DNA of 64,000 nt from assembly GCA_034401795.1 (NCBI GenBank), contig CM067359.1, positions 147,628,233-147,692,232 on the forward strand, given 5' to 3'. This document shows positions 1 through 64,000 of this stretch, in pieces. Under the pieces are notes generated by a model, which did not search any database, had not been told where the DNA came from, and saw only the letters and a program-made list of their open reading frames with translations. The translations under genes and the position numbers were made by a program. Source of the stretch: Chaetoderma sp. LZ-2023a. Its lineage: Eukaryota > Mollusca > Caudofoveata > Chaetodermatida > Chaetodermatidae. The stretch's first letter is position 1; each line of letters opens with the position of its first letter.

Positions 1-1100
1 AAATCCTTTACGACAGTTGTTTCTACCAGCTTAATATTTGTATCAAGAGAGTTCATGAAGTATGAATGTTTAATATTAGCGGTACCTAGATGCATAGGAC
101 AGCATTTGTCAGCATTGAATTTGATTTGCCAGATAGAAGACCATTTCGTTACGCTATTTAAGTCATCTTGTAGTTCTATTGCATCAATTGATGATTTAAT
201 CTCTTTGTAGATTTCTGTATCGTCAGCAAACATGTTAATTGTAGAGCACGTAATTACATCAGGAAGGCCGTTTATGTAACAGATGAAAAGGAGTGGTCCT
301 AGTACTCTACCTTGGGGCACACCGCTAATGACAGGAGTTTGAACTGATTTGCATCCATTCATGACAACTCGTTGGGCTCTGTTAGTAAGAAAATCCTCAA
401 TCCATTTTAGTAGGTTACCATGGATACCAAAATTTTCTAGTTTAAGAAGAAGTCGTTTGTTTGGTACAGAGTCAAATGCCTCAGCAAAGTCTAGATATAG
501 AGCATCGATACAGCTGCTGTGATCGATTGCATTTGACCATATATCTAAGACTTCAGTTAGCTGTGTGACACAAGAACGCCCTTTAATAAATCCGTGTTGA
601 CTTGGTACAATTAGTGCGTTTTGCTCAAGATGGCTTACAATATAGTCTTTTGTAATGGACTCAATGAGTTTACAGATTATGGAGGTAAGGCTTATAGGGC
701 GATAGTTATTAACCAAATGTTTGTTTCCCTTTTGAAAAGTGGAGATACATGACCTAATTTCCAGATTTGAGGTAGCTTACCCTCTCTCAATGAACTAGAG
801 AAAAGATGTAATAATGGGCAGATAATTTCAAGTTTGAGTTCCGTTAAAACACGGGGGTAGATTCCATCAGGACCTGCAGACTTGTTAGCTTTTAGATTAT
901 CGATTTTTTAAATTATCATGTCACTAGTGACCTCAATATGATGTAATGGAGCATTGAAATGTTTACTGTTGAAACTAGCCAACTGATTGATATCTTCATC
1001 TGTAAAGACAGATGCAAAATATGTCTTTTCCCCGTCGGTTGTGGTTAGTGTGCCATCGGACTTCATGAGGTCACAAATTGTGTTTCGGTTGCTTTTGCAT
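1..1100 (-). mobile_element. 5'-truncated LINE, reverse transcriptase domain (CR1/jockey-like), broken
   Basis: Read on the minus strand this is the reverse transcriptase of a non-LTR retrotransposon. In order: NKSAGPDGIYPRVL (about 890-840), NNYRPISLTSIICKLIES (about 720-660), QHGFIKGRSCVTQL, LYLDFAEAFDSVPNKRLLLK, SGVPQGRVLGPLLFICYING (about 330-270), and the catalytic box INMFADDTEIYKE (about 240-205). Coding resemblance stops near 1100, before any endonuclease domain, so the copy is 5' truncated; its 3' part runs off the left edge. It is dead: a base is missing in the A-run at about 731-735, shifting the frame just before NNYRPISL, and there is an in-frame TAA at 908-910. The order and spacing of RT blocks suggest the CR1/jockey group; exact clade not determined. 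Confidence 0.9.
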
Positions 1101-1204
1101 CAGATTCATAAGGTACTCACTGATTTCCTTAATAAAAACCCCATTTGCTTTGTAATATAAAATATTATATTTGTTAAATATGTTGGCTTAATGTTAAAGC
1201 AATG

Positions 1205-1400
1205 CGCAGATAGTAGTCGGGCCAACCTACACATTCAATGTTGGGTGACTGTTATATGATGTATGTTGGGTCAACGTTGCGTGAACGCATTGGGCCCACC
1301 ATGTTGGGCCAAATTTAGAATAAGGAGCAGAATGATGGTGGGCCAAACTAGAATCCAATGTTTGGCAAATATTACAAAGTATGTTAGGCCAAAATTGGGC
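1205..1400. repeat. dispersed repeat rich in TTGGGCCAA
   Basis: A stretch with repeated TTGGGCCAA / TTGGGTCAA motifs in both orientations. It looks like part of a common short invertebrate repeat. No coding potential seen. Confidence 0.45.
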
Positions 1401-1404
1401 CAAT

Positions 1405-1762
1405 TATAGCCATATGACGTCGTACTCAACTACGTGACGTTGAGGATGACGTCATAATCAATGATGGCATGAATGACGTAGATAAGTACGTCATGAACGC
1501 ATAATTGGTTACAGACTAAGCGTCTTTGTACGAAATGTATGGCTTTACTATTTAATAAAGATGCTGTTGAATATTTTGAAACTAATTTGACTGTACTATG
1601 GCACCCAGTCAAATTAGTTTCAAAACATTCAATAGCCTACTTGTATATCTTTCTGGAAATTGATAGTCAGGGAGTTCATGGATCAATCGATGTCAGTACG
1701 AGCGAGGTGTGGGTGGAGCTTAGCTAGAGATGGGTGGGGTATAGCTAAAACTGGAAAGGTCC
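1405..1762 (-). mobile_element. AT-TSD MITE (CRE arm left, shortened hairpin)
   Basis: Reverse copy of the window's main MITE. It has CRE sites near 1446, a hairpin at 1565-1630 whose loop arms are shortened, and the GC-rich end GGGTGGGGTATAGC ending AAACTGGAAAGGTCC at 1762, followed by ATT. The outer end of the CRE arm is lost or diverged. Confidence 0.8.
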
Positions 1763-1935
1763 ATTGCATCACCGGCACCATCAGCTCTAACACCAGATTC
1801 GATCAGCATCGCCGTCGTCACAATATAAGCAGCTACAGTCCACGCCACGTACAGACCAATGAGTGCAAATCAGAAATAAATTAGTTTGTTTCCAAAACAA
1901 AATAAAATCGTGCTGTTGAATATTTTGAACATAAT

Positions 1936-2266
1936 GGACCTTTCCGGTTTTAGCTATGCCCCGCCCATCTCTAGCCAAGCTCCACCCACACCTCGGCTCG
2001 TGTTGTGATCAATCGATCTCTGAACACCCTGATAGCCAGCAACAGTGCCCAGTCAAATTAGTTTCAAAATATTCAACAGCATGTTTATTAAATAGCCAAG
2101 AATTACAAAGACATACATTTCATGCACCATGTCGGACTGTTTGAGATTTGATGAGGTCTATATGGAACCCTTTGTGACGTAATTCTCGTGACGTCATCAT
2201 ACGCGCGCTGAGCTTATTATGACGTCATACAAGGTCAGGCGATGGAGGGATATTCTGGGAAGGTGA
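1936..2266 (+). mobile_element. AT-TSD MITE, left hairpin arm deleted
   Basis: Starts GGACCTTTCCGG after AAT and ends CTGGGAAGGTGA before ATTG. The left half of the central hairpin is deleted at about 2038; the right half (CAGTCAAATTAGTTTC) and two perfect TGACGTCA sites (about 2190, 2219) remain. Defines the end variant GGTGA instead of GGTCC. Confidence 0.85.
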
Positions 2267-3070
2267 ATTGGATTAGAAGATATTGCTGCCTTAAAAATAG
2301 TCAACAGATCATTTCTTACATTATGTTCAACGTTGCTTTGTTTTGGAAATGTAAAACCCTTTAATTTATTAGCTGCACTATAGACATCCTGGCAATGAGT
2401 TCCACGTGCTTGCAAGCAATGGTCGATGAATTTGACAAAAAACTATATTATCTGTTATAAATTTTTTCAATGCCATTTCAAAATAAGGATTAATTATTAA
2501 AATAGTCGGTATTCACTCTTACAAAAATAATAAGATTTGCTGGAAGCTTGAGCTGATATTGTTCAGATATCACCTACAATTTAACGCTTTCGTAACAACG
2601 TTTTTCATGTAAATGTTCCCTGGGGACTAAGCTTTTTTCGCCATGATTTTCGTAAATTTGACAAATTTCACTCAGAACCTCGCCGGCCGTAGACGGCCCA
2701 TGCATTAGCAATATGATTTCTAATAACGCTACAAACCATACCATCGCCGTGATGTGGGCGGGCCACTGAAATTCTGCACAATTGGACCCTGTGGGTGGGG
2801 TGGGGTGTGTGGGAGTTGGGGGTGGAGGTATTTTCTTAAAATAGCACCTATGGATATACTCATGACGTCATGCATGGCAGTAACTAGGCTAGTTATTGTG
2901 TGCGTCTAACACCTGAATTTTGCTAGTAATGTCATCTTAACGTGTAGGCCGGTCTCGGCCAGTGTAGTCCAGAGTGAACAGTTCGGCTATGGCCGGCGCA
3001 GGCATGAAAGGGTTAAACGTTTCTACCCATCATTCTGCTATGTAGTTCAGCTTGCTGATCATTGGTAGTA
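2267..3070. other. no gene seen
   Basis: No convincing coding exon. Contains a G-rich run near 2785-2830 and one CRE octamer at about 2861. The left end of the large TIR element begins at 3071. Confidence 0.5.
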
Positions 3071-3605
3071 GATGGAGAGCCATTTCGAGTTCGATTACAA
3101 TGTTGCGTACAAAAGGTTTGGCGATTGCTATCTATAAGCATGGGCGGTACAACAAAGAAAACTCATTTCTTAAGTGTCACATTCCTGGCGTTAAGGGGGT
3201 ATGTACCCGCAAAGTACCCACAAAATCATTTTCAATTACACTTTGGCGTACATCGCTGAAAATCATTTTAGAAAAACTTACACTATCAGTGATTAAAAAT
3301 CTGCAACTTAAGAAATGATATTTCCTGGCGTTTTCATTTAAGAAGGGCCCTTTTAGGGGCTCCCAAAGGGTTTCAATTACACTTTCGCGTACAAGAAATT
3401 TTTTTGGTTATACATTGCAAGAGAAACAAAAACCATTCTTAAGAAATTCTTTCTCCTGGCGTTTTCAGATAAGAAGGGTGGTATAGCTCTTAAGGGCTCT
3501 AAGAGGGGTTCCAATTACACTTTCGCGTAGAAGGACAATTTTACAATTTTTGGCTATGCTTGTCGCATACAATGTATTTGAAACGAAAATCATTATTAAG
3601 CCGTC
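3071..3605 (+). repeat. left terminal inverted repeat with internal sub-repeats
   Basis: Pairs with 11425-11963. It is itself built of about three degenerate 130-140-bp units, each with CCTGGCGTT (3184, 3324, 3455), an AAGAAGGG-type segment and CAATTACACTTTCGCGTAC (about 3232, 3373, 3511). Repeated subterminal motifs of this kind are typical of transposase binding sites. Confidence 0.9.
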
Positions 3606-3820
3606 GTTCTTGGTGACTGGTGAAAAACATGGCTAAAAGCAACTACACTCTGAATGTTTTCAAATAGAGTTTCATTACGTAGCCTAATCGTTTTCTGGTC
3701 ATGTGATCATAATAACGCGCACCGCCACTAATTTCTAAACGTTTCAGTAGCGTACTTGTTGTCGAGACTGTACATCGGGTGATGCCAAGCAATTCGATGC
3801 GCGGGCACACACGTATAATT

Positions 3821-3828
3821 TATAAATA
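3821..3828 (+). promoter_or_regulatory. TATA box of the element's gene
   Basis: Consensus TATAAATA, 112 bp upstream of the ATG at 3940 and inside the element, 215 bp after the left TIR. Start of transcription would be expected near 3850. Confidence 0.5.
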
Positions 3829-3939
3829 TAGTATGATGAAACAGTTACCATTTCGGTGTGGTGGTTATTCAGTATTTAGTTAGCTTTGGTCATAGTAATC
3901 TTATTATTTCAAATGACAATCTCTCATGATTAAATAAAC

Positions 3940-4018
3940 ATGGATGGTTTAACGCAATCCGTCGATACAATGGAAGAACCAACGCATTCAACATCTGCAG
4001 TAGAAGATTCAAATGAAG
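3940..4018 (+). CDS. exon 1 of the element's gene
   Basis: ATG in the context AAACATGG, then 26 codons beginning MDGLTQSVDTMEEPTHS and one extra base, followed by donor GTAGGAAG. Acidic, low-complexity leader with no domain. It joins exon 2 at 5482 in frame (phase 1 to phase 1), which is the main support for the start; the longer reading upstream of 5482 is intronic and has no ATG. Confidence 0.6.
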
Positions 4019-4085
4019 GTAGGAAGTTTGTATATATCTGATAGCTCGTTTCCCTAACAGACAACTTTACTTTCAACTATTAATC

Positions 4086-4335
4086 TAGGAACCCATGTGT
4101 ACGTATATGTATTGTGCGCAATGCGTATGCGCATTGCTTGCGTAATACTGGCCTAGTGCGTGTTGTCTGCCCCTTGAAGCGGTGAATACGCAACGCACTT
4201 CGCAGTAGGCACTGCGGATACATGGAATCACTTATGTTAATTTTCAATAGTTGTTATATTTACGCCATACGCACCAGGCAATGTTCATACGCATTACGCG
4301 TTGCGCACTCGCATATACGTACACATAGGTTCCTA
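4086..4335. mobile_element. palindromic MITE nested in the element's intron
   Basis: 250 bp with about 50-bp near-perfect ends starting TAGGAACCCATGTGTACG and ending with the reverse complement (CGTACACATAGGTTCCTA). CpG-rich arms with GCGCAATGCG motifs. It lies wholly inside the intron 4019-5481, so it would be spliced out. Confidence 0.75.
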
Positions 4336-4559
4336 AATTTAGTCCAATATACCCCATACACTCGAATAACAGTCAGGCCCCATTTATAAGTCGAACTTCG
4401 CATGAGCCATGCCAAATAAATTTACATGTTCATTGATTTTCCTGTAAATTTGTTTAGCGCGGCTCATGATAAGTTCTACTTATAAACTGGGCATGAGTTG
4501 TCGTGTATGATCAAAATCTTTATTCTCTCATCAAGCACAACATCATGTATTGTCTATAT

Positions 4560-4860
4560 TAAAGTCGGGTGGAATGAGGGTAATCTGGGGATTGTCTCCT
4601 CTCAATAAACACGAGAAATTTGAAAATTAGACTCTCAGAGAAGCCACTTCATGCAGCCTTTCGAATTAATGGGGAACAATTGAAGTAGTCTTGCTTCTTC
4701 CCTTGTTTGACATTGGTTGGAGGGGCAACTGTCCCGAGGCCACCCTCCGTTTCCAGTGCCCTTGCGTACGTGTTACAGAAGTGGTCATATTTGATTATTA
4801 TCGCTGAAATAGATTATCAATCAATCAATCAATCAATTTATTTCACCCAGATCACTGCAC
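4560..4860 (-). repeat. probable retroelement 3' end with (ATTG)n tail
   Basis: On the minus strand, GGGTGAAATAAATTGATTG leads into ATTGATTGATTG at about 4845-4820, a typical short-repeat tail of invertebrate LINEs or SINEs. Body and 5' end not defined. Confidence 0.35.
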
Positions 4861-4919
4861 AATGATAAATGGGGGAAGAGTTGGTACATATTTCCCGATT
4901 TGGCAGTGTGCTTTCTACA

Positions 4920-5279
4920 TTACTTCGTCGTTATTATTATCAACATCATTATTAGTATCATAATTATCATCACCATTATTATTATCATCATTATCACCAT
5001 TATTACTGTTATTATCATCATTAAATTTATCTTCACTTTGTCATCATTATCATCATCGACATCACAGCCATTTGCATTAACATATCATTGATAACATTAT
5101 GAGTAGGGCCTACCATTCTCATCATCATTATTATCGTATCCTGAGGAATGTTCACATGCAGGCCAAAAGAGAACTACTCCCGAATAGTCACCTCCGGGAT
5201 GACTGACCCCTCCTGGACAATTTCATTATCTTCATTATCATTGGCATGATCATCTCGGAATCCCCTTTATTATTGCCAC

Positions 5280-5310
<31 letters not shown>

Positions 5311-5400
5311 GTAGTCGTCGTCGTCATTGTCGTAGACGTCGTCGTCGTCGGTGACATTGGTGATGTTATTGTTGTTTTCGTCGCTGTTGCAACTTGTGTC
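4920..5400. repeat. ATT/ATC and GTT microsatellite tracts
   Basis: Degenerate (ATT)/(ATC) tract at 4925-5070 and (GTT)n at 5281-5310 running into GTC repeats. They lie inside the element's intron; reading frames here are low-complexity artefacts. Confidence 0.8.
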
Positions 5401-5481
5401 ATCATCGTCGTTGTTGTAGTCATCGTAGTTATCGCCGATTAGAAGCTATAACCACATTCAAGATTCCACTTCTCATTTCAG

Positions 5482-6440
5482 GGGCAGATAACGCGAGGAA
5501 ACCAGAGCCTATGCAGTGTCTGATACACACGATACCGTCAGAAAGGTCGCATCTTTTGAAATGGCAGCCGGATAAATGGAATCTCGTTTGTCGAGCAGCT
5601 GCAGCTAGATGTGCGAGCAAGAACTTTCGGTCATCCAGATATTGTGATATTATAGAAGCATTGCCGGAGCATCCTGTTGATAACGATGGCTACCATAGTA
5701 AATGTTATAAAAATTGTACAGCTGTACCTGGCAAAACTCCAGCTATACTTTGCGATAAAGCAGAGAAAATGCTTCGTAGTCTGCATCCGACTGGATCGCG
5801 TGGTTCAACCGTGAGTACAACTACCGATATTCTTTCTAATGAGTGCATATTTTGTGATAGAAGCACCAAAACTCGTATTGACGGCACAAAGGAATATCTT
5901 GGTAAGGTTGAAACTAAGCAAGCAGAGCAGAAAATCAAAGACGTCGTGAATATTTTGAAGTTGACTAGTGTTCTCGTGAAAATTTCGGGCGTGGATTTGA
6001 TTGCCAAGGAGGCACAATTTCATCATACTTGTCGTGCAGAAAAACCTGCAAAAGGCAGATCGTATTAAGAAATCACTTGCTCCAATAACCGAGGAGAATG
6101 TGAATACCAAGTTTCCCCTAGATTGCATTTGTTCATATATTGGCGAGTCCGTTATCGAAGGCAAACGACCAGAACACTTAACATCCATATATGATCAATA
6201 TTACGACTTTTGTGCAGAACTAGAAGTTGTCCCTTCAATAACCAAAGTGCAGCATTTTGGCGAAGTACTGAAGAAAAGGTTTCCTGGTCAGATTAATTTG
6301 CATACTCCAAAATGTAAGAGATCAGGTGTCATAGTTCATAGCACAGCAAGGGACTATGCATCCATAAGGGCGGTATATAATTTCAAATCGTCTCCCGAGG
6401 GCCAGGTGACACAAGCTGCTATGTTGCTTCGGCAGGCGCT
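5482..6440 (+). CDS. zinc-finger N-terminal region of the element's protein
   Basis: Starts at the acceptor CATTTCAG. The first part (frame of 5482-6043) holds paired Cys/His motifs: GYHSKCYKNCTAVPG (about 5680-5730), CIFCDRSTK (about 5845-5870) and AQFHHTCRAE (about 6012-6042). The CxxC...HxxC layout suggests one or two zinc-binding modules, plausibly DNA binding. After the A5-run frameshift (6040-6044) the same protein continues NLQKADRIKKSLAPITEENV and onward with CSYIGESVIEG. A second one-base shift near 6440 leads into the next segment. I recognise the architecture from uncharacterized metazoan proteins; the role is inferred. Confidence 0.65.
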
Positions 6441-6442
6441 GA

Positions 6443-7335
6443 AGTGTTGAAAAAGAACCTTTGAGTGACCCACTATCAATTACATCATTGGAGCGAAGTG
6501 AGGGAACACATCCACATTTGGTCACTACATTCTTCAATGCCCTCCTAGGTGGTCCAGAACTAGGAATGCATTCAGAATCTGTGAAGCGCCGAGCAAACTC
6601 TATGAGCCAAGACGCACTATTCATTGTGAAATATGGGACACTAAAACCAGCTAAACACATTCTGACAGCAATGGCTCTCAAGTCTCTTACGGGAAGCAGG
6701 AAGCTTATTACATTACTGAATAGATTTGGGTCGTGCATAATCTATAGCGCTGTTGAAGAACTGGAAACAGAACTTGCATCCGTGGTGATTGATAGGCAAC
6801 TCTGTTCTCCTTATGGTGCGACTCCTGGAATACCATGTGCATTAGCCTATGACAATTATGATGAGCAGACTCACACGTTATCAGGATCGGACACCCTCCG
6901 CGATACTATGGGAATTTTCTATCAGGTCGAGTCAGAAAGGTCACTACCACAAATTGAAGTGCTTCCAGAAGCAGCTGTTCCAAGTGCTGTAAAAAGAAGA
7001 GCCTGGAGAAAGTTGGATGTGCCGAGCAGGTCAATTGCACCTTTTAGAAAGAAACCTCGAATGGAGTACTTTTCCTATACCGACACAGACTACAACAGTT
7101 TACCAAACCTGTCCAGAAAACCTAGGAAGCTTGACTTATTGTGGATGGCAGCACATGCTTTAGAAATACAGAACATTCCTATGTGGACACGCTTCAATGC
7201 CCGATTTTATGTTGATCACCTTCCAAAACAAATTGTTCTCTATATGCCAAACATTGACTGTTCCCCAACGAGTATGGGTGTTGTTGCTGAAACCTTGAAA
7301 ATAACACAGAAATGTAAGGAGGAATGTGGTCAACG
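6443..7335 (+). CDS. central region of the element's protein
   Basis: Frame-2 segment from about 6443 (SVEKEPLSDPLSITSLERSE) to a stop caused by the third indel near 7335. Ends EETCx-like with CKEECGQRP, after which the next frame resumes NDLDVAKNAIKIQ. No catalytic motif recognised; it links the zinc-finger part to the nuclease part and contains basic patches (KRRAWRKL, RKKPRMEY, near 6990-7070) that could be nuclear localisation or nucleic-acid contacts. Function unknown. Confidence 0.55.
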
Positions 7336-9260
7336 ACCTTGATGTTGCTAAGAATGCAATTAAGATACAAGTAACCGAGCAACCTAAATACGATGACGTT
7401 TTTGTTCTATTTGGAGCGTTCCATCTACTAATGTGCCTATTCCGTGCAATTGGGAAGATTATCACAGAATCTGGGCTGCCAGAGATGCTCACTAACCGTC
7501 AGAACTATGCAAGATGGATGTCTAAACATCAGTTGAACTTGAAGAACCTACCAACAACACATCCCGGTCTCAAGGAGATGATATCTGCTGGGCTATTCAG
7601 TATCCACCGTACGGGCAATCAGTTTAGCAGACTACCAGTGGACCTCACACTAGAACAAACCATTAATGCTGATGCAGCCTCGAGGATGACTAGATTTACT
7701 GCAGCAACAAACAACTACAACGCCCGTCTACGATGGAGTGTCATGAAGAGTAGCAGAGCCACCCTCATCAGTGCTGCACTTGAAATGGCAGCGATGCAAA
7801 AGAGTAACGATGCTCAGACTGAGTTGCCTAAAAGCTGTACCCAACGTGACAATGATGACTTCAACAAACTCATAAACATCATCAAATCTTCTGCTAATCC
7901 ATATGAGTTGGAGACGGAATTGTTGATAAATATACATACAGGAAAGAGTTCCACACCTGAGATATCGGATTCTTTACTCAACATCGAAAAGGAAGGGAGT
8001 GAAAGACACACTGCATTTGTTAAGGAATGTTCTGAGGACCCATGTCGCTTTGAGCGACCTATTTCGCAAAATAAACTAAAGACCTTCGCAGATCAGGGAG
8101 CCAAAAACAAACGTTCACAGCATCCCATTGTCAAAGAGCTTCGGTGCACTAGGGACATGTTTGGCCGAATAGCAATTATCGCCACAAAGAGGACAGTTGA
8201 TCTCGCATTCCTGCTTACCTATCCGTTGACTTCTGTGCCATTGATCATGTGTCGAGCTGATGGTACAATGGAACATACAGACAAAAGTGTGTTGTTCTCT
8301 CTACTTGAATGTAAAATCAAGGAACACGGTTCCCCTAAAGAAATCTCAGCGCACATGGTTGACGGGAATTTTCTGTTGCAGTGTCTGCCACCAAATCTCC
8401 CTACAACGTATGGTGGACTCTCACGCACAGTATTACATGCTGTTTTGACGTACCCTTCTAAACGGATAGACATTGTATTTGACACCTACGAGGAACCTTG
8501 GATAAAAGACAGTGAACGAGAGTGTCGCGGATCAGAGGAGACAATTTATGTGATAGCTGGTCCTGAACAAGTCCGACCCAAAGACATCGCTAAATCACTC
8601 AAATCACAATCATTCAAACAACAGCTACCTCGGTTTTTAGTTAAGGACTGGTCTGAGCAACACCATGCATCAGTTCTATCTGACAGAGAGGTTTACCTTG
8701 GTGTAGATGGAACCTGTACTAAGTTCTCTGTTATCAACGGTAAATTGGAGGCAGAACCCATGGCACACATGGATTCTAACCATCCTGAAGCAGATACCAG
8801 AGTGTGTCTTCATCTGATCGATGCGGATCGTGCTATGCCAAATAATGACATCGTTGTACGGGCAGCTGATACAGATATCCTCATAATTTTATTACATCAT
8901 TCACATAGCGTCACATCAAATATTTGGATGGACGTGGGTACTTCGAGTCGCAGGAATCGACAGTATGTAAATGTCTCTGCTATCGCTACCAGCATTGGTC
9001 CCAGTTACTGTGCCGCACTCCCAGGATTCCACGCATATACAGGGTGTGACTACACTGCAACCTTTGCGCGAAAAGGCAAGAAACGTCCATTCATTGCACT
9101 TGAATGTGATGTCAGATTCATGAGTGGAGTACCAGATGAGGCTACTTGTAAAGCGATTGAGGATTTCACGTGTGTAATGTATGGTGCAGGCAAACTGTGT
9201 CCCCTAAACGAATATCGGTTCAGAGTATTCGACAAAGCGTATGGGCCTGAAACCACTTGG
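7336..9260 (+). CDS. FEN1/XPG-like nuclease core
   Basis: An uninterrupted frame from 7326 to 9278. Five acidic blocks occur in FEN1/XPG order (residues counted from 7326): HMVDGNFLLQ (D346), IVFDTYEEPWIKDSERE (D386, then K/E/R), HPEADTRVCLHL (E488, D490), RAADTDILIILLHH (D515, D517) and TGCDYTATFARKGKKRP (D575). In FEN1-family enzymes the matching residues hold the two metal ions, and the GxDY block is followed by a helix-turn-helix that grips DNA, here GCDYT..F.RKGKK. All expected acidic residues are present, so the active site looks intact. Assignment rests on motif order, not a profile search. In a TIR element it may be the strand-cutting enzyme; it could instead be an accessory repair-like nuclease. 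Confidence 0.65.
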
Positions 9261-9558
9261 GAAATTGAAAGGTGTTGACGCTAGTGGCATTCCACCATGC
9301 GAGGCAGTAGTAAAACAGAAAATTGCAAGAATCAACTTTGTAGCAATGATGTGGCATGCAACATGTGAAAACACTATCCCGAAACTTCCTGCTAGTGGAT
9401 GGGAACTGATAGACGATTCCTACCATATTGTGTGGTTCGATGGACCACAGATGCCCCAAACAGTTGTCCCTGAAACTGTTGTATGTGACGACGATGAGGA
9501 CAATCTGAATAATATTGAAGATGACGACTTCGTGATTGAAGCGCAGGATTCGGATTAG
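9260..9558 (+). CDS. C-terminal tail of the nuclease protein
   Basis: After a one-base shift near 9260 the protein continues LGKLKGVDASGIPPCEAVV, then ARINFVAMMWHATCEN, GWELIDDSYHIVWFDGPQMP and an acidic end (DDDEDNLNNIEDDDF) before the TAG at 9556. The GW...Y.I.WFDG.Q.P ending is, from memory, shared by related invertebrate proteins, which supports joining it to the nuclease frame. Confidence 0.6.
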
Positions 9559-11424
9559 AATTGACTTGCTTGGCCGTTTTACAGTACTACTAACAGCGAA
9601 CAGTATTCGCTTACAGGCAGATATGTAATTCAGATACAATTTCCCGAACAATGCAATTCACAATACACAGCTGGGCACTGCTTTTGAAATGGTTAGGCAA
9701 TGCAAAATAGGTTACCTCGATTTCACTGACGTAAAAGAAATAATGTTTACTGGCACCCTTTACAGATGGAATCCATTTATCTCAATTCAAGACAGTCATT
9801 CAAGAAACTTTTCATATTTTTTTAATAATTCTGACTGAAAGTCATTACTTACTTTGGCAGCAATGGCCTCCAGTCAAAATAATTTGAAAATATTCAGTAT
9901 AATTTTCGGTATCTCGTTGACTAGTTAAAACAGATAATGTACTATAAATAGTACTAAATACATGTAAATTGACTACCTATGGATTGATTACCTGTCCACC
10001 ATTGGATTTTTGCAATCAAGTAACCGCCGGGAAATGTTAGAATCGCGCTAGAATGTATGAATACAGTTAACAAAATGGATGGATTGCTTTGCTCTGGAAA
10101 TTTGGGCAATGCTTTTGATCCGTTAATGATTTTCACTAAATACTTCATGTAATATCACGCTGTCTGACATTTTAAGGCTGAGCTTATCGTTAGAAACTAA
10201 TTTATTTTATACACGCCCTTATTTGAAGACGTCAAATTATACCATTTGTTAACCACAGAGCCGGATCAAGCCTTTTTTGGCCTAGGCTAAACTCCTTCGA
10301 ACTGTTGCCAAAGTTGCTAATTCAACACTAGAATTTGTTCAAGAAAAGTTTCGATTTTCTCGTAGAAAATGTCTATTTGCAAACGAAAAAAGATTATTTT
10401 TGAAAACTTATCACTGGAATGACTTGCTCAATTATCGACTTTTTCAAAAACAGTCTTCTCTTGGTTTGCAAATGGACATTTCTCAACCCTACTGTAGAAG
10501 CCGTTTTGGCTGCTATGTGTGTTAAAGGGTTAACTGTCTAAAATACCAATAAGGCTGCATTAAATATTTTGTTAAATAAAATGTTATCCTTCAAGTGCCG
10601 GGCCCCCAGACATATTGGGCCTCTAGATTGCAGCCTAGTCAGCCTAATTGCTTAAGAAATATTAGCTCATTCATATTGAAAACGGCCTTGAATCATAATT
10701 TCTTTAAAAATGTGTAATTTATAGCTCAATTTCAAACCCGTCATAGAGGCAAGCTAATGCATATTTTGAAAATTGCTTGACTGGAAACAACGACTTACAT
10801 GTAAACTAATTTCAAATATCTTACGTCGCATGAAATGTGTCATGGCTATTGTTTGAATGATGGCATTGAAAGTGCTAAGAGCTACTGATCCTTCTTATCT
10901 GAAAACTTCAGGAATGAAAATTCATTGAGAAACCTGTCTATTGTGACCACTTTAATGGCACCAAAAGAAAAATGTTCGTTGAATATGGTCAATTAATTAA
11001 TACCGTTAGTGGCGTTTCACATCACAAAAAGTTGGGTCGAAGGCACTTGGTCTTACAATCATCGTGTTAAAGAGGCACCAGTTTCTGGTCCAATTAGTAT
11101 GTGGTCGTTATAGACAGGTTTGCCAGTGACTACAGCCGAAAATTGTAGGCAAAGGTGTAATCAAAACCCGTTTTCAGCCATTTCCCAAATGAGAGCATAA
11201 GCTGATGTTGTATATTTTGAATTTAATTTAACTTAAAATCGTATGGATATCTGGTCTGCATTGTTGAAAGGGTTAGGGGTATTTGATCCCTCTCATTCGA
11301 AAACGCCCGAACTGAAACTTTTTTTTAAATGATTTTCGTTTCAAATACATTGTATGTGACAAGTTTGTTCAATATTCTCTCTTGTATGTAAAGCTGTAAT
11401 TAAAACCCCTTGAGCTTTGGTGTC
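9559..11424. other. 3' non-coding part of the TIR element
   Basis: No coding region seen. Holds a degraded hairpin fragment of the MITE type (9825-9902), an AATAAA hexamer at about 10575 that could serve the upstream gene, and the nested TTAA-type MITE at 10317-10530. 11300-11424 has extra partial copies of the TIR sub-repeat (repeated AATGATTTTCGTTTCAAATA). Confidence 0.5.
10317..10530 (-). mobile_element. piggyBac-like (TTAA) MITE with foldback core
   Basis: Minus-strand copy: TTAACCCTTTAACACACATAG at the right end, GAGAAATGTCCATTTGCAAAC, and a central inverted repeat around CATTCCAGTGATAAGTTTTC. Same family as 15575-15812, 39140-39290, 45711-45915, 48466-48668 and 56946-57156. Confidence 0.7.
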
Positions 11425-11963
11425 TTAAGAATGATTTTCGTTTCAAATACATTGTATGCGACAAGCATGGCTAAAACTTGTAAAATTGTCCTTGTACGCG
11501 AAAGTGTAATTGGAACCCGTCTTAGAGCCCTTAAGAGCTATACCACCCTTCTTATCTTAAAACGCCAGGAGAAAACATTTCTTTAGAATGATTTTCGTTT
11601 CTATTGCAATGTATATGTTAAGTATAACCAAAAATTTTTCTTGTACGCGAAAGTGAAATTGAAACCCTTTGGGAGCCCCTAAAAGGGTCCTTCTTAAATG
11701 AAAACGCCAGGAAATATCATTTCTTAAGTTGCAGATTTTTAAACACTGATAGTGTAAGTTTTTCTAAAATGATTTTCAGCGATGTACGCCAAAGTGCAAT
11801 TGAAAGTGATTTTGGGGGAACTTTGGGGGTACATACCCCTTAACGCCAGGAATGCGACACTTAAGAAATTGATTTTCTTTGTTGTACCGCCAATGCTTAT
11901 AGATAGCAATCGCCAAACCTTTTGTACGCAGCACTGTAATTGAACTCGAACTGGCTCCCTAAC
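11425..11963 (-). repeat. right terminal inverted repeat
   Basis: Reverse complement of 3071-3605, with the same order of CCTGGCGTT and TTCGCGTAC sub-repeats. Differences by eye are mostly single bases plus a few short indels. Confidence 0.9.
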
Positions 11964-12094
11964 TATAGTGCCATTTTATTGGCCACAACCAGCATTACCA
12001 GTTTCAGAGGAATATCGAATGAAAACATGTAAACTACAGATATCCAAATTCATCTGTTCATCGATTTTCGGCCAATGGATGAATCCGATATGTC

Positions 12095-12705
12095 GATCAG
12101 GTATATGACGTCATAATCAACTACGGCACACGCATGCTGATGTCAAAATCAGAATTGACAGCGAATACTACGTCATGGAGCTGGAATAGTCCAGCCAGTC
12201 AAATTAGTTTCAAAAGATGCAGCAGTTTACCTGTATAGTTACCTTGATATTTGAATATGGAGTATTCAGGGTTCGATCGATACCAACACTGGCAAAGCGT
12301 GGACGGAGCATAGCTATAAATGGGCGGGAGCATAGCTATAAATGGGCTGGAGCATAGCTATGAATGGGCTGGAGCATAGCTATGAATGGGCTGGAGCATA
12401 GCTATGAATGGGCTGGAGCATAGCTATAAATGGGCTGGAGCATAGCTATGAATGGGCTGGAGCATAGCTATGAATGGGCTGGAGCATAGCTATGAATGGG
12501 CTGGAGCATAGCTATGAATGGGCTGGAGCATAGCTATGAATGGGCTTGAGCATAGCTATGAATGGGCTGGAGCATAGCTATAAATGGGCTGGAGCATAGC
12601 TATTAATGGGTGGGAGCATAGCTATGAATGGGCTGGAGCATAGCTATAAATGGGCTGGAGCATAGCTATGAATGGGTGGGAGCATAGCTAGAAATAGATC
12701 GCTCT
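12095..12705 (-). mobile_element. MITE whose GC-rich end has expanded into a minisatellite
   Basis: Reverse copy with CRE site at 12106, the right hairpin half (CCAGTCAAATTAGTTTCAAA, about 12195), the GATCGATACCAACAC segment, and then the 22-bp array that replaces the normal GC-rich end. Confidence 0.7.
12296..12697. repeat. 22-bp minisatellite (about 18 units)
   Basis: Unit GGAGCATAGCTATGAATGGGCT, repeated about 18 times with few substitutions (ATGAATG/ATAAATG). It matches the two-unit GGGCGGGGCATAGCTAGAAATG motif at the end of the surrounding MITE family. Confidence 0.95.
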
Positions 12706-13229
12706 ATTGAGTAAACATAATCTAGTACAGTCCCTCGTAAATAAGGATCACTTCACTGAGACGGAAAAACAAGGGAGTTAATTAGTATATGTTCAAACAT
12801 TCAAGGTAGATAACTCGTATTAGTCTATACATAATATGCTTAATATTCTACCCAACCTCGTTGACGGATACGGGCTGCAGGGTGGGACGTGGGCATTAGA
12901 AATAGGCGTCAATCGGATGTACGTGCCCGTTTCCGGAGTACAATGTCAAACTCAATTGCGTGCATTAATACAGCTTGTCTGTGATTGAAATCTGTCAGTA
13001 GGCAATAGTTGCAAGAGTTAACTCCCCTAAAAGAAATTACGGAGTAAAGCTGCACGGAATGGTACTGCATTGATAGAGTATGGGAAATTAGTTCTTGTGA
13101 TTGCGTTTAAACGAAGTCTGCTTTCACTCACAATGTTGAACTCGGCGGCGGAAGCGGCGGTAACAGTGTTATTGATGGCAGTGGTTGTGGTGGTGGTGCT
13201 GCACGTGCTGGTGGTGGCGGTGCTGCTGG

Positions 13230-13243
13230 TACCGGTGGTTGTT

Positions 13244-13304
<61 letters not shown>

Positions 13305-13460
13305 CGGTAGCAGTAGGAGTAGCAGCAGCAAAAGAAGATGAAGAATAAGAAAAAAAAAAAGTAAAGGAAGAAGAATCATCATCATCATCATCATCATCAT
13401 CAGCAACAGCAGAACAAGCAGCAGGGGAGCAGGGGTAGCAGCAGCAGCAGAAGCAGGAGT
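13230..13460. repeat. GTA, ATC and AGC microsatellite cluster
   Basis: (GTA)n at about 13249-13320, an AAG-rich tract, (ATC)n at 13375-13402 and AGC-rich sequence to 13460. It lies in the intron just after the CDF exon's donor (minus strand). Confidence 0.95.
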
Positions 13461-13484
13461 GAATCCTCTAACTTTTATAACAAC

Positions 13485-13641
13485 CTTGTGGATATACATA
13501 TGGATTCCGTTTCTTGACAGCGCGTGATGTCCACCAAATGACTACGCCGGACACCAGGTCCATAGCACTGTCCAAGAGACTGGAGATTATAGAGATAGAC
13601 CCAGATAGTGCCACAGCAACGGCCTTTGCGATCAATAATAG
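13485..13641 (-). CDS. CDF metal transporter exon: TM1 end, TM2 and DxxxD site
   Basis: Minus-strand exon of 157 bp. The acceptor TTAACCTTAATGTTTTCAG ends at 13642; the donor at 13484 is GTTGTT, which is weak. It reads LLLIAKAVAVALSGSISI, then ISSLLDSAMDLVSGVVIWW and TSRAVKKRNPYVYPQ. Members of the cation diffusion facilitator family (SLC30, plant MTP) exchange divalent metal for protons; the DSAMD motif in TM2 supplies two aspartates of the transport site, and the SGS..I..SL.DS pattern with NPY.YP.G resembles the MTP/Mn-CDF branch more than the ZnT branch. The exon begins in phase 0, matching the end of 15942-16089, and ends in phase 1 within the expected Gly of PxGRTRLEP. Downstream exons were not found and should lie left of the window. 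Confidence 0.9.
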
Positions 13642-13679
13642 CTGAAAACATTAAGGTTAACATGCTGATTGGTATATCG

Positions 13680-13747
13680 GTTGTTGTTGTTGTGGTTGGT
13701 TGGTTGGTTGCTGCTGTTGTTATCGTTGTTGTCGTAGTTGTTGCACC

Positions 13748-13800
<53 letters not shown>

Positions 13801-13912
13801 CCGTAGTTGTTGTTGTTGTTGTTGTTGTTGTTATTTTCATCGACGTTGCTGTTGTTATCGTCGTCGGCATCGTTGTTGTCATTGTCTTCGTCGTCGTCGT
13901 TGTATATGGATG
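13680..13912. repeat. GTT and GTA microsatellites next to the CDF exon
   Basis: (GTT)-rich 13680-13750, (AGT)n 13750-13803, (GTT)n 13806-13835, then GTC repeats. Predicted polyvaline or polythreonine frames here are artefacts. Confidence 0.95.
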
Positions 13913-14261
13913 TATATTAAATAACATGAGTGATAGTTACAGAAATAAGAAATGCTTTTCCATGGAAACTACATTTTCCAAAAGCAAGACAAACGAAATG
14001 TTTTTGATATAAATGAATTATTCAGGAAGTAGCTTCAGACGTGTTTATAAATGTATGTACCATCAAGGAGTGGTCACTAAAGACAGGTGGTTGCTTAATC
14101 CAACACGTCCGACCATATTACTAACAACTAATCCTCAAGTAACAACAGCGATGATCATACAGCTTCCACTTAGAGGAATGTAAAATTTGACATCATGCAT
14201 AGTTAATGGACCCGACAAGCGGGGTTTCTCTCATTACAGTTTTTTCCCCTATTCCATCATA

Positions 14262-14572
14262 AAGGGATACGTTTCTAGGTATGCCCCGCCCATTTCTAGC
14301 TAATCTCCGCCCACCATTTCCTCGTGTTGTGATCCAGAATCCCAATATCAAGGTAACTATACAGGTAAGCAGTTGAATATCAAATTATTTTCAAAAGATT
14401 CACCAGAATGTTTATCAAATAGTAAATAAATACAATTCGTACACTTGACGGACTATTTCAGCAACGAGACGGAGTATTTCTGCCAATTATGATTGTGAAG
14501 TCAGCTTGCATGTGACGCAATTGATTATGACGTCATATATTTGAGCAACAAATCGGATTTATCCATTGCTTC
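14262..14572 (+). mobile_element. diverged AT-TSD MITE
   Basis: GC-rich end TATGCCCCGCCCATTTC, GAATCCCAATATCAAGG, a decayed hairpin at 14375-14415, the ATTCGTACACTTGACGGAC segment, and CRE octamer at 14528. The outer ends are degraded. Confidence 0.7.
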
Positions 14573-14640
14573 TTATGGCTTCATCATTTATTGTTTTTAT
14601 TTAACAATGGCTTAAAACCCTTTATACATTTTACATCAGG

Positions 14641-14720
14641 TGAATATTTTGAAACTAATTTTACTGGAAGCTGTTGTAGCAACATATTCCAGTCAAATTA
14701 GTTTCAAAGTATCCAACAGC
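14641..14720. repeat. isolated MITE hairpin core
   Basis: TGAATATTTTGAAACTAATT, then loop, then CAGTCAAATTAGTTTCAAAG: a free-standing copy of the hairpin without the MITE arms. Confidence 0.75.
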
Positions 14721-14827
14721 CGTTCTGTATGGGAGAACGGAATAGTTGGGGTAATCTTCACAAAAGATCATCCCCAAACATAACAAGTTGAGCATAGGAA
14801 GTGAAAATTTTCATCCCGGTAAAGACG

Positions 14828-15090
14828 TGTAGGATGACGTCATAATCAATTACGATGATGACGGACTAAGTGGTGTTGTATGAATTTACTAATTAATAAA
14901 TATGCTGTTGAATATTTTGAAACAAAACTGACTGGGCGCTTATTAGTTTCAAAATATTCAACAGATTACCTGTATAGTTTTCTGGTAATTGATAGTCGGG
15001 GAGTGCAGGGATCGATCGATCTTAACACGGGCGAAGTGTGGGTGGAGCTTAGCTAGAGATTGGCGGAATATAGCTAAAATTTGATTCCTT
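14828..15090 (-). mobile_element. AT-TSD MITE with trimmed hairpin
   Basis: CRE site 14834, hairpin 14908-14962 with almost no loop, then GATCGATCGATCTTAACACG and the GC-rich end GTGGGTGGAGCTTAGC. Confidence 0.75.
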
Positions 15091-15574
15091 CATTTTGAAC
15101 GCAATATAAGAAATGCTCCTTTGGCAGCAATGGTTCCAATCAACTGACCTCCGAAATATTCAAAATTAGGCTACGTTTTCTCGTTTGTAGACATTCTAAT
15201 TTATCTCCGAGGTATACTGTAGTACGGAATTGTAAAGGTCCTACAAAATCCGAAACATACCATATTGTGGGGATAACTTGGAAAAGCTGTTGGCTACTTC
15301 CGGGAAGATTCAAATTTGCTTAATTCCACATGGCCAAAATCTGCATTGAAACCGCAAAAACAGATAAGTGTATACTTCATACCTATCTATGAGACTGGTA
15401 GATGCCGCGATATTTATAACATGATATTTAAGAATGATTACTTTTGCTATCATCCATTCACATATTTCGGAACATGTGCGATTTGGGTAATATCACAGCC
15501 ATCCCGATGTTTGAATCACCCCGCTCTCCCCTATAGGTGTCTGGAAATTGAAACACTGAAGTTTCAAGGGTTAA

Positions 15575-15812
15575 CCATTTCACGACAAATCCTGTCAAAA
15601 CAGCCCTCTGCAGTGGTCTTGAGGAATTCCCATTTGCAGGCCAAGACATGGCAATTAAAATGGTATAAATTTACTACTGGAATGACTGGCTCGATAACAG
15701 AGCCAGTCATTCCAATTGTACATTTTCAAAAAAGGTCTCCTCTTGGCCTGCAAATGGAGACTCAAGAAACAAATATTTCGATACAAAATTTAGCCATTAA
15801 ATGGTTAAAGGG
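15575..15812 (+). mobile_element. piggyBac-like (TTAA) MITE
   Basis: Flanked by TTAA at 15571-15574 and 15813-15816; right end AAAGGG. The core is a long palindrome around GAATGACTGGCTCGATAACAG (about 15680-15715) with outer arms CCATTTGCAGGCCAAGA and TCTTGGCCTGCAAATGG. TTAA duplication plus CCC-type ends match piggyBac habits. Confidence 0.75.
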
Positions 15813-15841
15813 TTAACATACAGATGAATCTAGAAGTACGT

Positions 15842-15935
15842 CGCTACCTAAGACTCATAATGCATGACTGACTTTGTGTGAACGTGCGTGTGCGCGTGCG
15901 GTATGGCGCGCGTGCGTGCGTGCGTGTGTGACGTT
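15842..15935. repeat. GTGC/GTGT-rich tract by a splice donor
   Basis: GTGCGTGCGTGCGTGTGTG-type tract immediately downstream (minus sense) of the CDF exon 15942-16089. Confidence 0.8.
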
Positions 15936-15941
15936 ACGCAC

Positions 15942-16089
15942 TATGTTGATCAGAAATGTGATCTTAGCTACTCTGGATGCCAACTTTCGTAATTTTTCTA
16001 TTGCCCTCGTATTCTCCATGACGTCATCAATTTCCAACTGTAGTTCCTCATATTGCGTGATCAACTCATCTTGCTGCTTGTAATACGAT
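15942..16089 (-). CDS. CDF metal transporter exon: N-terminal helix into TM1
   Basis: Minus-strand exon of 148 bp between acceptor ATTATTATTCACAG (ends 16090) and donor GTGCGT (15941). It completes an Arg codon with the previous exon, then reads SYYKQQDELITQYEELQLEI, DDVMENTRAIEKLRKLASRV and AKITFLINI. The RxYYKxQ(D/E)xL stretch just before TM1 is characteristic of the MTP/Mn-type CDF proteins. It ends in phase 0, joining directly to LLLIAKAV of exon 13485-13641. The acceptor's pyrimidine tract is the neighbouring ATT microsatellite. A TGACGTCA octamer at 16018 is here part of the coding sequence (codons for DDV), so not a MITE site. Confidence 0.85.
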
Positions 16090-16092
16090 CTG

Positions 16093-16095
<3 letters not shown>

Positions 16096-16158
<63 letters not shown>
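16096..16158. repeat. (AAT)n microsatellite abutting a splice acceptor
   Basis: About 21 AAT units ending at the MITE-type fragment CGGTCAAATTAGTTTCGC (16159). On the minus strand it forms the T-rich tract of the acceptor at 16090. Confidence 0.95.
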
Positions 16159-16245
16159 CGGTCAAATTAGTTTCGCAATATTCAAGAACCTACCTGTATA
16201 GTTACCTTGAAAATGAAATTATGAGAATTCAGGGTTCAAAGAGTA
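16159..16245 (-). repeat. fragment of a MITE hairpin and arm
   Basis: Right hairpin half GTCAAATTAGTTTCGCAATA and the following CCTACCTGTATAGTTACC arm; no ends. CRE octamers at 16371 and 16580 suggest further decayed arms. Confidence 0.55.
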
Positions 16246-16786
16246 GGCGATATATACATGTTCATATATTCCTCCAGGGTTGGGCGTTCCAATAATCGCA
16301 AAAATACGTCATATATTAAAAGGAAAATACAAACAGAAAGACGTCATCACACGAATGATTGTTGTGGTATGACGTCACTGCGTGAATAATATTTTGCTGT
16401 TGGTCATTGAAAGTTTACAACAGCTCATTCATCAAGAGAAATTCTAGCATTTGATAAACTGGAGCTTGAATCTGAGCTGATGGCCAGCTTCGTAACTTGA
16501 CGCCAGTGTCGTATATTAGTTTCGCCTACTCTGAAAATACGGGTGGTGCCATCTCAATCCACGTGCTTACCGATTCACACGATGACGTCATAGTGTGAAT
16601 TTTATAGCGTCTTGACAGAAATTTTAAGTGAGTTTGTGAAAATTTGTCAAATCATTTTTAATTAATAAAACATGATAGAAACTTAATTTTATTGAAATCC
16701 AATTCCCGTTTGTGATCTCCTTTAAGGAATAAAATTCATTGTATCACGCGCGCTGAACTGAAATAGGGAAACGTTGCAATAGTTAC

Positions 16787-16892
16787 CGTAACCGCTTCGG
16801 AAGCTTCTTTCTGTCGGCTCCAATCGTCTTCTTAGCCGTGAAGTTGTCCAGAGATAGCTTCCACCCATGTCCGTCTTTGTCATCAAGGTCCT
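16787..16892 (-). CDS. CDF metal transporter exon: cytosolic N-terminus
   Basis: Minus-strand exon of 106 bp. Acceptor tract TTCTGTCTTTGTGTGTTACAG-like (AG at 16894-16893); donor GTAACT at 16786. With one base from the previous exon it reads EDLDDKDGHGWKLSLDNFTA then KKTIGADRKKLPKRL and two bases of an Arg codon completed by exon 15942-16089. W-x-L-x-(L/M)-x-x-F followed by a basic run and KYY/SYYK is the usual layout ahead of TM1 in MTP-type CDFs. The upstream MITE end lies 22 bp from this exon. Confidence 0.75.
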
Positions 16893-16914
16893 CTGTAACA
16901 CACAAAGACAGAAT

Positions 16915-17520
16915 GGACCACCCGCACCAAGCTGTTGAATATTATGTAACTAATTTGACTGCGTACTGTTGCTGCTTATGGCAGCAACAGCGCCCACTCA
17001 AATTAGTTTCAAAATACTCAACAGCACGTTTATTAAATACTAGAAATACAATTCGTACAACACTGCTTAGTCCGTCATCAATAGACCAGTTTTAGCTATT
17101 TCCCGCGCACATCTAGCTAAGCTCCGCTCACACCTCGCAGCGTTGGGATTGATCGCTCCCCGAATGCCCTGACTATCAATTTCCTGAAAACTATACAGGT
17201 ATGTAGTTGAACATGTTGTAACTAATTTGACTGGGCGCTGTTGCTGCGCAGCGCGTAGCCCGTCTTCAAATATGCGTTCGTGACGTACTTACTGACGTCA
17301 TTCATGATGCCATATTGACGTCAGTGATTGTGATGTCATTCTACACGTCACGTAGTTGATTATGACGTCATATGGTGGATGGATGCAGTGGAAATGCCCA
17401 TTAAGCGTTCGTGCCGAACTTAGCTACGTCATTCATGACGTATTTGATTTTGACGTCATCCTACATTTCACGTAGTTGATTATGACATCATGCGATTGAT
17501 GCTTACAACTTGAATTCTCC
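16915..17520 (+). mobile_element. AT-TSD MITE carrying a second MITE inside it
   Basis: Outer copy begins GGACC at 16915 (after AAT) and ends CTCC at 17520 (before ATT); its GC-rich arm is deleted, leaving hairpin 16930-17025 and, after the nested copy, the CRE arm. Split at ATCAAT / ATTAAGCG, which rejoins as ATCAATTAAGCG. Confidence 0.85.
17083..17399 (+). mobile_element. nested AT-TSD MITE
   Basis: Copy inserted into 16915-17520 with AT duplicated at 17081-17082 and 17400-17401. Ends AGACCAG... and ...GGAAATGCCC; right half of the hairpin mostly lost at about 17250; three perfect CRE octamers (17291, 17317, 17362). Confidence 0.85.
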
Positions 17521-17696
17521 ATTCTTTAGGTGGTTCCCGTTGGCCGTGACACTCGAGATGCATTGAAAACAATGTGTATCTAGACTTGCCAGAGAACAGA
17601 GTTGATGATAAGGTGCATGTGGACTGATCAAAGGATCAGCAGGTAAGTTCTCATTGAGGCAAAGCAGTAACACTCATGGATCTCTCCTACCTAGTG

Positions 17697-18039
17697 TATT
17701 CATCTATCATATGACGTCATAATCGACTACGCGACGTGTAGAATGGCATCTTAATGAATGACGTCACAAACGCATATTTGAATACGGACTATGCGTTGTT
17801 GTACTTTACTATTTAATAAATATTCTGTTGAATATTTTGAAACTAATTTGACTGGGCGCTGATGCTGCCATAGACAGCAACAGCACCCAGTCAAATTAGT
17901 TACAAAATATGCATCGGCGTACCAGATTTTTCAGGAAATTGATAGCCAGGGCATTCGGGGATCGATCAATCCCAACACGGAGAAGTGTGGCTGGAGCTTA
18001 ATTAGAGGTGGGCGGGGCATAGCTAAAATGGAAAGGTCC
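17697..18039 (-). mobile_element. AT-TSD MITE, near full length
   Basis: CRE sites at 17710 and 17758, hairpin at 17825-17915, then GATCGATCAATCCCAACACG and ends GCTAAAATGGAAAGGTCC. Confidence 0.85.
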
Positions 18040-18239
18040 TTTCTGCACAATCTTCGCACCATGACATGCATAACTGATTTCATTTACATTCAGTGACGAT
18101 ATAGCAACTCTGCAATTTTTAATTACCACCGTTTGGCGCCAGTAACATTATTTCTGTTTGCCAAGGAATGTAATTAATGACATCGTTTGAAGTGTGCGTC
18201 TACCTGTATACATATAAATAGGTCAATTTGCTGGAATGG

Positions 18240-18700
18240 ATTAATCCAATCTGTCGATCAAACATATGACGTCATACTCAATTACGCCACATATAGACTG
18301 ACATCAGAATCGTAAAGTTACAGAAATACTCCGTCGTGAAGCTGGAATAGTCCGTAAAGTACACGAATTGTATGTCTTAGATGGAATTTCTATTTAATAA
18401 ACATTTTGCCCCAATTTTTGGAACTAATGGGCGCGGTTGCTGCATAAAACTTTTTAAATTATTTGACCACAGGCTGTTTCCGCCATTGACAACAACAGCT
18501 CACAGTCGGATTAGTTTCAAATTATTCAACAGACTGATTATTACATTGTAAGTCCATCAACAACATATAATTTGTACACTAGTGACGGACTTTTCTGGGG
18601 TTTTCTGCTTGCGGAGATATACATTATTTTGATTGTGATGTTAACTATCTATTGACGTAACTGGTGTCGTCATACACGTGTGTGCAGATACGTCTATGTA
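18240..18700. mobile_element. chimeric MITE with a CRE arm on both sides
   Basis: Left side is a reversed CRE arm (TGACGTCA at 18266); the core is a degraded hairpin (18420-18530); right side is a forward arm (TTTGTACACTAGTGACGGAC, then ATTGACGTAA). The GC-rich end is absent. Confidence 0.55.
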
Positions 18701-19227
18701 TCCCATGGGAGAGACATACCCTGTCGTCTGGACCACATTACGCCATTGGTTTATGTACTGCAGATAACCCTGTCTTGATAGAATCCCTCCATGTCGTACC
18801 ATTTGGTTTAGCTACTCTTGACTTTGGCTGGTTGTAGAGGTTCTCCAACAGGTTCCATAAGTTCTCTACAATGCCGAAATGGTGGATTTTGTGGAGGCGA
18901 GCCGGTGTCCACAGCACGTCGAACGAATTTTCTGCATCGAGCGAAACTAAAAACAGTTCTTTTCGTTTTTCCTTTGCTTCCAAACTGGCCTCTGTTACCA
19001 AGCTCTCATCAGCCATACTTTTTCAATGGTCTTCTCCATTACTGTCAGAACTGTGACGCCACGGTAGTTACCATGGCTCCGTGATGCTTTTTCTTTTTCA
19101 GAATTTGCGTTATCCACCCTTCCTTTATTATATCCGGAACTGGGGTTGTCTTAAAGATCATGTTCACCAGTTCTGTGGTGTATTCAAGAACTTGGTCAGC
19201 AGCTCTCTGCACGTGCTCTACTGTAAT

Positions 19228-19626
19228 GGATCTTTCCAGTTTTAGCTATGCCCTGCCCATCTCTATCTAAGCCCCACCCACACCTCGTCCGTGTTGGGAT
19301 CGACCGATCTTTAAACTCCCTGACTATCAACTTCCAGAAAACTATACAGGTAAGATGATAAATATTTTAAAACTAATTTGACTAGACGCTGTTGCTGCCT
19401 GCGGCAGCAACAGCGTCTAGTCAAATTAGATTCAAAATTTTAAACAATATGTTTATTAAATCGTAATGACATACATTTCGTACAATGTGTCGGACTATTA
19501 AGCGCTAAAGACGGTCTATATCGAGTCATTCATGACGTCATAATTATGACGTCATATTACACGCCGCGTAGTTTATTATGACGTCATATGATGTCATATG
19601 ATGGATTAATAAACTTGGAAAGGTCC
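19228..19626 (+). mobile_element. AT-TSD MITE in the LINE reverse transcriptase
   Basis: Nearly complete copy with a clean hairpin (19355-19445) and CREs at 19529, 19544 and 19577. Flanks AT at 19226-19227 and 19627-19628. Removing it with one AT restores the LINE reading ADVMGITVEHVQ, so the insertion site is known exactly. Confidence 0.95.
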
Positions 19627-20701
19627 ATTCCCATTACATCTGCCGCTTTCTCTGTATGTATTGATTCAATGGCCTTACGTACTTCGTGAACGGAAACCTC
19701 TTTGTGTACACTATTCTGCTCAGCCAACTCCTTAATAATACTGTTATCATATTCTCTAATACCCGTGTTCCTCAAGGTTTGGATTAGCCAGGCATTGCAA
19801 GTGCTTTTGCCATCCCTCTAGAATTGCATCTCTCCAAACACAACAAGCTCTTACGTATTCACAGTTCTCGTGCATCTCTGCTTATTGGCTAGTGTGTAAA
19901 ACGGCCTTTGATCATCACCTGAGGCAAGCATGATCTGTGAGTATTGCTCATTCCTGATGATTGCAGCCTGAATTCACTAGGACATGTGCACCTTTGGAAT
20001 TTCTCATAGCATTGGCGAGCTCAGGTGTCCATAATTGATATCCTCTCACTGTTTTATGATTGGGACTGGTCATACCAGCACGATACGGTACTGCTATATG
20101 CAAGGTGTACATGCGATATTTTATTGCTAGTGAGATTGAATTGGTTTTAATGATTGATAAAGGATCTCCTGATAGCTTCATGTACATGTAGTCACTTTGC
20201 TCCTTTCGCCTTCTGACCTGTGTGAATTGTGGATGCTTTAGTGTAAGCTACGCACGCTATCAATTTTACAAGTGAAAGTCAACATAACTGGTAAATGATC
20301 AGATACATTAGCTGGATGTTGAGCCATTATCCGAACTTGTATTATGGAGCCTCATGCATCACGATCTACAGCAAAGTAATCTATCTGTGACTCATATTTA
20401 CCATTTGCTTGGATAAAGGTATTCATCTTCAGATAAGCATGTGCCAAACTCAGATTGTAGTCTTCTAAGAACCTTTCAAACCACTTATCTCTGGTTTCCT
20501 TTGGATTTCTAATGCAAAGATGCATTAAGCTCACTACACAAAATTACAAAATGCTTGCTGCTGTATTTCAGCACACTTTTCCCGACTTCTATGTGTTCCG
20601 GAAATCTGTTTCTGCCGAGCTTAATGCTCTACATGGCATACACACCGTGATAAGGCAGATCGGTCTTGGCACGGCTTCAATGGCCACCAGTAGCGCACAG
20701 T

Positions 20702-21108
20702 GGACCCTTTCGGTTTTAGCTATATCCGCCCATCTCTAGCTAAGCTACACCCACACCTCGCTCGCGTTGGTGTCGATCGATCTCTGAACACCCTGACTAT
20801 CAATTTCCAAAAGACTACACAAGTAAGCTGTTGAATATTTTGAAACTAATTTGACTGGGTGCTGTTGCTGCCTGGGGCAGCAACAGCGCCCAGTCAAATT
20901 AGTTTCAAAATATACAACAGTATGTTTATTAACTAGCAAAGAATTACAAAGACATACAATTCATACAACGTGTCGGACTATTTGAGATTTGATGACAGTC
21001 TATATGGAACCCTTTGTGACGTAATGATTGTGACGTTATCATACACGCGCTGAGCTGATTATGACGTCATACGGGGTCCGATGATGGATGGATACTCTGG
21101 AAAGGTGA
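20702..21108 (+). mobile_element. AT-TSD MITE in the LINE endonuclease
   Basis: Begins GGACCCTTTCGG, ends CTCTGGAAAGGTGA. Hairpin stem of about 45 bp at 20828-20921, CRE at 21060. Excision with one AT restores PDGNNCALLVAI in the LINE frame (left AT now reads GT). Confidence 0.95.
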
Positions 21109-21262
21109 ATTGTTGCCATCTGGATGTGCCTTAAGCCTAGGATCTAAAGCTCGGCGTCATAGTATGCAGACACCACACATATCTCCTTTGTCGCTGTGTA
21201 GGCCCTTTTCTAAAAATGATTCTGGTAATGCTGTATGTGATTTATCGTGTTATATGTGACTG

Positions 21263-21475
21263 TTATGCCAGGCCTCTTCTCCCTTTTAAACCATAGTCCA
21301 CAGAGTTTGCTGATCCACTCGCTACACAGTGCGGTCTCCGCTTTTGTGGTCTCACCCCTCCATCTTCATTCGCCAGTTTCACCATTGCTGTGGGTATATT
21401 GACATCCTTCACCACCTTTTTATTGTTAGAAGTGTCGTCCTTCCTTGATCTAGCCTCCATCACAATGTGTGGCAT
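21263..21475 (-). CDS. possible LINE ORF1 fragment
   Basis: Stop-free minus-strand stretch upstream of the LINE endonuclease, basic and polar (KDDTSNNKKVVKDVN, RPQKRRPHC). No domain recognised; position would fit an ORF1 remnant, but it may be chance. Confidence 0.25.
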   Translation of the reverse strand: MPHIVMEARSRKDDTSNNKKVVKDVNIPTAMVKLANEDGGVRPQKRRPHCVASGSANSVDYGLKGRRGLA

Positions 21476-21574
21476 TTGTATCTTTTCTGTACCCGTGTAT
21501 CCAATCCTTTTGATGGATTTCTGTCCACACGTTGTTTACTATATATATATGTGATGGAGGCTAGATCAAGGAAG
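21440..21574. repeat. 24-bp perfect inverted repeat
   Basis: CTTCCTTGATCTAGCCTCCA starts at 21440 and its exact 24-bp reverse complement lies at 21551-21574, spaced by 87 bp ending in (TA)n. Followed at once by a GTGC tract. Confidence 0.9.
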
Positions 21575-21580
21575 TGTGTG

Positions 21581-21624
<44 letters not shown>

Positions 21625-21645
21625 TGTGTGCGTGTGTGTGTGTGA
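21575..21645. repeat. (GTGC)n / (GT)n microsatellite
   Basis: GTGTGTGCGTGCGTGCGTGC-type tract, about 70 bp. Confidence 0.95.
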
Positions 21646-22088
21646 TCGTATAAAATACCGCGACTCTCTGAACTGCCGCTGCTTGTGGTATGGTCTTGAC
21701 CTTTTATACCAAGTCTCTGTTACTTTGCGCTGTGGGCGTATTGGTGGTATCCAGGTTGTAGGTTGGGTGAATCTTGCAGACACAGGAGTTGTGTATTTCA
21801 ATGGCGTAGTCTGCCTTCTGTGGTATGGCGTTACTCCGGGTTAACTCTCGAGTGTGAACGTTGCCCTAGCGACAATCGGGTCATTTCTTATTGGTAGACC
21901 ATTGGGAATACCTGTAATTAGGCCTTAGTTTTCCGTCTATTCTATACGCTTGGAACGATGGTTGCCGATTTGGCCCACATTAATTCTTCACGATTTATCG
22001 CGTTAATAAGCAAATTACTACTGGCGGGATCTTGTCCAGATTTGGGTCGTGAGGTCTCGAAGATGCGTGAGGAATTATCTAAGTCCTT
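21646..22088. other. no gene seen
   Basis: Unique-looking sequence; the open frames show no domain and no convincing splice pairs. Confidence 0.4.
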
Positions 22089-22365
22089 GTTGGGATTGAT
22101 CGAGCTCTGAACTTCCTGACTATCAATTTCCAGAAATCTATACATGTAAGCTGTTGAATAATTTGAAACTAATTTGACTGGGTGCTGTTGCTGCCATAAT
22201 AAAGACGTACAATTCGTACAACGTGCCGGACTATTAACCGTTAAAGACGGACTGTATCGAATCATTCATGACGTAGTGATTATTACGTCATCATACACCT
22301 CGCTTAGTTAATTATGACGTCATATGACGTCAGATGACAGACAGGTGGCTAAACTGGAAAGGTGA
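22089..22365 (+). mobile_element. AT-TSD MITE, left end and hairpin right half missing
   Basis: Starts inside the TTGGGATTGATCGA segment, keeps the left hairpin half to 22196, then jumps to the AAGACGTACAATTCGTACAA arm; CREs at 22313 and 22322; ends CTGGAAAGGTGA before ATTG. Confidence 0.8.
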
Positions 22366-22711
22366 ATTGAAATGATAATTATGAAAACCATGTGCATGAA
22401 AGAAACATATGTAACGCATTGCAGTCCTAAGACATGGAGCGTAGCGAATGTAGGTCAGCGTGACCTCAGTATGATATAGTTTTCACGTAGCACCCGCAGC
22501 TACCTAGGTTCTATCGACGTTGTTTTCCTAATTTTAATGATTGGGTTGAACCAGGGACAGACCTGGCTTTCACAAATTGCTAGCCAATAGATTAGCCAAC
22601 TACCATTTTTCTTAGCCAAATGTGAACTATTTTAGCCAATGTTTTCCGATGTCTACGATCTATGACCACCAGGTACCCCTTTCAACCGAACGCTGCATAC
22701 CAGATACAAGA

Positions 22712-22802
22712 TTATGTTGACTATTTTGAAACTAATTTGCCTGGAAGCTGCTGCCGCAGCAACGGCTTCCAGTCAAATTAGTTTCAAAGTATTCAACAGC
22801 TG
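22712..22802. repeat. isolated MITE hairpin core
   Basis: GTTGACTATTTTGAAACTAA to TTAGTTTCAAAGTATTCAAC with GGAAGCTGCTGCCGCAGCAA at the turn; no MITE ends nearby. Confidence 0.8.
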
Positions 22803-23036
22803 GACTATATGGGTGATTTTGTCTAAGATAGGAGTTCAGGGTTTATTTGATTACAATAAAACATAATATATAAGTACTAGTTACATAAATATTTATTTTA
22901 GCATTTTCTTTCAAAGTTAATTTTAATGATATTCTACTTTGAAATTATGTATGGTGTGATTTCAATCATTATCCAACTGTTTAGCCAATCCTGCATTCTA
23001 TTAGCCAGATCTCAGTTTTATTAGCATTTGGCTAAT

Positions 23037-23429
23037 GGACCTTTCCATTTTAGCTATGCCCCGCCCGTCACTAGCTAAGCTCCACCCACACCTCGCTGTG
23101 TTGGGATTGATCGATCCCCAAATGCCCTAGCTATCAATTTCCTGAAAACTATACAGGGAGGCTGTTGAATATTTTGCAACTAATTTGACTGGGCGCTGTT
23201 GCTGCAGCAACAGCGCCCAGTTAAATTAGTTTCAGAATATTCAACAGAATATTTATTAAATAGTAAAAGCAAACAATTTGTACAACAACGCATAAACCAT
23301 CTTCAAATAAGCGTTCGTGACGTACTTATCGACGTCATTCATGACATCCGTCATTCATTATGATGTCATTGTACACATAGCGCAGTTCATTATGACGTCA
23401 TATGATGGGTGGGTACTCTGGAAAGGTGA
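23037..23429 (+). mobile_element. AT-TSD MITE 75 bp from a CDF exon
   Basis: Complete copy: GGACCTTTCCATTTTAGC start, hairpin 23162-23250 with the very short turn GCTGCAGCAAC, CRE at 23392, end CTGGAAAGGTGA. Flanked AAT/ATT. Confidence 0.9.
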
Positions 23430-23504
23430 ATTGGCGAATGGGTAGGTCGGTCCCTGAACGGTTCAAAGGGTTACTTACGACAGAAATTTGAAAATTATCC
23501 TTAC

Positions 23505-23652
23505 CAATACTGGCATGATCCGGTGCTACCTGCAACACGCGTACACGATGGTGAAGATGTCCACTGCCGTCCAGAGATGCCGGCGCTGAAGCTTCCGCTC
23601 GCCCAAGCAAATAATCCAACGTGGTCTGAGCCTCCGCATCAACGTTATCCCC
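23505..23652 (-). CDS. CDF metal transporter exon: distal N-terminus
   Basis: Minus-strand exon of 148 bp with a strong acceptor (CTGTCTGTTGTTATTGCAG ending at 23653) and strong donor GTAAGG (23504). It reads GDNVDAEAQTTLDYLLGRAE, ASAPASLDGSGHLHHRVRVL, QVAPDHASI plus one base. That base joins AG of exon 16787-16892 to give Glu, keeping the frame. The N-terminal tails of CDF transporters are poorly conserved, so membership rests on splice phase, strand and order rather than on similarity. It starts in phase 0. Confidence 0.65.
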
Positions 23653-23659
23653 CTGCAAT

Positions 23660-24660
23660 AACAACAGACAGGGTGCACTTTGGGCCATTGGTTCTCAAGA
23701 GAGAGCGAGAGAATTCCTGTCTAACGAGATCACCTGTCGCTAGAAGCCATATTCCGCTAACATATTATACTAGCTAGCGACACGCGGACTATATGACATT
23801 TCAGCCACTGTATTCCTGGTAGTAACGATTCATAAGTGTACGCGGATAGAGCTTGAGCTGTTTCACCATCACGACATGTTTATATTTTCCTCGGAACTAG
23901 ATGCGTAAGTGTCAAACGCTCCACGCCCTACAGAACTAGTGCGCAGTGAATTCCAGTTTTAGGTTCTAATTCTCGGTACGCGATACACTCTCCGTAAACA
24001 AGAAAATTGTTGGTTCCATTCGATCGAAGATTATAGAGACAAACGCGGCAAGAATCCTGACTAGATTCGGCCGTAACTATAGCAATTGACCTGTTTCAAG
24101 CAGACAGTAGAATCTACGCGCAATCTACGCGCAACCGTTAGCTTGATCAATGCGTCTTCCCTCGCAATGGCATTTACTTGGTATTTTGCTACTATTTAAT
24201 GGCAAAGCAGCTATTAGGACATAATATAAAATACTTTTATGAATGAAATTTGATTGCCTTATATACGACAACAGTCTCAAAACAAATTACTGTCAAAAAT
24301 ATGCAATGTGATATTGATGTCGCCATACAGAATGTCTTCAATAGGGGTTGTCTTCAAGCGCTGCGAGGGTTAACTATTGACGTATATGGATGTATAACAA
24401 ATGCTTTGCCAAGCAAGCTATTACATAATGCCAAACACTGTTTATTATATAATCATTGAGCGACCAGACTGACAGGTTTTAACAAACATGGACATTAAAT
24501 ATTTGTATAAAGCTGCTATGCTGTTTGTCTGCTGCAGACAAACTGGCTACTGTGGGCGTCAAAATATGGCGGTACTTTAGACACGTTGCCAAAGTCGGCA
24601 TTACTGTCAAGCTACCATTCAAATGAAAGGAGCAAGGCTGGCCAACCCACAAAAAATGGA
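23660..24660. other. no gene seen (intron)
   Basis: Mixed sequence without recognised repeat or exon. The short open frames have no domain. Confidence 0.45.
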
Positions 24661-24739
24661 AAACCTAAAGACCTAAACTGGCGATGTCAATGGTTGGGCC
24701 AATAACAAAAGCAAACTAGATTGATTAGTCGATGACGCG

Positions 24740-25835
24740 TCATCGCAAATCCCCACGTTCACCGCTTTGAATTTTTGACAACCCCGCCCCCACAACCCAC
24801 CCCGGGGGCTGAGCCAAATGTACATATCATTTTGCACTCCGCAATCATATGGGTAACTCACAAACCAAATTTCGTTGAATTCCGTCCAATAGTGTCCGAG
24901 GTCTCAATCAATCAATTTTATTACCTTTTAACCCCAACCTCACCCCTTGTGGCGGGGCCAAATATAAATGTGCTCATCCACTCCACATTGATATGAGTAA
25001 CTCACATACCAAATTTGGTTAGATTCCGTTCAATGTTTTCGGAGGAGATGCATTACAATCAATTTCCGCAAGTTAAAATTGTATCAAATCTAAATGGCGC
25101 CTTACACTCTGCAATCATAGGAGTAACACCGCTATCAAATTTGGTTGAGTTCCGTCAAACGATTTCAGAGGAGTTGCATTACAATCAATTTCATTACCTT
25201 TTGACACCACCCCCCACCCCCCCTTGGGGCGGGGCCAAATGTAAATGTGTTCATCCAGTCCACATTGATAAGGGTAATAGTAACTAATTTTTTTACCTTT
25301 TGACCCCCACCCGTCACCCACCCCTGGAGACGGGGCCAAATGTAAATGTGCTCATGTACTCCACATTAATATGGGTAATCTACAGACCAAATTTTGTTGA
25401 ATTCTGTCCAACGGTTTCGGAGGAGATGCGTTACAATCAATCTCTGCAGGTTAAAATTTGACCTTTTGACCCATCCCCAATTCCTGGGGGTGAGGGGGGG
25501 GGGGGTGGAGCCAAATCTAAATGGCCTCTTGGACTCCGCAATCATATGGATAACTCAGATATCAAATTTAGTTGAGTTCCGTCTAACGATTTCAGAGGAG
25601 TTGCGTTACAACCCATTTGCCCTTTTGACCCCTGCGACGCCCCATTGGTGGTGGAGCCTAATCTAAATGTCGTCTTGCAAAGCGCATTCCTATGGGTAAC
25701 CCACATACCATATTTGGTTCAACTCCACCTAACGATTTGGGAGCAGTTAGCGTGACGGACAGACGGACGGACAGACGGACGCAGGCGATTACAATATCCC
25801 CGACGTTTTTTCAAACCGTGGGGATAATAATAAAT
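24740..25835. repeat. degenerate tandem repeat ending in GACGGACAGACG
   Basis: About six units of roughly 125-170 bp. Each contains GGGGCCAAATGTAAATGTG, CATATGGGTAACTCACA, CAAATTTGGTTGAATTCCGT and GGAGGAGTTGCGTTACAATC (marks at 24898, 25043, 25168, 25422, 25595). It closes with GACAGACGGACGGACAGACG (about 25757-25780) and CCGTGGGGATAATAATAA. This is a widespread type of invertebrate repeat. Confidence 0.85.
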
Positions 25836-26013
25836 TAAAGCGAAGCATCCTCTTTTTACTGAACACAGAAAAACTGTCTTGAGTCTATAATTTGTATTAT
25901 ACTAATACCGCATACATCAATGTAAAGTTGATCTGAGTGTAAATACAATTCAAGTTCAAGGATGGATCAGATGTACCACCCACGCATCTGACGTCATAAT
26001 CAAATACGGCAAT

Positions 26014-26400
26014 GGAGGAATCCAGCTTTAACTGTGCTCCGCCCATCTTTGGTTTAGCTCCACCCACACTTCGCCCGTGTTGCTATCGAAGGATCCCTAA
26101 ACTCATTGGCTATCAATTTCCAGACAAGCCGTTGGCTATTTTGAAACTAATCTAACTGCGTGCTGTTGCTGTCCTCTAGCAGCAACAGCGCTCAATCATA
26201 TTGGTTTCAAAATATTCAACAGCATGTTTAATAAATAGTAAAGACGTACAATTCGTACACCAAGGCTTAGTCCGTCATCAATTACACCTTTGTGACGTAC
26301 TTAGCTACGTCAGTGATGACGAATTTGATTATGACGTCATCATACACGTCATGTAGTTGATTATGACGTCATATGATTGATGGATAAATTGGAAACCGCC
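26014..26400 (+). mobile_element. AT-TSD MITE, GGAGGAATCC end variant
   Basis: Ends GGAGGAATCCAGC and TTGGAAACCGCC inside AAT/ATT; full hairpin 26128-26222 with CTGTTGCTGTCCTCTAGCAG at the turn; CREs at 26329 and 26364. Confidence 0.9.
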
Positions 26401-26499
26401 ATTGTTAGCTGACGCCACAATGGAAATGACGTATGCCCCTCACAAAACTAGACAAGCCTGCAATGAACGTGTCTTAATTGTAGGTCTTTGATAAATTTA

Positions 26500-26800
26500 C
26501 AATTAATCACTCTGTTGAAATTTTGAAACTAATTTGAATGTGAGATGTTGCTGCCGTAGTTAGCTTATCTGCATAGTGAAGATGAAATTTGGATTCTTGG
26601 AGTGCAGGGTTCAAAGTTTCAAATAGATTCCAACGCGAGCACAATCTGGGCGGATATTCGCTAGAAATGGACGGGACATAGCTAGAAATGGGAGGGGCCT
26701 TGTTAGAAATGGAAGGGACATAGCTAGAAATTGGAGGTGTCTTGCTAGAAATTGGAGGGGCATAGCTAGAAATGGGCGGGGCATAGCTAGAAATGGATTC
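26500..26800 (-). mobile_element. MITE fragment with 22-bp repeats at its end
   Basis: Left hairpin half GAAACTAATTTGAATG (26525), then six or seven 20-22-bp units of GGGGCATAGCTAGAAATG type (26650-26797), fewer and more diverged than at 12296. Confidence 0.75.
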
Positions 26801-27180
26801 TGCTAAGAGAATTTAACTTTATCACCCTTCATGTGGAAAGTTACAGGCAGATGGAATACCTTGAAGTCAGATAGAGATGTTGATAAGAGTGGAGATGACT
26901 GGACTTGACTATAACACCCCTGGATACACTCGATCAGTTCTACCTAGATCGACTTCTGACCATCGCGATGGACTTCTGACCATCGCTATACACTCTGGCT
27001 CGCTTTCTCACACACACTCGCTCTTTATATCATTCTCCCTATCGCCCACCACAACCCTCTCATTTCTTTCTGACAGTCAAGTCTTATCTTTCTCAGGCAA
27101 TCGCACACTCACATTGCCATGCATTACACATTATCATTATCGTCAGCAGCGGCATGATCATCATCATCATCATCATGACC

Positions 27181-27182
27181 GC

Positions 27183-27247
<65 letters not shown>

Positions 27248-27284
27248 CAACAGTAGTTGCAGCTACAGCAGCAGCAGCAGCAGC

Positions 27285-27378
<94 letters not shown>

Positions 27379-27382
27379 TTAT
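27181..27382. repeat. (AGT)n microsatellite, about 200 bp
   Basis: AGT array interrupted by CAACAGTAGTTGCAGCTACA and AGC units near 27247-27288. Polyserine/polyvaline readings are artefacts. Confidence 0.98.
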
Positions 27383-27656
27383 ACCTTCTTTATAGGTATG
27401 AGTTCGAATCCATCTGGGTATATAATCTTTATGTAAGTCACACGTTCTTTAGCGGTATTCTCTATATCTTCCTTGCCAGATACCATGTTATTGGTTCTAT
27501 ACGCGACCTGATCGAGTGTGTCATATTTTGACGGTCATTGACTTTTATCCCGCTAAGAGACTAATTAATATGCGTAATTTAAAGGACGAATTTGACAATA
27601 GTTTCGATTTATTATAAAAATTACTAACCTATTGTATAGATGAAATGTACCTTCCA

Positions 27657-27856
27657 GTACATTTCCAGTTTTAGCTATGTCCCGCCATCCATAATTAAGC
27701 CGCATCCACGCTTTGCCTGTGTTGGGGTGGATTGATGACGGAAAGCCTTCACTCTCAATTTCCAGAAAACTATATAGGTAAGCTGTTGAAAGTTGCATAT
27801 CCTACACGTCACGTAGTTGATTATGAAGTCATATGATTGATAAACTGGAAAGGTCC
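27657..27856 (+). mobile_element. AT-TSD MITE with hairpin deleted
   Basis: 200-bp deletion copy: GC-rich end, CAATTTCCAGAAAACTATA, a stub GTAAGCTGTTGAAAG, then the CRE arm (one mutated CRE) and TIR AAACTGGAAAGGTCC. Confidence 0.85.
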
Positions 27857-28199
27857 ATTGCAAAGAAAAAAATATTTGCAACACATGTCCAAATGAATCA
27901 TAGGCCTGAAAACCAGCATAATATCTAGTTCCCCAAACAGTCATCTATAATTATATAAACATAGGGATTCATTCGTGTTCATCTTGGTATTAATTTTCCT
28001 GCTGAGATTCGTGGTCACGTTCGTGTTGATATTCGTGTTCAATTTCGTCTTCAATGGGTAAGGCCTAGTTTTCGTAATCAGCGAATTTAGCAATCGAGTA
28101 GCTCATGACAACGCATGCGTGTTCTGCTGAGGTTAGTTATAGGGCAATGATCGAACGAGTCTATGGTTGTACTACTAATACGCATGTCTGTCACTTGTC

Positions 28200-28330
28200 A
28201 CACTCAACCCACTTCATCCATCCTTTTTCAACCCTCATACTCCCTCTTTCTATCTCTCGCTCCTTGCCTTCCTCTCTCCCTCTCTCCATCTCTCCATCTT
28301 CTCTCTCTCCTTGCCTTCCTCCCTCCCTCC
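28200..28330. repeat. CT-rich low-complexity tract
   Basis: Imperfect (CTCC)/(CTCT) tract; further GGTC repeats near 28465. Confidence 0.9.
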
Positions 28331-28794
28331 CTCCCTATCTCCATCTTTCACACACATGCACATACGCTATCTCTTCCTCCATGTCTCACACCTCCCTTTC
28401 GGTATCTCATTCTTTCTCATACTCATCCACTCATTCCCATCTCCACTTCCATTGTCTCTCGGTCGGTGGGTCGGTCGGTCGGTCGGACAGTCCATTGACA
28501 ACATGTTCCAGTCAAATTAGGTTGAGATTTCTCAACAGCCTTCCTGCATAGATGTCTTGAAATTGAGGCACTGACAATTTCAAGAGTTAAATGGTCAGAA
28601 TGAAATAGGTTATAAAGGCATTATAATGAATGGCAATATCAGATAATTTCTCATGAGAGGAAACTGTTATATCGGTATACTGGCTCCAACTTAGCCAAGT
28701 AATAACTTGTTGGAACTCTATTGAAACACAACGAAATACGCAACAAGAAGATGGCGAAACTCAAGATCAAACACCGTGTTCGTTGGCAATGGAG

Positions 28795-29080
28795 GGGTCC
28801 ATTTCTAGTCTACCTATGTCCCGTCCATTTCTAGCTATGCCCCACCCACTTCTAGCTATGCCCTGCCCAATTCTAGCTAAGCACTACCCATGCTTTGCGC
28901 GTGATGAGATAGATTTATATACCTGAATCCTGAATTCCCAGAGTCCCAATTTCAATGTAAACTATACAGTTAGCCTGTTAAATATTTTGAAACTATTTTG
29001 ACTGGGCGGCACATTCAAATTAATCTCAAAATATTTAACAGAATGTTTATTGAATAGTAAAGACACAAAACTGGTTAAAT
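28795..29080 (+). mobile_element. MITE with multiplied GC-rich end units
   Basis: Three to four 22-bp units CTAGCTATGCCCCACCCACT (28800-28890), GAATTCCCAGAGTCCCAATT, and a short hairpin at 28975-29042; CRE arm not visible. Confidence 0.75.
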
Positions 29081-29590
29081 CTACAAGTTCTGAAACATCC
29101 AATAAATTATTCTCCGAATGCATCGGTACGTCGCCGAAGGTGACGGGACACCCCAGAACACAATTAACTCAACACTTGCAAACAGGTTAAAGAAAAACAC
29201 AAGTGATACCACCAAACTGGGAACAAAATAAAAAAATAAAATAGAAAGCAGCTGATAAACTGGTCTCATCAATCCAGTTCAGAGCTTACAAACAAGTATG
29301 ATCCATGCGAAGAAAATACCGTGTCATAGTGCTTGACTTTGATCCATGCCAAGAAGGCTCGACGGTTAGATTGGTTGACATTCCGCAAATATTCTCACAT
29401 TGAATGAGAAAACATACGTCATAGCTACAGGGTAAATTGCTGTGCGGTCGAAAAAAGCTGTCAAGCAATCCGAATATCACCAGGTTTAACGAGTTAATCA
29501 CCAATATCTGAACGATGCCAGAAATCACCACAGCGCTCTATTGGAGGGCACGATATAAGCAACGTGTCACGATATGCGTTGCTGAATCGA
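29081..29590. other. no gene seen
   Basis: Open frames of 60-80 codons on the minus strand lack domains and good splice sites. Confidence 0.4.
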
Positions 29591-29593
29591 GGT

Positions 29594-30052
29594 ATCCAGT
29601 TTTATCTATGCCCCGCCTATCTCTAGCTAAGCTCCACCTACGCTTTGCCCGTGTTGGAATCGATCAATGCCCGCACTCTCCAAAATCTCAATTTCCATAA
29701 AACTATACAGATACAGATCGTTGGGATGGATCGATCTCCGAACAACCTGACTATCAATTTCCAAACGACTACACGGGTAAGCTTTTGAATATTTTGAAAC
29801 TAATTTAACTGGGTGTTTTGGCTGACTATGGCAGCAACAGCGCCCCGTCAAATTAGTTTCAAAACATTCAACAGCATGCTTATTAAATAGTAAAGACATA
29901 CAACTCGTACAGCAACGCTTGCTCCGTCATCAATTACGCGTTCTTGACGAACTTAGCTACGGTATTCATGGCGTGATTGAACATGACGTCATCCTACACG
30001 CCACATAGTTGATTAGGATGTTATATGATTGACTGAGAAACTGGACTCCTCC
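29594..30052 (+). mobile_element. AT-TSD MITE with a partly duplicated arm
   Basis: The GATCGATCTCCGAACAACC to TATACAGG segment is present twice (29655-29715 and 29725-29780). Hairpin 29787-29875, CRE 29979, end GGACTCCTCC before ATTG. Confidence 0.8.
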
Positions 30053-30419
30053 ATTGCTGAAGGTGAGGGTAAAGTTATTCCTGGCCAATAGTTGAAACAA
30101 GAGAAGGCTGATAGCGGACTGATATTACCTTACACACCTGCATGTGGACCTCAACCGAACAGTTAGTAACACCCAGGTCTTACATACATGCCATATGGGA
30201 AAACCGATTTTACAATATTTTAGAGACAATGTAGAAATTACTTAATCAATATCGTCATAATATAAATACTTTGTCCTTATTTATCATCGACATTACTATC
30301 ATCTTTATCACAAAAATTATCATTATTTGTTATTGTTTTCATTTTCATTCTCTTTATTTTTGTCATTATCGTTTGCTTTAATAGTCTCAAGCCTTCGCCT
30401 GCACCATCATCACTGACGC

Positions 30420-30451
30420 CGCCAATAGCATTAGTTGTTGTTGTTGTTGCT

Positions 30452-30487
<36 letters not shown>

Positions 30488-30501
30488 GCTGTGGCTGTCG
30501 A

Positions 30502-30555
<54 letters not shown>

Positions 30556-30617
30556 CCTCGTCGTCGTCGTCGCCGCCGTTGTTGTTGTTGTTGTTGTTGT
30601 TGTAGTAGTAGTTGTAG

Positions 30618-30673
<56 letters not shown>

Positions 30674-30715
30674 ATTGCTCGGTTGATGATGATGATGATG
30701 ATGTTGTTGCTATGT
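30420..30715. repeat. GTT / ATT / GTC microsatellite block
   Basis: (GTT)n 30433-30490, (ATT)n 30504-30555, GTC units, then (GTT)n 30578-30675 and (GAT)n. Confidence 0.98.
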
Positions 30716-30719
30716 GGCG

Positions 30720-33700
30720 GTGGTGGCAGCAGTAGTAGTGGTGCTCATGACGGTAGCTATGGTGATTGGAGATGGACGCGTGGCAGTAGTCATTGCTCTT
30801 AGTGTCCCAATGGTGGTAGTCATCGTCACCGTCATCTATTTACATTTACGTGGTAATGACACTAATAAGTCTACAGATTTTAGATAACAGTTTTTTGTTG
30901 TTAGTTGAGAATAACTGAAGGAATTTGTAATAATTTGGTCGCTTACCCTAATATTTTAGTAACATTTCCGATCGTATATGAATATGTAGTGAAAGTGACC
31001 TCCTATTTCGTTTTTTGTGTACAAATGTTACATTTTCTATCGTCCCTTACTATTTCTTCCCAGCTACTTTTGTGTATTGGTAAAGAGTGGTTGCTGTTTC
31101 GGAATATGATAAGCAAATATCTTTTATTTCCCAGTTTGCCGTAAAGCTACTATATACTTTTCCTTTCCACGATTCGGTCATAAGTGCCTGCCATGTTTGT
31201 CTATACTGGTTTCCTAGGTTCTTACTTATCGCTGCTTAGGGGGATTTGGGGCTATGGATTGTTTGCGTTTCCCAAATATATGTGTGTTTTGATAAAAATT
31301 AGTCTTAATATGATATGTTTTCCCACTTTGTTTACAATCATTTAAAACATAACACATATAATATTGATGCAACCTGTGTTTCTTTTCCTGATATACGTCG
31401 TATCCAGTATTTAATCAGAGGGTGTTCTATTTTTATTTTTATTGGTAGTTACCCGAGTTCTCCATATCACAAAGGCTCTACATTGGTGTACTGCTTTTAG
31501 TCTTTAGAACATATCCTAGAAGGTCTAAATGTGTCTTTGCAAATAAATTACATTTTTCTGTTCCTATAGTTTCGCATCAATAAATGTGAATTGGTTCAAC
31601 CACTTGGTGGTATAGTTTTATCTGGCAGTCAATGTGTAGATCTAACTGTTTTGCCATACATTGTAAACAAACAAGATTTGCGGCCTGTTCAAATATATGT
31701 TTCTCTGCCAGAATCAGGGACACGTTACTTCACTTCTAAATCGGTTAAATCTAACCGTTTACTATTATGATTAAGTAAATAGTTTTCTATGCCCTTTAGG
31801 TATATTAAGCGGCATTTGACCATATTATGAGACTAGTATAGAAAATTTGCCAACTTTAGTTTTTAAATTTATTTTGGGTGTTTAAACATTAAGAAATTGA
31901 ATCCAACTTGTTGCCACGTTTGCAGATTGCTTTAAAGCATATATCTATGCGATCAAATTACGCACTCTAACGGTGCCAAAACCGTACTGATCAAAATTAC
32001 ATGCTTAAAAATGATCCCCGCCATAATATATTTAGTATTTTTGTGACTGGTTTATTAATTTTAGCAAAATGTATTCAATGTAATCCCAGTGTGTATCCCA
32101 TGATTTCGAAGGTAATATTGTTATAAATATATATTTAACCCTTTTAACCCCAATATTCCAATGACTAAAATCCAAGGTAAAATACAGGCAAATTGCTTCA
32201 AGAATAGTTAAACCCATTTTGACTCAAAGCTGGTAGTGCCTAAAGCAGTCACAACTTCTAGTCAAATTAGTCTTTAATAAAATTATAATAGATATATTTG
32301 TTAGATCATAAATACTGTGTCTAGTTTGTCAGGTGGAAAGGGTCAAATTATATAAACAATTTATAATATGTGAATAATTTCTAAAATATATTCCTCTAAA
32401 ATACACACATTTTGATAATATTAATGCAACATTCACAAATACAGTAATCATATGGCATAGATCATACTCATGCGCATTTATCGTTAACATAACTTAACTA
32501 TTATATGCATTGATCTTTTTAATATATGCATCAACTAATACATGGATCCTGCTGCATGTTTAGAATGGAAATATCCTAATATTAACTTACTTAAGGTCTT
32601 CTAACTAAAGTGATGATGGGGTATTAGTGTAGTATCTGTGAATGGACAGGGGGGGGGGGGGACCCATTTTCCCTGACAAGTGCGACATCATTTAACACAA
32701 TCAAGGTATTTTCTACAGACTGGGCTAAACTCGGTAAATATATGACTCCCTATACCACCATCCTAACCTACGTCATCCTCGAAAGACATAGCCTATGAGG
32801 AGGAATTATGTTTTTCAGCAGCATCTAAGAAACGATGGCGGACAGGTGACGAGGGCTCGTCCTTAAAATCATGAACAACATTCTATCAGAACCTGTGTGT
32901 ATTTTGTCAAAGTAATGGCAGACAGATAATCATAGAGTCACGTCTAGTGGCAAGGGAAAGCCGTTCCTATTTCCTAACCAGTAAGACATGCACTATGAGT
33001 GATGAATTGTGCTTGCGATCATTTATATTGCCAAAGATGCATTTGCACAAAAATACGAAATATAATATCAACTGTTTAAGGAAGGAAACACGCACTAGTG
33101 AGATATCTACATTTGTCAAAGATAACATTTCCGAGTTATTTGTGACATAATAGCTAATGTAGTACACGCTGTAATTACATAAAGCAGTGAATTGCAATTT
33201 CAAAGTATTGGCATGAAGTCCATCCATGTTGCTTATAAATCTTTTTTGGAAGAAGATGGTGTGACTAGCAACTCAGAAACTAATTATAAACCGCACATAA
33301 AACATCTTACTTGAGGCAATACCAGATATAAACTTTGCGAAGCGTGGGTTCAAACCAGAAATATTTTCAACTCTAACCAAAGAAAGAACAATGGCTCAGA
33401 AACGAGGTGAGGGATGGGATGGCGATTTTATACAAGACATCACTGATCAATCATAGCGATCTCAAACACGAGGGACTGGAAGCTTTGTGGAACATTCAGT
33501 GACTTCAGTACATCAATGAAGGTACAGGAGTTGATGAAATGAGTGATCAGTGGTCAACAAACTAGCCTAAATGTATCATGAGAGCTACATATTGAGGCAT
33601 CTTCAGGACATCTTGTACATCATATCATTTATAGCCTTTTCTTTTAGACCAAGGCATCAATTCACGTATCAAACACATGCAGACTGTAAATATCAGAAGA

Positions 33701-33880
33701 CCAAGCGGACACCAGTAACTGTCGACCGAGCATTAACATCATGTCATCATAATATCACGTCATGCAAATATGTCAGGGCTAAGATAGAACCACTTAATAA
33801 TTTACAAATAGTAGTGAGCGGACAACAACAAGAATGTCAATGGCCATAGCGAAAGACATGTGCCACCATTCATAAAGCGC
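30720..33880. other. AT-rich stretch, no gene seen
   Basis: About 3 kb of AT-rich sequence with only short open frames. A G14 run is at 32649-32661. No repeat family recognised apart from a hairpin fragment near 32250 (TTCTAGTCAAATTAGTC). Confidence 0.45.
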
Positions 33881-33889
33881 AAAATTAAG

Positions 33890-34990
33890 CCACTATATGC
33901 AATTGATAACATTTACTTGGGCTGTGATTAACATATTAACTGCACATAAAAAACAAGATGGTATTCTCCTACTTAATGGTGATCTGAAGCTTGACATGCC
34001 TGTTCATGACAAAACCATGAAGACATCATTAGGCGTGAATTATTATGACTCTGATAAGCCAGCTGATCCAACTGTATCTCACATACCCCACAACCCTGAC
34101 ACCATGAAAGGGATATTTACTAATTATGAACAGTACAATATCAAATGGTTACTTATTACTAGTTGTGTATTAGCATGAGTAGCATGGATATGTGATGGTG
34201 CTGTTATAGACATTGATTCAGTACGAAAAATGGATGACCCGGACGCAGTAGACTCCAAGCAGAAGGAAACATTAGCAGAGGATAAGTGTGACAGACTGAT
34301 CTATACAGACTGTGTCCGAGAAGAATCTCCAACAGCGGCCATTGATGTGTTCTCAGTAGATACAGGCGTATTTGTTCTACTAACAGGACACTATCCCATG
34401 CTTCCAATGTCAACTACTCTCCTTCAGAAGACTGGTGAGAGACTCAATTTAAGATAGCTACACGACACCGGGGCACAAGAGGGCTGAATCATTCATTGGA
34501 CGGTATGTTTTCAAGGAAACGGATAACACTTGATCACTGGTAAAAGCATTTCTCCATCCTTGATCAAATAGATCAGTATTTCTATTTGCATAACAGAACA
34601 GCTAACACAAGTGAATGTGGTGTAAGAGAGCCAAGGTGGACATTATTTGCACAAAATGGCAAGGATGGGCAACATTAATTCGGCATATAATCAGAGCGTA
34701 CACTATGCCTCTCGTTTGAAAGTCATCACAAAAGCCTTGTCCATAATTTTTATCGCCATACCCTACTACTGAGTCGGTGGATAAAAGACTCAAGCCGGTC
34801 TACTATGTTAATGCCACAGCTTCCGATACATCGTTAGATATTAGGAAATGTAACGGTAAGACTGGCTGTAAGAATATGCCATCCGGATGACTTAAGCACG
34901 AACCACTTACTGTGTACAGGCATGTGTGGCGTGAAGATGCATGTGAGAACTTGGTTCACGAGAAACCGTTAGAAACAGTCAATATAGACA
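33890..34990 (+). pseudogene. decayed relative of the FEN1-like nuclease family
   Basis: Read across frames: DRLIYTDCVREESP then IDVFSVDTGVFVLLTGHYP (34330-34390, the DxD block with the second Asp changed to Gly), STTLLQKTGERLNLR, then GHKRAESFIGRYVFKETDNT ending in a stop (about 34468-34530), and finally CNGKTGCKNMPSG and ACENLVHEK (about 34850-34970). In the family as I recall it, a DTDV.VLL block is followed by a GxKRAE..IGxYxFKGTDNT block and a Cys-rich tail; the match in order is good. Several stops and frame changes; it belongs to a different subfamily from the copy at 7336-9260 and has no visible TIRs. Confidence 0.5.
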
Positions 34991-34999
34991 TAAACATTT

Positions 35000-35790
35000 G
35001 TTTCGGAATAGTATAGCAGTTGCCCATTATAGACAGGGTTGACTATAATAGGTACGCTATTTGGCCAATCTATATTTGACTATATAGTGGAGAACTGTGG
35101 TCACTAAAATATAATTTCAATTTTGTTTAAGGCTTGGACGGTTCACAAAGAAATGAACTTAAATTGGAATGGATGGTGTTTGTTTCAAATGCCTAATGCT
35201 GTGGAATTGCCCTTATTATGTACAGTCAAACTGGTCTATTGTGGGCAGTGATGTTAAAAATATGGTCACCATATAGGCAGGGGGTCACTTTATATAAAAT
35301 TCATTTACTATGAATAATAGTTTTAGGGCCAAATGATGTCAGTTCTTTAAGATTTTTTTTTAATTCGCCGTCTATTGGCCGTAAATGCAGGTGTCCTCTA
35401 TAGACAGGGTTAACTATGTGATAAAGCTTGTTTTCGAACACAAAAAGATTCTTTTCAAACATATGTTAATATTAGCAAGGTAAATGAAAAAGAAACAACT
35501 TTTTATTCGTTTGTAGTGTGTTACACTACTATCATAAACATTACAATAGTAATAGTAATTGTATACCCGAAACCCAAAACTGTGATTAAATAATGAAAAT
35601 CGGCTCTACAAACGTGGCAACAGGTTGTATTTTATCTATTATAATGTGAATAAAGGTAAACCAGCGAGAAAACAGAGTTGGCAAATGTTCTAAAGTAGAT
35701 AACAATTGCCTCTTGACTCTGTAGCGAATAGTGCCGGGGGAGAGGTTCTCGCCTTGTCGGACTCCCCATTTGGAGCAGATTTTATCTGAG
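35000..35790. other. no gene seen
   Basis: AT-rich, with twice-repeated ATAGACAGGGTTGACTAT-type motifs (35030, 35400) but no coding signal. Confidence 0.4.
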
Positions 35791-35793
35791 AAT

Positions 35794-36074
35794 GGACCTT
35801 TCCAGTTTACCCATCACTTATATGACGTGATAATCAACTACGTCATGAAAGACATGTCCGATGACGTCATAATCAATTGCGTCATGAAAGACGTTGACGC
35901 ACCTTAATTGACGAGGGGACTAAGCGTTAGAGTATGAATTATATGTCTTTATTATTTAATACACATTCTGTTGAATATTTTGAAAATAGTTTGACTGGGC
36001 GCACCCAAAACGGGCGAAGTGTGGGTGGAGCTTAGCTAGAGATGGGCGCGGCATAGCTAAAACTGGAATCCTCC
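35794..36074 (-). mobile_element. AT-TSD MITE, hairpin right half deleted
   Basis: Ends GGACCTTTCCAGTTTACCC and AAACTGGAATCCTCC, mixing the two end variants; CRE 35862; deletion from the hairpin at about 36001 to the AACGGGCGAAGTGTGGG arm. Confidence 0.9.
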
Positions 36075-36594
36075 ATTCTTTATATTTTTAGTTTTATTTT
36101 AATTTTTTTATGCTTTTATAGCATTAGCATCTTGCATCCGTGCCATTAATGAACCCGGATGTCATAGACTTCATCCTACTTCGTTCGACATTCAAGAAAG
36201 AAATAACAACCCCTCAAGTGTGATAAACTAAAGTGTGAATACATTTAATATGTGAACACAAGTGCACCTGTTTCTATTTTCCCTTTTTCATGTCCAAAAG
36301 CTGTATATGTTATAGAGAATTAATTGTATTACGCGCCAACCTGGCTTTAGGGAGCAGTTTATGATGGTTTTACGGTGTCCGTTATTCACAGATTTGAGTG
36401 TGTTAAGGTTGATACAAGCGCAATCATATTTATACCGCCGGCGATTCAACCGCGAATGCACACTTTCGTGCGAACGAACGAATGAACGCACGTACGCGCG
36501 AACGCACGCACGTACGTACGTCGTTCTCGTTGCCTAACTCTTACCCTGAATGCTTGTGTTTGCAGATGCATGAATAGTGCAAGCATTTTCTGGT

Positions 36595-36712
36595 CCTATT
36601 GTCATCATCTCACCTCACCCTCCTCACGATTCTCGTCATCATTGCCATCATCATTATCATCATCAGCAGTATCATCATCATCATTGTCATCGTCATCATC
36701 TTCGTAGAACAT
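36595..36712. repeat. (ATC)-rich microsatellite
   Basis: Imperfect CATCATTATCATCATC tract. Confidence 0.9.
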
Positions 36713-37255
36713 TGCTTCGAACCTTGGCTCTGTCATATTAGACGGTCAACTAGCAATGTGTATAGTTTACCAACACTTTGTGAAACTTTATACGTTAGTG
36801 GTTTTCAGTCTAAACCCTTTTATAGACACACTAATTCTTAATACATTGACCAAGATGCAGACCTCAACAACAGTGACACTAAATCCATTTTAAAATCGTG
36901 ATATCGCCAAACATCCCTACAAACGATATCTAAATTTGCAGGCGAGATACAATGACGTCACTTAATGAACTTGTAGTAAGACGTTTCGTCAAAAGGTTAC
37001 ATGAAATCACTACACACTTATTAGCTGCTGCGTGTAATTACTGCTGACAATGGTAATGTTACGTGAAAATATAATACTTCTGTTGAGCCAACTTTAGGTC
37101 GCGCGCAACACGTTGCAAGTCCCTACATACGTTGCGCGTAACTTTCAGCCTCAGGTATGGTAACTTGACTCGTTGTTACAGGGCGTGTAGCGACATTAAT
37201 TGTCGGACTGCCACAAGCCACCAGACAATGATTTAAATGAGAAATAACTATGGAC

Positions 37256-37338
37256 CTACTAAATATTTTGTAAACAATTTGACCGAAAGTTGTTGCCACC
37301 AACAACTTTCAGTCAAATTGTTTTCAAAACATGCAGCA
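37256..37338. repeat. isolated hairpin core
   Basis: ACCGAAAGTTGTTGCCACCA and its complement AACAACTTTCAGTCAAATTG; stem of about 35 bp. Confidence 0.8.
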
Positions 37339-37744
37339 TATGATGAGAAATGTAGTCTGCAGAAACTCAGGAGACAGACAGTTAAAAAGTAGGCCAACTA
37401 CTTCGTATAGCTTGACCTATAGGCGAATGATTAAATTATATTTTTAAAGAAAAGAATCACTTTTAACCACGAAAATTCCGTTACGACAGGCGCAATAACG
37501 CGATTTACTTATAGACAATACATACGCGTAATTTGCGCGAAAATATGTTAAATACTGTTGCTTTTAAGTTGTTTCTATCGAGGCATCATCGTTTTTCAGA
37601 ACCGCCGTTTACAAAATAAGACAGCTACACATTCGCTCTTCTCACAAAACTACTCGATGTACAGAGTCGTTGTTGCTAACCATGTAACCATCATGTATAC
37701 AGACCACAACCGATACAAATTTTATGATATAAGGAATATTATCG

Positions 37745-37880
37745 TGGATATTTTGAAATTAATTTGACTGGGAGATGATCGCAGGCAGCGACAGGTTACA
37801 ATCAAATTAATTTCAAAATATTCAACAACTTCCCTGTTTAGTTATCTTGAAATCGAGACACTGGCATTTCACGGGTTAAA
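37745..37880 (+). repeat. hairpin core with TTAA-type arm
   Basis: TTTTGAAATTAATTTGACTG to TTAATTTCAAAATATTCAAC, followed by TTATCTTGAAATCGAGACAC and GGGTTAAA, the arm seen in TTAA-flanked copies. CRE octamers at 38015 and 38046 follow. Confidence 0.65.
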
Positions 37881-38169
37881 GAGTGAGCCTTAATAAAGTA
37901 AAATATTTATTACGCCTATATTAAGCCAACTACCGAGTTTTGTAATAAACACAGTTTTATTAACCTATAAAGTTTCAGATATAACACACACTCTCCATTC
38001 GTCATCTGACCTAGTATGACGTCATAATCAGTTCCGCGCGTGTATGATGACGTCACAATCATTACGTCACAAAGGGTTCCATATAGACAATCAGGCATAA
38101 TCTATTGTATAGTGTACATATTTCGACTTTAGGGATAATCAATGCATTTATTAATTTATTGTTTATGAA

Positions 38170-38262
38170 CGTATATAATAGCTGACCGTCATTGTAGGTT
38201 TATACTCTGTACACTCAAGGGCCTATGGCCTAATGTGGAATCAATAAATCAAATCAAATCAT
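38170..38262 (+). repeat. probable LINE 3' tail
   Basis: AAGGGCCTATGGCCTAATG then AATCAATAAATCAAATCAAA: short-repeat tail typical of CR1/L2-like 3' ends. The body is absent. Confidence 0.4.
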
Positions 38263-39139
38263 GTATTCTAATCAGGGCCATAAGAGTCACCATCTCCAAT
38301 CTGTACGAGTGGACGTTGCGTTGGGAGTTGTTGACCTACGTTGTTTTTACCCCTGAGCGGGTTGTTCCAAAGCGAACTATATAGTTATAATGAAGACACA
38401 TAAATATTGACATATAATTACTGAATATTGCATTGCTAGCATGTGTCCTGTAATATAAGTTAAATTTTGTACCGATAGGCCTACTGAAAACATGCACTGA
38501 AATGGGCATTGTATAAAAATTTAACAGTCCATATTCAGCTGGATCTTTAAAAGAGAAACGCAATTGACGTCATTAAATTATGACGCAACAAAAGCCATGA
38601 CGTCATATATACTGGGGAAGCATGGACATCATTTGATGCTGTTCCAGGTCTTCTAACCATAAGCGCGTGTAGCAAATGTCGGATATACTATTCAGAATGT
38701 CAACGGGCAAATGTATTGCCACCACCAACTGAGCCACCACCACCACCGATCTAAGCTGGTCCCCCTGGACCCAACACGGATTTAGCTTGCAGATATGACT
38801 AATGACCTTTATAAATATTTATTGTATTGATACGATTTTGACAGTTTGATATTAAATACATATAGCTATCAGATACTGTGTTGTCAAATAACAGGAATTT
38901 GTCCGGTTCGTGAGATATGCAGCGCTACAACTATCTATGAACTCCATCGGAAGTATATTTCCGTACTTGTGCCCAGTACGCCGTCAGTCCGTCGTCAGCG
39001 CGCTATAAACCGCGACAAAACCTGTATATAACGGCCACTGCATGGACCAACAAGTGTCCCATAAGATAGGTAGTCGCTTAATGGAACTAACTCATTAGCA
39101 ATGCTTACTAGCTTTTAGTCCCGAACGCGTGATGGCGTT

Positions 39140-39290
39140 GCCTTAACACTTCACTAGCTAAATTTGGTCAAGTAAATCGTTTATCGAGCCAGTCATTCCA
39201 GTGATAAATTTTCAAAAATAGTATTCTCTTGGCCTGCAAATGGGCATTCTAAAATACCGCGGCAGAGGCCGGTTTTAGTGTGTAGTTCAA
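39140..39290. mobile_element. piggyBac-like MITE fragment
   Basis: CGAGCCAGTCATTCCAGTGA and CTCTTGGCCTGCAAATGGGC arms; one side truncated. Confidence 0.6.
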
Positions 39291-39338
39291 GTGTGATGTG
39301 AGGGTCAATGTAGCGCTGTGTAAACCGTGACTAATAAT

Positions 39339-41713
39339 AGACCTTTCCAGTTTTAGCTATGCTCCGCCCACCTCTTGCTAAACTCCACCCACTCTTAGCC
39401 GTGTTGGGATTGATCGATTCCCGAAAGCCATGGCTATCAATTTCCTGAAAACTATACAGGTAAATTGTTGAATATTTTGTGACTAAGTTGTCTTAGTGCT
39501 GTTGCTGCCTATGGCGCTAGCGCCCAGTCAAATTAGTTTCAAAATATTCAGCAAGGTATTTATTAAATAGTAAAGACATACAATTCCTTCTCTACCTAAG
39601 ATATAAACACCATACCAGGCAAGAGGGTAGAGTCACCTACAAACTACCCAAGCTCATCAGCGACACTGAAACTCAAATGTCATACAAAAAAGCCCTCGGG
39701 GAGCAGATAGCTAACATCGATGTCAGCTCCGATCCAAACGAAGCCCTAACCAAAATACTGAAATCTATGGAATCATCCGCTACCAGCACCATAGGTGTTC
39801 TTAAAAACAACCAAACTAGGTATACTGACAACCTTCTAGTAGTAAAACTGTCAGCTAAGCAGAAAGCGTTACGGCTGCGCATCTATCAAAGTGGCCAAAG
39901 TGAAGACCGCACCAAACTACGCCGGGAGCGCAATATTATTCTGCGCCATAATAGCTGACGCTTAAAAGATCTTGCTATTCAACAGGCAGACTCCCTAGCA
40001 GATGAAATCACTGCCACGGATGACTGTCACAAAATGTTTCGGGCAGCCCGAGCCCTGAGAGTTACTGACTACACACCACCACTCACTGTACACAACTCTG
40101 AAGGACACTTTATTGGGACTGACCAGGGAAAAGCCGAGGCAATCCGAGAATGGTTCAAGGAACAGTTCACCGACAACGATGATGAGCCCTTGCACCCGTT
40201 CTCAGGAGACCCCAGGCCATTACTAACACCATTAAAACAGCAGAAGTTGAGAAGGCACTTAAAGCCCTGAAAAATGGATGTGCATCTGGACCTGATGGCA
40301 TGAGCAATGAACTATTCAAATATGCAAATGACATTATCTCAAAACCGACCGCGCACCTAATCAATTCAGCTTTTATGCACCACCTTCCCATCGCCATTGT
40401 AGGCCAAGGCACCCTTATCGCACTACCCAAGCCCAAGAAGCCACCTGGGCCCCCAGACAATCTGCGGCCCATTGTGCTCCTCAACAGCATACGGAAAATC
40501 CTATCCAATGTTACCCTATGCCGCATCCGAGACAAGATCGATTACTTCACCGGATCATGTCAAAGTGGCCTCAAACGTGGACGCAGCTGCGCACACATTG
40601 CTTTTCACCTGCTACCTTGCTGCCGCATTGAAATCTGTGCGGGAAAGTTCCATAAGACCAACCCCCCCCTCCCCCCCACCTCCATTATCAATACCGGAAA
40701 TGCCGCTAGAGATGGAATATGCCGACGATGTGGACTTCATAGACGAGGAACAGAAACCCCTTGATGAACTTCTCCCAATAGCTGCAAGTAAACTAAAAAT
40801 TGAGAATCTCTTTATGAATGAATCCAAAACAGAGTTCACCCACATATATCTATCGACAAAGCATGAAACTATAGAAAATGACGACCCACTTCGTGGCGCG
40901 AACCATGGAGGAAAAGTAAAATCCTGGGCTCACTGCTTTGCAGTACTGCTGACATTTCTGCACGCTGCGTCATGGGGAACATAGCTTTCCAATCCCATTG
41001 GAAGCTATGGATTCGTAGATCAAAGATGCCCTTGATAAAGAGGCTACGTTTATACAATGCAACCTGCGTATCCTTGATGCTGTATAACTGTAACAGCTGG
41101 GCAGCTCCAAAGGCAGCTCTAGACAAACTCGATGCGTGCCACCGCAAACACCTACGCACCATCACTGGACACCGATGCCCAGACAGCATAATTTCCAATG
41201 ATGCACTATACAAGATGTGAAATACGTCGCCGCTGTCCGTAAAAGTCGCCAAGCAAAGATGGTCCATGTTTGGCCATGTGCTAAGGATGCCAGAAGAGAC
41301 ACCAGCACAGTGAGCCTTGGAATTCGCCCTACCCGGAGCCAGCAAATACAAAGCCAGGAGAGGACGTCATTGCATAAATCTGCTAAGCGTGCGACGAGGT
41401 GACCTCAAGAAAGCAGGACTTGGTACACTCAAGTCATGAATGGACCTGAGGAAGCTAAGGATTTCGGCTGAGGACAAGACACAGTGGACAAAAGCGAAGA
41501 AGGACTGATTGCAGCTGTAGGATGTTTCTGCTACTACAGCCGCGGAATACAGTAATCATACATACAATTCATATGCATAGTCCGTCTTTAATTATGCGTT
41601 AGTAACGTACTTATCTACGTCGTCCATGACGTCATAATGACGGCATTGATTGTGATGTCATTCGACACGTCACGTAGTTGATTATGACGTCATATGATTA
41701 GTGGCTACAGTGC
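39339..41713 (+). mobile_element. AT-TSD MITE interrupted by a LINE
   Basis: Left part 39339-39586 (AGACCTTTCCAGTTTTAGC, hairpin 39468-39553) and right part 41560-41713 (CATACAATTCATATGCATAG, CREs at 41628 and 41683) are the two halves of one copy, split in the TACAATTCGTAC arm. Confidence 0.9.
39587..41559 (+). mobile_element. 5'-truncated LINE with 11-bp target duplication
   Basis: Bounded by ACATACAATTC at 39576-39586 and 41560-41570. It begins inside ORF2: MSYKKALGEQIANIDVSSDP (39677), a TGA at about 39956, MFRAARALRVTDYTPPLTVH (40034), a frameshift near 40223, TAEVEKALKALKNGCASGPD GMSN (about 40228-40305), LRPIVLLNSIRKILSNVTLC (about 40465), then an internal loss of the block with the PQG motif near 40600. 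MEYADDVDFIDEEQ (catalytic YADD) lies at 40712-40753, ATCVSLMLYNCNSWAAPKAA about 41062-41120. The 3' end is GCGGAATACAGTAATCAT, not poly(A). Dead copy of a non-LTR element; clade not assigned. Confidence 0.92.
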
Positions 41714-41779
41714 TCAATGGTCGGGGGATGTGTCGCCACTAAAATAATTTGGAGGGGTGCACTATATACGATGCTTCTC

Positions 41780-42240
41780 AACGTCACCCCATCACCCCGC
41801 CTGCCACCCAATACATATTGATATGTGTTTTTAAAATGGTAAAATTATGACTTTGTTAAAACGATCACATAAATTTTAGTGCAGCAAGTATTGCACGGCC
41901 TGAACCTGCTTCTCAGAGAACCTATGCTTCAACGTTTTCACCACTCATTGTATGGGCTTAACATCTCCCCCACCCGCAGACCAACCGACAAACTGGTTCC
42001 CCACCAGTGGTGAAATTGTTCCATCGACCTTACCCACAATACTGAAATCAAACCAACTCGATGACGTAGCACATTTGACCAATATTTAATCACATTAATT
42101 ATTCCAAATATCAGTACAGGGAACGATACGTGAATGACCACCTGTGTTTGGAGCCAAATGGATGGTTTCTCTAAAAGAGGTTGTCGAATTGAAAGACAGT
42201 GTGCCCGTTACTAAGTCATTCGCCTATCCTTATATAGTAA
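41780..42240. other. no gene seen
   Basis: Unique-looking sequence without exon signals I would trust. Confidence 0.4.
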
Positions 42241-42250
42241 CTAATAGATG

Positions 42251-42560
42251 GATCAATTTCTAGCTATTCTCCGCCCATTTCTAGAAAAGTTCCGCCCACC
42301 TTTGACGCGTATTGAGAGCAATTTATATAAATATATATATAGTTTGACTCTTGAATTCCCAGAATCCCAATGTCAAGTTAGACCCTTAACTATACCAGTA
42401 AACTATTGATTATTTTGTAACTGATTTGACTAGGTGCTGTTACTGCCAGCAACAGCTCCTAGTCAACTTAGGTTCAAAATATTCAAAAGAATGTTTATTA
42501 AATTGTAAATTCATCAAAGCCATAGACTACAATTCGTACACTTGACGGACTTTTCGTGCT
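42251..42560 (+). mobile_element. MITE, GAATTCCCAGAATCCC subtype
   Basis: Two GC-rich units (TTCTAGCTATTCTCCGCCCA), GAATTCCCAGAATCCCAATG, hairpin at 42407-42490, arm TACAATTCGTACACTTGACG. CRE arm missing. Confidence 0.75.
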
Positions 42561-42974
42561 TAAGTTATAACATGCCATGAATACCCATTGTATACGCAAT
42601 CACCCAAGGATAGCGACTGGCACACTTTAAACATGGCCCACCAGTCATAAATGAGTGCATTTCGTTCATTCAGACGGTAGGTACCCATCAGGTAACACAA
42701 TTCTAAGTAATTATATCATAATATAGTGAGTGATATGTAGAAGCGATAGTGAATCTTCCCCAACCATGCACACCACTAAATAACGACGTAATATATCGAT
42801 TAGCGTGGTTTATGTGAGTTAGTATGTGCGTGGGTGCGTACCGGTATTCATATAGATTATGTATCAATTGTATCGATCCAAACCAGGTCGTGAAAGGGTG
42901 GTATTATACCACAGCCGTATTAATATTAACCCTTTCAAGTCCCTAAAAGATACGTTCTTTACGATATAAAATTC

Positions 42975-43065
42975 ATACTGTTGAATATGTTGAAATTAAT
43001 TTGGACATACGCTGTTGTAGCAACGTCTACCAGTCGAATTAATTTCTAAATATTAAATAGTTTTC
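42975..43065. repeat. isolated hairpin core, diverged
   Basis: ACTGTTGAATATGTTGAAAT to AATTAATTTCTAAATATTAA; flanked upstream by TTAACCCTTTCAAGTCC at 42927, the TTAA-type end. Confidence 0.6.
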
Positions 43066-43215
43066 CTGTATTGTAGTGTTGAAAATGAGCTCTGTGGGAT
43101 TGTGATAGGATTGAAATGGCTATTGCTGATAGATCTGGGAATTGAATTTAATTATACAGAACCATGTCCACAAAACGCTTGTTGTATGCCAATACCAGCA
43201 TTTTAACATCAATTG

Positions 43216-43217
<2 letters not shown>

Positions 43218-43246
<29 letters not shown>
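43218..43246. repeat. (AT)n microsatellite
   Basis: About 14 AT units. Confidence 0.95.
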
Positions 43247-43249
<3 letters not shown>

Positions 43250-43489
43250 GCAGTCAATATCATGAAAAAGGCAAATTATAACTTCCAGAAATATTAAAAA
43301 TACAAACAAAAATCTGATTGTGGAATTTATTTCCGTTTTCACAGAAAAATAGCCTATGTGGTAAATGGTCGCATGCGATTTATTGAGGAAATATTATGTC
43401 TAACAGTTAATTCCATTAATCGATCCATGAAAACTATCTGGAACTAGATCATCATTGGTGCAGCGTGCATGATCGCATATGCGGTTGTA

Positions 43490-43680
43490 TGTGAGCGTGC
43501 GTGCGTACGTGCTTGCGTACGTGTATACATGCGTGTGCGTGGGTGGGTGGGTGGGTGGGTGGGTGGGTGCGTGCGTGCGTGCGTGCGTGAGTACATGCGT
43601 GAGTGGTTGCGTGCAGGGTTGCAGGGTTGTGTGCGAGCGTGCATGCATGAGTGCGTGTCTGCATGCGTGCTTGTATGGAC
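43490..43680. repeat. GTGC / GGGT-rich tract
   Basis: GTGGGTGGGTGGGTGGGTGG at 43538-43568 with GTGC repeats on both sides. Confidence 0.9.
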
Positions 43681-43795
43681 CAAGCCTAGCCGTGTCTATC
43701 CTAACGCAACGTAGTCTTAGGTTAGCATAGGTTATCATAGGCATAAATAGCTTGTCTGGCCTAGCCTAGTCTACGCCTAGCTAGTCTACCTTAAG

Positions 43796-43970
43796 ACTCC
43801 ACTAGCCTAGCCTAGCCTAGCCTAGCTTAGCCTAGCCTAGCCTAGCCTAGCCTAGCCTAGCCTAGCCTAGCCTAGCCTAGCCTAGCCTAGCCTAGCCTAG
43901 CCTAGCCTAGCCTAGCCTAGCCTAGCCTAGCCTAACATAGCCTAACATAGCCTAGCCTAGCCTAACATAG
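43796..43970. repeat. TAGCC pentanucleotide array
   Basis: About 30 units of CCTAG, with later CCTAACATAG variants; the flanks (43700-44045) hold scattered CCTAG words. Confidence 0.97.
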
Positions 43971-44049
43971 GGTAGCCTATGCATAGCTTGCAGAGGACGC
44001 CTAGGTCTAGCGATCCTAGCATAGCCTAGTCTATGCCTAGCTAGCAAAT

Positions 44050-45480
44050 CATTAAATGGATGCTAATCTCATCTCAAATGTTGCATTGTACTGATAGATT
44101 ATGGGTTTTAGATTCCATATCATTCATACTCTGTTACATTCCCTTGTCTGTATCACAATTATCTGCTTTGTAATATCGCGTGAATGTTGAACAGTGATAG
44201 CCGCCATTTTGTCTCATAGAGCCATAGGAAGTGATGTTATGTAAGCTCCAATGCATAACAGTCTTTGTTATGTAACACTCATCCTATTGGATACTTTATA
44301 TATATTTTATAAAATATTCAACAGCTTACCTGTATGGTTGCTTTTACATAACATTGTCAAACTATAGCTAGAAAATGACTGCCCGATATGACTAAGCGTT
44401 TATACCGAGGCAGACACACAAGGGGTTTTCTGATTAGTTGAAAAGTAAATCATGACAGCCATCATATGGCGTGGAAATGTACCGACATTTAGCTACTAAA
44501 GTCTGAATATCTTTCTTTAGCGGCATGATAAGATGCTTAAAACTACCTGCATAATTTATAAGTGGCATATTAGTCCACCGGAATAGCTATCAAGAGATGA
44601 GATTAGTTATCCTTTAACTACTCCAGATCTAGCCTTGCCCATTCTCCTGACTGCAGATGGTTAATCATCCGTGACGTCACGACTCAGGCCAGACCCTCTG
44701 CCACATAACTAGCCAAAATCATGGCGGGAAATCTCCGTTGTATCCGTCTTTCGTCACTCATTGACGAGCGTAGTAACAAGCGCCAAGATATACATTTAAC
44801 TAGAAAGTAACGTTAGATTTCAGCGACTATTGATTTATGACAAAATGAGTGTATTAATCTGTTTTTTATCTATAGGTCGAGTAGCGTAGTATGTTATAAA
44901 TAAGTGAATACCGTAAAAAATTTTTATATTAAAATTATCGAGCTTACATTTAATACTGAACAAGTGAATATATATATTTTTAAATAATTGTTCTCATTTA
45001 AAATCTAAATGTCAAATTTAAGATGCCATTTCATTCATAATAGTATTGTCTTATTGTGTAGCAGGAACTGATTATTTCTCTGTGGCTGCATGGGAATATC
45101 TCATAAATAAAAATACGCATTTACGGTTAACGCATTCAAGCTAGTAGTCACAGGTTATAATTTATTTTTACATTATATCAACTTATAGGGGCCTACCGTC
45201 TATTTTAAATACAATCTGACTGAATGTTGAACCACATTAGGCAAGACAATATTTCAGCCATACACACTATCTTTGAAATATTCAGTCGTCGTTTTCAACA
45301 TCGGATAAATATAATGTTTTCAGGATGATGGCGCTGAAAGGGTTAATCATTTATATAATGACTCAGATGTCAACAATGGTCAATTATTTTAATACTGACA
45401 ATTTATTTGTATTATTATTTACAACCAGTCTAGCTATGAAGGCAAACGAGGTAATACAATGTAGTTTATAATACCTAGTT
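44050..45480. other. no gene seen
   Basis: AT-rich sequence with a MITE arm fragment at about 44300-44345 (TATTCAACAGCTTACCTGTA) and one CRE-like octamer in GTGACGTCACG (44672). No exon recognised. Confidence 0.4.
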
Positions 45481-45710
45481 TTAGAAATCAGTTAACCCTT
45501 TCACCAGCAAATTACTGAAAAACTTATTTCCTTACGAAGTATGATATATTCTGTTGAATAAGGCTTTCCAGTCCTTAATTTCAAAAATATTTGGCAACTT
45601 TCCAGTTTGTTTACCCTGAGATTGAGATACAAGGAAGTGATTGGTGATAGGGCTAAACCTGCTTGAACAACCACATTACTCATTGGGGCCACAACACGGT
45701 GGTTTATTAA

Positions 45711-45915
45711 CCCTTTCGTGACGAAACCGGCCAAAACCAGCCTCGGTAGTGGTTTTCAGTAATGTCCATTTACAGGCCAAGAGAAGACTATTTTTGAAAT
45801 TTTACCACTAAAATTACAGTGGTAAAATTTCAAAAATAGTCTACTCTTGGCCTGCAAATGTACATTCAATAAGTAAATATTAAAAAAATTTTGAAGAAAT
45901 TTAGTCATTAAAGGG
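45711..45915 (+). mobile_element. piggyBac-like MITE with near-perfect palindrome
   Basis: TTAA at 45707-45710, start CCCTTTCGTGACG, end ATTAAAGGG followed by TTAG. The core AAATTTTACCACTAAAATTA / ACAGTGGTAAAATTTCAAAA pairs over about 50 bp with arms GGCCAAGAGAAGACTATTTT. Confidence 0.8.
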
Positions 45916-46173
45916 TTAGGACTATGGTCTCACGACCACATGTATTAACGCTTACCAGGCTGATGACAAAATTAAAGTTTCAAATTAAATTCAAAGACAT
46001 TAATTTTTCAACAAATTTGCCCAATGACCATCAACCAAATTTGTTAAAAATATGCACCAGTTTCTTTGCTATTGACACAGTAAAAGATAGAATATTGACA
46101 TCAGAGTGGCAAGGGTTAACGAACCCCACCTTCTGGCGCCAAAAGAGACAGCCTATAGCAAGTTACCTATTTT

Positions 46174-46375
46174 AACCCTTTCACCGATGAATTCCCCATA
46201 TCTCATGTTCAAGACAACCATACATGAAAACAGTTGAAGATATTGAAAATAATTTGGCCGGAAGCCATTGATAAGGCAACAATGGTTTCAGTCAAATTCA
46301 TTTCAAAATAATCAACATAATATGTTTTATATCGTAAGGAATCTACTTTTCAGGGATTTGTCGTTGAAAGGGTTA
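46174..46375 (+). mobile_element. TTAA-type MITE carrying the hairpin core
   Basis: TTAACCCTTTCACCGATG at the left and GTTGAAAGGGTTAA at the right; inside is a diverged hairpin (46230-46320, GGCCGGAAGCCATTG / CAATGGTTTCAGTC). The right TTAA was reused as target by the next element. Confidence 0.7.
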
Positions 46376-46675
46376 AAGGTGCATATTCACGCCAAAAATA
46401 CTTGAATTGTGTGACTAGATGCAATGAAACGAAATAAATCTTAGCATATAATGATTTCATTCCGCATAAATTAATAAAATTTTTTAAGTTGTGAAAGTGA
46501 TATAGAGGCACGAGTCCATAATTCAAATTCACAACTTAAGAATTTTTATTAATTTATACGGAATGAAATCATTATATGTTAAGTTTTATTACGTTTCATT
46601 ACATAGTTTAAGCCTCTAAAAATATACAAATTAAACAATTTTATTTTCAGTTATTCTGCTGTGAATATGCACCTT
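46376..46675. mobile_element. Harbinger-like MITE (TTA duplication)
   Basis: 300 bp, TIR AAGGTGCATATTCAC, flanked by TTA at 46373-46375 and 46676-46678. A long internal inverted repeat (TTAATAAAATTTTTTAAGTT) forms a stem. A 3-bp TWA duplication points to PIF/Harbinger; no transposase present. Confidence 0.75.
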
Positions 46676-46744
46676 TTACAGATAGTGGTTACTTGTTTGC
46701 GCTCCATAAGGTGGTCGACCTCTCAAGACTAGAGAATTTCCACT

Positions 46745-48060
46745 CTACGATAGGTAACTCACCTTTTCTTCAAGATTTTCTCAATTTTGAATGAAAAAAA
46801 TATACGCTACTGGTACAGGTGGCCAGCTACTCAGCATCTTTTTCTAGATTTTTAAAAAATTTGGTGAAACCACATGAGTAAAGAGGTATAGTTATTTCTC
46901 AAAACTCAAGTAACTGATACGTGGAGCCTATTATTAAACATTTTCTTCAAGATTTTCTCAAAATTTGGTGAAAAAACAAGGGATACATCAACTTTCTTCA
47001 GGATTTTCTCAATATTTAATAAGATGAAAACATAAGGAACTGATACTTGTGGCCAACTACTCTACATTTTCTTCCAGATTTTCTCAAAATTTAGTCAAAA
47101 TACATGGATAAATTGTATCAGAGGCGTGGTTATTTTAACATTTAACATTTTTTCTCAATTAGATGACAGAACTTAGGTTAGTGATACTTGAACCCAATTT
47201 TTAAACATTTTCTTAAAGATTTTCTTCAAATTTGGTGAAAACACATTGGGTACATCAACTTTTCTTCAAGATTTTCTCAATAGTGGATGAAAAACCATGT
47301 GAAACTGGTACTTTTGGCCAACTACAAATTTGGTGAAAACATGAGCAAATTGTATTTGATGCATGGATATTTAGCATCTTCCATAACATTTTTTCAAAAT
47401 TAAATGGCAAAACTTAAATTACTGTTCCTTGGAGCCAATTATTAAACATTTGCTTCAAGATTTTCTCTAAATTTAAATGAAAACTCATGAGGTACATAAC
47501 TTTTCTTCAAGATATTCTCAATATTCGATGGAAAAAAGTGCAACTAGTAATTGTGGCTAGCTACGCAACAGTCTCTTCAAGATTTTCACAAAATCTGATG
47601 AAAACATAGGAGTAAATCGTACCTGTTTATTTAATATTTTCCTCAGGATTCTCTCAAAATTAGATGACAAAACATAAGCAACTGATACTTGGTGTCAATT
47701 GTTAAACATTTTCTTCAAGATTGTCTCAAAATTTGATGAAAACACAGGAGCTACCTCCATTTTTCTTCAGGGGTTTCTCAGCAGTTCAACTGATACATAT
47801 GATCAGCTACCCAACATTTTCTTCCAGACTTTCTCAAGAGTAGATGAACATACATGAGTAAATTGTATGTGAAGCCTGGTTATCTAACATTTTACTTAAG
47901 AGTTTCTCAATTAGATGACAAAACATAAGTTACTGATACTTGGAGTTAATTGTTAAACATTTTCTTCAATATTTTTTCAAAATCTGGTGGAAACACAGGA
48001 GCTACCTCCAATTTTCTTCAAGATTTCCCAAAATCTGGCGAAAACACATTGAGTTATTTG
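46745..48060. repeat. about 245-bp satellite, five degenerate units
   Basis: The landmark GGCCAACTAC-type word occurs at 46821, 47051, 47316, 47555 and 47801 (steps 230-265). Each unit also holds CTTCAAGATTTTCTCAAAAT several times and AACTGATACTTGGAGCCAAT, giving half-unit structure. Confidence 0.85.
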
Positions 48061-48465
48061 TATCTAAGGCATGTAGCCTCACCATTATTTTCCACCAAAA
48101 GCACGTGACCATGATAGTCAGTTTCATCACAAATTATATGCTGCAAAAGATTGTAGGCTTGTACACTTTCAGTATACAAGGTCAGGCGTTACATATTTCT
48201 AATACATTTTTACCTCGTCCTAATACCTATTTCATCATTCTTGATCATACCTGTACGGTTTGTGCGTGCGCGCTTGTGTGGGGAGACTGGTGTAGATAAT
48301 GAAAACAGTTGCAGAAACCTGTTGTTGTTGTTGTTGTCAGAAACGGCATTTAACTTTACTACAACATTGTTTCAGAAATGCACGCACACCATTTTATGAG
48401 GGGGATTTTAATAATCCAGGAGAGTCAGAGACTTGAGGTGGAGGTAAAATACAAATCTCTGCTAT

Positions 48466-48668
48466 TTAACCCTTTAATGATCAAGATCGGTCAAGAAAAT
48501 ATAAGGCTTTGGTTAGTGATTGACCATTTGAGGTACAATAGAAAACTATTTTTGAAAATGTCTCACTGTAAATTTGTAAATAAAATAGTCTTTTCTTGGC
48601 TTGCATATGAACAGTCTTCATGACCTCACTGTCTGTGCCAGATTTAGCCGGCTTGACCATTAAAGCGT
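48466..48668. mobile_element. piggyBac-like MITE, diverged
   Basis: TTTAACCCTTTAATGATC at the left, GACCATTAAAGCGTG at the right, core AAACTATTTTTGAAAATGTC and AATAGTCTTTTCTTGGCTTG. Confidence 0.6.
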
Positions 48669-50041
48669 GACACATTCAGTCAATGTAAATAGACGCCCAC
48701 ACTGGCTGTTTTGAAGCCAGCTTAATATAGTTGACACGTTGGGGTTTCAAAGGATAAAGGATCAATCTCATTCCCCATGGTGTAGGGAACATTTTGTTGA
48801 ATGTTTTAAGCCAGTTTGAAGGGGGAGAGGGATGATGCTGCCTATGGTAGCAAAAGCATTCAGCCATGTCAGAGCCTAAACATATAGTTGCCACTTTATA
48901 TAATTGGTAGCGGATACTATATATAATTGGGTGTTTGAGAACACACACATTTATAGGGAGTAACACTAGAGTAGAGAGCCACACTGGCTACTATAGACGA
49001 ATGCATGAATAATAACGCTGGCAGTAAGTATAGACTAATTCAATAACAACAATTAGCATGGTAAATACTTAACTACGCATATAATTAACACACATGGTTT
49101 TCAGGGGACTCTGTGGTTAAGGGCTTAATCTCAGTCCAAAAAGCTAACCATGAACTCTGCATTTGCCGTTATACTGCTGAATTTTTGCAGATCATATTTA
49201 TTTGAGGAGGGTTAGCTCATGATATGCTGAGAATTCTGAAATCAACGTAGCCAAATGTTGGTAGCTAATCTATTATCAACATCCAATCAAGCTGCCTCCA
49301 AAATATTCAGAGAGTCTAGAGTTACTGCCCATTGAAATAACTGTTTGATGGTTTGTAGCAGTCAGATGGTTGAATTGAAAAAGGGCAATTTTACTCAACA
49401 GAGACACAAAATTGGCTATGTCCAAAAGACAAAATTAGGCAGCATAATATTCACTATGGGGAATGTTTTTAGGCTAGTTTAATAATATCTTAATGAATGA
49501 AAAACAAACAAGACAGATAATCAGGTTAGAAAGAAATAATGTGAGGCAAGTAAGCAATCAGCTATTTACCATTTGTTGAACAGCTTGAAGCCAATCTTTA
49601 GGGGAGCTGTTACTGTAACATGAACAGTTTCCATTAAACTATCCTCAAAAAGATTCACCATGGCAGACGCTAGACATAAAATTAACACTGGGGTTTCAAC
49701 GGTTGAAGGATTAATGTTAGTCCACTACATACTGAGTTACATGGGTGTTGAAGAACCTAGCATGTATATGGAGTGACTCTAGCATAGACGCCCGCACTAG
49801 CTATTTTGAAGCCAGCTTAATATCGTTGACAATTCAAGGGCTATGGTGTAGGGAACATTTTATTGAATGTCTTAAGCAAGTTGGATGGGGTGGAGTGGGG
49901 GGCGGGTGGCGGGCTGACGCTGTCTATGACCAGAACAGTTTTATATGGAGTTGCTCTAGCGCAGAAGCTCACACTGGCGTTGTGTTATTACTTTTGGGTT
50001 TCAATGGTTAAAGGATGAATCTCATCCACCCCAACCCCCAC

Positions 50042-50043
<2 letters not shown>

Positions 50044-50125
<82 letters not shown>

Positions 50126-50175
50126 GGTGGGTGGGTGGGTGGGTGGGTGGGTGGGTGTTGCGTGCGTGCGTGTGT
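50044..50175. repeat. (GT)n and (GGGT)n microsatellite
   Basis: About 37 GT units (50044-50117) then GGGT units to 50157. Confidence 0.98.
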
Positions 50176-50348
50176 GCGCTGTCTTTGACAACAACAGCTT
50201 CCAGACAAACTGGCTCCAAAACATTCAACCATATCAGAGGCTAGGCATATAGTTGGCGCTATATATAATTGGTAGCGCCTGGCTACGTTGAATGAATACA
50301 TACATGATAATGCGGGAGGTAATGATAGATTAATACAATGATAACAAC

Positions 50349-50733
50349 TCACCTTTCCAGAGTACCCACCCATCATATGACGTCATAATGAACTGCGTCA
50401 TATGTACAATGACATCATAATGAATGATGTCGATAAGTAAGTCACTAACGCATATTTGAAGACGGTCTATGCGTTGTTCTACAAATTGTTTGCTGTTACT
50501 ATTTAATAAATATTCTGTTGAATATTTTGAAACTAATTTGACTGCGCGCTGTTGCTGCCATAGGCAGCAACAGCACCCAGTCAAATTAGTTACAAAATAT
50601 TCTACAGCTTCCCTGTATAATTTTCAGGAAATTGATAGCTAGGGCATTCGGCGATCAATCAATCCCAACACGGCTAGGTGTGGGTGGAGCTTAGCTAGTG
50701 ATGGGCGGGGCATAGCTAAAAATGGAAAGGTCC
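50349..50733 (-). mobile_element. AT-TSD MITE in the duplicated segment
   Basis: Starts TCACCTTTCCAGAG, ends AATGGAAAGGTCC, hairpin 50514-50610 with a stem of about 45 bp, CRE 50379. The sister segment at about 49050 is the empty site (ACAATTAG), giving the AT duplication. Confidence 0.92.
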
Positions 50734-51444
50734 ATTAGGACGACTCGTATTTAACTAGACATATGATTAAAACTCAGAGTTTTCAGGGGTCTCTGGGGTT
50801 AAAGGCATTGTCTCCGTCCAGAAAAGGCGACCATGAACCCTGTATGTGCTGTCTTACTATGACAACAACAGCTTCCAGTCCAACTAGTTGCAAATCATTC
50901 AACAATTTGCGAGACTAGACATATAGTTGTCACTTCAGGGTTTCAAGGATTAAAGGAGTAATCTCCATTCAATACATATTTAGTTTGATAGTAGGAAGCT
51001 TACACAATCCACAACCCAATGTTTTTGATCTTAATAAAATGAACTAATTTTAACAATATAACCACTACGTGGTACCAGGTACAACAGATCATTTATGATG
51101 TATGAGCTCGAGCATAATTGTATTGAGTGATTTGAAACTAATTTGACTGAAATGTGTTTTGCTACCTAATTAAACCAGGCAAGAGTTCAAGTCAAACTAG
51201 TTACCAAAATACTAAACGCGTTGTAAACCTTTATTTATGTCTGGGCTTTGATATGAACTGGGATTTCAGTGGTGAAAGCGTTAAGAGATAAACTATTCCA
51301 AATTACCGCATCAGCTGCAGTACGAAAATTACTGTCTTACAGTCTTAAACGATTCTCCAGTCAGGATGTGCACAAAACGAACGCGTAGTATAAGACATAC
51401 GATCTTCCAACATATATGCTGCTACATTGTGATCGAAGTTAATT

Positions 51445-51695
51445 AGAGGAGGAGGCGGTAGCTCAGGCGGTAACGAGCAGAGCTGTGACCCAGAGATCGC
51501 GTCTCTGTTCGACCAACTGACGATCGCTGAAAACATAGGTAATCCCCTTCCCTCCTCGTTGCCTCTCTCCACCCAGGATGATAAATGGGTACTAGTTAAA
51601 AGCTGGGGAAGTTACCAATAATAGACTGAAATAAAAACAGCCTAGAATGGCGTGAATGGAACCTGGAATCAGGGACTCAATAGACGCCAACCAAA
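51445..51695 (+). mobile_element. tRNA-derived SINE
   Basis: Pol III A box TAGCTCAGGCGG at 51459-51470 fits the consensus exactly; B-box-like GTTCGACC at 51507-51514. Then a body with GGATGATAAATGGGTACTAG and a 3' end GGCGTGAATGGAACCTGGAA ... CAGG ... GACGCCAA with a small hairpin. Not a true tRNA gene (the cloverleaf does not close). Confidence 0.7.
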
Positions 51696-52005
51696 CCAAT
51701 AACTACGATGTTAATTAGACGAGGGAAAAACATTTAAAACTCGCGCAATCTGTTGAAGCGACGATAGTCTCCGTGGTTTACGTTAGTGACAGACGGCTGT
51801 CAACATCGGCCGAAAACGGTAACACGTATTTTCTTGCAGAAAACAATCAGGGGCAACGTAGTCCTACGATGAATTACGACGTGCCCGTGCAAAGTCGTGC
51901 ACTCTACCTCGTCGCGGTGCACGGGCGGGAGCCGTGCAGGACTACGTGCAGATCGCGTAGACCCCCTGTAAAGTTATCATGGCGTCGGGGTAGCATGGTG
52001 TTGCC

Positions 52006-52480
52006 GGTGAGCTAACGCTTGGCGCACAGTCTGGGTAAAGTCGGACACACTACCTCGTCGTCTGTTCGGAGAGCATGTCCTGTCTACAGCTCAACTAGTG
52101 ACACAACTCCTGCCCAGTTGGTGTACTGAAAGGTGAGCGGTGTTCTGCAGATGTCTGTCGTCTTGGGCAGGTGGTGCCCAGCCGTATAGCCACTGTACCA
52201 GCGGTCAATAGCCTCTGGATCAACTACAGTGACGAGCTAACGGTGTGGCGTGAAGTCCAGGTGAAGTCGGATGCGCTACATCGTCGTCTCTTAGGATAGC
52301 ATAACAGTTCTTCAGCTCTACTCTACACAACTGGTGTCCAGTCTGGTCAGCTGACGGCGAGTGGTGTTTTGAAGTCTGTCGTCCTTGGGATGTAGTGCCT
52401 GGCCGTATATCTTCTGCTTCCCGTGTGTGCATAACCTCTAGCTTGGCTGCAGGAGTGAGCTAACAGCGTGACGCACCGGG
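52006..52480. repeat. about 224-bp tandem repeat, 2+ units
   Basis: GAGCTAAC begins units at 52009, 52234 and 52457; each continues with AAGTCGGA..C.CTAC.TCGTCGTCT. Relatively GC-rich. Confidence 0.75.
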
Positions 52481-52539
52481 CACGCTCGTCCAGATTAACC
52501 AGACGAAATCGGCCTGTCATGCTATGAGAACGCATAGCA

Positions 52540-52662
52540 GGTACTCAAACCAACAGCCCTTTTCAGGGCTATATAATCTGTTAACGGCCCTTTCAGAGCC
52601 ACTGAGATACCTATTAACATCTGTCACCATCGGCCACCACCAAGGGTGTCACCAGTCGAGTC

Positions 52663-52715
<53 letters not shown>

Positions 52716-52870
52716 GAGTACTGTGTATGGCATCCAGCCCCTGTCAGGGCTAAAACGTCCCTTCTCAGACCCACATACAGCCTTCATTTATGCCCGCTGG
52801 GCGGCATAGTCTTGGCGTGAATGGGACCTGTTAAACAGGAACCCGAACTATACGCCATCCACATCAATCA
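52540..52870 (+). other. four histone-type stem-loops and a SINE-like 3' end
   Basis: AGCCCTTTTCAGGGCT (52555-52570), AACGGCCCTTTCAGAGCCAC (52584-52602), AGCCCCTGTCAGGGCT (52736-52751) and GTCCCTTCTCAGACCCAC (52757-52774) resemble the histone mRNA 3' stem-loop (6-bp stem, TTTC-like loop). No histone reading frame is nearby. The end 52810-52855 (TTGGCGTGAATGGGACCTGT ... ACGCCATCC) matches the 3' end of the SINE at 51445-51695. Confidence 0.5.
52661..52712. repeat. (CAA)n microsatellite
   Basis: About 17 CAA units between the two stem-loop pairs. Confidence 0.97.
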
Positions 52871-52915
52871 ATCAATTACGACGTAATTAGTACGGGTCGA
52901 TGATGTCACGAGAAT

Positions 52916-53055
52916 GAGCCTAGCATAGCCTAGCCTAGCCTAGCCTAGCCTAGCCTAGCCTAGCCTAGCATAGCATAGCATAGCATAGCCTAGCCTAGCC
53001 CAGCCCAGCCCAGCCCAGCCCAGCCCAGCCCAGCCCAGCCCAGCCTAGCCTAGCA
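52916..53055. repeat. second TAGCC / CAGCC pentamer array
   Basis: CCTAG units, a CATAG variant patch, then CCCAG units (53000-53040) and CCTAG again. Confidence 0.97.
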
Positions 53056-53509
53056 TTTAGTTTAGTTTAGCTTAATTTAATCATTCATAATAACTAGTTT
53101 GTTCCAATGTTTTAACTACGGCCCCTGTCAACATCAATGTTGCAAATCTGAAGGGTACACCCAACCGCAAAGATTACTGTTCCCAAATATCTACATTCTT
53201 CTATAGCTGGAAGTAGTTACCCTGAGAGGGTTAATCTGCTCCATTGCAACATTAGATGGAGATGCGCGATGTGCTTTAGAGTTCATCACACACGTCTACA
53301 CCGAAGGCTGTATGGATAACCAAAACGTGGTTGCAAAAGATATTGTGGTCGCTTGATACATCACATTATTTACAGTGAACGAATTTTGCCGTTAAATGAG
53401 TAGGGTTGTTTAAGGCAGGAAGGTGTTCATACGACGTCCCGTCTTAAGAACCAACTTCATCTGACCACAACATTAGGTGCCCATTAGACGTTTTAAATAT
53501 CTGTGGATA

Positions 53510-53735
53510 AAATGCAGCTCAGAAATAACTTTAAATGTTCCAAACACAAAATAAAACGTGCTGGTCAATACAATGTAGTTATTTTGATTGGAAATTAAGG
53601 ATACTTAAGGCAGCAATGACTCTCAATAAAATTAAGTCCACATTTGCTACATCGTGTTGAACATTGAATTAACTAACATGTTTCTCTTCTTGCTTTGCAA
53701 ACATGTCAACTTATTCATGAGCTCTACTGTGTGGT
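53510..53735. repeat. dispersed repeat, partner at 56698-56890
   Basis: Both share, in order, CAGCTCAGAAATAA, AAATAAAA-GT, AAGGCAGCAATG-CT, TTA-AC and GAGCT(C/G)TACTGT. No ends identified. Confidence 0.5.
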
Positions 53736-53985
53736 GTAGGAGGTATAAGCAGTGGGCGAGTTTACGATCCTAGTTAATAGCTACTCTCAGGTAAATGATA
53801 TTATGTGTCACGAGATCCACGGAGCAAATAGCAATGGTGCATGCCATCTGTTTGTGTTTTTGTTCAACGACTGCCAAACCCATAACACTCTGACGCGCAT
53901 GCTAAGGGAGGTACTCAACCTCAGTACTCCCCTTCGCTACCACCCCACTATCACCAATAAAATTATGTGGTTCAAGCAATACTAT

Positions 53986-54475
53986 GGGTGAGATTAGTCG
54001 AAAACTCTCGTAGTCTCGTACCCGCTGTAGAGTAAATCAGCTACCCTCCGGAATATGTACCACGTGTATAAATTACATTCATTTCAATACATACACATGG
54101 CTTACTCGACTTAACCCTGCCTCACAGCAGGTTTAGCTCAAGGATGTAACCGAGTAAGTACACCGGTACTCTAGCCGTTTGGCGCTATTCTAGTAACAGG
54201 AGTAGCTACTGCAAGGGGCGTAAACTTGGTCATAGAGTGAGCTTAGCCTCATAGTAGAGTAGTTCCTAGAGTTACTACACTAGCGCCTAAACAGCTAGAA
54301 TACGTACTCTAGTGCCTACTCCAGGCTCCCACCTACGAAATGTGGTAATTCGAGTAAGTTACATGTTTGTGTTAAAATCAATGTAATTTAAACACGTGGC
54401 ACAGCTACACTCGTCTACTCGATGGTTGGTTGATCTATCCTAGAGTAGTTCCGAAAGTTCTCGCCTAAACTCACT
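53986..54475. mobile_element. foldback element, about 490 bp
   Basis: The two halves are inverted copies: ACCACGTGTATAAATTACAT (54058) pairs with ATGTAATTTAAACACGTGGC (54385), TTACTCGA pairs with TCGAGTAA, and the tips GTGAGATTAGTCGAAAACTC / GAGAACTTTCG-type pair. Centre near 54230. About 75-80% pairing by eye. Confidence 0.65.
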
Positions 54476-54479
54476 CACG

Positions 54480-55680
54480 GTGTCCATGTTGTCTGATGAA
54501 CAGTCATGATTTGCAAATTGCTCACCCTTTCAAAAAGATCCAGGAGTTCCAATGAACGACCGAGCAGGGGCTCGCTCTTGGCGTGGTGAACTCCTTTAAA
54601 TAATACTTTTTCCATCCTCGCGTGCTCCTATCAACTGAACTCACACGATTGCGCATTTATACAATAGTTATTATATGCATCGTGCATGCAGTCCTTGTTA
54701 TGATTGAGAGCAAAGCATGGCAATACCCCGTGTTCATATGATATACACTTCCCGTGATTTATTTATAATCATTCGAGTGGTATTAACCGTTATCACCATT
54801 CAGTCAAAATCTGCGATAGTGAATATTGATGACGATGTTTAGAGAAGGAAGATCGGCGATCGTTGTTGGTAAAAGAAATGTATAGCTGTCTATTAAATGT
54901 TATTGCCGTAAGTAGTGGCATCTAGTAACATTGATAGCAAGACACTTGTTCGAAAATAAAAACCAAAGCAATCATGAACTAGGAAGTTTGTACACTGGAA
55001 CGCGCGCAATGATAAAAGCGTTATTGACTACTTATCAGAGGTACAATCTAAGGTAAGATGGTTTACTGTAAGGCAGTGAGCAATAAGACATAAAGTAACC
55101 GTATCTAAGCTTAACTCGCAAATATGTGAATGGATTATAATGTTGACCGCATATTGCTAGAAACGGAAAATAATATTAAATGTAATAATTGATTTGTGCA
55201 GCGAAGTGTCTGGATGTGCTGTTACAAAGCTAGATTGTGGAACACACTAGGATGGTGTGACTAAGGTATCGGCGATGGTGCTGTCTTTCTCTCGTGTTTT
55301 ATCCCTGATCCACAACCTGTCTGCCTGCCAACTGGCCTGCCAGCCTGCCTGGCTACCAGCCTGCCTGCCCGTGCACCTACCAGCCTGCCTGCCGGCCGGT
55401 CCAGCTAGTGATTGACATGGGCGCCCGCGCGTACACGTCGCGGGCCATTACGGACATACAGAAACACAGATACATAAAGTCTGGAGAGGCAATAAAAGCG
55501 TTACGGTCTAAGCGTGACGTCTATGTATTTAACCTTTGCTATGTAGGCTAGACGTAAAGACGCAATCATCGTCTTTATTTGGTTAGCGCCAATATAAAAC
55601 TAGACGGCAATGTAAATTCGGTAGTCATTCGTCACGGTACATTCCTTTGCAACCGCGAGTGAGATGTCTAATAAGCACGT
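54480..55680. other. no gene seen
   Basis: Mixed sequence with a CTGCCTGCCAG-type low-complexity patch at 55318-55395. Confidence 0.4.
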
Positions 55681-55684
55681 CTGT

Positions 55685-55807
55685 TTATAGCGGGCACCTG
55701 TATTTGTCACAACATGTATGCCCATTGAGACGGCGGATGGTCGTGTCACCCCCATCCGTGATAACGAAGACTAGCAGTGTTAACAGGGATGTTTTGAGAA
55801 CTGTCAT
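55685..55807 (-). CDS. candidate small secreted peptide (or first exon of a secreted protein)
   Basis: Minus-strand ATG at 55807 opens a 40-codon frame MTVLKTSLLTLLVFVITDGG then DTTIRRLNGHTCCDKYRCPL and stop. The first 17-20 residues are a textbook signal peptide (basic n-region, Leu-rich core), then a short tail with three Cys (CC...C). A TATA box (CATATAAAG) lies about 55 bp upstream. A possible donor (ACAG|GTGCCC) within the frame at about 55699 would make it exon 1 of a longer protein instead. No family recognised; supported by the promoter-plus-signal-peptide arrangement only. Confidence 0.4.
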   Translation of the reverse strand: MTVLKTSLLTLLVFVITDGGDTTIRRLNGHTCCDKYRCPL

Positions 55808-55858
55808 CTTGCGATACTGAGAGACTGTAACCGATGTCTCGTAGTGAGCGACCACCTG

Positions 55859-55868
55859 CTTTATATGA
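55859..55868 (-). promoter_or_regulatory. TATA box for the small secreted peptide
   Basis: TATAAAG in TCATATAAAGC, placed so that a start about 30 bp downstream leaves a 5' leader of roughly 25 bases before the ATG at 55807. Confidence 0.4.
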
Positions 55869-56009
55869 CCACGTTTTAAGGGTCGCAGTGACATCCGTTA
55901 TACGGTTAACGGGTTTCTTACCTGTGCGCTCTGTAGGCCTACATAGATTAAATGTATGAAGGCCAGCGATTCGAAAAAAGATCCCAATTCTCAAGCTAAG
56001 AGGTAGTGT

Positions 56010-56125
56010 TAGGTAATTTTAAACTAATTTGACTGGGATGTGTTTTGAGAAATTAGCATAAGAATAATAGCTTACTTGTATGATTTATTGGTTGTTTTCA
56101 TAACGAGCCTCTGGGAATTTAGGGT
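56010..56125 (-). repeat. MITE hairpin/arm fragment
   Basis: TTTTAAACTAATTTGACTGG, then GCTTACTTGTATG and GGGAATTTAGGGTTAAAAC; no second hairpin arm. Confidence 0.5.
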
Positions 56126-56234
56126 TAAAACGATTGAATACATATTAATATACGACGAGCGTATTCATATTTAAACGTTCCAGAAACGTGTATGAGCAAT
56201 ATATTGTTCGTTGAATATGTGTACCCGTATCTTG

Positions 56235-56290
56235 AATGAACAAATCAATTTAATTCAATTCAATTTTATTTACAACAAGACCTTTTCACA
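56235..56290 (-). repeat. probable LINE 3' tail
   Basis: CAATTTAATTCAATTCAATT then TTATTTACAA: on the minus strand an AATTG-type short-repeat tail. Confidence 0.35.
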
Positions 56291-56945
56291 AAGTATGTTA
56301 TGCAAACTAATCTTCCCATGTTTGTATATTGCTATGTTCAAGCATATTAGATAAAATGCATTTACAAGTTACATGTCGTCGTTTTCATTAGTATTACTAT
56401 CATTATTATTATCTGAGTTGTTCCTCTGGGGTCCTCTACCACACCAAACGGCCGACTAAACGTCTGTATCCGCGGTCATCGTTCAGCAATAGTGGATGGA
56501 CATCTGACTTCTGTGGTCTGGTGCACCACTGTGGTGCAAAGGTTGAGAAATTCTGACCCCAGGGCATAAAAGGGCCTGGTCACCTCGGACAGTTGCTCGG
56601 GCAGCGTGACACTGATATATCAATTACTTTCGTAAGTATGAACACGCTGCTGCGATACATCCATCGGACTACTGAATTGCGCCAATGCGCTGATTAATGG
56701 GTTGGAAGTAAAATACAGCTTAGAAATAAATGACCATGTTTACAAAACTAAATAAAATGTAGGGTCTAAGGCAGCAATGTCTTCCGATCCAATTATGTTA
56801 AACTTATTCAGTAACACATTTCTTAGTGCCTAACCTGTTTCTGTTTTAATCGGGCACGTGTTAACTTTATGAGCTGTACTGTAGGATTCCGCGACTTTAT
56901 TCCGTATCATAAAAAATCACTATGTACGCGAAACCTGCGCGTTAC

Positions 56946-57156
56946 CCCTTTAACACTTATATCAGCCAAAGACGGCTTCTGCAGCGGTCGTGAGAAATGT
57001 CCATTTGCAAGTCAAATTGAAAACTATTTTTTGCGATAATCGAGCCAGTCATTCCAGTGTTAGAATTTCAAAAATAGTCTTCTCCTGGTCTGTAAATTGA
57101 CATTTTCTATGAGAAAACTGAAGTATTATTGAACAAATTCAAGTGTTAAAGGGTTA
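56946..57156. mobile_element. piggyBac-like MITE
   Basis: CCCTTTAACACTTATATCAG at the left, AAGTGTTAAAGGGTTAG at the right, core CGAGCCAGTCATTCCAGTG, arms GTGAGAAATGTCCATTTGCA. Confidence 0.75.
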
Positions 57157-59280
57157 GAAGAAAACGCAGTTTTATCCACATCGCATTGCTTTCAAGGTTT
57201 GCTAACAACAGTAGCAGTAGTTCTTTCAAAGCATTGCAGTTTCTACGAGATTGGACGTGCCATGTCATGTGGATTTGATACCTTAAAACACCCACAAATC
57301 TTGATTCACCCCATCAAACTGATTGTGATGACTCATCCTGCACAAGCTTCAGACTATCCGTTGAGGCCTAGCAGATGCCGGCGTCAAGGACATTTAATTG
57401 TAATAGGGTAACGGTTACACCAACTATGTATATATCCACCTAAAGGCATGCGTCCTTAAACTAAAGGTTATGTCTCGTGTCGTTTTAAACCACACTTTCA
57501 CATTATTGTAGCCTTAATTTCAGCTATAATGACGGATGTAGAAAAAGTAATTATGCATGAATGTGAAAGATGACCTGGACGAAGCTGTGATGACTACGTA
57601 CATGCTATTAGCTATTCAGCTGACACGTAAAGAATTCTGGGTTCATCTAATCCTAAAGGAGAGGAAGGAGTTGGGGGGGGATTGTTGAGTTTAGTGAGAG
57701 ATCTAAACGAACACGACGACAGATTTAAAACGTATTTTAGAATTACCAGAGGCCAGCTTAATGTTGTCCCAATTTACATACAAGTGCATATTTCATAACA
57801 AAATACTAATTATATAGAATCCATATGTGCAGAAGAAATACCTGCTATCTGATTGAGGTAAAGCAGCAAAAGACACAGTAAGATTTTAAATAAATGTGTA
57901 TATAAAATGAGTTCCAAATGCCTTGACGGCCACCTGCCATTCAGGCCAGTGGTCAGCTGTTCAAGAGCGTGTCATTTATTGTGATTTGTTACCTATTTTC
58001 AGGTTATCATTAAATTTGCTAAAGAAGGTCATTTCACTTCACTATTAGGTCAGAAGACTACCATCATATGATGCTCTTTAAAAATCAGCCAAAATTGACT
58101 GATCTTTACAAAACTTATAACTTTATGACCAAGAAAAATCTTTACCAAATCTGATTTATTGCGCCCTGTGCTTCTTGAGAAGAATATATTAACACAGCTG
58201 ATAACGGATGAACGATGGACGCATGGATGGACGACAAACGGCAGAGAGTCAATGCCCAATTCTGTATACATTTCCGGAAACATAATAAGATAGGAAGTTT
58301 GCATCCTACTTTCATTGCAATTTGATTAATGTGGAAGAAAGAAATTTGTGTAAAAACTTCTGATCAAGGTGACCAAGCTGATAGACGGATCGACAGACAG
58401 TAAACAAATGTATGGCAAAGTGATGCTGGATGGTGTGTTAGCTGATATAACAACATAACATTTATTTTTCAATTTTAATCACAATTTAAATATCAGAAAG
58501 TGAAATCCATTTAACACAAATTTAACAATTTGCTGAGAAACTGAGGAAAGTATAAGTTACGTGCAAACACTGAGAGACCTTGCTTAACACACAGTTGCTC
58601 TATTGGTGGTAATGGTGTTCTAAACAGTGCATACTATAGAATTGAATTGAGGTATCAGTGGCCAGCAAACAGTTTAGAGTTGTGAATTAATGTTGAGAAA
58701 TCTCTCCATATCATCATCAGATAATACAATATCTCGTTTTCTGTTATGAGTCATGATTAAGAGAATAATTTGATAAACACGGGTAGAAAGTTAGAACACG
58801 TGCCAACTATTTAGCTTGACCTTGGAGGACGGCAGATGGCAAAGGAAGTAGTGGTGTGTGCGACGCGCGATAAAATGAAAAATTTTCATTTTCGACGCAA
58901 AGCACGAGGATAACGTATTCCAGACCAAACGCACTGCATGTAGTGTGACCATGCCCGCCTTATAGCATGTCGCCATTCCAATGCGGCCCCGCACATCTAA
59001 ATCGCATTAGACATCGCATGCTTAACGCACTTTAGTCTGACCATAGCCTAACTTGACTGTTCTAGCGCACGCGATGCTCGCCGTGGTGGCGGTTGCTAAC
59101 GTTTTTCAATCGATGCCGCAGTACCACATCAAATTGACCTATGCTTGGTTTGATTAAATTTTAAATTGTGAAGTCTAATATATAACCTATTCATTGGTGG
59201 AAACCTGGAAATAACCCGTAACATCATATCTGCAGTACGTCATGACGTAGGACCTACGTCATTGAGTATTTTAACAAGCT
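57157..59280. other. no gene seen (intron)
   Basis: About 2.1 kb without a recognised repeat or exon; open frames of 60-85 codons have no domain. Confidence 0.45.
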
Positions 59281-59283
59281 AAT

Positions 59284-59869
59284 GGAGGATTCTAGTTTAG
59301 CCATCAGTCATATGACGTCAAAGTCATAATCAACTATGTGACTAGTAGGATGACGTCATAATCAATTACGTCATGAATGCGTTGCTAAGTTCGTCATGAA
59401 CGCATACTGCACCTTTTCAGTTTATCCATCAATCATACGACATCATAATCAACTCGGTGACGTGTATGATGACGTCATAATCAATTACGTCATGAATGGC
59501 GTGGCTAAGTTCATGACGAATGCATAATGATGCTTTCCAGTTTATCCATCAATCATATGACGTTATAATCAACTACGCGCGGTGTGTGGTGACGTAATAA
59601 TCAATTATGTCATGAATGGCTTAGATAGATTCGTCACGAACGCTTATAATTGTTGACGAACTAAACGTTGTTTGGAAACTAATTTGACTGGGCGCTGTTC
59701 TTGCCATATGCGGCAACAGCATCGAGTCAAATTAGTTTGAAAATATTCAACAACTTACGTGCATAGTTTTCTGGAAATTGATAGTGTGCAGGGGTCAATC
59801 TATCCCAACACGGGATCATCGGGGGTGGAGCTTAGCTAATGATGGCCGTGGCTAAAACTGGCTTCCTCC
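59284..59869 (-). mobile_element. AT-TSD MITE with triplicated CRE arm
   Basis: Begins GGAGGATTCTAG after AAT. Three tandem units of about 120 bp start near 59291, 59412 and 59533, each with CCATCAATCATA(T/C)GACG, CATAATCAACT and TGACGTCATAATCAATTACG. Then hairpin 59672-59755 and the GC-rich end ...CTGGCTTCCTCC. Confidence 0.9.
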
Positions 59870-59924
59870 ATCTGCTTCTTTGGTATAATATTTCTACCTA
59901 TTTATAGTACATTTGTGGTCAACC

Positions 59925-60035
59925 CCCCCCCCCCCACTCCCCCACCGACCGCCCAGGTTAGCAGATACATGGCTTCAAAATTGCCCCCCACTCCCCCACC
60001 AGGTTAGCAGATACATGGCTTCAAAATTGCTGTTG
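59925..60035. repeat. 50-bp tandem duplication with C-runs
   Basis: CCCCACTCCCCCACC ... AGGTTAGCAGATACATGGCT occurs twice (59935-59985, 59985-60030), first copy preceded by a C13 run. Confidence 0.85.
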
Positions 60036-60502
60036 CTGAGGGTAGCCATTTTGAATTTGGCCAGGTTTTAGATGAATTTGGCTATAATGTCCACTGGGTC
60101 ATAAGAGCAAATACCTTCTGTTGCAATTTGTTCACAGGTTCACCTACATTTGGTTTGGATTTACTGGATTACACCTCGCAGCCAACCCAAAACATGCAAC
60201 ACTTGTTTCAAACACAATGAAAAAACAAAATGCATTTTACAAAACTCAAATGAATCATTCTACATGAGATCCTTCAATACCAGAACACCGAGGCAGCATC
60301 ATTGTCAAGAGAACTGCGCGAAGCAAAGGTAAAGTCATGCATTGCCATAGCGTGCATCGAGTAGCATCGAATGCGCCATGGGCAGGGCTGGACGACTCAT
60401 TACCCGCAATCAAAACGACTATTGACAATATCCCAAGTTCTTCCACTGAGACGCATCATTGATATGCGCGCATGGAGACAAACCCAAACTACATCTTAGA
60501 AT

Positions 60503-60883
60503 GGACGAATCTACCTTTTGCTATGACACGGCACTCTCTAGCTAAGCTCCGGCCATGCTTTGCGTGTGTCTGGGTCGATTTATAATCTTTGAATCCTGAA
60601 TTCACAGAATCCCAATTTCATAGTAACTATACAGCTAACCTGTTGGATAATTTGAAGCTCATTTGACTGGGGCCTGTTGCAACATGGCCCAGTCAAATTA
60701 ATGTTAAAATATTCAACATATTGTTTATTAAATAGTAAAGGAACGCAACTCGTACAACTGACGGGCAATTCAAGGTTCATGACGGACATAATTACGCCAT
60801 TCATTACGTTCTTTGATTGCGATGTCAAACTACGTGCGACGTAATTGATTATGACGTCACAGAGTGACAGCTTGGATTCATCC
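60503..60883 (+). mobile_element. AT-TSD MITE, GAATTC subtype with CRE arm
   Basis: GGACGAATCTACCTTTTGC start, GAATTCACAGAATCCCAATT, hairpin 60640-60720 (GGGGCCTGTTGCAACATGGC), CRE 60850, end GGATTCATCC before ATTG. Links the GAATTC subtype to the CRE-armed family. Confidence 0.8.
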
Positions 60884-61006
60884 ATTGTTTTCATGGATTA
60901 TTTCCAGGTATTCAACTGCATCCAGAGCAGCCATATGTTTGCACTACTTCTGGCATATAGAATAAGACGCTCCATCGTTGATGATGTCCGAATCATCTGT
61001 GATAAT

Positions 61007-61346
61007 CGACCGTTCCATTTTAGCTATGCCCCGCCCATCTCTAGCTAAGCCCCACCCACACCTCACTCGTGATGTGAGCGATCGATCTCTGAACTCTCTG
61101 ACTATCAATCTACAGAAAACTATGGCAGCAACAGCGTCCAGTCAAATTAGTTTCACAATATTCAAAAGCATGTTTATTAAATAGTAGAGACATACAATTG
61201 GTACAACGTGTCAGACTATTAAGAGTTAAAGACGGGCCAAATAGAATAATCTATGACGCAATGATTAGGACGTCATCCTACACGCCAATTAACTGATTTT
61301 GACGTCATATGACGTCAGATTCATAGATGGTTACTCTGGAAAGATA
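61007..61346 (+). mobile_element. AT-TSD MITE, left hairpin half deleted
   Basis: CGACCGTTCCATTTTAGC start, deletion between AAAACTAT and GGCAGCAACAG (61124), CREs 61300 and 61309, end CTCTGGAAAGATA. Confidence 0.8.
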
Positions 61347-61397
61347 AATTCGTCTGCAATAGTTCTATATATCCGGATAGTGAAACCGGAGCCAGAT

Positions 61398-61650
61398 TAA
61401 AGGTGCATATTCACATCAGAATGCTTATAACTTTTAGAGGTTTAAATCATATGACTAGATCTAATGAACCGAAATAAATTTTAGCGTATGCTGATCTCAT
61501 TACGTATAATGAATATAATTTATTAAGTTGTGAACTTGGATTAGAGACACGAGTCCCTAATTCGACTTCACAAATAAATAAATTATATTAATTTATACGG
61601 AATGAAATAATCATATGTTAAGATATATTTCTGAAGAATACGGGCCCCAA
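61398..61650. mobile_element. second copy of the TTA-type (Harbinger-like) MITE
   Basis: AAAGGTGCATATTCACATCA start and shared internal parts with 46376-46675 (AATTTATACGGAATGAAAT, GACACGAGTCC). The right TIR is lost. Confidence 0.7.
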
Positions 61651-61730
61651 ATCTAAAATAATTATTGCATTTTACCCATTTGAACGGGCAATGCTATTTA
61701 TCTCACATTTAGTCAGGTTATACGTAATCG

Positions 61731-61822
61731 GTTGAATATTTTGACACCAATTTAACTGAAAGATGGTGCTGCCTTAGACAGCACCAGCTTTCAGTCAAAT
61801 TAGTTTCAAAATATTCAACATC
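61731..61822. repeat. near-perfect hairpin core
   Basis: TTGAATATTTTGACACCAAT with loop TGGTGCTGCCTTAGACAGCA and TTAGTTTCAAAATATTCAAC; stem about 42 bp. Confidence 0.85.
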
Positions 61823-61833
61823 ATTTTGGGTAG

Positions 61834-62161
<328 letters not shown>

Positions 62162-62524
62162 ACCACCATTCCCGATAAGGGCCTCCACAACTACTGCACC
62201 CCCCCCCCCCCCACACAAAAGGGTTAATCCGGCTTTCTGAGCGAGACTAAGGAATTTCAAGCCCAAGCCGGAGTACGACAGGTGGATTATTTGAGCAATG
62301 TTTCTTCGTCACAGTCATGGACAGTGCGCTGCGGCGTCGTTACCTTTCTCTCATAACCTATTGAACCAGAAATGTCAAATACAAACAAATTAAGAACAAT
62401 TCTGTGGAATATTTTGACTAATTTGACGTTGGTAGCAACAGGCTCCTGTATAGTTACTTTGCAATTGATATTCTGGGAATTCAGGGTTCAAATGGTTAAT
62501 TAAGCACATATTCCACAATGTCCT

Positions 62525-62935
62525 AATTCAATCTGTCACGCGTGTATATGCTTTCAAAATAAATTACGTTACATGTCAGTTGGCGTCACAATCAAGATGC
62601 GTAATGAATTACATAAATAGGTTCGTCATGAACATTCAATAGTCCGTCAAGTGTACGAATTGTTATGTTTTTGCTATTTAATAAATGTTCCGTTGAATAT
62701 ATTTGAAACTAATTTTACTGGAAGCTGTTGCTGCCATTTGCAGCAACAGCACCCAGTCAAATTGTTTCCAAATATTTAACAGGTTACACGTATCGTTACC
62801 TCGAAATTGGGATTCTTAGAATTCACGATTCAACGTATATAAATCAATCTAAATACGCGCATGGCACGAACGGTGCTTACCTATAATTGGGCGGGGAATA
62901 GCTGGAAATGGGCGCGGCATAGCAAGAAATGTATC
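62525..62935 (-). mobile_element. MITE copy, CRE arm decayed
   Basis: Hairpin 62695-62783 (CTGTTGCTGCCATTTGCAGC), GGGATTCTTAGAATTCACG, GC-rich end with two units GGGCGGGGAATAGC and GGGCGCGGCATAGC. Confidence 0.75.
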
Positions 62936-62986
62936 CTTGTATTCACCAAAAGGCGTAGAGATTGCGATGTATGCTAAGACACGTAC

Positions 62987-63300
62987 CTCATTCTGCCATA
63001 GTGACATGTCCATTTGGTCTAAATTCCTTCCCAAATATATGGATCTCTCTACCGGCCAATCGAGTTGACGTTGGCCGTCAATTTTCGTTTTCGCTACCGC
63101 ACCATTATTTGTGCCGTCAAGAACATGGCTGCCATCTTTGCTACCTGACCGAGTTGAAACAGCGACCTCTGATGAGTTCCCGTCTCCGGTTGTGGACTTC
63201 TCGCTAGGAGTTACTCGTCCTGGGTCACGGGTAGTGGAGTTTGCAATATCGTTTTGTGAATATGTAAATGCAAGATTCGCAGAAGCATACCTTTCTTCAC
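62987..63300 (-). CDS. putative upstream exon, possibly of the CDF gene
   Basis: Minus-strand stop-free stretch of over 100 codons ending exactly at a strong donor, GAG|GTACGT (62986). It reads STTGDGNSSEVAVSTRSGSK, DGSHVLDGTNNGAVAKTKID, DWPVERSIYLGRNLDQMDMS and LWQNE; polar, disorder-like, as N-termini of transporters often are. It ends in phase 0, which fits exon 23505-23652. The 5' boundary is not clear: no in-frame ATG before MDMSLWQNE and no convincing acceptor, so part may be 5' UTR. It could equally belong to another gene. Confidence 0.4.
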
Positions 63301-63333
63301 GGGAAGGCTGGCTTTTGGGTGCTTTGCCCTTCA

Positions 63334-63364
63334 ATAATAATAATAATAATAATAATACTATTAC

Positions 63365-63423
<59 letters not shown>
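63334..63423. repeat. (AAT)n microsatellite
   Basis: AAT array interrupted by ACTATT at about 63358-63366. Confidence 0.97.
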
Positions 63424-63424
<1 letters not shown>

Positions 63425-63569
63425 ACAATGGTGGTAATGCAGTAAGACATTCCTCCATTTACGTTTTACACATGAGATGCGGCTTTCTTTAAGATGCGTT
63501 CAGGTAAGCATCTTCATAAACATTTACAGCCAAAAGGACGAATTCGAAAATTAATTTACAACTGTATAA

Positions 63570-63655
63570 ATATGTCATTGCATATTTTGAAACTGATTGG
63601 CTGAGAATTGTGAGCTACACACCCAGCAGTCTCATTAGTTCAACTGGATGGAACT
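63570..63655. repeat. degraded hairpin core
   Basis: GCATATTTTGAAACTGATTG and CCCAGCAGTCTCATTAGTTC; weakly paired. Confidence 0.4.
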
Positions 63656-64000
63656 GGGCTGAAAAAACCTCATACACACATAGAAGATACTTTCCGGGAC
63701 AAAAGGCAAACTTTAGCTGTTAGTGATGTTGAACGTGCAATGTCGTAGGATTTGGATGAACATAGTGAGCTTGCGGTGGACATCGAGTGGTAAGGATGCA
63801 AGAAACACGAAGATGGAATGGGTTAAATTTGTTGACTTCATTAATGGTGTCAGGTAGCGCAAAGACCAGAACCAAGGTCAACCAACACACCAGCAAGATG
63901 CTAACTTTGAATCTTTAGCTGTCTGTATAGACTGTGTATCGACGGTGTGTCCGGTAAAGTGGTGTTGTCGCATGTTCGGAGAGTAGCTAGTATGCCATTA
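63656..64000. other. no gene seen
   Basis: No recognised element or exon to the window end. Confidence 0.4.

Follow-up and report, generated by a model that had tools for sequence, protein, structure and literature searches.

A DNA transposon of Chaetoderma sp. combining a DDE-like domain with a FEN1-like nuclease, most likely a new family of the AcademX type

The window (i.e. the whole 64,000-nucleotide stretch of Chaetoderma sp. LZ-2023a DNA analysed here) contains a DNA transposon with long terminal inverted repeats (TIRs) and a FEN1-like nuclease, which is very probably a decayed autonomous cut-and-paste element of the AcademX type, within the Academ superfamily. The element most likely represents a new family of this already described kind; its formal membership of Academ and AcademX we infer from the published traits of AcademX. 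The features on which this reading is based, namely TIRs, 3-bp duplications, the empty sites of three relatives, a single gene and conserved acidic residues, were observed directly and are described below.

Results

Termini, target duplications and empty sites

The TAG duplication listed in Table 1 defines an element occupying positions 3069-11965 (8.9 kb), which starts TAGATGG and ends CCTAACTA. Its two TIRs are 91.3% identical over 543 bp (770 bits), compared with 30 bits for the best of 60 one-side shuffles, and each includes internal repeats of ~141 bp, bearing out an earlier sequence-only reading that proposed a mobile unit with long TIRs. The TA target duplication suggested in the same reading is rejected, as the TA concerned lies inside the inverted repeats, and the true duplications are 3 bp long, vary between copies (TAG, ATA, TTA, AAT, CTA, TCT, TTG, ATG, TAT) and stand outside termini that mostly read TAG...CTA.

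Table 1. Features of the transposon, in window coordinates
Feature	Position	Strand	Detail
Target site duplication TAG, left copy	3066..3068	.	3 bp
Left TIR	3069..3600	+	starts TAGATGGAGAGCC; ~141-bp repeats inside
Open stretch 1, zinc region	5364..6068	+	
N-terminal Cys/His region	5691..6035	+	YHSKC, CIFC, FHHTC
Open stretch 2, next frame	6001..6450	+	
Open stretch 3, first half of DDE-like transposase domain	6443..7342	+	
First D of proposed triad (YDNYD)	6851..6853	+	identical in 6/6 rows with a residue (12-row alignment)
Open stretch 4, remaining DDE-like domain and XPG/FEN1-like nuclease	7305..9278	+	
Second D of proposed triad (NDLDVAK)	7335..7337	+	identical in 8/8 rows with a residue
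Internal deletion site	7490..7492	+	roughly 200-420 bp absent relative to near copies
E of proposed triad (TLEQTIN)	7653..7655	+	identical in 9/9 rows with a residue
XPG/FEN1-like nuclease domain	8127..9191	+	acids at 8361, 8481, 8787, 8793, 8868, 8874, 9048
Open stretch 5, C-terminal tail, another frame	9241..9558	+	
Right TIR	11424..11965	-	terminates in CCCTAACTA
Target site duplication TAG, right copy	11966..11968	.	3 bp

Identical 3-bp flanks were found for 16 of the 19 copies with both ends located, these copies representing three related families within the genome. For the window family and its cousins the flanks match in 8/10 copies (TAG, ATA, TTA, TTA, AAT, AAT, ATA, TTA), the remaining two being C5 (CAT/TAT) and C10 (TCT/GCG); for a sister family, represented by L049, they match in six of seven (CTA, TTA, TCT, TTG, ATG, TAT), with C11:269.27 Mb (TTT/TTC) as the seventh; and for a third family, of L050 type, both copies match (ATA and TTA). 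These counts leave aside copies with one end or with degraded ends, i.e. C8:55.70 Mb, C16:54.71 Mb, C8:106.06 Mb, C7:4.82 Mb and C11:110.13 Mb of the window family, three of the ten sister-family copies examined (single end found) and C4:8.4 Mb of the third family (left end alone fetched), as well as weaker TIR matches, for which the second end was not traced. The duplications of C14, C11:261 and the L050 type were identified by eye and later confirmed by script. Ends of matching copies begin TAG and finish CTA, with TAA or TGG at a few other ends (e.g. the left ends of C10, C5 and C11:269.27 Mb).

Empty sites, proposed in the sequence-only reading as a check on the element, were sought by comparing joined flanks with the window and the fetched loci, and paralogous examples were seen for three of 14 joined flanks (C2, C4:25.58 Mb and C15:49.53 Mb), each of these insertions sitting inside a repeat that has a paralogous copy. 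The corresponding alignments (n=4, 74-82% identity) are gap-free at the junction; the one for C15:49.53 Mb has a gap of 2 bases a few positions further along. For the window insertion, only its own two flanks were matched.

Several repeats surround the element. A 22-bp tandem array (12305-12690; 17.5 copies, 95% matches) lies ~340 bp to its right, and related units of 21 bp are found at 14272, 26660, 28809, 50673 and 62888. A dispersed repeat of ~400 bp, which partly includes the 21-bp units and an inverted part of roughly 90 bp, has many copies in the window (23032-23433, 50345-50738, 17682-18042, 19224-19593, 1411-1765 and others). Reverse transcriptase-like fragments in two frames at 40186-40981 (Pfam RVT_1, E 0.023 and 0.033, below cut-off) are probably a broken LINE.

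A single, broken gene

Between the TIRs of the window element lies a single gene of ~4.1 kb on the + strand, present as five consecutive open stretches in successive frames (5364-9558). We treat these as one broken gene because near copies, with 82-92% protein identity, show them to be so; the sequence missing at ~7491 of the window is retained in several such copies (L012, L015, L016/L018 and L017). The gene carries Cys/His motifs at 5691, 5841 and 6018 and, from 8358 to 9050, acidic motifs of XPG-like type, upholding the suggestion that one gene combines zinc motifs with FEN1/XPG-like acids. Since it contains about four frameshifts and the internal deletion, the window copy appears to be decayed and inactive; it retains the residues of the proposed triad (6851, 7335 and 7653) and the seven nuclease residues. 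All four frame breaks within 5364-9558 shift in the same direction, to the next frame, perhaps by chance.

Relatives in the genome

Searching the genome (2.44 Gb) gave at least 73 matches to the protein (68 candidates scored of 12,223) and at least 62 and at least 64 matches to the TIRs. Among the eight closest gene loci listed, i.e. the window and seven others, every one has at least one matching, correctly oriented TIR and six have both (C1, C4, C5, C10, C7:61 and C7:74), in agreement with the proposal that the nuclease gene lies between TIRs. The two ends of C5 are ~17 kb apart, and the second end of C10 shows 81% similarity, the match not extending to its outermost 33 bases; at C8:55.70 Mb and C16:54.71 Mb a second TIR was not found within the stretches fetched.

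The sister family has 42-43% protein identity and, like the window family, long TIRs around the gene (596 bp, 94%, in L049), and the third family has ~32% protein identity and short terminal repeats, of which the clearest measures 25 bp (92%) and lies just inside the ends. All three families have the gene inside defined ends with 3-bp duplications, and their end sequences differ. L049 (1,475 aa) and L050 (1,562 aa) are single-frame relatives, both with zinc, DDE-like and XPG-like parts. A fourth lineage (L089-L094), found via the Pfam family PF20231 and 21-22% identical to L049, contains no copy complete in one frame among those fetched. These three parts occur together in four lineages (in single open frames in two), at identities down to ~21%. 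In a further lineage, L051, a single frame holds the nuclease together with the E and the second D, and neither a first D nor a zinc part was seen; its C-terminus is Cys-rich and weakly resembles Tesmin/TSO1 CXC (PF03638, E 0.021, below cut-off).

At C11 277.10-277.23 Mb two transposon families are each present as a mirrored pair of copies (277123885-/277208190+ and 277107186-/277224124+), and one pair of flanks is likewise mirrored, a pattern that represents either an artefact of the assembly or an inverted duplication of large size.

Protein scans of viral and prokaryotic collections confirmed no relatives, and ten pattern matches (one viral, nine genome) yielded none on tblastn and translation. 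There was no match in tblastn searches of phages with the nuclease part or of plasmids with the DDE part, in searches of PHROGs and NCBIfam, or in a phmmer search of the PDB with a 650-aa frame.

The DDE-like domain and DUF6589

Conserved positions were examined in a combined alignment of 12 rows, several of them closely related, scoring columns with at least five residue-bearing rows (6-9 each). Upstream of the nuclease, the acidic columns identical in all residue-bearing rows are D408, D411, D502, D575 and E823 (L049 numbering); by eye, hydrophobic stretches precede D408/D411 and D575, and E823 falls in what is probably a helix (EQTVNADA). Only four lineages (window, L049, L050 and L089) showed the first D. 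These positions suggest that the upstream domain may adopt a DDE-type fold. The sequence-only reading had noted no standard transposase; this holds in that Pfam models of named transposases give no hit in the region upstream of the nuclease, and fails in that a conserved D-D-E triad is present there, in the same gene. A search of the PDB with a profile of the DDE-like region (A2) returned no transposase among the solved structures. Matches to Pfam PRORP (E 0.029-0.17), RFX (0.017) and Herpes_UL49_2 (0.12) fell below cut-offs and were taken as chance.

One Pfam family, PF20231 (DUF6589), listed there as of unknown function, does match this domain above cut-off in two lineages: in L049 (588-824, E 2e-8) and in L089 (639-923, E 1.7e-13), L092 (E 1.3e-9) and L093 (E 5.4e-13). 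In both lineages the match runs from just past the second D to the E. The L051 protein scored below cut-off (E 0.0015), and the L050 and L059 proteins gave no match. A genome search with PF20231 returned at least 102 matches (102 candidates scored of 1,025), compared with none in 14 control genomes. Six of the 102 loci, apparently of one lineage, were opened: each contains all three triad motifs (D, D and E) plus four or more of five XPG-like motifs, and in three the fetched stretch also includes a zinc-like motif. It is reasonably probable, in our judgement, that DUF6589 corresponds to the part of an Academ-type DDE transposase between the second D and the E, and hence that its members are transposon proteins; none of the papers in the library searched names DUF6589.

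The XPG/FEN1-like domain

In the downstream part of the alignment D1061, D1099, E1201, D1203, D1229, D1231 and D1291 (L049 numbering) are identical in all residue-bearing rows, as are two further acids, D1008 and D1028. The seven match the seven acids of FEN1 in number and order. A profile of this region (A3) retrieved five solved structures, of which four are Exonuclease 1, the best match being weak (E 0.065 over whole chains; no individual stretch reached significance). Aligned by hhalign to the host FEN1 (L095), it matched 50 columns at the GCD motif with a score of 25.7 and a probability of only 3.4%; the maximum among 40 shuffles was 21.9, and four other comparisons scored 13.4-15.8. For L092, the 5'-3' exonuclease N domain (PF02739) gave a weak hit, at E 0.17. 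The putative nuclease is therefore recognised by motif, with weak statistics.

The sequence-only reading had looked to Pfam profiles for confirmation of this domain; XPG_I misses these copies, and it is the upstream part that a profile, PF20231, matches. Because XPG_I finds only three other loci in the genome, none of them one of these transposon copies, the transposon nuclease appears remote from that model. Unlike FEN1, EXO1 and XPG, the domain here forms part of a transposon protein.

Discussion

The single gene would encode a protein of ~1,500 aa, most likely comprising zinc fingers, a DDE core and a FEN1-like nuclease. The N-terminal Cys/His fingers may, together with subterminal repeats, recognise the ends; cleavage at both ends, and their joining to the target across a 3-bp stagger, would fall to the DDE-type, RNase-H-like domain; and the likeliest guess for the C-terminal XPG/FEN1-like domain is that it processes an intermediate, either a strand or a flap, while the element is being excised or integrated.

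A Cys-rich zinc finger alongside a nuclease of XPG type is reportedly what Kapitonov & Jurka (2010) and Yuan & Wessler (2011) describe for Academ proteins, and Kojima (2020) is reportedly the cited source on AcademH. The nucleases of AcademX we take to be XPG-type. PMC10045372 gives duplications of 3 or 4 bp for AcademX and of 9 or 10 bp for AcademH, a difference that seems tied to the encoded helicase and nuclease; Academ is placed among the superfamilies with a DDD/E transposase in PMC9587614, and its listing in Repbase is mentioned in PMC5753468. The elements described here resemble AcademX as nuclease-encoding DNA transposons with short duplications, of 3 bp in 16/19 two-ended copies; the nuclease is a candidate one, identified by motif with weak statistics, the putative DDD/E domain is seen as a conserved D-D-E triad and a PF20231 match, and TIRs surround the gene, being short in the L050 family. 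The comparison with AcademX, in which the window element has TIRs of ~540 bp with internal repeats and a length of 8.9 kb, is by published description rather than by sequence. A bivalve survey that used an Academ DDE/D profile gives 100 curated Academ consensus elements with TIRs and target duplications checked and a mean length of 5,565 bp, against 8.9 kb here (PMC10294476). AcademH belongs to the same superfamily and differs in its helicase and its longer duplications, compared with 3 bp in these families; among Pfam matches with E up to 1, ten protein pieces of the relatives contained no helicase. No paper in the library searched treats Academ, XPG and transposon together.

The sequence-only reading had favoured an undescribed superfamily with the FEN1-like nuclease as its main enzyme; were that nuclease the sole catalytic enzyme, the upstream D...D...E would be structural only. 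The lack of a named-transposase Pfam match in the upstream region, and of any transposase among the solved structures retrieved with its profile, would fit such an element. However, D, D and E are among the few acids identical in all residue-bearing rows, and an element with defined ends between 3-bp duplications is what DDE integration normally produces. The activity of FEN1-type enzymes is flap cutting, and none is known to join ends. With a nuclease-bearing Academ lineage also already in print (PMC10045372), we consider a nuclease-only superfamily very unlikely, and that claim is not sustained.

Capture of a host nuclease gene, or a fragment of one, by an unrelated TIR element is what a single copy viewed alone would suggest; it is extremely unlikely given that the DDE-like part is accompanied by the XPG-like one in the window, L049, L050, L051 and L089 lineages, and that three families with differing end sequences all have the gene inside defined ends flanked by 3-bp duplications. 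Independent acquisition of an XPG domain by another known DDE superfamily, or by a sister group of Academ, would be compatible with an assignment that relies on published traits rather than on a sequence match, yet a nuclease together with 3- or 4-bp duplications is the published mark of AcademX (PMC10045372), which makes this explanation very unlikely.

The AcademX reading thus corrects the claim of a new nuclease-driven superfamily. Single-frame relatives with exact ends, duplications and empty sites are now known, an annotation is offered for a Pfam family of unknown function (DUF6589), and the single-frame relatives make the role of the XPG-like domain in transposition testable.
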